Below, piece by piece: positions 1 through 44,509 of a stretch of DNA of 44,509 bases. The notes below the pieces were generated by a model. That model saw nothing but the letters and a program-made list of their open reading frames with translations, was not told the DNA's origin and searched no databases. This stretch comes from Candidatus Accumulibacter adjunctus (GTDB taxonomy: Bacteria; Pseudomonadota; Gammaproteobacteria; Burkholderiales; Rhodocyclaceae), in the NCBI GenBank assembly GCA_000585015.1, contig JFAX01000001.1:233805-278313 (forward strand), read 5' to 3'. The position numbers and the translations under genes are program-made. Positions within the stretch are counted from its first letter, which is position 1. The number at the start of each line of letters is the position of its first letter.

Positions 1-63
1 GTCGGTCGCGGCTGCCGCCCCACCCTCGTTGGCTGTTGCGGGAACGGCTGCAGTATCGCCCAT
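1..63 (-). CDS. Possible 5' end of a divergent gene (partial)
   Basis: Reading leftwards from an ATG at 63, an open frame runs off the window edge: 21 codons, Ala-rich, beginning MGDTAAVPATANEGG. A GGAGG lies just upstream, but only about one base from the ATG, which is too close for a normal ribosome binding site. The upstream bases around 90-115 are richer in A+T than their surroundings, as a promoter would be. Too little is visible to suggest a function, and it could be a chance frame. Confidence 0.3.
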   Translation of the reverse strand, partial: MGDTAAVPATANEGGAAAATD

Positions 64-447
64 GCCTCCGCGCACCAGCTTACCACAAGCGTAAGGCCAA
101 ATTTACCATGCGCGGGGCACCGCATGGCCGAGTCGTCCCGACTGCCTCGACGACGAGAGCCCGCAGCCGCGCCGGCGCAAGACGCCCTGCAGCGCATGGG
201 GTGGCAAGCCGTGCCGCCTTCGAGCACCCGCAGCGGCGCCGTGGCTGCAACCGAGCAGTGCGAATCGGCCGCTCTTGCGCAACCAGTGCACCAGTACGGG
301 CAAGCCTGACAGGATGACGGCACGCATCTTGCTTCATCGATCGCTGCCCGCCCGAGTCACGCGTCGCCGCTGTCGTTGCTGCTGTTGATGCCCCATCCTG
401 GTGCACCGGCGTCGCCAGCGTGCCCCTCGTTGGTGCGGTGCAGCATC

Positions 448-476
448 TTGTCTCGACGGTGCTTTCCGAGTATAGT
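448..476 (+). promoter_or_regulatory. Sigma-70-type promoter for gltBD
   Basis: TTGTCT at 448-453 and TATAGT at 471-476 are separated by 17 bases; they match the -35 consensus at 4 of 6 and the -10 consensus at 5 of 6 positions. Transcription would begin near 483, giving a leader of about 100 bases before the gltB start at 584. Confidence 0.55.
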
Positions 477-491
477 CGCGGGTCGCGCGGA

Positions 492-526
492 GTGGCCGGA
501 ACGGCCGCGTCGTACCCGAGACGACG
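492..526 (+). other. Two adjacent hairpins in the gltB leader
   Basis: The first hairpin pairs GGCCG (494-498) with CGGCC (502-506) around a GAA loop, extendable to 492-508. The second pairs CGTCGT (508-513) with ACGACG (521-526) around a 7-base loop. No run of T follows, so they do not form an ordinary intrinsic terminator. They may stabilise or regulate the leader, or be incidental in GC-rich DNA. Confidence 0.35.
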
Positions 527-583
527 GCTGTTGCGAGCAATGTGGTTCGTTTGCCGTCCCAGTTTTGTGAGGATTCGAGAGTG

Positions 584-5260
<4,677 letters not shown>

Positions 5261-5262
5261 AA

Positions 5263-6705
5263 ATGGGCAAGCCGACAGGATTCATCGAGTACCAGCGTCT
5301 GGCGGAAGCGTCCGAGCCGGTTGCTGCACGCCTCAAGCACTACCGCGAGTTCGTCCTCGCGCTGACTGACGAGCAGGCCAGCCTGCAGGGGGCGCGCTGC
5401 ATGGATTGCGGCATTCCGTTCTGCAACAGCGGATGTCCGGTGAACAACATCATTCCCGACTGGAACGATCTCGTGTTCCGCGGCCACTGGCAGCAGGCGC
5501 TGGCGGTCCTGCATTCGACCAACAACTTCCCGGAATTCACCGGCCGCATCTGTCCGGCTCCGTGTGAAGCGGCTTGCACGCTCAACATCAACACGGATCC
5601 GGTGGGGATCAAGTCGATCGAGCATGCGATCGCCGACAAGGGTTGGCAACAAGGGTGGATCGTGCCGCAGCCGCCGGCGCAGAAGACCGGCAGGAAGGTT
5701 GCGATCGTCGGTTCCGGGCCAGCAGGCTTGGCTGCCGCACAGCAACTGGCACGCGTCGGCCATGCAGTCGTCGTGTATGAGAAGAGCGACCGCATCGGCG
5801 GCCTGCTGCGCTATGGCATCCCCGACTTCAAGCTGGAAAAGTCGCACATCGACCGCCGCGTCGAACAGATGCGCGCCGAAGGCGTCGAGTTCCGTGTCGA
5901 ACAGGAGGTTGGCGGCAGCGGGCCGGGCGCAGTCGCGGCTGCCCAGCTGCTGGCTGAATTCGATGCCCTGATCGTCGCCGGTGGCGCCGAGTCGCCGCGG
6001 GATCTGCCGGTGCCCGGACGCGAGCTCGATGGCGTGCACTTCGCGATGGAGTTCCTGCCGCAGCAGAACAGGGTCAACGCCGGCGACCGCCTTCGCCAGC
6101 AGATCACCGCCACCGGCAAGCGAGTGGTCGTCATCGGCGGCGGCGATACCGGATCGGACTGCGTCGGTACGAGCAACCGCCAGGGTGCCCTGTCGGTCAC
6201 CCAGTTCGAAGTGATGCCGCAGCCGCCAGCACAGGAGGACAAGACGCTGACCTGGCCTTACTGGCCGATGAAGCTGCGTACGTCGTCATCGCACGAGGAA
6301 GGCTGCGCCCGCGACTTCGCCGTGTCGACCACGCAGTTCATTGGCGAGAGCGGCAAGCTCAAGGCGCTGCGTGTCGCTCGTGTCGACTGGAGCGGCGGGC
6401 GGATGAGCGAGATCGCCGGGAGCGAAACCGAGATTGCTGCCGACCTCGTCCTGCTTGCCATGGGCTTCGTGTCGCCGGTCCGGCAGGGCTTGCTGGAGCA
6501 ACTGGCGGTCGAACTCGATGCGCGCGGCAACGTCCGCGCCACGACCGATGGCGACGGCTGCTACGCGACCAGCGTGCCACGGGTGTTTGCCGCCGGTGAC
6601 ATGCGCCGAGGGCAGTCGTTGGTCGTCTGGGCGATCCGCGAGGGCCGGCAGTGCGCGCGCGAGGTCGATGCCTTCCTCATGGGGCGTTCGGACCTGCCGC
6701 GCTGA
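5263..6705 (+). CDS. gltD: Glutamate synthase (NADPH) small subunit
   Basis: Small (beta) subunit, 480 residues, which takes electrons from NADPH through FAD and iron-sulfur clusters to GltB. The N-terminal part carries the cluster cysteines C46, C49, C54, C58 and C97, C101, C105. The FAD Rossmann motif VGSGPAG lies near residues 149-155, and the NADPH-binding motif is [11 protein letters not shown]. Length and motif order match the family. It begins two bases after the gltB stop, so translation is probably coupled. No separate promoter is visible, and the next gene is 344 bases away. Confidence 0.98.
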
Positions 6706-7049
6706 AGCCTTGCCATGCATCGCCTCTCCAGCTGGGCGCGGCCAGGCGGCCGTCCGGCACGGCCCGCCAGCGCGGCTTCGGACGTATACTGTAGCCAGGA
6801 TGCATGCACGGCAGTGAGTCTTTCTGCCGCCGGCCTGCCCGCAGCTCCCTTTTTCCCGTGACCGAGCGTGACATTTTTGTGCCCGGCTCGCCACCGGATC
6901 TGGAACAATGATTGCAGCAACGTGAACGCTGGTGTCGACCCCCGTTGCAGGCGGGTCCGCGTCCTCTGCATCAGCAAGCCGCTGCCGCCGGCCGGATCCC
7001 CGGCAGGCGCAACAGGAACCAATCGTAGCGTCTCATCAGGGTTCAGCAA
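6706..7049. other. Intergenic region between gltD and glmU
   Basis: No gene is supported. Shortly after gltD is a GC-rich hairpin: GGCCGT (6748-6753) pairs with ACGGCC (6759-6764) around CCGGC, extendable past a one-base bulge to 6745-6768. It lacks a following T-run and is at best a weak terminator. A TATACT at 6785-6790 resembles a -10 box, but no -35 sits at the right distance. The glmU promoter must lie in this stretch, and I cannot place it with confidence. Confidence 0.45.
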
Positions 7050-8408
7050 ATGAACATCGTCATTCTCGCCGCCGGCCAGGGCAAGCGCATGCACTCCAAT
7101 CTGCCAAAGGTCCTGCATCCGCTGGCCGGCAAGGCGCTCGTCTCGCACGTCATCGACACCGCACGCAGTCTTGCGCCACAGCGAGTCTGCATCGTATACG
7201 GGCATGGTGGCGAGGCAGTGCGTGCTGCCATCACGGCGCCTGATCTCGTCTGGGTGCTGCAGGAGCCACAGTTGGGGACCGGGCACGCGCTGATGCAGGC
7301 ATTGCCGCAGCTGGCGGCTGCTGGAACGACACTGGTACTCTATGGCGACGTGCCCCTGACCCGGGTGGAAACACTGCAGCGGCTGCTGCATGCGGCACGT
7401 GACTCGCTGGCAGTGCTCACCGTCGAACTGGACGACCCGACCGGCTATGGCCGGATCGTCCGCAACGCTGCCGGCGACGTCGCACGCATCGTCGAGCAGA
7501 AGGACGCCTCGCCCGACGAGCGCACGATCCGCGAGATCAATACCGGCATCATGGCGCTGCCGACAGCGCGTCTCGCCGAATGGCTCGGCTGCCTGTCGAA
7601 CGACAACGCGCAGCGGGAGTACTACCTGACCGACATCGTCGGCATGGCGGTGGCCGCCGGACTGCCGGTGCGTACCGCCCAACCGGAGTCGGCAGCCGAG
7701 GTGCTCGGGGTGAACAGCAAGGTGCAGCTGGCCGAGCTCGAACGCGTCGCGCAGCGACGGATCGCCGATCAGTTGCTCACGCAGGGAGTCCGCCTGGCAG
7801 ACCCGGCACGGATCGACGTGCGCGGCGAGCTGGTCTGCGGCCGCGATGTCTTCATCGACATCAACTGCGTCTTCGAGGGCCGCGTGGTGCTGGACGAGGC
7901 AGTCGAAGTCGGCCCCTCCTGCGTACTGAAGAACGCACACATCGGCTCCGGCGCGCGCCTCGCCGCATTCAGCCACATCGAGGACGCAATCGTCGGACCG
8001 GACGGGGTGATCGGGCCGTTCGCCCGCCTGCGCCCCGGAACCGAGCTGGGTCCGGGGGTGCATGTCGGCAACTTCGTCGAGCTGAAGAACAGCCGCTTCG
8101 CTGCCCAGTCGAAGGCCAACCATCTGGCCTACGTCGGCGATGCGGTCGTCGGCAGTCGCGTCAACATCGGTGCCGGAACGATCACCTGCAACTACGATGG
8201 TGCCAACAAGTTCCAGACGGTGATCGAGGACGACGCTTTCATCGGTTCCGACACGCAGTTGGTGGCGCCGGTAACCGTTGGTCGCGGCGCCACCCTCGGC
8301 GCCGGCACGACGCTGACCCGCGATGCCCCGCCAGACACGCTGACCATTTCGCGTGCCCGGCAAACCTCCATATCGGGCTGGAAACGGCCGCAGAAAATCC
8401 GGAAGTGA
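7050..8408 (+). CDS. glmU: Bifunctional GlmU: GlcN-1-P acetyltransferase / UDP-GlcNAc pyrophosphorylase
   Basis: Makes UDP-N-acetylglucosamine for peptidoglycan and LPS: the C-terminal domain acetylates glucosamine-1-phosphate and the N-terminal domain adds UMP. The 452 residues are close to the 456 of E. coli. The N-terminal nucleotidyltransferase begins with the phosphate-binding motif LAAGQGKRM, with YGDVPL further on. The C-terminal half is a left-handed beta-helix of hexapeptide repeats with the family segment NFVELKNS and the acetyl-CoA region [13 protein letters not shown]. The start ATG is the first codon of the conserved MNIVILAAG sequence. glmS follows after seven bases, so the two consecutive enzymes of the route form one operon. 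Confidence 0.98.
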
Positions 8409-8415
8409 ACTGACC

Positions 8416-10245
8416 ATGTGTGGCATCGTTGCCGCGGTCGCCGACCGCAACATCGTTCCCGTCCTGCTCGAGGGCCTGCGCAAGCTCGAATACCGCGGCT
8501 ACGACTCGGCGGGCCTCGCCCTGATCGACGACAGCGGCCTGCGCCGACTGCGCGCAGTCGGCCGCGTTGCCGAATTGACGGCGCAGGTCGATGAGACGCA
8601 CGCCGCGGGCAACACCGGCATCGCACACACGCGCTGGGCGACGCACGGCGTGCCGTGCGAACGAAACGCCCATCCGCACATCTCCGGTGGGTTGGCCGTC
8701 GTCCACAACGGGATCATCGAGAACCACGAGTCGCTGCGCAGTCGCCTCAAGGACCTCGCCTATGTCTTCACTTCCGACACCGACACCGAAGTCGTCGCCC
8801 ATCTGATTGCCCATGAGTTGAAGACCGAGAGCGACCTCCTCGCTGCCGTTCGCCGGGCGGTTGCGCAACTGCAGGGTGCCTACGCGATCGCCGTCGTCCG
8901 TGAAGCGGATCCGAGCCGGCTCGTCGTCGCGCGTGAGGGCGCGCCGCTCCTTCTCGGTTTGAGTGGCAACGGGCTCTACGCCGCCTCCGATGCTTCGGCG
9001 CTGGTACAGGTCACGCGCCGGATGGTGTACCTCGAGAACGGCGACTGTGCCGAACTGACCCGCGACGGCTACCGCATCGCCCGCGTCGACGGTACGCCCG
9101 TGGAGCGGCCGGAAAGCGAATCGCAGCTGTCGGCCGATGCGATCGAACTGGGCAACTACCGGCACTACATGCAGAAGGAGATCTTCGAGCAGCCGGTGGC
9201 ACTGGCGAACACCCTCGAAATGCTCGGCGCCGCGCGCAGCATCCAGCCGGGCATCTTCGGCGCCGAGAGTGAGGAGCTGCTGCGCGGCGTGCGGCAGGTG
9301 CTGATCATCGCCTGCGGTACCAGTTACCATGCCGGTCTCGTGGCGCGCTACTGGCTCGAGTCGATTGCTGGTGTCGCCTGCTCGGTCGAAGTGGCGAGCG
9401 AGTACCGCTATCGCGACTCGGTCGCCGATCCGCGCACCCTCGTCGTCACCATTTCGCAATCGGGTGAGACCGCCGACACGCTGGCGGCACTGCACTACGC
9501 CAAGTCGCTCGGCATGCACCGCACCCTGTGCATCTGCAATGTTCCCGAGTCGTCGCTGGTGCGCGAGAACAGCCTGCGTTTCATCACCCGCGCCGGTCCC
9601 GAGATCGGCGTGGCGTCGACCAAGGCCTTCACCACCCAGCTCGCCGCTCTTTATCTGCTGACGCTGGTCCTCGCCAAGGTCCGCGACCGGCTCGACGCCG
9701 AGCAGGAGGCTGGCGAACTGCTGGCGATGCGACACCTGCCGATGGCGGTCAGCATGATCCTCGAACTGGAGCCGCAGATCCGCGAGTGGGCAGAGTGTTT
9801 TTCGATGAAGCAGCATGCCCTGTTCCTCGGCCGCGGCCGGCATTATCCGATCGCCATGGAGGGCGCGCTCAAGCTGAAGGAGATCTCGTACATCCATGCC
9901 GAGGCCTATCCGGCCGGCGAACTGAAGCATGGTCCGCTGGCGCTGGTCGATCGCGAGATGCCGGTGATTGCCGTGGCGCCCAACGACGTCCTGCTGGAGA
10001 AGCTCAAGTCGAACCTGCAGGAAGTGCGTGCGCGCGGTGGCGAACTCTGGGTCTTTGCCGATGCCGACAGCGAGATGAAGGAGTCGGACGGGATTCACGT
10101 GCTGCACCTGCCGGAGCATTACGGTGCCCTGTCGGCGCTGCTGCACGTCGTGCCGCTGCAGTTGCTCGCCTATCATGTCGCGCTGGTGCGCGGCACGGAC
10201 GTGGACAAGCCGCGCAACCTGGCGAAGTCGGTGACCGTCGAGTGA
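8416..10245 (+). CDS. glmS: Glutamine-fructose-6-phosphate aminotransferase (isomerizing)
   Basis: Converts fructose-6-phosphate and glutamine to glucosamine-6-phosphate, the first committed step of amino-sugar synthesis. It has 609 residues, the same length as the E. coli enzyme. Translation must start at the ATG at 8416, because removal of Met exposes the catalytic cysteine of MCGIVAA; the frame open upstream of it overlaps glmU and is not coding. An N-terminal class II glutaminase domain (HTRWATHG) is followed by two SIS sugar-phosphate domains ([10 protein letters not shown]). I see no glmS ribozyme, and the short glmU-glmS gap leaves no room for one. Confidence 0.98.
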
Positions 10246-10278
10246 GCCTGCGGGGTCGCCGTGGCGGCGAACCGGCTC
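10244..10278. terminator. Bidirectional hairpin between convergent genes
   Basis: TCGCC (10256-10260) pairs with GGCGA (10266-10270) around GTGGC, enclosed by an outer pair GAGCC (10244-10248) with GGCTC (10274-10278). It sits exactly between the convergent stops of glmS and the exonuclease-fusion gene. There is no T-run, so termination strength is uncertain. Confidence 0.4.
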
Positions 10279-12442
10279 AGTACTTGACGCGCGCGAAGTA
10301 GCTCTTTTCCGACGCCTCGAGCGCCTGCCGCAGGGTGACGATTCCCATCTGCGCCAACAGCGGCAGCATCCTGAGGAACACCTCGGCTGTCGCACAGGCG
10401 TCGCCGAGCGCGTTGTGGCGCCCGGCGATCACCACGCCCAGTCGCTCGGCGATGTGATCGAGCTGATGCGAGTCCTGATTGGCGTGCAGCACGCCGGAAA
10501 GCAGCAGCGTGTCGAGGACCGGCTGCCTGAACATCACGCCCGACGAATCCTCCTTCAACTGCAGAAAGCGCATGTCGAAAGCGGCGTTGTGGGCAACGAG
10601 CACGGTCTCGTTGCAGAAATCATGGAAAGCGGGCAGAACGGCGTCGATCTGCGGCTGTCCGCGGACCATGTCGTCGGTGATGCCATGAATGCGGATACCC
10701 TCGGGCCGCAGGAAGCGTTGTGGGTCAACGAGCTGATCGAAATTCTCGTGCCGCAGCAGTCGGCCATTGACGATGCGCACGGCGCCGATCTGGATGATCT
10801 CGTCGCCGGCAGCCGGTTCGAGGCCGGTGGTTTCAGTGTCGAAGACGGTGTAGGCGAGGTCGCTGAGCCGCCGGTCGAGATCGATGCTCTGGTCGCGGAA
10901 ATGAAAGAGGTCGAAATCATAGTACTCCGGGCGCACGCTCGGCTCGTCGCCGGCCGCTTGCGCCTGCAGGCTGTCGGGCAGGGCAACCGGCAGCACGAAG
11001 CGAAAGAAGGAGCGCGCGCTGGCCTTTTCTCGTTCGTACCAGATTTCCCCGCCGTGACGGTCGATCACGTCGCGCAGCGACAGCGGCGAGCTCTCCGTCC
11101 CGAGGTGCATGGTCTCGTTTTCCCAGGTCGTGAACGTCTCCAGCGAGATGGCGTGGTCGGCCCAGATCATGTCCAGGTAGGCCAGCCTGCCGAAAGGCAG
11201 CAGTCGGAAACGCAGTTCAGGGATGCGATGATGATGGACCAGCCTCGCAGCGAGGAAACAGATCGAGAAAACGAGCGAAAAGCTCTCGGCGCGCAGCCAG
11301 ACTGCCTCATCGATCTCCTCGTTGGCGGTTGCCAATTGCAGCTCCTGCTCGATGCGCCGCTGTGCGGCAACGACCAGATCGAGTCCTTGGACCTCTTCCA
11401 GCGGCCAGCGCGTCTTCAATGAATCGGCGAACTCGCTCATCGTCCGGTCGAGACGCTGGCTCATGCGGACGACCTCATCGCTGATGATGCCCATGAAGCG
11501 GTCACGGATCTCCGGCTCGATGTCGGGGTAGTCGAGCAGGTTGCCCACTGCGACGCGGATGTTGGCCAGGCTGCCGCGGGTGCCGTCGGTCAGGGATTGC
11601 AGAACCTGATCGCGACGGGATTCCTGTTCCAGGCTGCGGGTGATGTTCTCGACCGTCAGCACGTAGCCGGTCATCTCGCGCTGCTGCGGCGCGTCATCGG
11701 TCGCCAGGACGGGTACCAGCTGCACGCGCAGGAGCTGTCCGCCGCGTGCCGCGGTGATGAAAGTGGCGATCGCCGTGGCCGCGCCCTTGTGCAATCGCTG
11801 GCGGACGACGTCGAGAGCGTGGTCGATCTGACTGCGTTCGAGGATCGAGAAGATCGACCGGCCGAGCCCGATCAAGGCGCCACCGGCGACTGCCGTGGTT
11901 CCGAGCGCGAGTGCGCGGAACTGCAGTCGCGCCCGGCTGTTGTAAAGCAGGATCCTTCCCTCACGGTTGCACACCACGACCGCCTGGGCCAGTTCCGACA
12001 TCAGCGCCGCCAGCCGGTTCTTCTCCTCCTCGACCGACGACTTGGCGGCGGCAATCTGTGCCGCGACGTCGTCCATCAGACCGTCGCGCTGCTGTGCGAG
12101 CTCGTTCGTCGCCACCGCCAGCAGGCGGACCTCCGGCGGTCCTTCGGGGGTGACGCGGAAGTTGCGGTTCGCCGCCAGCATCAGGCGCAGGTTCTCGGCC
12201 ATCTTCAGCAGCCCCTGGACATATTCGCGAAAGAGATAGCGAATGACCAGGAGACCGACGAAGAAGCCAAAGGCGGTCATCATCGTACCCAGCGACAGGT
12301 GCGGCGCGATCAGGCGGATGAGCGCGGCACGCTCGTCCGCCTGCGCATCTGCCCAGATCAGTGCCGCCGTGATCAGGAAGGGGCCGGTCACCAGCAGGAA
12401 GAGGATGATGACCGAGATGGCCAGACGGAGGCGCGCGTTCAT
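10277..12442 (-). CDS. Membrane pseudo-histidine-kinase fused to a DEDDh 3'-5' exonuclease
   Basis: A 721-residue protein. Seen in order: two membrane segments (about 7-29 and 53-70), a HAMP-like linker, a probable coiled coil (about 115-150), a PAS-like domain (about 145-270), a histidine-kinase dimerisation-like helix pair (about 272-345), a decayed HATPase-like region ending in RHGGEIWYE (about 355-487), and a DnaQ-type exonuclease (526-721). The exonuclease has all its motifs: D535/E537 in FDTETTG, H618-D623 in HNAAFD and H676-D681 in HNALGD. By contrast, the expected phosphoacceptor His is absent (sequence LTDGTRGSLANIRVAV) and the ATP-lid glycines are replaced (ESSPLSLRD). Databases often label such proteins DNA polymerase III epsilon, but membrane anchoring makes a replisome role unlikely. 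I infer signal-controlled nuclease activity at the membrane; substrate and signal are unknown. Confidence 0.85.
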   Translation of the reverse strand: MNARLRLAISVIILFLLVTGPFLITAALIWADAQADERAALIRLIAPHLSLGTMMTAFGFFVGLLVIRYLFREYVQGLLKMAENLRLMLAANRNFRVTPEGPPEVRLLAVATNELAQQRDGLMDDVAAQIAAAKSSVEEEKNRLAALMSELAQAVVVCNREGRILLYNSRARLQFRALALGTTAVAGGALIGLGRSIFSILERSQIDHALDVVRQRLHKGAATAIATFITAARGGQLLRVQLVPVLATDDAPQQREMTGYVLTVENITRSLEQESRRDQVLQSLTDGTRGSLANIRVAVGNLLDYPDIEPEIRDRFMGIISDEVVRMSQRLDRTMSEFADSLKTRWPLEEVQGLDLVVAAQRRIEQELQLATANEEIDEAVWLRAESFSLVFSICFLAARLVHHHRIPELRFRLLPFGRLAYLDMIWADHAISLETFTTWENETMHLGTESSPLSLRDVIDRHGGEIWYEREKASARSFFRFVLPVALPDSLQAQAAGDEPSVRPEYYDFDLFHFRDQSIDLDRRLSDLAYTVFDTETTGLEPAAGDEIIQIGAVRIVNGRLLRHENFDQLVDPQRFLRPEGIRIHGITDDMVRGQPQIDAVLPAFHDFCNETVLVAHNAAFDMRFLQLKEDSSGVMFRQPVLDTLLLSGVLHANQDSHQLDHIAERLGVVIAGRHNALGDACATAEVFLRMLPLLAQMGIVTLRQALEASEKSYFARVKY

Positions 12443-12682
12443 TGTTCGGTGGTCGGCAAGGTTGTGGGGCTATGGTCGTGGTGGCCTCGGGGCGAGCGCC
12501 GTCGGGCATGGCAATTCTACCGGCTAACGTCGACCACGGTGCCCAGTCTCTGGCCGACGAACGGGAACTCCGGCTGCCGCCGCGGCGCGCCCCGACGGGA
12601 CAGCCGCTTTTGGGGTGCCTACCTGCACCTGCAGGGCAAAGAAATGTATCCTGAATCCTTTCAACGACTGCCGGGAGATATC

Positions 12683-12823
12683 ATGACCGTGTGCCCGATC
12701 GCCATCGTTGCCGGCTGCAAGAGATGCCCGGCCTTTTCCATCTGCCCGCTGAAGACCGTCCTCGGTGATGCGCCGAAACCCGGCGAAAAACCGGACGGGC
12801 AAACGCCGGTCGAAAAGAAGTAA
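12683..12823 (+). CDS. Small cysteine-rich protein (46 aa)
   Basis: A short gene with a good ribosome binding site (GGGAG at 12673-12677) before ATG 12683. The product has four cysteines in its first 21 residues, C4-x7-C12-x2-C15-x5-C21, several followed by proline (CPIAIVAGCKRCP, then ICP), and then a Lys/Pro-rich hydrophilic tail. The spacing suggests metal (zinc or iron-sulfur) binding or disulfides. There is no signal peptide or clear membrane segment. An in-frame ATG at 12644 would add 13 residues but has a poorer start context. The family is not known to me. It stands alone between the exonuclease-fusion gene, which is divergent, and the haem-receptor gene. Confidence 0.6.
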   Translation: MTVCPIAIVAGCKRCPAFSICPLKTVLGDAPKPGEKPDGQTPVEKK

Positions 12824-13091
12824 CCCTTGCCCGCGTCGTGCCGGGCTGTCGCGGGGCCTGACCGCTGGCGTGCCGGGATGCTCCGGCGGACCGGCGCCGC
12901 TACGCAACCCGCGGTCAGCATGCACTCCTGTTGCGCGAGGAAGCCGATTGACTCGCCGCGACAAGGCCCGGATACTCGCGACGTTGCCGGCGGGACGCCG
13001 GTGACGCGAGGCAAGGGAAACCGGTTCGGTCTGTCGTCACGCAGCCGTTTCGCCGGTAGCGCCGTTTCACTCCTGACTGGGAGGTCTCTCC

Positions 13092-13964
13092 ATGGGTCTG
13101 CGACTGAAATTCAATCTCGTGTTGCTCGCCGTGTTCCTTGCCGGCTTCGCCGTCACCGGCTACGTTTCCCGGACTTTGCTCGACCGGCACGCGCGCGAGC
13201 AGGTGCTTGGCGAGGCGCGCCTGCTGATGGAAGCGGCGTTGGCCGTGCGTGCTTATACGGTCGACCAGGTGCGGCCGCACCTCGTCGGACAGATGGACAA
13301 GGTCTTCCTGCCGCAGACGGTGCCGGCTTTTGCCGCCACCGAGACGCTTCAGCATCTGCGACGGAATTACGCCAACTACGCGTACAAGGAAGCGACGCTC
13401 AATCCGACGAACCTGCGCGACCGGCCCGCCGACTGGGAAGCCGACCTGATCCACAGCTTCCGGAACCGTGCCGAGCAGAAGGAGATCAGTGGTGAGCGCG
13501 ACACGCCCACCGGCCGGCTGCTCTACGTCGCCCATCCGATCCGCATCGAGTCGCCGGCCTGTCTTCAGTGCCACAGCACACCCGACGTCGCGCCACCGTC
13601 GATGATCCGCATCTACGGCCCGGCCAATGGCTTCGGCTGGAAGCTCAATGAGGTCGTCGGGGCGCAGGTCGTTTCGGTGCCGATGTCGGTGCCACTGGAG
13701 AACGCGGCGCAGGCTTTCCGCACCTTCATGGTGTCCCTGGCGGCGGTGTTCGCGGTCGTCTTCGTCGTCCTCAACCTGTTGCTCTCCTGGCTGATCATAC
13801 GACCGGTGACGCGCCTGTCGGCGGCGGCCGACAAGGTCAGCACCGGTGATTTCGAGCAACCGGAGTTTCCCGAAAAGGGCGGCGACGAGGTTGCCGTGCT
13901 GGCCAGTTCCTTCAACCGGATGCGTCGCAGTCTCGAGAAGGCGATGCAGATGATCGATGGCTGA
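13092..13964 (+). CDS. Haem-c receptor of the DUF3365 (Tll0287-like) type ending in HAMP
   Basis: A 290-residue membrane receptor. One N-terminal membrane helix (about 8-24) is followed by a periplasmic domain with a c-type haem site CLQCH (C157, C160, H161), a second helix (about 212-236) and a HAMP domain (about 237-285), after which the protein ends. The DUF3365/Tll0287-like fold is known as a haem-binding sensory domain, so redox state or a small ligand is the likely signal (inference). No output domain follows HAMP, which is unusual for such a receptor. The next gene, a Ser/Thr kinase, overlaps its last eight bases and is the obvious partner. The start is ATG 13092, with GGGAGG about ten bases upstream. 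Confidence 0.85.
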   Translation: MGLRLKFNLVLLAVFLAGFAVTGYVSRTLLDRHAREQVLGEARLLMEAALAVRAYTVDQVRPHLVGQMDKVFLPQTVPAFAATETLQHLRRNYANYAYKEATLNPTNLRDRPADWEADLIHSFRNRAEQKEISGERDTPTGRLLYVAHPIRIESPACLQCHSTPDVAPPSMIRIYGPANGFGWKLNEVVGAQVVSVPMSVPLENAAQAFRTFMVSLAAVFAVVFVVLNLLLSWLIIRPVTRLSAAADKVSTGDFEQPEFPEKGGDEVAVLASSFNRMRRSLEKAMQMIDG

Positions 13965-16026
13965 GCGAGCCATGAGCGGCGTGAGCAACGACGGCGCCGG
14001 CCAGGGACAGCGTCGCTCGTCGGCAGCCGACAACGACCTGCTGGCTCTGCCAGCCGGCCATGGCATGCACGAGTACCGGATTGATCGGGTTCTCGGCAGC
14101 GGCGGCTTCGGCATCACCTATCTCGCGCACGATACGCATCTCGACTGCCCGGTGGCGATCAAGGAGTATCTGCCGCGTGACACTGCCGGGCGGGGGCCTG
14201 GGCTGTCGGTGCGCCCGCACTCGACTGCCGGTGCCAGCTCCTTCGCCTGGGGTCTCGATCGGTTCCTGCAGGAATGTCGGGCGCTCGCCAGCTTTCACCA
14301 TCCCGCGATCGTGCGCGTACTGCGCTACTTCACTGCCAACGACACGGCCTACATGGTCATGGAATACGAAAGTGGAGACCCGCTCGACAGCTGGCTCGCC
14401 AGTCGCGCGCCCGTTGATGCCGCCACGCTGCAGCGCATCGTGCGACCCTTGCTCGACGGGCTCGAAACCATCCACAACACCGGCTTCCTGCATCGCGACA
14501 TCAAGCCGCGCAACATCTACATGCGGGCCGACGGCTCACCGGTGCTGCTCGACTTCGGCTCGGCCCGGCGCCTTGCCACGCAGGGACAGCAGCAGCTGCT
14601 GACCGCGGTCGTGACGCCCGGCTTCGCACCGGCCGAGCAGTACCTGCCTGACGGCAAGCAGGGCCCGTGGAGCGACCTCTACTCGCTGGCCGGGGTGATG
14701 TACTGGCTGGTCACGGGTCATCTGCCAACCGAGAGCCTGGCGCGGCTGCGCGAGGATCCGATGCCCGCTGCGGCGGCGATCGGGCGGGCCGACGTCTACG
14801 GCAAGTCGATGCTGCGGGCCATCGATTGGGCGTTGACGCCCGACGAGAACCTGCGCCCGCGACGGGTGGCGGATTTCCGCCGCGCCTGCCTGCCGTCGGC
14901 CGGGCAACCCGCGGTCGAAGCGGCCGACCCACCGGCGGTGCTGCCGACGCCCGGCAGTTCCTTCAGTGAAGGCTGCAGCTTCATCGGCGCGGTACTCTTC
15001 AGCGACGTGTGCGCTGCACCGACGCCAGTCGAGGCAGCCGCCGAGGCGGTGCACAAGGAGCACCGCCTGCTCCTGGCGACGCTGGTCGGCGAAGCCGTCG
15101 CCGGCTTGCCGGCGAACAGCCGCCTGGCAGCGAACACCCGTGAGGGTTGTGCCGTCTGCTACGTCGGTGACCCCGAGGATGCCCTGCGCACAGCCAGCCG
15201 GCTCAGCGCGGCAGCGAGCGAACGCGGGCTGGGCCTGCACATCGGCATCAACCTCGGGCCGGTACGCGTCCAGCCCGATCCCGGAGGCCGCTCTCGCCTG
15301 CTCGGTGATGGCGTTGCCAGCGCCTTCCGCGTCATGCGTTTCGCCGAGCCCGGCCAGGTGCTGGTCAGCGCCGCCTATGTCGATCTGATTGCGCAGCTGC
15401 GCCGCAGCGCGGCGACCTGTTTCACCGCACTTGGCCAGCGGCGCGACCCGCAGGACCGGGTGCATGATCTCTACCTTTACGTCGGTACTCCGGGCGCGCT
15501 CGCCTCGCAGCCGATCACCGCCAATGCCGCCGCAACGACGGCGAGTGATCTGACACCGGCCGTCGTCGAGGAGGCCGAACGGGTATTGACGGCGTACATT
15601 GGGCCGATGGCTCGCATCCTGGTGCGCAAGACGCTGCCGCGTGCCGGCGGACGCCAGGATCTGCACCGCCTGCTGGCGGAAATGATCCCCGACCCACCAG
15701 CGCGGTCGGCATTTCTCGCCGCGCTCACGCACAGGTTGCAGCAGCCCGCGGCGGGCGCCAAGACGGACAGTCATCATCCCGGCCCGCCTTCGTCAGCAGC
15801 CGCGGCCGCCGGCAGTGCAGCCGGCAGTGATCTCGCCGAGGCCGACTGCGAGCGCATTGGCCGGATACTGGCACGCCATATCGGCCCTCTGGCGAAGATT
15901 CTGTTGCGTCGCGAAGCCGCCCGGGCGGCCGACCTGGATTCGTTGTGCCGGGCGCTGGCCAGCCAGATCGACAGCGCCGAGCAGCGTGCGCACTTCCTCA
16001 GGGAGGTCGGTACGGAGCAGGGTTGA
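13957..16026 (+). CDS. Ser/Thr protein kinase with cyclase-like domain and duplicated C-terminal module
   Basis: A 689-residue soluble Hanks-type kinase. The glycine loop (LGSGGFG), K69 (VAIKEY), H179-R180-D181 with K183 and N186, D199-F200-G201 and the activation-loop end (TPGFAPAEQY) are all present, so it should be active. Residues 341-508 resemble a class III nucleotide cyclase (FSDV, INLGPVRV, LGDGVASAFRVM), but the second metal Asp seems replaced in TREGCAV, so catalysis is doubtful. Two copies of a module of about 60 residues follow (538-596 and 627-685), each with an IGP-(L/M)A-(R/K)IL(V/L)R core, separated by an Ala/Ser/Pro linker. The ATG at 13957 overlaps the receptor gene by eight bases; ATG 13972 is an alternative start. 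I infer that it phosphorylates targets in response to the haem receptor. Confidence 0.88.
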   Translation: MAERAMSGVSNDGAGQGQRRSSAADNDLLALPAGHGMHEYRIDRVLGSGGFGITYLAHDTHLDCPVAIKEYLPRDTAGRGPGLSVRPHSTAGASSFAWGLDRFLQECRALASFHHPAIVRVLRYFTANDTAYMVMEYESGDPLDSWLASRAPVDAATLQRIVRPLLDGLETIHNTGFLHRDIKPRNIYMRADGSPVLLDFGSARRLATQGQQQLLTAVVTPGFAPAEQYLPDGKQGPWSDLYSLAGVMYWLVTGHLPTESLARLREDPMPAAAAIGRADVYGKSMLRAIDWALTPDENLRPRRVADFRRACLPSAGQPAVEAADPPAVLPTPGSSFSEGCSFIGAVLFSDVCAAPTPVEAAAEAVHKEHRLLLATLVGEAVAGLPANSRLAANTREGCAVCYVGDPEDALRTASRLSAAASERGLGLHIGINLGPVRVQPDPGGRSRLLGDGVASAFRVMRFAEPGQVLVSAAYVDLIAQLRRSAATCFTALGQRRDPQDRVHDLYLYVGTPGALASQPITANAAATTASDLTPAVVEEAERVLTAYIGPMARILVRKTLPRAGGRQDLHRLLAEMIPDPPARSAFLAALTHRLQQPAAGAKTDSHHPGPPSSAAAAAGSAAGSDLAEADCERIGRILARHIGPLAKILLRREAARAADLDSLCRALASQIDSAEQRAHFLREVGTEQG

Positions 16027-16050
16027 TCGTCTGCGCCGGCCGGCGAGGCG

Positions 16051-16080
16051 CGGCACGATACCACGGCCGCGGTCGTGCCG
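16051..16080. terminator. Hairpin terminator between convergent genes
   Basis: CGGCACGA (16051-16058) pairs perfectly with TCGTGCCG (16073-16080) around a 14-base GC-rich loop. It lies between the kinase stop (16026) and the lipoprotein stop (16145), so it could serve both strands. No T-run follows. Confidence 0.5.
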
Positions 16081-16144
16081 AGGACCAGCGACGCCGTCGG
16101 GCACGACGACGCGCCATCTTCCGTGCCTGAGTGGTCGGAACGAA

Positions 16145-16792
16145 CTAATGCAGCAGTCCGGCGCGCAACAAGGAGTCGATCATCAGCTGCGTCAGTTCCG
16201 CCACTTGCCCAGCCTGCGTTCCCGAGGGCGGCGCCGCGGCACTGCCCGACCAGAAGACGGTACCGCTGGCGGCATCCACCATCGCCGCGCTGCAGACCAT
16301 TCCCTGCGCCGCAGTCGGCCAGCCGAGCGGGAAGGACAGGCCAAGACCGCCGGCGCTGAAACCACCGCTGCGGTAGCCGCCGCTGCCGCCAGCAATACCA
16401 ATGCCCACCTGTGGCGCCGGATTGACCACCGCCAGGTCGTCCAGCGCCAGTTGCACGCTGGCCACGATCGGGGCTCCGACTCGTTCGGCGGCGGACCTGG
16501 TCTCCTCGCTGCCGGCAATGCCGTCGGCCGGGAAGTTCGGTATGGCGTAGCTCTGTATGCCGGCCGCCCCTGCCCGCTGCAGTCGCAGCGCCCATTGGTC
16601 CTCGCAGATGCGGCGCAACGAAGGGTCGCGGCTCTGACAGACCACCAGAACCGGCTGGCCCTTGAGTACCGCACCGGCAACCTTCGGGTCACGCCACTCG
16701 CTTTTCATCTGGGTCGTCGCGCAGCTGACGAGCGTCAGGGTGGCCAGGGCCGCTGCCAACGACATCATCCGCTTTCTCAGGGTCGCACGCAT
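16145..16792 (-). CDS. Exported lipoprotein, DUF4136-like
   Basis: A 215-residue protein with a short basic start, a hydrophobic segment and the lipobox LVSC, so Cys24 would be lipidated after signal peptidase II cleavage. The mature part contains a glycine-rich stretch around residues 130-157 (GIAGGSGGY) and a C-terminal segment (SAAMVDAASGTVFWSGSA) like the conserved end of DUF4136-type lipoproteins, in which the protein reports on its own components. The function is unknown and the envelope location is inferred. It lies 98 bases downstream of rng on the same strand and might be read from the same transcript. Its start could also be one of the Met codons at residues 9 or 10. Confidence 0.7.
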   Translation of the reverse strand: MRATLRKRMMSLAAALATLTLVSCATTQMKSEWRDPKVAGAVLKGQPVLVVCQSRDPSLRRICEDQWALRLQRAGAAGIQSYAIPNFPADGIAGSEETRSAAERVGAPIVASVQLALDDLAVVNPAPQVGIGIAGGSGGYRSGGFSAGGLGLSFPLGWPTAAQGMVCSAAMVDAASGTVFWSGSAAAPPSGTQAGQVAELTQLMIDSLLRAGLLH

Positions 16793-16890
16793 CGGCTTTC
16801 CTCTCCTCGTCGGTGGTGTCAGCCGTCATGATAGCCCCACCATGCCCAGCCACGGCACAGCGGGTGGTGCTGCCGACCGCAGAGCGCGGC

Positions 16891-18345
16891 TCACATCAGG
16901 ACGATGTCGTACTGCTCCTGGGAGTAGCTCGGTTCGGCCTGCAGCGAAATCGGCTTGCCGATGAAGTCGGAGAGCATCGCCAGCCCCTGCGATTCCTCGT
17001 CGAGGAAACGGTCGATCACCGCCTGGCTGCCGAGGACCCGATACTCGCGGGCATTGAACTGGCGCGCTTCGCGCAGCAGTTCGCGCAGGATCTCGTAGCA
17101 GACCGTGCGCGCCGTCCTGACCTCACCGCGCCCGCCGCAGGTCGGGCATTCCTCGCAGAGGACGTGCGCCAGCGACTCGCGGGTGCGCTTGCGCGTCATT
17201 TCGACCAGCCCCAGGGCGGTGAAACCGTTCACCGTCAGGCGCGTGTGGTCGCGCGCCAGTGCCTTGTTGAACTCGCTGAGAACCGCCGTCCTGTGCTCGT
17301 CGTTCTCCATGTCGATGAAGTCGATGATGATGATGCCGCCCAGGTTGCGCAGGCGCAACTGGCGGGCGATCGTCTGCGCGGCCTCGAGGTTGGTCTTGAA
17401 GATGGTGTCGTCGAAGTTGCGGACACCGACGAAGCCGCCGGTATTGACGTCGATGGTGGTCATCGCCTCGGTCTGGTCGATGATCAGGTAGCCGCCGGAC
17501 TTCAGGTCCACCCGCCGCGCCAGCGCCCTCTGGATCTCGTCCTCGACCCCGTGCAGATCGAACAGTGGTCGTTCACCGACGTAGTGCTCAAGCAAGGGCG
17601 CCACGGTCGGCGTGTACTCGGCGGCAAAGGCGGTCAGGCGCTGGAAGTTCTCGCGCGAATCGATGACGATGCGCGCCGTCTCGGGGTTGACGAAGTCGCG
17701 CAGCACGCGTTGCGACAACGACAGCTCCTGGTAGAGCAACGCCGGTGGCGCCGCCGTCGTCGACTGCGCCCGGATGTCGCGCCACAGCTTGCGCAGGTAC
17801 TCGATGTCCTTCGCCAGTTCGGCTTCGCTCGCGCTCTCGGCCATCGTCCGGACGATGAAGCCGCCCGGCTCGTCACCGGGCACCAGTCGCCCCAGCTTCT
17901 CGCGCAAGGCCTCGCGGTCGGCCTCGCGCTCGATCCGCTGTGAGATGCCGATGTGCCTGTCCTGCGGCAGATAGACCAACATGCGGCCGGCCAGCGACAC
18001 CTGTGTCGACAGGCGCGCTCCCTTGCTGCCCATCGGGTCCTTGATGACCTGTACGAGAATGCTCTGGCCTTCGCTGAGCAGCCGCTCGATCGGTCGCAGC
18101 GGCTCGTCGCCGGTTCGTGGCTCGCGGATGTCCGCAACATGGAGAAAGGCCGTCCGGCCAAGGCCGACGTCGATGAAGGCAGACTGCATGCCGGGCAGGA
18201 TGCGGACGATCCGCCCGAGGTAGACGTTGCCGACGAAGCCACGACTGGCGCTCCGCTCGATGTGCAGTTCCTGGACCACACCCTGGAGCGTCACGGCAAC
18301 GCGCGTTTCCTGTGGCGTGAAGTTGATCAGGATCTCTTCGGACAT
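16891..18345 (-). CDS. rng: Ribonuclease G
   Basis: Endoribonuclease of the RNase E/G family, acting in 16S rRNA 5' maturation and mRNA decay. The 484 residues compare with 489 in E. coli. Visible are the N-terminal S1 domain (GFVGNVYLGRIVRILPGMQSAFID split by the family insert), the catalytic DNase I-like region with TIDVNTGGFVG and D..D residues in IIIIDFIDM, and the zinc-link CPTCGGRG. I start it at ATG 18345 (MSEEILINFTPQE); the open frame continues upstream into the divergent promoter region with no family resemblance. It lacks the long C-terminal degradosome scaffold, which separates it from RNase E. It shares a 92-base divergent intergenic region with trhP. Confidence 0.96.
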   Translation of the reverse strand: MSEEILINFTPQETRVAVTLQGVVQELHIERSASRGFVGNVYLGRIVRILPGMQSAFIDVGLGRTAFLHVADIREPRTGDEPLRPIERLLSEGQSILVQVIKDPMGSKGARLSTQVSLAGRMLVYLPQDRHIGISQRIEREADREALREKLGRLVPGDEPGGFIVRTMAESASEAELAKDIEYLRKLWRDIRAQSTTAAPPALLYQELSLSQRVLRDFVNPETARIVIDSRENFQRLTAFAAEYTPTVAPLLEHYVGERPLFDLHGVEDEIQRALARRVDLKSGGYLIIDQTEAMTTIDVNTGGFVGVRNFDDTIFKTNLEAAQTIARQLRLRNLGGIIIIDFIDMENDEHRTAVLSEFNKALARDHTRLTVNGFTALGLVEMTRKRTRESLAHVLCEECPTCGGRGEVRTARTVCYEILRELLREARQFNAREYRVLGSQAVIDRFLDEESQGLAMLSDFIGKPISLQAEPSYSQEQYDIVLM

Positions 18346-18437
18346 GACGGTCGTTCCACGCAAAGGGAGTGGGAACTGCGGTAACGGGAGTAAGATTCCG
18401 GCTGGCCGCATTCTACCCTGTCCGATCGCCCCGCCGA

Positions 18438-19751
18438 ATGCCTCTTCTGCACGCCACCCGATCGCCCGAACTGCTTGCTCCGGCCGGTTCGCTGGCGATG
18501 CTGCGCGCGGCGCTGGCCTACGGAGCCGATGCCGTGTACGCGGGGCAGCCGCGCTACAGCCTGCGGGTGCGCAACAACGACTTCGGCGATCTGCAGGCGC
18601 TCGCGCAGGGTGTGGCCGAGACGCATGCCGCGCGACGCAAGCTCTACGTCGTCAGCAACATCCTGCCGCACAATGCCAAGCTCCGGACCTATCTGGCGGA
18701 CATGGAGCCGGTCATCGCCACGCGGCCGGACGCGCTGATCATGGCAGACCCCGGGCTGATCGACCTGGTTCGCGAGAGCTGGCCCGAGATGCCGGTACAC
18801 CTCTCGGTACAGGCCAACACGCTGAACTTCGCTGCCGTGCGTTTCTGGCAGAAACTGGGCATTGCGCGCATCATCCTGTCGCGCGAACTCTCTCTGCAGG
18901 AGATCGAGGAGATCCGGCAGCAATGTCCCGACGTCGAACTCGAGGTCTTCGTGCACGGCGCCCTCTGTGTCGCCTATTCCGGACGCTGTCTGCTCTCCGG
19001 CTATTTCAATCACCGCGACCCGAACCAGGGCACCTGCACCAACTCGTGCCGCTGGCAGTACCGCCTGCACGCCGCCGGGCACGATGCCACCGGCGATCTG
19101 CAGGCAAGGCCCGGCAAGGTCGCGCGGCAGCGCGCTGCGGGCTGGTTGCTGGAAGAGAGCGAGCGTCCCGGCGAGTTGATGCCGATCGACGAGGACGAAC
19201 ACGGCACCTACATCATGAATTCGAAGGACTTGCGGGCTGTCGAGTACGTCGGGCGGCTGCTCGAGATCGGCGTTGACTCGCTGAAGATCGAGGGGCGCAC
19301 CAAGTCTCGCTATTACGTCGCGCGCAGCACGCAGGTCTATCGTCGCGCCATCGACGATGCTGTCGCCGGCAGGCCGTTCGACCCCACCCTGCTCGGCGAA
19401 CTCGACGGCCTTGCCAATCGCGGCTATACAGCCGGTTTCCTGCAACGGCATCATGAGCACGACATGCAGAACTACCTGCGTGGGCATTCGGAATCCGGGC
19501 GCAGTCTCTACGTCGGCGACCTGCTGACCTGGGATCCTGTCGCGCAGCGAGCGTTGATCGAGGTGAGAAACCGCTTCTCGGTGGGGGATCAGCTCGAGGT
19601 CGTTCATCCCTCGGGTAACCGCAGGCTGACTCTGCAGTGCATGCACGATCTGGCAGGGCTCGAGATCGGCGTGGCGCCCGGCAATGGGCATCGCGTCTGG
19701 ATTCCCTGGCCGGTCGATCTGCCGGGTGCCTTGCTGGCGCGTCTTCTGTGA
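18438..19751 (+). CDS. trhP: U32-family protein TrhP (YegQ), tRNA uridine hydroxylation
   Basis: The 437 residues carry the full U32 signature E169-V-F-V-H-G-A-L-C-V-A-Y-S-G-R-C-L-L-S. Cysteines C177, C184, C200 and C204 are placed like the iron-sulfur ligands known in U32 proteins such as UbiU. E. coli YegQ/TrhP is needed to hydroxylate uridine-34 of certain tRNAs, using prephenate-derived chemistry. The closeness in length (453 in E. coli) and the conserved start (ELLAPAGSL) support this member rather than UbiU or UbiV. Older annotation would call it a collagenase-like peptidase. The start is ATG 18438. It is the first gene of a run of five on the plus strand, and the next starts 13 bases after its stop. 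Confidence 0.85.
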   Translation: MPLLHATRSPELLAPAGSLAMLRAALAYGADAVYAGQPRYSLRVRNNDFGDLQALAQGVAETHAARRKLYVVSNILPHNAKLRTYLADMEPVIATRPDALIMADPGLIDLVRESWPEMPVHLSVQANTLNFAAVRFWQKLGIARIILSRELSLQEIEEIRQQCPDVELEVFVHGALCVAYSGRCLLSGYFNHRDPNQGTCTNSCRWQYRLHAAGHDATGDLQARPGKVARQRAAGWLLEESERPGELMPIDEDEHGTYIMNSKDLRAVEYVGRLLEIGVDSLKIEGRTKSRYYVARSTQVYRRAIDDAVAGRPFDPTLLGELDGLANRGYTAGFLQRHHEHDMQNYLRGHSESGRSLYVGDLLTWDPVAQRALIEVRNRFSVGDQLEVVHPSGNRRLTLQCMHDLAGLEIGVAPGNGHRVWIPWPVDLPGALLARLL

Positions 19752-19764
19752 CAGGGCGCGGAGC

Positions 19765-20883
19765 ATGAATCAAGCGCATCTCTTCGTCGACATCTCGGCG
19801 CACGGCTTCGGTCATCTGGCGCAGGCCGCACCGGTGATCAACGCTCTGACCACGCATGCGCCAAAGCTGCGGCTGACCGTCCGCAGCGGCTTGCCGCAGG
19901 CGAAGCTGCGCGAGCGCCTGCGGTGCACCTTCGACCATCTCGCAGCGCGCAGCGACTTCGGCTACGTGATGCTCGACGCCATGCGCGTCGACCTGGCGGC
20001 AACGGCGCAGGCCTACCGTCGGCAGCACGCCGAATGGGAACGACTGGTCGCCCAGGAAGCGCGCTTCCTCGCCGGCCTGCAGCCGACCCTGGTGCTCAGC
20101 GACGTCGCCTATTTGCCGCTGGCGGGCGCCGCCCGTGCCGGCATCCCGTCGGTGGCACTCTGCTCACTCAACTGGGCCGAACTGTTCGCCCATTTCTTCT
20201 CTGCCGCCGACTGGGCGCCACCGATTCACCAACAGATGCTGGCCGCCTACGACAGCGCCGAGTTCTTCCTGCGTCTGACTCCCGGCATGCCGATGACGGA
20301 TCTTGCGCGACGACGAAACATCGGCCCGGTGGCGGCCCTCGGCGTCGACCGTCGGCAGGCGCTGCGCCAGCAACTCGCCAGTCACCCCGAGGAGCGGCTG
20401 GTACTGATCGCTTTTGGCGGCATCGACACGCAATTGCCGGTCGCGCAATGGCCGCGGGCGAGCGGCATCCGCTGGCTGGTGCCGCAGGGCTGGCGGCTGC
20501 GACAGGCCAACACGACCGACTTCGAGTCGCTCGAACTGCCGATGATCGATCTCCTGTGCTCGGTCGATGCCGTGATCGCCAAACCCGGGTACGGTACCTT
20601 TGCCGAAGCGGCGTGCAACGGGACGCCGCTGCTGTACGTAAGGCGGCAGGAATGGCCGGAGCAGGACTGCCTGATCGAGTGGCTGCACACGCATGCGAGG
20701 TGCGCCGAGGTCGCTGCGGCAGATCTGCGCGCCGGCCGTCTGCAGGCGCCGCTTGCCGCGCTCTGGCAGCAGCCGCAGCCAAGGCCACCCCGGCCGACGG
20801 GCGCCGACGAGGCCGCCACTGCCCTCCTGCCGTGGCTGGCGCCCGTCGCGCCGGCGCCCGGCGATCGGCCATCGGTGTCATGA
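19765..20883 (+). CDS. GT-B glycosyltransferase-like protein
   Basis: A 372-residue soluble protein with the layout of a GT-B enzyme. An N-terminal half opens with a MurG-like segment (SAHGFGHLAQAAPVINAL), and the C-terminal half holds a donor-binding loop (KPGYGTFAEAACNGTPLL) followed by an acidic pair (EWPEQD). Such proteins use UDP-sugars or are distant relatives of them, and the acceptor cannot be told from sequence. The start ATG 19765 has GGAG just upstream. Its stop overlaps the start of the Rieske gene (ATGA), so the two are translationally coupled although no link in function is known. Confidence 0.65.
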   Translation: MNQAHLFVDISAHGFGHLAQAAPVINALTTHAPKLRLTVRSGLPQAKLRERLRCTFDHLAARSDFGYVMLDAMRVDLAATAQAYRRQHAEWERLVAQEARFLAGLQPTLVLSDVAYLPLAGAARAGIPSVALCSLNWAELFAHFFSAADWAPPIHQQMLAAYDSAEFFLRLTPGMPMTDLARRRNIGPVAALGVDRRQALRQQLASHPEERLVLIAFGGIDTQLPVAQWPRASGIRWLVPQGWRLRQANTTDFESLELPMIDLLCSVDAVIAKPGYGTFAEAACNGTPLLYVRRQEWPEQDCLIEWLHTHARCAEVAAADLRAGRLQAPLAALWQQPQPRPPRPTGADEAATALLPWLAPVAPAPGDRPSVS

Positions 20884-21425
20884 GCCACGAGTCGTCGGGC
20901 GATCCGCAGCGTCGTCGCCTGCAGGTGGTGGCGGGCATCTGTGTCCTCGGCGCCGGCCTTGGCATTGGCCGCTACCTTTCCGAACGACCGCGGCCACCGA
21001 CGGGCACGCCGCTCCTTGCCGACTTCTCCGACCTGCTGCCGGGCAAGTTGCGCGTGCTCGACTGGCAGGGACGGACGCTATGGATTCTCCGGCGCAACCC
21101 CGACGAGGTGGCGGCGCTGGCGAAGAACGAGACGCTGCTTCTTGATGCCGGCTCGGAGCATTCGTTGCAGCCCGAGAACTGTCGCAACCGTCATCGCTCG
21201 CTGCGACCGGACGTCCTGGTTGCCATCGGCCAATGCACGCACCAGGCGTGTACGCCACAATTGCGCCGTCCCGACGGCGATGGCCCGGACTTCCTGTGCC
21301 CGTGCCACAGCTCGAGGTTTGACCTCGCCGGTCGCGTTTACCGCGGCGGACCGGCGCCCGCCAACCTCGTCATTCCGGTCCATCGCCTGCAGGGCGAGCA
21401 TCAGGTCGTGGTTGGCGAAGCCTAG
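20880..21425 (+). CDS. Solitary Rieske [2Fe-2S] protein
   Basis: A 181-residue protein with one N-terminal membrane helix (about 15-31) preceded by three arginines, then a periplasmic Rieske fold. Cluster ligands are C119 and H121 (CTHQAC) and C140 and H143 (CPCH), with C124 and C142 placed for the disulfide found in the cytochrome bc1 subunit. All six key residues are present, so a high-potential cluster is expected. Length resembles bc1 PetA, but there is no cytochrome b or c1 gene nearby. It overlaps the glycosyltransferase-like gene by four bases, and a hemerythrin gene follows after 30 bases. It may be an alternative bc1 subunit or part of a separate redox path. The arginines are RRR, not a clear Tat motif. 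Confidence 0.88.
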   Translation: MSHESSGDPQRRRLQVVAGICVLGAGLGIGRYLSERPRPPTGTPLLADFSDLLPGKLRVLDWQGRTLWILRRNPDEVAALAKNETLLLDAGSEHSLQPENCRNRHRSLRPDVLVAIGQCTHQACTPQLRRPDGDGPDFLCPCHSSRFDLAGRVYRGGPAPANLVIPVHRLQGEHQVVVGEA

Positions 21426-21455
21426 CCATGCCCCGGACCTTCACTGGAGAACCCC

Positions 21456-21845
21456 GTGCCCGATCACTTGCCGACCACAGCAGCACGCAACGCCATGATG
21501 GATGGCGAGCACCGCATCCAACTGGAGCTGATCGCCGCCCTCTGTGCCGCGGTCGATGCGCGTGCCGCCAACGAGGAGATCGGTGTCATCCTCGAGCGGC
21601 TGCTCGACTTCAGCAAGGCGCATTTCCTTTCCGAGGAACTGTTGATGCGACTCGACAGTCATGAGGACTTCGACGACCATGTCGCCGACCATGCCGAGAT
21701 GCTGGACGCGCTGGTGGCGATGCGCGACACCCACCGGGTCGGTGGTGCGGCGCTGCTGCCGGGACACGCCGGCAAGCTGCTGGCCTTTCTTGTCCGCCAC
21801 ATCGAGACGCGGGACGCGCGCTATGCCAGTGCGCCGCGGATCTGA
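21456..21845 (+). CDS. Bacteriohemerythrin
   Basis: A 129-residue single-domain protein with the complete di-iron ligand set: H19, H56-x3-E60, H75-x3-H79 and H115-x4-D120. Such proteins bind O2 reversibly and are proposed to sense, buffer or deliver oxygen in the cytoplasm. I used the GTG at 21456 because GGAG stands about eight bases upstream; an ATG at 21495 would remove the first residues but keep every ligand. No fused signalling domain is present. It follows the Rieske gene by 30 bases and probably shares its transcript. Confidence 0.9.
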   Translation: MPDHLPTTAARNAMMDGEHRIQLELIAALCAAVDARAANEEIGVILERLLDFSKAHFLSEELLMRLDSHEDFDDHVADHAEMLDALVAMRDTHRVGGAALLPGHAGKLLAFLVRHIETRDARYASAPRI

Positions 21846-21958
21846 GCTGGAGTGCTGGAAATTCAGGCAGCGACTGTTGCCTGGTTGTGCGGCGTCATCG
21901 ACGCCCGGTGCCGCACGACCGGCAGTCGCCGCTGCCGCCTTGCCACGGAGACGGCCTG

Positions 21959-22672
21959 ATGGCGACAGAGTTGCTTTTTCGTGACGACGCCTACCTGCAT
22001 ACAGCGAGCGCGCGCGTCACGGCGCTGCACCCGCAGGGGATCGAACTCGAGCGGACGATCTTCTACCCGCTCGGTGGTGGCCAAATGGGGGACACCGGTT
22101 TCCTGGCGCGCCGCGGTGGCGAACGCATCGCGATCGTCGACACGCGCCGCGATGCCGCGCTCGATACCGTCGTTCACGTGCCGGCGCCGGGGTCGCCTTC
22201 GCCACAGGTCGGCGAGCTGCTGAGCCTGGCGATCGACTGGCCGCGCCGCCATCGCCTGATGCGTCTGCACAGCGCGCTGCATCTGATGTCCTGCGTCGTC
22301 GTTGCACCGGTCACTGGCGGCAACATCGCTCCCGATCGCGCTCGTCTCGACTTCGACATCGACATGAGCCTGCTCGATGCACAGCGGATCGAGAGCGAAA
22401 TGAACGCACTGATCGGCCGTGGCATCGATACCGAGACCGTCTGGATCAGCGACGACGAGCTCGAAGCCCGTCCCGATCTCGTCAAGACGATGAGCGTCCA
22501 GCCGCCGCGGGGCAGCGGGCGCGTGCGGCTGCTGCGCATTGCCGGCATCGACCTGCAGCCCTGTGGCGGCACGCACGTCAGGAACATCGCCGAGATCGGC
22601 GGCATCCGCGTGCTCAGGATCCGCAACGAAGGCCGGCGCAACCGCCGCGTCGAGATCACACTCGTCGACTGA
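21959..22672 (+). CDS. alaX: Free-standing alanyl-tRNA editing protein (AlaX type)
   Basis: Hydrolyses mischarged Ser-tRNA(Ala) or Gly-tRNA(Ala) in trans. The 237 residues correspond to the second additional (editing) domain of AlaRS, with zinc-binding motifs H104-x3-H108 (HSALH) and C202-x3-H206 (CGGTH) both intact, and a Gly-rich N-terminal segment (YPLGGGQMGDTG). The start is ATG 21959, preceded by GGAG at a good distance. The open frame before it is not conserved in style. It is last in the trhP-led run, 113 bases after the hemerythrin gene, and might have its own promoter. Confidence 0.92.
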   Translation: MATELLFRDDAYLHTASARVTALHPQGIELERTIFYPLGGGQMGDTGFLARRGGERIAIVDTRRDAALDTVVHVPAPGSPSPQVGELLSLAIDWPRRHRLMRLHSALHLMSCVVVAPVTGGNIAPDRARLDFDIDMSLLDAQRIESEMNALIGRGIDTETVWISDDELEARPDLVKTMSVQPPRGSGRVRLLRIAGIDLQPCGGTHVRNIAEIGGIRVLRIRNEGRRNRRVEITLVD

Positions 22673-22749
22673 CGGGCGGTGCGCGGCAGTTCTGCGGCCG
22701 TTCCATGATCCGCATGCCGTGTCGTCGCGTTGCGCGAGCGAAATTCGAA

Positions 22750-22755
22750 TATGAT
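22750..22755 (+). promoter_or_regulatory. Likely -10 element for chrA
   Basis: TATGAT (5 of 6 matches) in a locally A+T-rich patch, 32 bases before the chrA start. No good -35 stands at 16-18 bases: TTGCGC at 22730-22735 is only 14 bases away. A weak or activator-dependent promoter is possible. Confidence 0.35.
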
Positions 22756-22787
22756 CGTCGGACACCGTTGCCGACCAGGACGCCACC

Positions 22788-23993
22788 ATGACCGATGTCA
22801 CCACGACGGACCGCAGCCCGTGGACAGTCTTCCTGATCTTTCTCCGACTGGGACTGACCTCCTTCGGCGGTCCGATTGCCCATCTGGGCTACTTCCACGA
22901 CGAGTTCGTCAAGCGGCGGCAGTGGCTGAGCGAGCGCAGCTATGCGGATCTGGTCGCGCTCTGCCAGTTTCTGCCGGGGCCGGCGAGCAGTCAGGTCGGG
23001 ATCGCGCTCGGTCTCTCGCGCGCCGGCCATGCCGGTGCCGTGGCCGCCTGGATGGGTTTCACGCTGCCGTCGGCGATCGTCTTGATCCTGTTTGCACTGG
23101 GCATCACCAGCTACCGCGATGCGCTGCCGTCCGGGGCGCTGCACGGTCTCAAGGTGGTTGCGGTGGCGGTCGTTGCGCAGGCCGTCTGGGGGATGGCCCG
23201 CACGCTCTGTCCGGACGTGCCGCGCGTCAGCATCATGGCGGTGGCGACCTGCCTGGTGCTGCTGGTGCCGTCCGCCTGGGGGCAGGTGGGGGTGATCGGC
23301 ATGGCAGCGGTCGCTGGTCTGCTGCTCTTCAAGCCCGAGCCGGGGGCTGTGCACGAGCCGCTGCCGATCGCCGTCGGGCATCGCGGGGCCTTGCTCTGTC
23401 TGACGCTGTTCCTCGTCCTGTTGCTCGGCCTGCCGTTGTTGAGCACCCTGTTCCCGAACCAGGCACTGGCGATGGTGAATGCGTTCTACCGCTCCGGGTC
23501 GCTGGTCTTTGGTGGTGGGCATGTCGTCCTGCCGCTGCTGCAGGCCGAGGTCGTGCCTTCCGGCTGGGTGAGCAATGACGCGTTTCTCGCCGGATACGGG
23601 GCCGCGCAGGCCGTTCCGGGGCCGCTGTTCACTTTTTCGGCCTTCCTCGGCGCGGCGATGAACCAGGCGCCTTCCGGCTGGCTGGGCGGCTTCATCTGCC
23701 TGCTGGCGATCTTCGCGCCGTCGTTTCTGCTGGTCGTTGGAGCGCTGCCGTTCTGGGAGCGTCTGCGTCGCAACAGCCGCACGCAGGCGGCGCTGTCGGG
23801 CGTCAATGCGGCGGTGGTTGGGCTGCTGCTGGCAGCGCTCTACCAGCCGGTGTGGACGAGCGCGATCCACGCACCGCAGCATTTCGGCCTGGCGCTCGTG
23901 GCGCTGGTTGCGCTGATGTTCTGGAAGCTGCCGCCGTGGCTGGTCGTGCTCGGCGGCGGTGCTGCCGGCTGGTTGCTGGGCACGCTGGCGTGA
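22788..23993 (+). CDS. chrA: Chromate transporter, two-domain ChrA
   Basis: A 401-residue inner-membrane protein of the CHR family, which exports chromate. The two homologous halves are both recognisable: FGGPIAHLGYF with CQFLPGPASSQVG in the first, and FGGGHVVLPLL with AAQAVPGPLFTFSAFLG in the second. Roughly ten to twelve hydrophobic segments can be seen. The start ATG 22788 follows AGGA. No chrB regulator or other metal-resistance gene is beside it, so the physiological substrate could be another oxyanion. It ends nine bases before the ABC ATPase gene. Confidence 0.92.
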   Translation: MTDVTTTDRSPWTVFLIFLRLGLTSFGGPIAHLGYFHDEFVKRRQWLSERSYADLVALCQFLPGPASSQVGIALGLSRAGHAGAVAAWMGFTLPSAIVLILFALGITSYRDALPSGALHGLKVVAVAVVAQAVWGMARTLCPDVPRVSIMAVATCLVLLVPSAWGQVGVIGMAAVAGLLLFKPEPGAVHEPLPIAVGHRGALLCLTLFLVLLLGLPLLSTLFPNQALAMVNAFYRSGSLVFGGGHVVLPLLQAEVVPSGWVSNDAFLAGYGAAQAVPGPLFTFSAFLGAAMNQAPSGWLGGFICLLAIFAPSFLLVVGALPFWERLRRNSRTQAALSGVNAAVVGLLLAALYQPVWTSAIHAPQHFGLALVALVALMFWKLPPWLVVLGGGAAGWLLGTLA

Positions 23994-24002
23994 GGCGGCA
24001 AA

Positions 24003-24985
24003 ATGACCCGCAATGACCGGCAAGGGACTCCGCGGCAGCCCGGTTCTGCCATCGCCGCACCGCTGCAGACCATCATCGCCGTAGCGCAACTTTGCAAGAC
24101 CTACGCCTCGGGCTTCCAGGCGCTGAAGAGCGTCAGTCTGGACATCCGCCAAGGAGAGATTTTCGCCTTGCTCGGTCCCAACGGCGCCGGCAAGACGACC
24201 CTGATCAGCATCATCTGCGGCATCGTCCAGGCGAGCTCGGGGAGCGTGCGGGTCGGCGGTCACGACATCGTCGCCGGCTACCGTGCGGCCCGCTCGCTGA
24301 TCGGGCTGGTGCCGCAGGAACTCACCACCGATGCCTTCGAATCGGTCTGGGCGACGGTATCGTTCAGCCGCGGGTTGTTCGGCAGGCGCGAGAACCCGCA
24401 GTACCTCGAGAAGCTGCTGCGCGACCTCTCGTTGTGGGAGCGCAGGGAAAGCCGCATCCGCACCCTCTCCGGTGGCATGAAGCGCCGCCTGCTGATCGCC
24501 AAGGCGCTGTCGCACGAACCGCAGGTCCTCTTCCTCGACGAACCGACCGCCGGCGTCGATGTCAGCCTGCGGCGCGACATGTGGCAACTGGTGCGCACGC
24601 TGCAGGCCACCGGCGTCACCATCATCCTCACCACGCATTACATCGACGAGGCCGAGGAGATGGCAGACCGCATCGGCGTCATCAGCAAGGGCGAACTCAT
24701 CCTCGTCGAGGAGAAGGCCGAACTGATGCGCCAGCTCGGCAGGAAGCGGCTGACGCTGCAACTGCAGCAGCCGCTGCCGGCGATTCCATCAGCGCTGGCC
24801 GCACATCGGCTCGAGCGGTCGCACGATGGCAGCGAGCTCACGTACACCTACGATACGCAGGGGGAGGGCGGCGGCATCCTCGCGCTGCTCGAGGATCTGA
24901 GTGCGGCCGGCATCGCCTTCCGCGACCTGCAGACGACGCAGAGTTCGCTCGAGGAGATCTTCGTCGATCTGGTGAAGGATGAACG

Positions 24986-24989
<4 letters not shown>
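24003..24989 (+). CDS. ABC transporter ATP-binding protein (ABC-2 exporter, YadG-like)
   Basis: A 328-residue ATPase with Walker [10 protein letters not shown] (58-66), Q-loop LVPQE, signature LSGGMKRR, Walker [13 protein letters not shown] and the switch His in TTHYIDEA. The C-terminal extension of about 90 residues is typical of ATPases that energise ABC-2 permeases. The N-terminus up to about residue 24 is poorly conserved in style, so a later start is possible, although ATG 24003 is the first available after chrA. Its stop overlaps the permease start by four bases. Substrate cannot be inferred; relatives export drugs or polysaccharide precursors. Confidence 0.92.
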
Positions 24990-25747
<758 letters not shown>

Positions 25748-25758
25748 TCGAAAAACAA

Positions 25759-25788
25759 CTGGACAAACATACAGTCGTGCGCTACTCT
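25759..25788 (+). promoter_or_regulatory. LexA (SOS) box overlapping a promoter
   Basis: CTG-GACAAACATA-CAG at 25759-25774 has the CTG-N10-CAG layout and A+T-rich centre of a proteobacterial LexA box; its right half (ACATACAG) is a perfect half-site and its left half (CTGGACAA) is weaker. Inside it lies TGGACA (25760-25765, 5 of 6 to the -35), 17 bases before TACTCT (25783-25788, 3 of 6 to the -10). Overlap of operator and -35 is the usual arrangement for SOS repression. Confidence 0.55.
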
Positions 25789-25843
25789 TCGTTCCGCTGT
25801 CGCTGGTTGTGATCCATTCATCCGGACGAAGGAGGAAGAAAGC

Positions 25844-26017
25844 ATGAATACCATCCAGAAGTGGTTCGAACAGGTTGCTGGCGTGACCCGTGACGAGCGT
25901 GCCCGCTGGGCGCTGGCGCAGCAGGTCTATGGTGCGCGCGGGCTCGATGTCGCCGCCTTGCAGAAGCCGGCATGCTGGCGGCGGAAGGCGAGCGCCTGCC
26001 GTGCCGAGGGCCGCTGA
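25844..26017 (+). CDS. Small protein under a predicted SOS box (57 aa)
   Basis: ATG 25844 follows one of the best ribosome binding sites in the window (GAAGGAGGAAG, 25838 and upstream). The product begins MNTIQKWFEQVAGVTRDERA and is predicted helical for 40 residues, then switches to a Cys/Arg/Trp-rich tail. That tail could be the result of a frameshift, because the neighbouring frame stays open from here into the lipase gene. No family is known to me. With a LexA-like box 70 bases upstream, a DNA-damage-induced role is the working guess. The lipase gene begins 119 bases further on. Confidence 0.5.
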   Translation: MNTIQKWFEQVAGVTRDERARWALAQQVYGARGLDVAALQKPACWRRKASACRAEGR

Positions 26018-26136
26018 GGAAGCGCTGGTGTCTGCCCGTCCGGTCTGCCCAACGTCGGCCGGCGGCCGTCGCCACGAGGCGCGACTCTGTCCTATACTGC
26101 GACGGCTTTGCAACTCGAGGTCAAGGACACCGCACC

Positions 26137-27423
26137 ATGCCACCGCTAAAGACCAGGGCCGTCAGCCACCAGCCGGGCGCGGGCCGCAGCCAGGCGGCCA
26201 AGATCGCGGTGCAGCAGACCACGGCGCGCGTACGCGAGATGCATCAGGCAATCGCCAGCAAGCCGTTCTCTGTCCTGCGGCGTGTTCCCTTCCTTGCTGG
26301 TCCGACGAGACTCGTACAGATCGCGCACGACAGAATCGTCGCCGGCGTGTACCAGGCGATCCACCACGGCAGCGGCGCCCTGTTTGACGCGGCTGCCATC
26401 CTTGAGGAACGGCGCGTGCAGCAGCAGCCCGTCGGCGAAGCGCCGCGTCGACTCGCCACGCGCATGGATGCCGCCCTGAACGGGGTCTTCGGCGATCATC
26501 TCGCCGCCACCGAGAACCGCCTGGCCATCGTCATGACGCTGTACCACGAGGGTGCCACCCTCGCGCTGGGCGGCCATCCGTTTCCGGCTGTCGGACGGCG
26601 CCTGTGCGTCTTCGTACACGGCCTTGCCTGCGACGAATCGTCCTGGCAACCACGCCCGGGACACGCGGAAGCTACGACGACCGTCGACTTCGGGCAGCAA
26701 CTGCAGGCCGACCTGGGCTACACGCCGCTCTACCTGCGCTACAACAGCGGCTTGCCGATCAGCCGCAACGGCGGCGAACTGGCTGCCCTGCTCGAGCAAC
26801 TCATCACCACGTCGGCGCCAGCGGACAGCGAGCTGGTCATCATCGGCCACAGCATGGGCGGCCTGGTGGCGATGGCAGCCTGTGAGCAGGCCGCCGCCGC
26901 TGGCATGCGGTGGCCGCTGGCCACCCGCATGCTGATCTGCCTCGGCGCGCCACAGCTCGGCTCGGCGCTCGAGCGCCTGGGTCATCTGGTCACCTCGGCC
27001 CTGCAGGTATCGACGGTCACGCAACCGATCGCCCGCATCGCAACCGCGCGCAGTCAGGGCATCCAGGATCTGAGACACGGCCCAGGTGCTGCGCGGGTGC
27101 ATCCGGCAGCCGCTCACATCGCCTACCGTTTTCTCGGCGCTAGCCTGGCCGAGGACGTCGAACAGCGTTTTGGCCGCTTGCTCGGCGACGGACTCGTGTC
27201 GCTCGGCAGCGCTACCGCCCCGGCGGCTGCAAGCGACGTGCAGACGGCAACGCTGGGCAGGCTTGGCCACATGGCCCTGCTGACCGATGCTCGCGTCTAT
27301 CGCCAGATCGGAGAATGGGTTGCTGCTCTGGAGGAGGCGGAGCGGGCCGCTGCCCATGCCAGGAACGTCGTGCAGACGGTCGTCACGCCCAAGCCACGGA
27401 ACAAGGCGTCTACGCGCGAATGA
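26137..27423 (+). CDS. Alpha/beta-hydrolase (lipase-like)
   Basis: A 428-residue protein. Residues 1-145 are a helical region of unknown role. The hydrolase core starts with the oxyanion-hole motif VFVHGLACDESSW (158 on), carries nucleophile S239 in GHSMGG, and probably has D351 and H378 (LGRLGHMALL) to complete the triad. It resembles PGAP1/lipase-type hydrolases that act on esters or acyl chains; the substrate is not evident. No signal peptide is visible. The start chosen is ATG 26137, which opens a Lys/Gln-rich N-terminus; the frame is open upstream, but that segment looks non-coding. A TATACT at 26093-26098 may be part of its own promoter. Confidence 0.8.
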   Translation: MPPLKTRAVSHQPGAGRSQAAKIAVQQTTARVREMHQAIASKPFSVLRRVPFLAGPTRLVQIAHDRIVAGVYQAIHHGSGALFDAAAILEERRVQQQPVGEAPRRLATRMDAALNGVFGDHLAATENRLAIVMTLYHEGATLALGGHPFPAVGRRLCVFVHGLACDESSWQPRPGHAEATTTVDFGQQLQADLGYTPLYLRYNSGLPISRNGGELAALLEQLITTSAPADSELVIIGHSMGGLVAMAACEQAAAAGMRWPLATRMLICLGAPQLGSALERLGHLVTSALQVSTVTQPIARIATARSQGIQDLRHGPGAARVHPAAAHIAYRFLGASLAEDVEQRFGRLLGDGLVSLGSATAPAAASDVQTATLGRLGHMALLTDARVYRQIGEWVAALEEAERAAAHARNVVQTVVTPKPRNKASTRE

Positions 27424-27610
27424 CGGGGCCTTTCTGGCGAACGCGCGAGCGCACATGCGGGCTGCGCGCAGCATGCCGCGCAACGCCGCGAGCTGCACGG
27501 CATCCGGGCGAAGCGGGAGTTCGACGCTGAGCCTTCGTGCCGTAGCGGTCGCCCGATCGCGTCGTGCGAGGAGATGCGACGGTGTTGCGTGACGCGGCGG
27601 GCGCGCTGGC

Positions 27611-27634
27611 GGGCCGGCGGGCCGGCGGGCCGGC
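27611..27634. repeat. Three tandem copies of an 8-bp GC unit
   Basis: GGGCCGGC is repeated three times without gaps in the non-coding space between the convergent lipase and GST genes. It is a short simple repeat, possibly prone to slippage. No function can be assigned. Confidence 0.6.
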
Positions 27635-27656
27635 AAGCGGCGGCGTGCCGCGCGCA

Positions 27657-28298
27657 CTACTCGTCGATCGGCACCGCCTTGAAGGCCTCGCTTGCCTCGA
27701 GTCGCGCGACGAGTCCTTCGAGCGCGGGATAGGTCGCGGCCGGCCATTCGTGTGGCAGCACGTAGCGGATGAAGCCGATTCCGGCGACCGTCGAGATGTC
27801 GGCTTGCGTCAGGCGACCGGCCAACAGGAAGTCGCCGTCGAGGCGCTCCTCGAGCATCGTCAAGGCCTGCCGCATCTGCTCGCGCAGGCGACTCGTCCAC
27901 TCGGCCCACTGCTGCTCGGCCGGGCGCTTGCGTTCGTACTCGATGGCCACCGCCTTTTCCGTACCGAGCATCGCCAGCGCCATCAACTGCTGGATCTGGC
28001 GGCGGTCGGCGCCGCTGCGCGGTGTCAGCGGGGTGATGTGGCGTTCGACGGCGAGTTCGTCGAGGTAATCGAGCATATAGGCGCTCTCGTACAGTCTCTC
28101 GCCGTTGGGCAGCGTCAGCATCGGCACCTTGAACAGCGGATTGAGCGGACGCATCGCGTCCATGTGACGAAAGACCGAGAGCGAGACATGCTCGAACGGG
28201 ATCCCGTAGTGTTTCATGCTCACCGCCACCCGGCGCACGAAAGGCGAGTCGTAGAGGCCGAGCAACTGATGCTGCCCTCTGTTCGTCGTTTGCGTCAT
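27657..28298 (-). CDS. Glutathione S-transferase family protein
   Basis: A 213-residue cytosolic GST-fold protein. The N-terminal thioredoxin-like domain opens with LYDSPFVRRVAVSM, where the Ser/Pro region normally contacts glutathione, and has the cis-proline segment KVPML and the E-S motif in RLYESAYML. The all-helical C-terminal domain contains LTQADIS, the conserved folding motif. It starts at ATG 28298 with GGAG about ten bases upstream. Substrate is unknown. It lies downstream of the DUF2917 gene on the same strand and is divergent from the LysR gene, which may control it. Confidence 0.9.
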   Translation of the reverse strand: MTQTTNRGQHQLLGLYDSPFVRRVAVSMKHYGIPFEHVSLSVFRHMDAMRPLNPLFKVPMLTLPNGERLYESAYMLDYLDELAVERHITPLTPRSGADRRQIQQLMALAMLGTEKAVAIEYERKRPAEQQWAEWTSRLREQMRQALTMLEERLDGDFLLAGRLTQADISTVAGIGFIRYVLPHEWPAATYPALEGLVARLEASEAFKAVPIDE

Positions 28299-28407
28299 CT
28301 TCAGTCTCCAATCGAAGTGGCTCTGCTGCCCGCCGGCTGCGACAGCAGCCAGTGATGGCCATGAGTTCGCGGCGCTGCGCGGCGGCTGAGGCAGTCTGCA
28401 GGATCTC

Positions 28408-28731
28408 TCAGGCGCAGGCAACAGCTGCGCTGCTCGGCCGCAACCCGGGCAGGCGCCATCCGCGCCGGCAGGATGCCACCGGCGGCAGCAGCCGGAAGGT
28501 CGCTGCGCACGCGCCGCCGCCCTTGCCGTGCCAGGGCTCGACCACCACGCGGCCGTTACTGGCTATGAGGTGACGCTGGCCGGGCAGCAACCAGACGTCG
28601 CGACCCCCGTTCTCCTCGGTGAGCCAGATGCGATCGCTGACCGCGGTCAGGGTCCAGCCGGCGATGCCCGCGAGCGACATTGCCTCGCTGGCACCCAATG
28701 CGAACTCGACTGATGGTGTGCGGACTGCCAT
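28408..28731 (-). CDS. DUF2917 protein
   Basis: A 107-residue protein of the DUF2917 type, small cupin-like proteins of unknown function. Typical features seen: a hydrophobic first strand, the segment DRIWLTEENGGRDVWLLPG and the strand GRVVVEPW. It starts at ATG 28731 after an excellent GGAG; an open frame of 18 more codons upstream is not needed. The C-terminal 25 residues (Arg/Pro/Cys-rich) are atypical. It is divergent from a LysR gene, a pairing I know from other betaproteobacteria. Confidence 0.75.
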   Translation of the reverse strand: MAVRTPSVEFALGASEAMSLAGIAGWTLTAVSDRIWLTEENGGRDVWLLPGQRHLIASNGRVVVEPWHGKGGGACAATFRLLPPVASCRRGWRLPGLRPSSAAVACA

Positions 28732-28784
28732 GAACTTCTCCTTTCCCTTTCCCGACACCGGCCCAAGTGATACCGGCAACGTCA

Positions 28785-28841
28785 TTCTCAGCCGTCGGTG
28801 GCGCCGCTACAATGGAAATGTTTTCACCTGACATGTGAGAA
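28785..28841 (+). promoter_or_regulatory. LysR-gene promoter with adjacent palindrome
   Basis: TTCTCA (28785-28790) and TACAAT (28808-28813) stand 17 bases apart (4 and 5 of 6 matches). Right at the expected start of transcription is an inverted repeat, TTTTCAC (28821-28827) against GTGAGAA (28835-28841) around a 7-base centre. This would suit binding by the LysR protein itself, giving autorepression, and may also act on the divergent DUF2917 gene 90-110 bases away. Confidence 0.45.
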
Positions 28842-28844
28842 GAT

Positions 28845-29777
28845 TTGTCGGATCACAGACGTACGCCAGCACTCGGCAGCCTGCGCGTCTTCGTCGCCGC
28901 GGCGCGCAGCCAGAGCGTCACCGGAGCCGCGGCAGCGCTCCATCTGACGCACGGTGCCGTCAGCCATCAGTTGCGGCAGTTGCAGGAGCACCTCGGCATC
29001 GCCCTCTTCGAGCGTCATGGCCGCGGCTTGCGGCTGACGACGCACGGTGCCGCCTATGCCGAGGAACTGGCACGCGCTTTCGCCGACATCGACCAGGCAA
29101 CGGAACGGCTGCTTGCGAGCCGCGTCTATCGCCGTCTGCGGGTCAGTTGCATGCCCTCCTTCGCCGCGCGCTGGCTGTTGCCACGCCTGGGCAACTTCAT
29201 CGCCCTTCACCCCGAATGTGACGTGGAGGTACAGTCGAGCGCGCGCCTGGCGGACATCAAGGGTGGCGAAGCGGACGTCGCGCTGCGCTTCGGTCACGGA
29301 CGCTACCCCGGGTTGAACTGCCGGCTGCTGATGAAGGATTGGTACTATCCGGTGTGCTCACCGGATTTCCACCGTCGCCACGAGTTGGAAAGCCCGGCGC
29401 AACTGATCACGCTGCCCCTCCTGCGCTCTCCGGACGAGCACTGGCAGCCCTGGTTCAGAGCAGCCGGGCTGGTCATCGACGAGCCGCAACGTGGCGCCAC
29501 CTTCGACGATTCCAGCCTGATGCTGATGGCCGCTGCCTCCGGCCAGGGTGTCGCGCTCGCCCGACACACGCTGGCCGTCGACGATCTCGCGAATGGCCGC
29601 CTGTTGCGGCTGTTCACGACGATCATCGAGTCACCGCTGGCCTATTACTTCCTCTCGCGTCCCGCCGACGAGGAGCAGCCGGCGGTCGTCTCCTTTCGCG
29701 ACTGGCTCTTCCAGGAAGCCGCTGCGTATTCCCCGCCGGCGGGAGAAGCGATGGCAGCCACTGATCAAGGGGCCTGA
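28845..29777 (+). CDS. LysR-type regulator, GcvA-like
   Basis: A 310-residue regulator. The N-terminal winged helix-turn-helix is clear (AAALHLTHGAVSHQLRQLQE, then LFERHGRGLRLT), followed by a periplasmic-binding-protein-like effector domain (about 95-295) of the GcvA subgroup (ADIKGGEADVALRFGHGRYP). The start codon is TTG at 28845, the only start in the frame that keeps the whole DNA-binding domain; its ribosome site is weak (GAGAAG overlapping the operator candidate). The divergent DUF2917 gene is the likely target, with GST as a second candidate. Confidence 0.9.
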   Translation: MSDHRRTPALGSLRVFVAAARSQSVTGAAAALHLTHGAVSHQLRQLQEHLGIALFERHGRGLRLTTHGAAYAEELARAFADIDQATERLLASRVYRRLRVSCMPSFAARWLLPRLGNFIALHPECDVEVQSSARLADIKGGEADVALRFGHGRYPGLNCRLLMKDWYYPVCSPDFHRRHELESPAQLITLPLLRSPDEHWQPWFRAAGLVIDEPQRGATFDDSSLMLMAAASGQGVALARHTLAVDDLANGRLLRLFTTIIESPLAYYFLSRPADEEQPAVVSFRDWLFQEAAAYSPPAGEAMAATDQGA

Positions 29778-29841
29778 CGCCGGCGACGACGGCTTGCCGC
29801 CACTCGACGCATGCTGCGGCTGCGCCGCCGCCGGTCTCCCC

Positions 29842-30468
29842 TCAGCCCTTCCGCTGTTGCGGCAGGGTCGGCAGCACCAGCCGGAAATGCATCGCCGCCA
29901 GGCGCAGGCCGAGAACGATCGCCATCCCGGCCCACGACGCGTAGACGGGTGCGACGCCCGCCTCCTGCAGCGTGATCATCGTCAGCGCCCCGGCCCATGC
30001 CGCCGACGCATAGAGTTCGCCCTGCAGGAAGATCAACGGGACGTCATTGCACAGGACATCGCGCAGGACGCCGCCGATGGCGCCGGTGATCACCCCCATC
30101 AGGCTCGCCACCAGCCAAGGGGCGTGCCACTGCAGCGCCACCTGCGTACCGACGATGGTGAACAACGCCAGGCCGATGGCGTCGGGAATCAGGAACAGGC
30201 GCGGCGGGACGCGGCAGCTGCGGGCGATGAAGAAGGTCAGTACGGCCGTGCCGAGGGCGACGGCAAGGTAGGTCTGGTCGACCACCCAGAAGACGTGGCG
30301 GTCGAGCAGCAGGTCGCGGACGGTACCGCCACCCAGGGCGGTTGCCACGGCAACCAGCAACGCACCGATCAGGTCCATCTGCCGGCGCGCCGAATCGAGG
30401 ACACCGGTCAGCGCATTGACCGCCACCGCCGCCACGCCGACCCAGTAGAGCAGCGTCTCGATGCTCAT
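29842..30468 (-). CDS. TRIC-type cation channel / UPF0126 membrane protein
   Basis: A 208-residue inner-membrane protein with seven hydrophobic segments and two internal repeats, each carrying the family motif (GGGTVRDLL and GGVLRDVL). Prokaryotic TRIC proteins are trimeric monovalent-cation channels; other members of the family have been tied to glycine by gene context. Its ATG (30468) overlaps the stop of the Lrp/AsnC gene by four bases, so the two are translationally coupled. This suggests that the regulator's amino-acid ligand and the channel's function are linked (inference). Confidence 0.88.
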   Translation of the reverse strand: MSIETLLYWVGVAAVAVNALTGVLDSARRQMDLIGALLVAVATALGGGTVRDLLLDRHVFWVVDQTYLAVALGTAVLTFFIARSCRVPPRLFLIPDAIGLALFTIVGTQVALQWHAPWLVASLMGVITGAIGGVLRDVLCNDVPLIFLQGELYASAAWAGALTMITLQEAGVAPVYASWAGMAIVLGLRLAAMHFRLVLPTLPQQRKG

Positions 30469-30935
30469 CGCTCGCCGACCGGCAGCGCCGTGCGGTCCAC
30501 CACACGCCGCAGCACGAAGCTCGAATGCACCCCGGTCACCCCCTTGATGCCGGTGATCCGGTTGAGCAGCAGATCCTGGTAGGCGTCCATGTCCCGTATC
30601 ACCACCTTGAGCTGGTAATCGGCTGCCTGGCCGGTGATCAGCAGGCATTCGACGATCTCCGGGATCTCACGGATCGCCGCTTCGAGCTGGCTGAAGCGCT
30701 CCGGTGTGTGCTCGTCCATCGATATGTGGATCAACGCCATCAATGACAGGCCGAGCGCTCGCGGGTCGACCAGCGCCCGATAGCCGACGATCGCACCCGC
30801 TTCCTCGAGCGCACGCACGCGTCGCAGACAGGGCGAAGGCGACAGGCCGATGCGCTCGGCGAGATCCTGGTTGCTGATCCGCCCGTCCTCCTGCAGCACC
30901 TGCAGGATCCTGCGGTCGAAACGATCCAGTTGCAT
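30465..30935 (-). CDS. Lrp/AsnC-family transcriptional regulator
   Basis: A 156-residue regulator. The N-terminal helix-turn-helix (LDRFDRRILQVLQEDGRISN, then LAERIGLSPSPCLRRVRALE) and the C-terminal RAM domain that binds an amino acid (VVIRDMDAYQDLL) are both complete. Length matches Lrp. It sits between the TRIC gene, which it overlaps, and leuA, which is divergent with 175 bases between the starts; palindromes in that gap are likely operators. Control of leuA and of itself is the natural prediction, with leucine or another amino acid as effector. Confidence 0.93.
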   Translation of the reverse strand: MQLDRFDRRILQVLQEDGRISNQDLAERIGLSPSPCLRRVRALEEAGAIVGYRALVDPRALGLSLMALIHISMDEHTPERFSQLEAAIREIPEIVECLLITGQAADYQLKVVIRDMDAYQDLLLNRITGIKGVTGVHSSFVLRRVVDRTALPVGER

Positions 30936-30971
30936 CCGATTGCCTGTTCAAGTGAGGGAAAGGCAGAAATC

Positions 30972-31022
30972 TTAACATGTTGACACACGAACGCAATATT
31001 CTGCCGAAATCCGTCGATATTG
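30972..31022. promoter_or_regulatory. Operator-like palindromes between lrp-type gene and leuA
   Basis: TTAACATGTTGA (30972-30983) is an almost perfect palindrome. CAATAT (30994-30999) and ATATTG (31017-31022) form a wider inverted repeat with a 17-base spacer. A perfect -35 hexamer TTGACA (30980-30985) points to leuA, but the -10 at normal spacing is poor, as at promoters needing an activator. For the other strand, TTGCGT and TAAGAT spaced 16 bases apart could drive the Lrp-type gene. Confidence 0.4.
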
Positions 31023-31110
31023 GTGGCAACAACGCAAGCACGTGCCGGTTCATCGCAGGTATCATCCCCACCATCAATGGATCAGAGCAAGGCCTTCGAG
31101 GAGCTCCAGC

Positions 31111-32805
31111 ATGTTGAAGAATCCCGCCAGCAAGTATTCGCCATTCCCGCCGGTCCGCCTCGCGGATCGGCAGTGGCCCGACCGTACGATCGGCAGCGCG
31201 CCGATCTGGATGAGCACCGACCTGCGTGACGGCAACCAGGCGCTGTTCGAGCCGATGAACATCGAACGCAAGATGCGCCTTTTCCACACTCTTTGCGACA
31301 TCGGCTTCAAGGAGATCGAGGTCGCCTTCCCGTCTGCCTCGCAGACCGACTTCGACTTCGTCCGCAAGCTCATCGAGGGGCAGCACATTCCCGATGACGT
31401 CACCATCGAAGTGCTGACGCAGGCGCGCGAGCACCTCATCCGCCGGACGATCGATTCGCTTGCCGGCGCGCGGCGGGCGATCGTCCATGTCTACACCGCC
31501 ACCTCGAAGCCGTTCCGCGAGAACGTCTTCGGCATGAGCCGGGCGGAAGTGGTGGACATGGCGGTCAGCGCGGTCCGCCTGATCCGCCAGTTGAGCGCCG
31601 AACGGCCGCAGACGGAGTGGGTGCTCGAATACAGCCCGGAGACCTTCACCGCCACCGAACTCGACTTCGCCCTCGAGATCTGCGATGCCGTCACTGCCGC
31701 CTGGGGCGCGACCCCGCAGGACAAGGTGATCCTCAACCTGCCGACCACCGTCGAGATGGCGACGCCGAACGTCTATGCCGACCAGATCGAATGGATGCAC
31801 CGCCATCTCGCACGCCGTGACAGCGTGATCCTCAGCGTCCATCCGCACAACGACCGCGGCACGGCAGTGGCCGCCGCCGAGCTGGCGATGATGGCCGGCG
31901 CCGAACGCGTCGAGGGCTGCCTGTTCGGCAACGGTGAGCGCACTGGCAACGTCGACATCGTCACCCTGGCGCTCAACCTGTACACGCAGGGAATTTCGCC
32001 GAAGCTCGACTTCTCCGACATCAACGCCGTCGCGCGTACCGTCGAGCACTGCAGTCGCCTGCCGATCCACCCGCGCCACCCGTACGTCGGCGACCTCGTC
32101 TTCACCGCCTTCTCCGGCTCGCACCAGGACGCGATCCGCAAGGGCTTTGGCGTCCAGAATGTCGACGACCACTGGCGGGTTCCCTACCTGCCGATCGATC
32201 CGGCCGACGTCGGCCGCAGTTACGACTCGGTGATCCGCATCAACAGCCAGTCGGGCAAGGGGGGCATCGCCTACCTGCTCGAGGCCGAGTACGGCGTCGT
32301 TCTGCCGCGCCGGTTGCAGGTCGAATTCTCACGCGTCGTGCAGGCTCACACCGACAGTCACGGTGGCGAGATGAGCGCAGCCGAGATCTGGGCGCTCTTC
32401 GCCGAAACCTACCTCGCCGGCGAAACGCCGATCCGCTACGTCGAACACCATCTCTTCGAGCATGGCGAGGCGCAGGGGATCCGCCTGACGCTGGAGCTCG
32501 ACGGCCGGGTGCACCTGCTCGCCGGCGAGGGCAACGGGCCGATCGATGCCGCCGTCCATGCCCTGCGCAGCATCGGCATCGGCGTGCAGGTGCGCAGCTA
32601 CGAGGAACGTTCGATGGCCGGCAAGGGCAGTGACGCCAACGCCTGCGCCTTCCTCGAACTGGCGCGTGCCGGCTGCAACCGCGAGTGCCATGGTGTCGGC
32701 ATCGACGGCAACATCGTCACGGCGTCCATCAGGGCTCTGGTGAATGGCGTCAATCGCCTCTCGGCCAGCGCCGCGAATGCCGGCGGCGAGACGCGCGCCG
32801 CCTGA
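31111..32805 (+). CDS. leuA: 2-isopropylmalate synthase (long form)
   Basis: First step of leucine synthesis: acetyl-CoA plus 2-oxoisovalerate gives 2-isopropylmalate. The 564 residues correspond to the long LeuA type, with the catalytic-metal motif DLRDGNQAL near the N-terminus, metal ligands H244 and H246 (SVHPHNDRG), the segment [10 protein letters not shown], and a C-terminal regulatory domain (from about residue 430) that mediates leucine feedback. The start is ATG 31111, with GAGGAG about eight bases upstream. Divergent from an Lrp/AsnC-type gene. The rest of the leu genes are not in this window. Confidence 0.96.
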
Positions 32806-32822
32806 GACCCGGGAGCTCACCC

Positions 32823-33314
32823 ATGTTTCGATTCGATGAACGATGCCCGTGCCGCTCACGGATTCTCTGGTTCGCGGCCAGCATCTGTCTGGTCGCCTTG
32901 CCGGCGACGGTCTCCGCGCAAGCGCAAGGCGGCCTTTACATCGCCGGCGACGGTTTCAGCTTCCAGGCGGCTGCCGAACAGGGAATGGCGAAGAATCCTC
33001 GCGGCCAGCGCTTCTTCCTGTTGTCGCTACCGCCCGAAACCGCCGCGCTCGCGCGGACCGCAGCGCGGCCGCTCGCCGCCGTCCGCGAGCGGGTGGTCGC
33101 TGCCAACGGGGTGTTGTTCGTCTGCCAGCGGGATGTCGACAACGGCAGCCTGGACCTGTCCCTTCTGGTGCCGGAGGTCATCGCCGTGCGCGGCTGGCCA
33201 CCGCCGGGCAGCCCGCAGATACCCAAGGGCCAGCGCTACTTCCCGGACGAAAACCCGGCCGTGCTGCCCAAGGCCAACAACTCGCTGCGGCGCTTGCGGA
33301 CCACCTGCTCCTGA
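32823..33314 (+). CDS. Small exported protein, possibly DsrE-like fold
   Basis: A 163-residue protein with a signal peptide (basic start, hydrophobic segment, cleavage after VSAQA). The mature part has the look of a DsrE-type sulfur-relay or peroxide-related fold: an early glycine-rich strand (LYIAGDGFSF), a long helix, a strand holding a lone cysteine (VLFVCQRD), and PEVIAVRGW. That likeness is weak and from memory. Its start follows GGGAG, 17 bases after the leuA stop, so it is probably co-transcribed with leuA although the products act in different compartments. A second cysteine is near the C-terminus (TTCS). Confidence 0.55.
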   Translation: MFRFDERCPCRSRILWFAASICLVALPATVSAQAQGGLYIAGDGFSFQAAAEQGMAKNPRGQRFFLLSLPPETAALARTAARPLAAVRERVVAANGVLFVCQRDVDNGSLDLSLLVPEVIAVRGWPPPGSPQIPKGQRYFPDENPAVLPKANNSLRRLRTTCS

Positions 33315-33317
33315 GCG

Positions 33318-33352
33318 CTGCCTGTCGTCGGGAAGCGATCCCGACGTGGCAG
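33318..33352 (+). terminator. Strong hairpin after the leuA unit
   Basis: CGTCGGGA (33326-33333) pairs perfectly with TCCCGACG (33339-33346) around AGCGA, enclosed by CTGCC (33318-33322) with GGCAG (33348-33352). It starts four bases after the stop codon. No T-run follows, so it may stop transcription poorly but protect the 3' end. Confidence 0.55.
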
Positions 33353-33417
33353 GGCCGCAGACAGCGATCCGACCGCCGCCGCTGGCGTCGGCGGCCCGCG
33401 GCAGCGATGACGGCCGA

Positions 33418-33484
33418 GTCCGGGAACAGCCTGTCCGGCTTGTCCGGGAACACCCTTGCCTGATCCGCACACCGCGGGTAGTAT
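33418..33484 (+). promoter_or_regulatory. Promoter with two upstream direct repeats
   Basis: GTCCGGGAACA occurs at 33418-33428 and again at 33442-33452, 24 bases apart. Just after the second copy, TTGCCT (33456-33461) and TAGTAT (33479-33484) form a -35/-10 pair with 17-base spacing (4 of 6 matches each). Repeats just upstream of a weak -35 are where an activator would bind. Transcription would start near 33491. Confidence 0.45.
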
Positions 33485-33529
33485 CCCGAGCGCTGTGTCG
33501 GTCTTGTGGGCGTCACCTGCATGGCTTCC

Positions 33530-33605
33530 CAGGAGGCCCAGACGAGCGTCCCGGGCCTCCTGCGCCATGGCAACGAATCAATCCACCGTCCTGCAATCGC
33601 GGAGG
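33530..33605 (+). promoter_or_regulatory. Leader with two exclusive hairpins, one hiding the ribosome site
   Basis: CAGGAGGCCC (33530-33539) pairs perfectly with GGGCCTCCTG (33553-33562). The CCTCC of the second arm (33556-33560), with the following GCG (33562-33564), can pair instead with CGCGGAGG (33598-33605), which contains the Shine-Dalgarno sequence GGAGG of the downstream gene. One pairing therefore frees the ribosome site and the other masks it, the logic of a translational switch. No known riboswitch class is recognised. Confidence 0.45.
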
Positions 33606-33611
33606 TTCCGG

Positions 33612-34637
33612 ATGAAACTGGCTGTCCACTGTGCCGCCCTGTTGGCCCTGATGCTGGCGATCTTGCCGCGGGTCGAGTCCGCCGAGGTCCTCAATGGGGT
33701 GAAATCGCGTGGGCAACTGCGCTGCGGGGTGAGTGAAGACATTCCCGGCTTCGCCGAGCGCGATGGCAATGGCTACTGGCGCGGACTCGAAGCCGACTTT
33801 TGCCGTGCGGTCGCTGCGGCGGTGCTGAACGACCCGGAAAAGGTGGAGTTCGTGCCGCTGCAGACCACCGCCCGATTTCCGGCGCTGCAGACGCGCCGGG
33901 TCGACCTGCTGCTCGCCAACACCACCTGGACTCTCACCCGCGAAGCGGTGTTGCGGGTGCGCTTTCCCGGTGTCCTCCTTTACGATGGCCAGGGCTTCAT
34001 GGTCGCCGCCGCCGCCAAGGTGGCAAAGCCCGCCGACCTCGACGGTGCGACCATCTGCGTCGAGAAGGGAACGACGCACCAGCGTACCCTGGAGGCCTAC
34101 TTCAAGGCGAACGGCCAGTCGGTCAAGCCGCTGCCCATGGCCTCGGCGCAGAAGGCGGCGGCAGCCCTGTTCGCCGGCCAATGCCAGGCCTACACCGCGG
34201 ATTCCGGCGAATTGGCGGCCATGCGTCTGCGTGCGCCGGGTGGCTCGGCCTCCTTCGTCATCCTGCCCGAACGCATCTCCAGGGAACCGATCAGCCCGGT
34301 CGTCTGGGGTGGTGATCCGGAGTGGGCGACGGTGATCCGTTGGGTTCTGAACATGCTGATCCTCGGGGAGGAATACGGCGTCACCCGTGACCGCGTCGAT
34401 GAAGAGGTCAAGGGCAACCGGAACCCGCTGCTGCGACAGGACCCGTACGAGGGCAAGATCATCGCACAGGCGCTGGGGATCGAACCGCAGTGGGGCATCC
34501 GGGCGCTGCGGGCCGTCGGCAATTACGGCGAGGTCTACGAGCGCAACATCGGGCGCGACAGCCCGCTCAAGATCGAGCGCGGTCTCAACCGGCTGTGGCT
34601 GCACGGCGGACTCCACTATTCGCCGGCGATCGAGTGA
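33612..34637 (+). CDS. Amino-acid-type ABC substrate-binding protein (AapJ-like)
   Basis: A 341-residue periplasmic solute-binding protein. The signal peptide ends about VESA. The mature protein starts like polar-amino-acid receptors (VKSRGQLRCGVSEDIPGFAERD) and continues with WRGLEADFCRAVAAAV, TTARFPALQTRRVDLL and a C-terminal region like the general L-amino-acid receptor AapJ (EEYGVTRDRVD, ALGIEPQWGIRALRAVGNYG). The start is ATG 33612 with GGAGG six bases before it; an upstream ATG at 33569 would add an SRRFR segment but has no ribosome site. No ABC permease or ATPase is beside it; a non-ABC permease follows after 11 bases. Confidence 0.9.
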   Translation: MKLAVHCAALLALMLAILPRVESAEVLNGVKSRGQLRCGVSEDIPGFAERDGNGYWRGLEADFCRAVAAAVLNDPEKVEFVPLQTTARFPALQTRRVDLLLANTTWTLTREAVLRVRFPGVLLYDGQGFMVAAAAKVAKPADLDGATICVEKGTTHQRTLEAYFKANGQSVKPLPMASAQKAAAALFAGQCQAYTADSGELAAMRLRAPGGSASFVILPERISREPISPVVWGGDPEWATVIRWVLNMLILGEEYGVTRDRVDEEVKGNRNPLLRQDPYEGKIIAQALGIEPQWGIRALRAVGNYGEVYERNIGRDSPLKIERGLNRLWLHGGLHYSPAIE

Positions 34638-34648
34638 GGGATGCACGG

Positions 34649-35992
34649 ATGACGGACTTCCAGATCAACCTGACGATCGTCGTCTTCGCTGCGGTCATCC
34701 TGTGCATCGCCTTCGATCTGCTGGACATGGTGGTCGCCGCACTGCTCGGGGTGAGTACGCTGATCGCGTTCGGCATCCTCGACGGCAGTGACCTGATGCC
34801 GATCGTGCACACCGCCGGTGGGCCACTGTCGCTGCTCTTCGGTGGCATGGTGGTGGCGCGGGTGATCGGCAAGACGGGGATCTTCGAGCGGATCGGCGAT
34901 GTCTTCCTGCGCGCCAGCGGCGGCAGCGGCAAGCGGTTGCTGCTGCTGATCGTCGCCATGGTCGCGCCGATCTGCGCCGTCCTGCCGAACGCCACGGCGG
35001 TGATCCTGGTGGCGCCGGTCATCGTCAACGTCTGCCGGGCGCTCAAGGTCGACTTCGTCGGGCCCCTGATCATCACGGCGATCGTCAGCAACGCCGCCGG
35101 CATGCTGACGCTGGTCGGCGACCCGGCCACCTTTCTCGTCGGTAGTGCGATCGGGCTGTCGTTCCCGGACTATCTGCGGCAGGTCAGCCTGGGCGGCCTG
35201 CTCGCCGTGCTCGCGGTGGTGCCGCTGCTGCCGCTGCTGTTGCCGAAGGTGTGGGCGGCACGGGTCAGCCTGCCGGAGGCGCGCCCACCCGCTCCCCTGG
35301 AACGTCCCGGTTTCCTGATCCTGTCACTGCTCGTTCTTGCGCTGATGGTGGCCCTGTTCATGATCGGCGAGTACCTGCCGACGCGCATCGTCCCGCCACA
35401 GGTCGCGATCATCGGCGCAGCGCTGGCGCTGCTCCTGGTCTATGGCGTGCGCATCGAGCCCGTCGGCGAAGTGATCCGGGACGTGGACTGGAAGACGATC
35501 CTGTTTCTCGGCGCCATCTTCACGCTGGTCCAGGCGTTCATCAAGACCGAGTTGCTGCAGGGCCTGTCGATCCAGGTGTACCAGTGGTTCGGTGCCGAAT
35601 TGATGCCGGTGGCCTTCGTCCTGCTCGCCGGCATCGGCGTGCTGTCGAGCCTGCTGGCCAACATTCCCGTGGTCGCTGCCGCATTGGTCATGGTCACCGG
35701 CTATCTGGTGGCGGCCGGCGCAGCCCCGGAGATCGCGCTGGCTCCGGGCTTCGTCAACTGGCCATCGGCGACGCTGCCGGTATTCGTCGCGATGATGTTC
35801 GGTGGCACACTTGGCGGCAACGCGACGCTGATCGGTGCCGCGGCCAATGTCGTAGCCGTCGGCATCTGCGCGGCAAATGGCCAGCGCGTGAGTTTCGCCG
35901 AGTTCCTGCGCATCGGGCTGCCCATCGCGGCGCTGCAGTTGTCGGTCGGGGCGCTCTATGTCTGGGCTCTGGCCTCGATTCTGGGTCAGTAG
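34649..35992 (+). CDS. IT-superfamily permease (SLC13/ArsB/NhaD-like)
   Basis: A 447-residue membrane protein with about eleven or twelve helices. Both halves carry the ion-transporter-superfamily motif: LPNATAVILVAPV followed by NAAGMLTLVGDPAT in the first, and LLANIPVVAAALV followed by GGTLGGNATLIGAAAN in the second. These match anion or Na+/H+ exchangers of the ArsB/NhaD/DASS group, and the substrate cannot be told. It begins 11 bases after the solute-binding-protein gene, so the two form one operon, an unusual pairing because such permeases normally work without a binding protein. Confidence 0.88.
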   Translation: MTDFQINLTIVVFAAVILCIAFDLLDMVVAALLGVSTLIAFGILDGSDLMPIVHTAGGPLSLLFGGMVVARVIGKTGIFERIGDVFLRASGGSGKRLLLLIVAMVAPICAVLPNATAVILVAPVIVNVCRALKVDFVGPLIITAIVSNAAGMLTLVGDPATFLVGSAIGLSFPDYLRQVSLGGLLAVLAVVPLLPLLLPKVWAARVSLPEARPPAPLERPGFLILSLLVLALMVALFMIGEYLPTRIVPPQVAIIGAALALLLVYGVRIEPVGEVIRDVDWKTILFLGAIFTLVQAFIKTELLQGLSIQVYQWFGAELMPVAFVLLAGIGVLSSLLANIPVVAAALVMVTGYLVAAGAAPEIALAPGFVNWPSATLPVFVAMMFGGTLGGNATLIGAAANVVAVGICAANGQRVSFAEFLRIGLPIAALQLSVGALYVWALASILGQ

Positions 35993-36026
35993 CGCAGTCC
36001 GGGGGTCGCCGGCCGGAGATGTTGTC

Positions 36027-36046
36027 CGCGAGCCCGCGCGCTCGCG
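36027..36046. terminator. Hairpin between convergent genes
   Basis: CGCGAGC (36027-36033) pairs perfectly with GCTCGCG (36040-36046) around a 6-base loop, between the permease stop (35992) and the LapA-like stop (36121). A second inverted pair GGAGC/GCTCC lies at 36062-36086. No T-run. Confidence 0.4.
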
Positions 36047-36120
36047 AGAGTCCGCGGCGCAGGAGCGCTTGCGGTGCCCCTGCTCCAGGAGCGTTGCCGT
36101 TGATCGGCCGACGTGGTCTG

Positions 36121-36345
36121 TCAGGCAGAGTCGCCTCTGGCGTTGCGGATCCAGCCGCGCAGCAGGGCGAGCAGCGAACTTCCCGTCAGCATGCCGAGAA
36201 GGTAGATGCCGATGACCAGCAGGAAGACCGGTATGGTCACGCTCATTCCCAGTAGCGAAACCGTGACCGCAGTGAGGTTCTGAACCTTGAAGAGCAGCAC
36301 GATGGCGGTGGCAACCACGACCAGCCCGATGTAGACGTAACGCAT
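36121..36345 (-). CDS. LapA-domain (DUF1049) membrane protein
   Basis: A 74-residue protein with two membrane helices (about 3-20 and 37-60) joined by the typical short stretch VQNLTAVTVSLLG, then a basic C-terminus. Proteins of this type (LapA/YciS) take part in control of LPS assembly in enterics. The start ATG 36345 follows GAGGAG. It is the last of three minus-strand genes with gaps of 25 and 10 bases. Confidence 0.85.
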   Translation of the reverse strand: MRYVYIGLVVVATAIVLLFKVQNLTAVTVSLLGMSVTIPVFLLVIGIYLLGMLTGSSLLALLRGWIRNARGDSA

Positions 36346-36355
36346 TCCAGCTCCT

Positions 36356-37456
36356 CTACGGGGTTTCTGCGTTGGCGTTGAGCACGCGCTGTCCGTCGGC
36401 ACGATGCACATCGAGCATGCCGCCGCGCACGCTCCACTTCGTCGCCGTTGCCAGCGCCGCCAGGAACTCGCGTTCCTGTTGCATCACGCCTTCGCCGGCG
36501 CAGGCCTTGCGCGTCGTCATCGCCGCGCCGACGCTGATGCGCTCGCCGTCACTCGTGTAGGGCGCGCGGAAGCTGTTGCAACCGGCGTGCCCGTGTACCA
36601 TTCCGTCGGCAAAGGACAGCGTCAGATCGGTCCCGGCCAACGGTCCCACGACAGCGTCGCGGCCGTTGTTGAAACCGGTCACATGCCACACGACGCCTGC
36701 CAGCGTTGGCGGGGGCTCGGCCTGAAAAGCGAGTGCCGCACCCGTTGCCGGAGTGAGCGTCAGCCGGTCGCCGTCGATCGCGTAGCGAACCGTGCCGACG
36801 AGCACCCCCTGAACCGACCTCTCGATCGCCATTGCCGGCGGCGCACAGGCCATCATCGTCCCGGCCAATGGAGCGAAGCTGATGCGGTCGCCGTCGATCG
36901 TGTAGCCGCCAGAAAACTGGTTGCAACCCGAAAAGCCGTCGACTCGCCCGGCCTCGAAGCGCGCCGTCACCGGTCGCCCGGTCTGGCCGGCGGGGTCAGG
37001 CTTCGTGCCGTCGATGGCGGTGAGGCGCCACGTCGGACCCTCGATGCTCATGGCCGGCGGCGGCGTCCTGGCCGCAGCCGGAAGCCGACAACAGCCGACG
37101 AGCAGGCGACCATCGGGCAGCGACACACGCGCGGCGACCGGGTGCTGCACTTCCGACATGTTGTCACTGCAGGTGGCATCGGTGAGGAAGGCGACCAGTT
37201 CGCCACCCCGGCCGCTCGTTGGCCGGCCGCGCCATGCGCGCTCCTTCGTTGCCGTGAGACGCGTCACGCTGCCGCGGTACGCGACGGCCCCCTGATCGGC
37301 CAACTCGAGCCGTGCTGCGCCATTTGCGGTGAACGACAGCCCCCATGACGGCTCGTTGCCGAAACAGATCAGCGACGCCTCCGCTCCCCTGACGGGCAGC
37401 GAGCACGCGAGAAAAAGCACCAGCGCAGCGACCGGCTGCAACAGGCCGACGTTCAT
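36356..37456 (-). CDS. Exported protein with two META (HslJ-like) domains
   Basis: A 366-residue protein with a signal peptide (cleavage near VRGAEA). The N-terminal domain (about 27-130) contains four cysteines and resembles the COG3650-type envelope domain often next to META domains (CFGNEPSWGL). Two META domains follow: about 140-225 (WRLTAID, FSGCNQFSGGY, MMACAP) and about 255-345 (WHVTGFN, GHAGCNSFRAPY, TTRKACAG). Both keep the conserved Gly-Cys-Asn core and the late cysteine. META domains occur in HslJ, linked to heat and novobiocin response; the molecular role is unknown. The start is ATG 37456; the long open frame upstream overlaps the next gene and is rejected. Confidence 0.85.
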   Translation of the reverse strand: MNVGLLQPVAALVLFLACSLPVRGAEASLICFGNEPSWGLSFTANGAARLELADQGAVAYRGSVTRLTATKERAWRGRPTSGRGGELVAFLTDATCSDNMSEVQHPVAARVSLPDGRLLVGCCRLPAAARTPPPAMSIEGPTWRLTAIDGTKPDPAGQTGRPVTARFEAGRVDGFSGCNQFSGGYTIDGDRISFAPLAGTMMACAPPAMAIERSVQGVLVGTVRYAIDGDRLTLTPATGAALAFQAEPPPTLAGVVWHVTGFNNGRDAVVGPLAGTDLTLSFADGMVHGHAGCNSFRAPYTSDGERISVGAAMTTRKACAGEGVMQQEREFLAALATATKWSVRGGMLDVHRADGQRVLNANAETP

Positions 37457-37481
37457 GTCCGGGCCTCTGGTCTGGCCACCA

Positions 37482-38069
37482 TCACTCGCCGCACAACAGG
37501 CGAATGCGGCGCTCGGCCAGTGCGAAAGCCTCGTCGGTCTCGGCGTTGAGGGCTTGCTGTTTGGCCTGGTCGCACGCATTCGCCGCCTGCACGTCGGCCG
37601 CCGCTGCTGTCGTAGCGGTCGGCTGTCCCGTCCGCGTGGGCGCGCAGCGGTCGTCGGCGACCAGCCTGATGTTGCTGAACTGGCCCTGTTCGATCGCCAC
37701 ACAATCCCCGACGATCTTGCCCGCCTGGTCCGAAATGATGCGCACCGTTGCGCCGCTGGTGGTCAGTACCGTGTACTCGAAGGACTGCGACCGGCCGGCG
37801 AGATGGCCAACCCCACGACCGGCAGCTGCGCCGCCAATGGTGCGCAGGGCACGATTGCTGCCGGAGCGTCCGCTGCCGGTTGCCAGGCCAATGCCGCCAC
37901 CAATGATGGTGCCGACGTTCTGGGCCGTCGTGTCGGTGACGGTTGTCGCGACGACGTTGGTCACGCGCCCGTACTGCACGCGCGATTGAGCGACGGCCAG
38001 CGTCGAGGCGAGGCCAAGAGCGAGCGCGGCCGCACCCAGAGTCGCATGGAAGAATGGATTGTTTTTCAT
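37482..38069 (-). CDS. Glycine-zipper outer-membrane protein (SlyB/PcP type)
   Basis: A 195-residue protein with a signal peptide (cleavage near AVAQS) and a glycine-zipper stretch (VGTIIGGGIGLATGSG, then TIGGAAAGRGVGHLAG) that would insert into or associate with the membrane. A beta-rich domain follows (FEYTVLTTSGATVRIIS) and a C-terminal helical tail rich in Ala/Glu. It lacks a lipobox, unlike SlyB. Starts at ATG 38069 after GGAG. It is the first gene of the three-gene envelope unit. Confidence 0.85.
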   Translation of the reverse strand: MKNNPFFHATLGAAALALGLASTLAVAQSRVQYGRVTNVVATTVTDTTAQNVGTIIGGGIGLATGSGRSGSNRALRTIGGAAAGRGVGHLAGRSQSFEYTVLTTSGATVRIISDQAGKIVGDCVAIEQGQFSNIRLVADDRCAPTRTGQPTATTAAAADVQAANACDQAKQQALNAETDEAFALAERRIRLLCGE

Positions 38070-38471
38070 GGACTTGCTCCGGAGTGATTGAGGAAAGGAA
38101 GCAGCAGCCCGATGCCGCCGCGAGCATTCTGCCCTTACTTCAGCGGCGCAGCAAGTCTTCGGCATCGGCGTCGGCGAAAGAGTCTCGGGCGTGCTGGCGG
38201 GTCGCTGCCTGGTGCTGACAAGCCCTCGCCCTGCCGATCGGAAACTTGCGAAGCAGTGCCTTGGTCGAGTGGATGAGTTCAGGTTGTCCGCAGCTCTGGG
38301 CCGCCGGCGCTCGCCTGCGTGCTCTTGGGCACGTTCGTCGCAAACTGCGCGTGGGCAGTGGCAAGCTGCGGGCGACCCGAAACGGCGCCGCAGGCCCGTC
38401 CCAACCCGATTCCCACTCCAGGAGCGGAGCGGCGACCCCGGGCGGCATGGCCCTCCGGTCGCCGGCCGGGA
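38070..38471. other. Gene-poor stretch between outer-membrane genes
   Basis: About 400 bases without a supported gene. The right side is the 3' flank of the barrel gene; the left side must hold the promoter of the glycine-zipper unit. A minus-strand frame ending DSFADADAEDLLRR at 38140 looks somewhat protein-like but has no credible start and no ribosome site. I could not place promoter elements. Confidence 0.5.
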
Positions 38472-39425
38472 TCAGAAGCGCCCGATGAAAGTGGCGCCGA
38501 AAAAAGGCGCCGCGTCGAAGTCGTCCTTGCGCAACAGGTTGCCGGAGGAATTCTCCACCCGCAACTGCCCGGCCGCGACGACGCCGCCGTAGAGGTGCAA
38601 CGCCATCTGGTCGCTGAACTGGCGCGTGACGCGGAGGAACACCGGTACCCCGCGCTCTTCGCCGACTCCGTTCGGCGTCGGCCCATCGTTGTCCAGGCGG
38701 AAGCGCATGACGCGGTAGGACGCGCCGACGCCGGCGGTCCAGCCGCCGTCGAACTGGTAGTCTAGTTCCAGCCCCGCAGGGCCGGTTGGCCCGCTCGCCA
38801 GCGGGTTGATCAGGCGCCAGCGTTCGCCCAGGCGCCAATCGACCAGCAGAAACGGGAAGACGCTGGTTTTCTCGATCCCATCGTACGCGCCAACTCCCAG
38901 GCCGATGAGATTGCCATCGGCAAACCGCCTGGTGGCCGAGAAGAGGGCGCCCCAGACGAGCGAGTCAGCCGTGTTGGCACCATTCTCCCGGAACCAGTCG
39001 ACCGATGGCGCCACCCCCAGTCGCCAGCCATCGCCCAGCGCGAAGGACATGGGGAGGCTCAGGCCATAACGCTGGACGACGCCCCAGGGTGATCTGCCGG
39101 CCAACGAGTTCGGGCTGGAAAAGGAATAGTCGAGATAGTCGTAGTTGAGCGTCACGCCTGCCCGCGTGCCGCCGCCAAAGTCGTACGCAGCGCCGCCCCG
39201 GACGACCGCGCCGCCGACCTTGAAATCACCCCCGCGATCGAGGTCGGCGCTCCCCTGGTAGAGCGGGGTGAGCGAAACGAATGGCTGCCAGCCTGCGGAT
39301 CCCTGCCCCGGCGTCGGCGCATCCGCGACCGGATCGACATAGGAGCCGGCCTGCACCGGAGCAGCCGCAGCGAGCAGTGCCGCAAGCACCGTCAGGCGCG
39401 CAACGCGCGTAGAGAGGAAGTTCAT
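38472..39425 (-). CDS. Outer-membrane beta-barrel protein, DUF6268-like
   Basis: A 317-residue protein with a signal peptide (cut after PVQA) and a mature chain of alternating short strands rich in Gly, Tyr and Phe, ending in the C-terminal phenylalanine (FIGRF) recognised by the BAM complex. It resembles the DUF6268 family of outer-membrane proteins; an earlier thought, MipA, fits less well. Likely an unspecialised pore or structural barrel. Start ATG 39425. Confidence 0.75.
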   Translation of the reverse strand: MNFLSTRVARLTVLAALLAAAAPVQAGSYVDPVADAPTPGQGSAGWQPFVSLTPLYQGSADLDRGGDFKVGGAVVRGGAAYDFGGGTRAGVTLNYDYLDYSFSSPNSLAGRSPWGVVQRYGLSLPMSFALGDGWRLGVAPSVDWFRENGANTADSLVWGALFSATRRFADGNLIGLGVGAYDGIEKTSVFPFLLVDWRLGERWRLINPLASGPTGPAGLELDYQFDGGWTAGVGASYRVMRFRLDNDGPTPNGVGEERGVPVFLRVTRQFSDQMALHLYGGVVAAGQLRVENSSGNLLRKDDFDAAPFFGATFIGRF

Positions 39426-39631
39426 GTCGCCCCCGAAAAAAGAATTCGTGACCTTGCGGCAGGATAGCAGCGAGCTGCACGGCGTGGTGCGTCGCCTGCG
39501 GTCGACCCCGCTGTCGAACGAGCCCGCCGTTGCACGGGAGCAACAGGCCGTCATCCGGCGCGGCGAGCGAGACCAGGCAACCTTCTGCGGGCGGTGTGTC
39601 CGACGTTGTGGCCACGCGCCGATGGTCCCCG

Positions 39632-41212
39632 TCAGGGCCCGGCGAATGGTTGCAATTCTTCGTCGGACGGCAACAGTGTGGAAAACACGGCTTCCAGTCG
39701 GACGGGCAGTCCCGCCGTGGTCGTCGTGGCAATGTTGAGGCCAGAAGGACCCGATGGGCGCTTGATCTCGCCATCGATCCGCTCGAGCAGGTAAGGGAAA
39801 AACGGATTGGATGACAGCCTGGTCAGGAAGTCCTGGTCGACGATCAGCGCGCCACGTTCGCCGCGGGCATCCATCGCGCCGAGGTTGTAACCGTAGTCGT
39901 CCTTCGTCTTCGGGTCGGGATACATTCCATACAGGGGATCATCCATCGGGATCGGGATCGAGAGGTGCGACAGGGAGAAGATTCCCGGCGGGTACGGCAG
40001 GCCCAGTGGGCGAACGACGGGTTGCAACTGGCCGGGCGCGATGCTGCGTTCGACCGTCAGGTCGCTGTCGTCACTCGCGTTGGCGATGGTGGTGAAGCGA
40101 TAGGTCACGGGGGTCGTGGGAGCGAGGCGGTCCACTGCGACGTAGGAAGACGGGCGCAGCAGCGGGGCGAACTTGAGTGTCCGGTTCACGTCGAAAAGCA
40201 CGATCTCGCTACCGTTGTCCGGCAGGTGCGCGTAGAGCGCGCTCAGGATTGCCGGTGTGCTGACGGTGAAATCGATCGCCGACTGGAAGGTCAGCACGGG
40301 CGGCAGGCCGCCGAGCTGGCCGGCTTTCGCAAGGCGCTGGATCTGCGCCTGCAGGGCATCGGTGAGGCGGAAGGACTGGCGCGCGCCGTTTACCGGAAAG
40401 GAGTTGTACTTGAACGGGTTGAACTCCGGAATGACGCTCAGCCAGGCGGCATTGGCAAATGGCGGCAGCAAGGCCGGCAGGCTCGCCAGGCCGGCAAAGC
40501 GGGCAAAGCGGGTGATGCCGATCATCGGTGTGAACAGGACGATCCGCTCGGCGCGTGCGAGTCGCTGGTCTTCCAGCGCATCGAGCGAGTACTTCATCGC
40601 CAGCGCGCCGCCGTTCGAGAAGCCCACCAGATGCAGCGGTGCAGGGGCAGGCACGAGCCGACGCGCCTCTCGTACGGCGAGGCGGGTTGCTGCCATCCAG
40701 TCTTCCCAGCGGACCTTGCTCAGACCGGCGGGGACGGTGCCGTGAGCCGGCAAACGGAGGCCGATGGCGACGAATCCGTGCTCGCGATAATGTCTCGCGA
40801 AATGCCGCAGGCTGTACGGCGAATCAGTCAGGCCATGCAGCAGGACGACGACGCCAAGTGGTTTGCCGTCGGGCTCCATGACGTAGGAGCGGTTCCAGTC
40901 CTGCGCAAAGCGCGCCGGGTAGACCGGACTCGCCTCGAAGTAGCGATTGATCGGCACGCGCTGCTCGGGTGCCAGCTTCTGGCTGACCTCTGCGCGCACG
41001 CTACTCATGATGTCGTCTTCCTGCGCGAGGTAGCGGCCCCAGTCGGCTGCGTCGAGTTGCTCAGCCGACAGTTCCGTTGGCACGTAGGTATGCCATGGCT
41101 GCAACGCCGGGCCACCGAGCACACGAAACGAGCGCAGGGCGAGCAGCGCGACAGCGATCACGAGGACCAGCAGCAGCACCCACTTCAGGATTCTTCCGAT
41201 GGTTCCCAGCAT
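39632..41212 (-). CDS. Membrane-anchored alpha/beta-hydrolase
   Basis: A 526-residue protein with one N-terminal membrane helix (about 8-27) and a long soluble domain, probably periplasmic. Hydrolase features: oxyanion-hole motif LLHGLTDSPYSL (124-135) and nucleophile S199 in GFSNGG. An Asp (residue uncertain) and a C-terminal His (SLSHLSIP) are candidates for the rest of the triad. The family is common as 'alpha/beta hydrolase' in Gram-negative genomes, with no known substrate. Start ATG 41212. It lies 206 bases upstream of the barrel gene on the same strand. Confidence 0.82.
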   Translation of the reverse strand: MLGTIGRILKWVLLLVLVIAVALLALRSFRVLGGPALQPWHTYVPTELSAEQLDAADWGRYLAQEDDIMSSVRAEVSQKLAPEQRVPINRYFEASPVYPARFAQDWNRSYVMEPDGKPLGVVVLLHGLTDSPYSLRHFARHYREHGFVAIGLRLPAHGTVPAGLSKVRWEDWMAATRLAVREARRLVPAPAPLHLVGFSNGGALAMKYSLDALEDQRLARAERIVLFTPMIGITRFARFAGLASLPALLPPFANAAWLSVIPEFNPFKYNSFPVNGARQSFRLTDALQAQIQRLAKAGQLGGLPPVLTFQSAIDFTVSTPAILSALYAHLPDNGSEIVLFDVNRTLKFAPLLRPSSYVAVDRLAPTTPVTYRFTTIANASDDSDLTVERSIAPGQLQPVVRPLGLPYPPGIFSLSHLSIPIPMDDPLYGMYPDPKTKDDYGYNLGAMDARGERGALIVDQDFLTRLSSNPFFPYLLERIDGEIKRPSGPSGLNIATTTTAGLPVRLEAVFSTLLPSDEELQPFAGP

Positions 41213-41359
41213 AGTCTCGCCTCGTCACGTTTCCTGGCGTCGGCTCTTCAGCGCGCCGTGTTCGATGGATGGAAAATCCGTACCTGCGGGCGAAAGTATG
41301 GCCGGTTGCAAAGCCGGCAGTCAATCAAAAGAGTCGGGCCCGGGACCTGGCGCCAGCGG

Positions 41360-42352
41360 CTACCGGTAGGGCGCGAACGCTGCGGATACGCCGGTGGCAC
41401 CCTTGGCGGAGCGCAGGACGAGCCCCAGCAGCAGCCGCGCCTTGAGGCCGGACAGACAGCCGGAGGGCACCACGCCGCGCTCGATCAGGTCGATCTCGGC
41501 ACCCGGATAGCCGTAAGTCCGGGTGAACACATGGCCGGTCATCGCACGGCTGGCGAGCACCACCGGAATCTTCGCGGCAAGATCGCCGACCAGCGGGGCA
41601 ACCTCCGCAGGCACATGGCCGGCGCCCATCCCCTCGAGCACGGCGCCCGCGTAGCCGAGGCCGGGCAGCAGACCGAGCAGGCGCCCGTCGTCGCCCATCG
41701 CGACCTTGATGAGGGCCACCGGCACGGGCGAACCCTCTGCCGCGGACAGCGTGGGGTTGCGCTGCACGCGCGCATGGAAGCGCGGCTGCCGTTCGATGAG
41801 CGTGCCGATCGGCCCCATCAGCGGCGACAGGAAAGCCGAGGGCAGCGCGGTGTGCGATTTCTGGACGAAGCGCGCCGCGTGGATATCGTAGTTGAGGACG
41901 ACGAGCGTCCCGAGACCGCGTGACTCCGCAGACGCCGCGACGATGGCCGCCGACAGGAGATTGGCGGGCCCCTCCGCGCCTGGCGCGTCGGCGCCGCGCA
42001 TCGCGCCCGTCACCACCACCGGCTTGTCGGAATCGACCAGAAGATCGAGGAGGAAAGCCGATTCCTCGATGGTGTCGGTGCCCTGCACCACCACCGCACC
42101 GTCGCAACCGGATGCGAAGCCTGCCTCGATCAGGCGCGCGACTTCGACCAGGTTTGCCGGGGTCAGCGACGGGCTGGGCAGGCGGAACGGCGACCGTGCG
42201 TCGATGTCGCCGACCTCGGCGAGCGCCGGCACCGACGCCACCAGTTCGTCGGCACCCAGCTTGGGCGTGATGCCCCCCGACGCGCTCGGTACCATGGTGA
42301 TCGTGCCGCCGAGCGAAAGGACGAGAAGACGCGGTCTGGTCATGGGTGTCAT
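41360..42352 (-). CDS. L-asparaginase, cytoplasmic type
   Basis: Hydrolyses L-asparagine to aspartate and ammonia. The 330 residues carry both asparaginase signatures: nucleophile T17 in LGGTITM and T92-D93 in GTDTIEES, with Lys in DSDKPVVVTGAMR. There is no signal peptide, so it acts in the cytoplasm. The start ATG 42352 overlaps the transporter stop by four bases; an internal ATG at 42343 would drop three residues. The much longer open frame upstream runs antisense-shifted through the transporter gene and is not coding. It is the last gene of a glutaminase-transporter-asparaginase operon. Confidence 0.94.
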   Translation of the reverse strand: MTPMTRPRLLVLSLGGTITMVPSASGGITPKLGADELVASVPALAEVGDIDARSPFRLPSPSLTPANLVEVARLIEAGFASGCDGAVVVQGTDTIEESAFLLDLLVDSDKPVVVTGAMRGADAPGAEGPANLLSAAIVAASAESRGLGTLVVLNYDIHAARFVQKSHTALPSAFLSPLMGPIGTLIERQPRFHARVQRNPTLSAAEGSPVPVALIKVAMGDDGRLLGLLPGLGYAGAVLEGMGAGHVPAEVAPLVGDLAAKIPVVLASRAMTGHVFTRTYGYPGAEIDLIERGVVPSGCLSGLKARLLLGLVLRSAKGATGVSAAFAPYR

Positions 42353-44010
42353 GCTCCTGCCCGCTCCTCCTCGCGCTTCGGCCTGGGTGGCGGCGGATTT
42401 GCCGGAATCTCGCCGGGCTTGTACTTGGGCAACCGGCTGGCCGGGAAAATCGCCAGCAACGACAATGCGGCCATGACCAGGAGGCCGATCTTGAGCGCCC
42501 GCAGTCTCGCTTCCTCGTTGATGCGCACCGCTTCGTCGATCTGCCCGGGCGAGACGCCGCTGCGCTCGAGCGCCGTCAGCAGCCGCTCGTTGCTCATGAA
42601 GGTGATGTTGTTGTCGAGGTCGACCTGTGACTGGAGTTGCTCCTTCAGTTCCGGGTGCTGGCCCAGCGACCCGAGGATGAAGGCGCTCAACAGGCCAACG
42701 AGCAGCGCGCCGGCGAACGCGGTACCGACGGCGGCGGCGAGATTGTTGGTGGTTCCGCGCAGCGAACCGACGTCGCCCGCCAGTTCCTTGGGTGAGGCGG
42801 TGACCAGCACGTTGAACAGGAGGGTCACCAGCGACCCCTGCCCGATACCGAAGACGATCAGCCCGATCATGACGACCGGCGCACTCCAGTCGTTGCGCAC
42901 CACCCAGGCGAGCCACAGGAGCGCGACCGTGCACAGGACGAAGCCCCAGCGCCCGATCTGCTGCGGCGTCAGCTTGTCGTAGAGCTTGATGATCAGCATC
43001 GCCGTGAAGAACACGGTGAGGTTGAACGGCATCATCGCGATGGCCGTCTCGATCGGCGTGCGGCCCTGGATGATCTGGATGTAGAGCGGCACTGAGAAGT
43101 TGAGCGCGCCTTCCAGCGCGACGACGGCGAACATCGCGTAGACCGCCGCCCGCTCGGAAGGCGAGCGGACCACCTCGAGGGCGAGCAGCGGCGTCTTCCC
43201 GGCCGCCGTCCGCCGGCGCGTCCAGACGATGAAGGCCTGCAGCAGCACGATGCCGATGACGATCATGAACGGCGCGGGCGACATGCCCAGCAGGTCGAAC
43301 GGTGCGGCTTCCCGCGCGAGACCGAGCCCCCACCGGTTCAGGTTGTTGAAGCCGAAGCTGATCAGGGTGATCGCCGCCGCCGTCAGCAGCACGCCGACCA
43401 GGTCGATCTGCACTTCCGGCCGGCCCTGTGTCGGCTTGAGCTTGAAACTCAGGACGAGGACCACCAGCGAAACCGCGATCAGGATGCCGAACGCGGGCCG
43501 CCAGCCGATGTAGGTCCCCAGTACGCCGCCGATCAGGAAGGCCAGCACACCGGCACCGGCGCGCGCCGAACCGAGGGCGCCGAGCGCGGCGGCCTGCTGC
43601 TGGCCGTGGTACTGGTTCGCGATCAGCGCGACGAGCGACGGGACCAGCGCCGCACCCGCGAGTCCGGCGAGGAGCTGGGCGGTCAGCATGAGGTTGGCGG
43701 TCGGGCTGAAGGTCATCAACACCTGCGCCCCGCCGAACAGGAGGACCACGGCGCGGAAGACATGCAGCGCACCAAAGCGCTGGGTCAACTTGCCGCCGAG
43801 CATGACGAAGGCCGCGACGGCGAGCGAGTACATCACGATCCCGGTGGCGACCGTGGTTGGCGGCACGTCGAAGCTCTGCACCATGCCGCTCAAGGCGACC
43901 GGCAACGAGGCGACGTTGAACGACATCAGAGCCTGGCCGAGCGCGATCGCGATCAGCGGCAGCCAGGATTCCTTCACATCACTGGCGGTCGTGAGGGGGG
44001 AGTTGGTCAT
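42349..44010 (-). CDS. MFS transporter, DHA2 (14-helix) type
   Basis: A 553-residue inner-membrane protein with about fourteen helices, the MFS loop motif GGKLTQRFGALHVFR between the second and third, and the antiporter-type motif region (GSARAGAGVLAFLIGGVLG). A hydrophilic segment (about 465-510) before the last helix and a Pro/Arg/Glu-rich tail are normal for DHA2 proteins. These are usually drug/proton antiporters, but position between glutaminase and asparaginase suggests an amino-acid-related substrate (inference). Start ATG 44010 with AGGAG upstream; stop overlaps asparaginase. Confidence 0.9.
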   Translation of the reverse strand: MTNSPLTTASDVKESWLPLIAIALGQALMSFNVASLPVALSGMVQSFDVPPTTVATGIVMYSLAVAAFVMLGGKLTQRFGALHVFRAVVLLFGGAQVLMTFSPTANLMLTAQLLAGLAGAALVPSLVALIANQYHGQQQAAALGALGSARAGAGVLAFLIGGVLGTYIGWRPAFGILIAVSLVVLVLSFKLKPTQGRPEVQIDLVGVLLTAAAITLISFGFNNLNRWGLGLAREAAPFDLLGMSPAPFMIVIGIVLLQAFIVWTRRRTAAGKTPLLALEVVRSPSERAAVYAMFAVVALEGALNFSVPLYIQIIQGRTPIETAIAMMPFNLTVFFTAMLIIKLYDKLTPQQIGRWGFVLCTVALLWLAWVVRNDWSAPVVMIGLIVFGIGQGSLVTLLFNVLVTASPKELAGDVGSLRGTTNNLAAAVGTAFAGALLVGLLSAFILGSLGQHPELKEQLQSQVDLDNNITFMSNERLLTALERSGVSPGQIDEAVRINEEARLRALKIGLLVMAALSLLAIFPASRLPKYKPGEIPANPPPPRPKREEERAGA

Positions 44011-44063
44011 GGCGGAACTCCTGGGTCATCGGTGACGATGGCGGACGGGGTTGATGGACGGGA

Positions 44064-44509
44064 TCATTCGGGTTGCGAAGCGAACAGGTTGAGTCCGAGT
44101 CGCTCCGAGAGGTACTTGGTGACGCGCTGGCCGCGGACGCTGTTGCCGGCCTCGTCAAGTGGTGGCGAAAAGACGCCGAGACCGCCCTTGCCAGGCGACA
44201 CGGTGACGATGCCGCCGCCGACGCCACTCTTCCCCGGCAGGCCGACTTCGAACAGCCAGTCGCCGGAGCGCTCATAGAGTCCGGCGGTCGCGAGCGTCGC
44301 GAGCACCCGCTTGGCGACCTCGCCACTCACCACGCGCTCCTTGGTGAGCGGGTTGACGCCGCCGTCCGCCAGCGTCGCGCCCATGACTGCCAGGTCGCAG
44401 GCGTTCAGCTTGAGCGAACACTGCTTCGTATAGATGTCGGTCGCCTGCAGCGCATCGAAGTACATGCAGCCGTAACCCTCGAGCAACTTGGCAGGGCAAT
44501 CGCATGAAT
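44064..44509 (-). CDS. glsA: Glutaminase A, C-terminal part (cut by window end)
   Basis: The visible 147 residues match the end of glutaminase A, which turns glutamine into glutamate and ammonia: DIYTKQCSLKLNACDLAVMG, then ATLADGGVNP, LPGKSGVGGGI and DEAGNSVRG. The serine-dependent beta-lactamase-like fold's last catalytic segment (GKSGVGGGI) is present; the N-terminal nucleophile lies beyond the edge. The frame continues unbroken to base 44509. It is upstream of the MFS gene (53-base gap) and so probably heads or belongs to the operon. Confidence 0.92.
   Translation of the reverse strand, partial: SCDCPAKLLEGYGCMYFDALQATDIYTKQCSLKLNACDLAVMGATLADGGVNPLTKERVVSGEVAKRVLATLATAGLYERSGDWLFEVGLPGKSGVGGGIVTVSPGKGGLGVFSPPLDEAGNSVRGQRVTKYLSERLGLNLFASQPE

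Follow-up and report, generated by a model that had tools for sequence, protein, structure and literature searches.

The window analysed here, a stretch of 44,509 nucleotides from Candidatus Accumulibacter adjunctus, contains an open reading frame for a 721-aa protein in which a disabled histidine kinase core is joined to an exonuclease. It raises the question of what such a kinase relative could still receive as a signal, and how that signal could reach the nuclease. The initial annotation, which had placed the reading frame exactly where we find it (Table 1), proposed a sensor module allosterically controlling the nuclease at the membrane and knew of no functional study of such a fusion; none was found among the literature matches listed either.

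Domain layout of the fusion

The protein has the domain order TM-TM-HAMP-like-PAS-DHp-CA-DEDDh exonuclease. The two membrane helices and the PAS-like domain noted at the outset are borne out by hydropathy and by the structural model. Residues 1-33 and, with a weaker signal, 48-71 fall within hydrophobic 19-residue windows, a loop of about 15-20 residues separating the two helices. The AlphaFold2 model (mean pLDDT 76.3, pTM 0.39) displays a pair of long helices at the N terminus, an alpha/beta domain resembling PAS (154-266), a helical hairpin (268-338), an alpha/beta domain resembling CA, and the exonuclease. The Foldseek matches of this model, which comprise the WalK/VicK/ThkA kinases as well as DnaQ/PolC exonucleases, agree with this layout; the matches to WalK, VicK and ThkA extend over ~350-480 columns of the PAS-DHp-CA fold, albeit with a high overall rmsd, and profile matches point to the same fold. 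Among the 22 distant relatives Pfam recognizes PAS_4 in eight, and the Paracoccus homologue matches PAS_9. A HAMP-like segment, missed by the initial annotation, is suggested by Pfam HAMP matches in 3/22 distant relatives (best E 0.008).

Table 1. Features of the fusion gene and its neighbour (window coordinates)
Feature	Coordinates	Strand	Basis
CDS, 721 aa, membrane-anchored HAMP-like/PAS/pseudo-histidine-kinase/DEDDh exonuclease	10277..12442	-	ORF, Pfam, alignment, AlphaFold2, Foldseek
Transmembrane helix 1, residues ~7-29	12356..12424	-	hydropathy; AlphaFold helix 3-32
Transmembrane helix 2, residues ~50-72	12227..12295	-	hydropathy (weaker); AlphaFold helix 35-90
HAMP-like segment, residues ~73-125	12068..12226	-	relatives' Pfam HAMP; inferred for window copy
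PAS domain, residues ~142-266	11645..12019	-	relatives' Pfam PAS_4, Paracoccus PAS_9, model
Pseudo-DHp helical hairpin, residues 268-345	11408..11641	-	profiles, model, hhalign
D286 codon, phosphoacceptor His position	11585..11587	-	family alignment, hhalign
Pseudo-CA domain, ATPase-like, residues 346-488; N-box Asn, G1 Asp and G2 glycines absent	10979..11407	-	
W427 codon, invariant Trp at G1 Asp position	11162..11164	-	105/105 + 22/22
DEDDh exonuclease domain, residues 525-700	10343..10870	-	Pfam, NCBIfam, alignment, Foldseek
glmS (presumed), convergent neighbour of window copy	8353..10245	+	

Kinase and exonuclease halves across the family

Conservation was assessed in an alignment of 105 near relatives and in a distant set of 22 sequences. 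Left out of the near alignment were five sequences with identical last 600 residues, two of less than 660 aa and two duplicates of L002/L003; the class-wide draw scored at most four candidates per genome, and its count of 20/369 is a lower bound.

A Pfam search with the window protein alone returned no HAMP, PAS or kinase domain, and the kinase half was therefore established with profiles and the model. A profile of the relatives matches VicK (E 9.5e-8) and, by hhalign, the histidine kinase encoded beside most of them (referred to below as the linked kinase; probability 97.4, E 9.3e-12). With VicK/WalK and ThkA the fusion shares the domain folds and the order HAMP-PAS-DHp-CA; unlike these kinases, it carries an appended exonuclease and has lost the residues of an orthodox histidine kinase, namely the phosphoacceptor His and, for ATP, the N-box Asn, G1 Asp and G2 glycines. 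The His is gone in 105/105 near and 22/22 distant relatives, its position being occupied by D286 in the window protein and by Glu (56), Asp (35) or Gln (14) across the near ones. The G1 Asp position holds Trp (W427) in 105/105 and 22/22, both N-box Asn are replaced (with R/K at the second position in 105/105), and no glycine of the window row aligns with the G2 glycines in hhalign. The initial annotation had noted the missing His and ATP-lid glycines in the one protein; the constancy of the His loss across homologues speaks against its fallback explanation of a single decayed copy, which was rejected on the 105 + 22 sequences. On these alignments the protein is related to histidine kinases yet dead as a kinase, the latter being well supported, and the fusion is a conserved family.

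The kinase half could nonetheless be a remnant with no regulatory role, next to which the exonuclease alone matters. Its position below Pfam detection in the window protein and the existence of a 355-aa relative apparently devoid of PAS and kinase core are compatible with such a view. On the other hand, R289, like W427, is invariant in 105/105 near and 22/22 distant sequences, W440 and W468 are found in 105/105 near (18/22 and 17/22 distant) rows, and a Paracoccus homologue at 46% identity keeps both R289 and W427, which makes a mere remnant highly improbable.

Within the exonuclease half, residues 533-689 match RNase_T (E 1.3e-35, 123.8 bits vs a cut-off of 24), and D535, E537, H618, D623, H676 and D681 are invariant in 105/105 near relatives, as expected for the complete DnaQ-type domain originally described; H618 is conserved, yet we take it to lie outside the five canonical DEDDh residues. 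The RNase_T match and the five catalytic residues, complete in 105/105 near and 19/22 distant relatives, place the domain in the DEDDh (DnaQ-like) 3'-5' exonuclease superfamily, and few parts of the near family are as well conserved. The fused domain is thus an intact-looking, predicted nuclease. The three distant exceptions share one family code; they have lost the exonuclease residues, keep the pseudokinase half and have no linked kinase. The anticipated retention of the nuclease residues consequently extends to the near family and most distant members, and the stronger statement that the exonuclease is always intact was rejected.

The domain shares its fold and five catalytic residues with PolC/DnaQ-type DEDDh exonucleases (2p1j, 1j53), with 40-41% identity to the Thermotoga PolC exonuclease domain in Foldseek. 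It passes the broad TIGR00573 domain model (109.6 vs a cut-off of 71.5 bits) and, unlike proteobacterial epsilon, misses the equivalog cut-offs (TIGR01406 dnaQ_proteo, 109 vs 222.7 bits; PRK05711, 110.5 vs 196); an assignment as the replicative DNA polymerase III epsilon was accordingly discarded. The remark that databases call such fusions merely DNA polymerase III epsilon applies to a minority of names: among the plasmid-record matches listed (10 of 49), one is named "DNA polymerase III subunit epsilon" and nine "exonuclease domain-containing protein".

Gene neighbourhood and the linked kinase

The named loci of relatives (n = 80) contain a receiver in 58, an SSS-type (CrbS/CbrA-like) kinase in 55, DUF294 nucleotidyltransferases in 56, acs in 48 and an SSS symporter in 44. 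A single-domain response regulator is present in 58/58 named loci outside the Accumulibacter-like clade, and both receiver and kinase are missing from the other 22/80, the Accumulibacter-like loci (one lacking upstream sequence). The best 29 loci of the family draw, five of which repeat named loci, include the receiver in 26 and the kinase in 25, the receiver misses being one same-genus locus and two contig ends. Of 22 distant places, 20 with flanks entered the loci count (G085 was added later, and G386 is without flanks): kinase, receiver and fusion occur together in 10/20, in three gene orders, and are arranged as kinase-receiver-fusion at the G085 locus, while 9/20 are unlinked to the kinase, some of them on short contigs, as is the contig-12 copy. 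The order in Paracoccus denitrificans PD1222 is DUF294, small protein, kinase, receiver and fusion, the last two overlapping by 4 bases. The annotation of the 26 kb surrounding the Paracoccus gene includes no acs, which occurs in 1/20 distant loci, and the acs link is strong only within the window's own family.

The receiver retains its Asp and Lys in 97/97 rows and the kinase its His in 93/93. Overall, the linkage of the relatives to kinase and receiver is well supported. As these neighbours are an SSS-type kinase and a stand-alone receiver, both active, two-component signalling, rather than the fusion's own PAS domain alone, probably provides the input. Three genomes that lack the fusion also have the receiver with their short kinase, and the idea of a receiver dedicated to the nuclease was dropped.

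The operon linkage (SSS-type kinase, receiver, acs, symporter) holds for most relatives outside the Accumulibacter-like clade, with acs mainly in the window's own family, and not for the window copy, which has no gene of this family for a CrbS-like kinase, a receiver or DUF294 next to it. Its convergent neighbour is, by its translation, presumably glmS; the suggestion that the window clade adjoins glmS was narrowed, as glmS lies in 5/22 Accumulibacter-like loci. The window protein (97% protein identity to the nearest named record, Candidatus Accumulibacter) is the product of an ortholog outside the kinase locus, and a diverged second copy sits at the kinase locus on contig 9. In a quick-search tree, which carried a long-branch warning and left out five distant rows (L128, L129, L133, L137 and L138), the window copy falls into a 19-row set (SH-aLRT 100) of which 11 rows are kinase-linked.

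The persistence of the window copy and other unlinked copies with no kinase nearby would suit an autonomous sensor, in which the HAMP/PAS half itself detects a cue from membrane or cytosol, the dead kinase is a rigid dimer scaffold and the operon neighbours are only co-expressed; so would the linker-PAS stretch (residues 121-200), which is among the best conserved parts. We consider this unlikely, though a serious contender, because the kinase and receiver linkage survives changes of gene order and because the DHp resemblance is specific to the linked kinase. A DHp-only model ranked the latter first among 34 HisKA matches in the genome (44 bits, the next scoring 19.5), whereas the same kinase came only ninth against the general HisKA model. 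The pseudo-DHp was nearest to the linked kinase in 22/23 chosen genomes (one nearly tied, one without a match); in 21 of the 22 other genomes, all chosen for carrying the fusion, the linked kinase was the best match outside the fusion family. This similarity may reflect ancestry alone.

DHp hairpins are dimer interfaces, and the closeness of the pseudo-DHp to the linked kinase would also permit titration by mixed dimers, with RetS/GacS as a precedent: the pseudokinase would tune the kinase/phosphatase balance of the linked kinase, with an independent role for the exonuclease. The three distant members that keep the pseudokinase and lose the exonuclease residues fit such a scheme, but these very exceptions have no linked kinase, the exonuclease is highly conserved in the near family, and fusion in one chain suggests coupling; we regard titration as distinctly improbable.

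The linked kinase is of a short form. In a set of 18 genomes that carry this kinase type, 9/12 with the short form and 0/6 with the long form only have the fusion. The long form carries its own PAS and receiver domains (3/3 scanned) and the short kinases neither (2/2 scanned), so that in the short-form system those functions reside in separate proteins. The short linked kinase appears CrbS/CbrA-like, and a CbrA-like origin is possible.

A possible nuclease arm of a kinase module

In its lost His and kept fold the fusion resembles the pseudo-histidine kinase DivL, which reportedly has a Tyr in place of the His, instead of the Glu, Asp or Gln found here. DivL is a Caulobacter pseudo-histidine kinase (PMC4211667) whose catalytic core is reused as an input sensor; a dead kinase core, PAS domains and a single-domain regulator as the likely partner are common to both. 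DivL acts on another kinase, CckA (PMC9430884), whereas the candidate output of the fusion is its own exonuclease, with docking predicted only.

The CrbS/CrbR (MxtR/ErdR) acetate switch of Pseudomonas and Vibrio likewise has an SSS-type sensor kinase, as described in excerpts of PMC5715377 and PMC9927547. In the window's family the fusion locus also holds acs, an SSS symporter and a cNMP/CBS/DUF294 protein like Pflu5625, a cAMP/CBS/nucleotidyltransferase protein of the CrbS/R regulon (excerpt of PMC5715377), and the module is probably acetate-sensing there. On the other hand, CrbS is a hybrid kinase and CrbR activates acs transcription (PMC5715377), whereas the fusion loci have a short kinase, a separate single-domain receiver and the added pseudokinase-exonuclease. 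PP_0353 of Pseudomonas putida, a putative exonuclease that stands alone, has ties to the acetate switch and has been studied genetically, is of RNase_T type like the fusion; it is an MxtR/ErdR target in an operon with the CBS protein PP_0354, and its deletion impairs growth on pyruvate (excerpt of PMC9927547). Compared by description, it has an RNase_T match, and the excerpt of PMC9927547 mentions no membrane, PAS or kinase part.

The reading we favour, at not quite an even chance, is that a DivL-like pseudokinase reads the state of the kinase or regulator and gates the tethered exonuclease, the gene being the nuclease arm of an SSS-type kinase module; a sensor module allosterically controlling the nuclease at the membrane, as first proposed, would still be the best reading. 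Its parts, as seen in the sequences, are the transporter-kinase (short, SSS-type, intact His) and single-domain receiver (intact phospho-Asp) encoded next to most sampled relatives outside the Accumulibacter-like clade, and the fusion itself, with two membrane helices, HAMP-like segment, PAS, dead DHp/CA core and a DEDDh exonuclease with complete catalytic residues. The dead core would be the input device, binding the phosphorylated receiver as DivL does DivK~P or, alternatively, forming mixed dimers with the linked kinase, and its change of shape would switch the tethered exonuclease. The nuclease may trim a 3' end (mRNA, sRNA or a nucleotide tail) or remove nucleotides put on by the DUF294 nucleotidyltransferase, and the uptake and use of acetate or related acids would be tuned post-transcriptionally; the window organism's ortholog beside glmS would act in trans. 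The chain in full, in which the transporter-kinase phosphorylates the receiver, which docks on the dead sister kinase and opens or shuts the 3'-5' exonuclease, so that a DUF294-written product is trimmed or erased and acetate use set after transcription, is unlikely to hold in every step.

Compatible with the favoured gating is a more specific proposal, that the DEDDh domain erases nucleotides which DUF294 adds to a protein or RNA, with kinase and receiver setting the direction. A DEDDh-type domain lies within ~1.5 kb of DUF294_C in 21/30 loci, each of another genus code (one being the fusion family itself), a 697-aa exonuclease-like/CBS/DUF294 ORF adjoins acs and kinase in one case, and Pflu5625 belongs to the CrbS/R regulon (PMC5715377). 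However, 9/30 DUF294_C loci have no exonuclease in the short flank, the separate exonuclease-like protein found in the acetate cluster has one or none of the five catalytic residues left in 45/45, the fused exonuclease-like part of the 697-aa ORF looks incomplete by eye, and the window copy has no DUF294 neighbour; an eraser seems distinctly improbable.

Both Paracoccus denitrificans PD1222 and Dechloromonas agitata have the operon, which makes it directly testable. The usual outputs of two-component systems are transcription factors or cyclic-di-nucleotide enzymes; a conserved dead kinase bearing an exonuclease, with an active transporter-kinase and stand-alone receiver as neighbours, would, if true, be an output of another kind. 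It could also supply a function for the DUF294 nucleotidyltransferase and the DnaQ-like exonuclease, orphan partners that have been described for the acetate switch in Pseudomonas with no mechanism attached. Acetate uptake by Candidatus Accumulibacter is important to the removal of phosphorus in wastewater plants. The siting of many relatives next to an active sensor kinase and, in the window's own family, next to acetate-use genes suggests a little-known wiring of a nutrient sensor to a nuclease.

Pseudokinase and exonuclease halves of the fusion

The window protein carries an RNase_T domain at residues 533-689 (Pfam, E 1.3e-35); among solved structures, sequence comparison puts nearest to it the Thermotoga PolC-type exonuclease domain (E 3.5e-31), followed by PolC and E. 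coli epsilon. Every domain of its kinase half falls below Pfam detection in the window protein; across 22 diverse relatives (E up to 0.1) Pfam returned RNase_T in 22, PAS_4 in 8, HAMP in 3, HisKA in 2 and HATPase_c in 1. Searched as a profile, residues 78-490 matched VicK (E 9.5e-8; further kinases weaker), and an AlphaFold2 model from 22 input sequences (mean pLDDT 76.3, pTM 0.39) was matched by Foldseek to the WalK, VicK and ThkA kinases and to DnaQ/PolC exonucleases. Taken together, these results make the predicted domain folds credible, but not their relative placement.

The initial annotation had proposed a decayed kinase joined to an active-looking exonuclease, and the six exonuclease residues that it picked proved invariant (105/105) in an alignment of 105 non-redundant relatives (9 of 114 matches being left out as duplicates or short). 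In the same alignment the phosphoacceptor position is taken by Glu (56), Asp (35) or Gln (14) and never by His. With the G1 and N-box positions set by profile-profile alignment to the linked kinase, an SSS-type (CrbS/CbrA-like) transporter-kinase encoded beside many fusion genes (probability 97.4, E 9.3e-12), Trp427 occupies the G1 Asp position in 105/105 rows; of the N-box Asn positions, the first is mostly F/Y/S/C and the second always R/K. A class-wide draw, with matches in at least 20 of 369 genomes, gave a distant set of 22 members, in which Trp427 is likewise constant (22/22) and 19 members retain the full set of five catalytic exonuclease residues. Homologues with a normal phosphoacceptor His and G boxes, which were to speak against the proposal, did not appear (His is absent in 105/105 and 22/22), nor are the exonuclease residues lost in most relatives (3/22 distant, 0/105 near). 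Judged by these residues, the kinase is dead in all examined relatives and the nuclease mostly intact.

Two variants were also seen. The three distant members in which the exonuclease residues are lost (L155, L156 and L161) all come from family f54; their pseudokinase half is preserved, and they are found without the linked kinase or receiver. A 355-aa open frame in genome G021 matches residues 2-139 and 522-721 only, and is possibly a natural form joining the membrane/HAMP part to the exonuclease without PAS and kinase core.

Coordinates of the fusion gene and of related features
Feature	Location	Strand	Source or remark
Fusion CDS, 721 codons	10277-12442	-	ORF in window sequence
Tll0287-like/HAMP membrane protein overlapping Ser/Thr protein kinase	13092-16026	+	window
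Third fusion copy of window's genome (G000 contig 12)	L089:8175-10370		adjoins MFS transporter
221-aa exonuclease-like protein of acetate cluster	L031:11212-11877
Exonuclease-like/CBS/DUF294 nucleotidyltransferase, single 697-aa ORF	L234:2177-4267		locus with acs, short SSS-type kinase and its receiver
355-aa open frame	G021:C48:111370-112413

Linked kinase, receiver and neighbouring genes

Among the 80 named loci (the best 80 of 489 relatives), 22 hold fusions 77-97% identical to the window copy (titles: 20 Accumulibacter, 2 Pseudomonadota); none of the 22 carries the linked kinase or receiver (for L079 the upstream sequence is lacking), and 5 show glmS. The remaining 58 all encode a 122-aa receiver protein (58/58), together with a CrbS-like SSS-type kinase (55), DUF294 proteins (56), acetyl-CoA synthetase (48), a second exonuclease-like protein (45) and an SSS symporter (44), counts that vary with thresholds and are slightly lower under alternative ones. 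In Dechloromonas agitata (L031) the genes run acs, kinase, receiver, fusion, DUF294, cNMP-CBS-DUF294, exonuclease-like protein, SSS symporter; a domain scan covered acs, the symporter and the two DUF294 proteins. In a family draw the best 29 loci, 5 of which repeat named loci, contained the receiver in 26 and the kinase in 25; of the three loci without the receiver, one is a same-genus locus and the other two are contig ends. Where a receiver is present (96 loci), a median of 69 bases separates it from the fusion (maximum 4700), and the two genes share a strand in 95.

Of 20 distant loci, 10 combine the fusion with both kinase and receiver; the others have the kinase alone (1), the receiver alone (1), a weak receiver match (1) or neither (7), and acs is nearby in 1/20. 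Three gene orders were found: kinase-receiver-fusion, receiver-fusion-kinase, and one in which the fusion lies on the opposite strand to receiver-kinase. The alphaproteobacterium Paracoccus denitrificans PD1222 has a single run of DUF294, an 81-aa protein without Pfam match, kinase (901 aa), receiver (121 aa) and fusion (706 aa), the last two genes overlapping by 4 bases; no acs is annotated in the 26 kb around it. Its fusion carries the complete exonuclease residues, with Glu in place of the phosphoacceptor His and Trp in place of the G1 Asp.

The linked kinase and receiver look active by sequence: the kinase His is retained in 93/93 rows and the receiver phospho-Asp and Lys in 97/97 (the L031 reference counted twice in each). 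A close transporter-kinase of the linked type is present in 18/229 genomes of the class sample. The fusion accompanies the short form (open reading frames spanning 893-1030 aa) in 9 of 12 genomes, versus 0 of the 6 with only the long form (1171-1223 aa), a distribution with a hypergeometric chance of 0.0045 if relatedness is ignored. All three long kinases scanned (L237, L238, L242) contain their own PAS and receiver domains, whereas the two short ones scanned (L088, L253) have neither; a separate receiver of the linked family was found at 0/8 long-form loci. The short-form system thus has its receiver as a separate protein, and possibly its PAS function as well. The receiver accompanies the short kinase also in three genomes without the fusion, and therefore belongs to the kinase, being at most shared with the fusion. 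Instead of taking its input from kinase or receiver, the fusion could act as a self-contained PAS sensor, a reading that we consider rather unlikely.

Of 30 loci with DUF294_C, all from different genus codes, 21 have a DEDDh-type exonuclease domain in the 1.5-kb flank; one of the 21 is the fusion family and another the contig-11 pair of the window's genome. In one genome an exonuclease-like domain and DUF294 share a single ORF (L234, table). The 221-aa exonuclease-like protein retains no more than one of the five DEDDh residues (45/45, L031 and 44 further named loci), so that one cluster encodes an intact-looking and a dead exonuclease. A role of the fusion's exonuclease as a nucleotidylation eraser, which may hold jointly with an input-gated nuclease, seems improbable. 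Pseudomonas Pflu5625 (cAMP/CBS/nucleotidyltransferase) is reported as a CrbS/R regulon member (PMC5715377); also in Pseudomonas, PP_0353 is described as sharing an operon with PP_0354 and as important for growth on pyruvate, not acetate (PMC9927547).

Fusion copies in the window's genome and possible ancestry of the pseudokinase

The window's genome has three fusion copies, those on contigs 9 and 12 being 48% identical to the window copy. The contig-9 copy is flanked by a DUF294 gene on one side and by receiver and kinase on the other; kinase, receiver and DUF294 were unmatched in the 18 kb that include the contig-12 copy. In a quick-search tree with long-branch warnings, the window clade lies inside a 19-row set (SH-aLRT 100) with 11 kinase-linked rows, including Dechloromonas, Sulfurisoma and Sulfuritalea, and the copies from contigs 9 and 12 group on a branch of their own. 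The window gene is thus best read as an ortholog of the operon gene that departed from its locus. Near it in the window, the C-terminal half of the Ser/Thr kinase resembles a class III cyclase by eye; Pfam finds none.

The same genome, which has 34 HisKA matches, was searched with a model of the fusion's DHp alone. The top score, 44 bits (E 9.7e-11), went to the SSS-type kinase of contig 9, and the runner-up reached 19.5 bits; against the general HisKA model the contig-9 kinase ranks only ninth. In 22 further genomes, all picked for carrying the fusion, the best DHp match outside the fusion family was in 21 a 904-1015-aa ORF at most ~4 kb from a fusion gene, whose size and place match the linked kinase; in one of these, G075, another kinase nearly tied, and G019 gave no match outside the fusion family. 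This likeness fits descent from the linked kinase or common binding partners, docking being unproven by likeness. RetS-like titration, another use to which such a core could be put, has in our judgement a low probability.

A possible input module for a tethered nuclease

The dead DHp/CA core may have been turned into an input that binds the receiver or the kinase and would thereby gate the tethered nuclease, much as the dead core of DivL serves as an input (PMC4211667). We hold this reading tentatively, as a possibility of slightly less than even chance. No description of the fusion was found among the matches listed in the open-access literature; pseudokinases and DEDDh exonucleases are each known, and their combination beside a two-component pair appears new. 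What the sequences show is one conserved gene group in which a kinase and a receiver, both active-looking, accompany a nuclease that looks intact and a dead kinase whose closest likeness is to the active-looking one; in the window's family the group comes with acetate genes.
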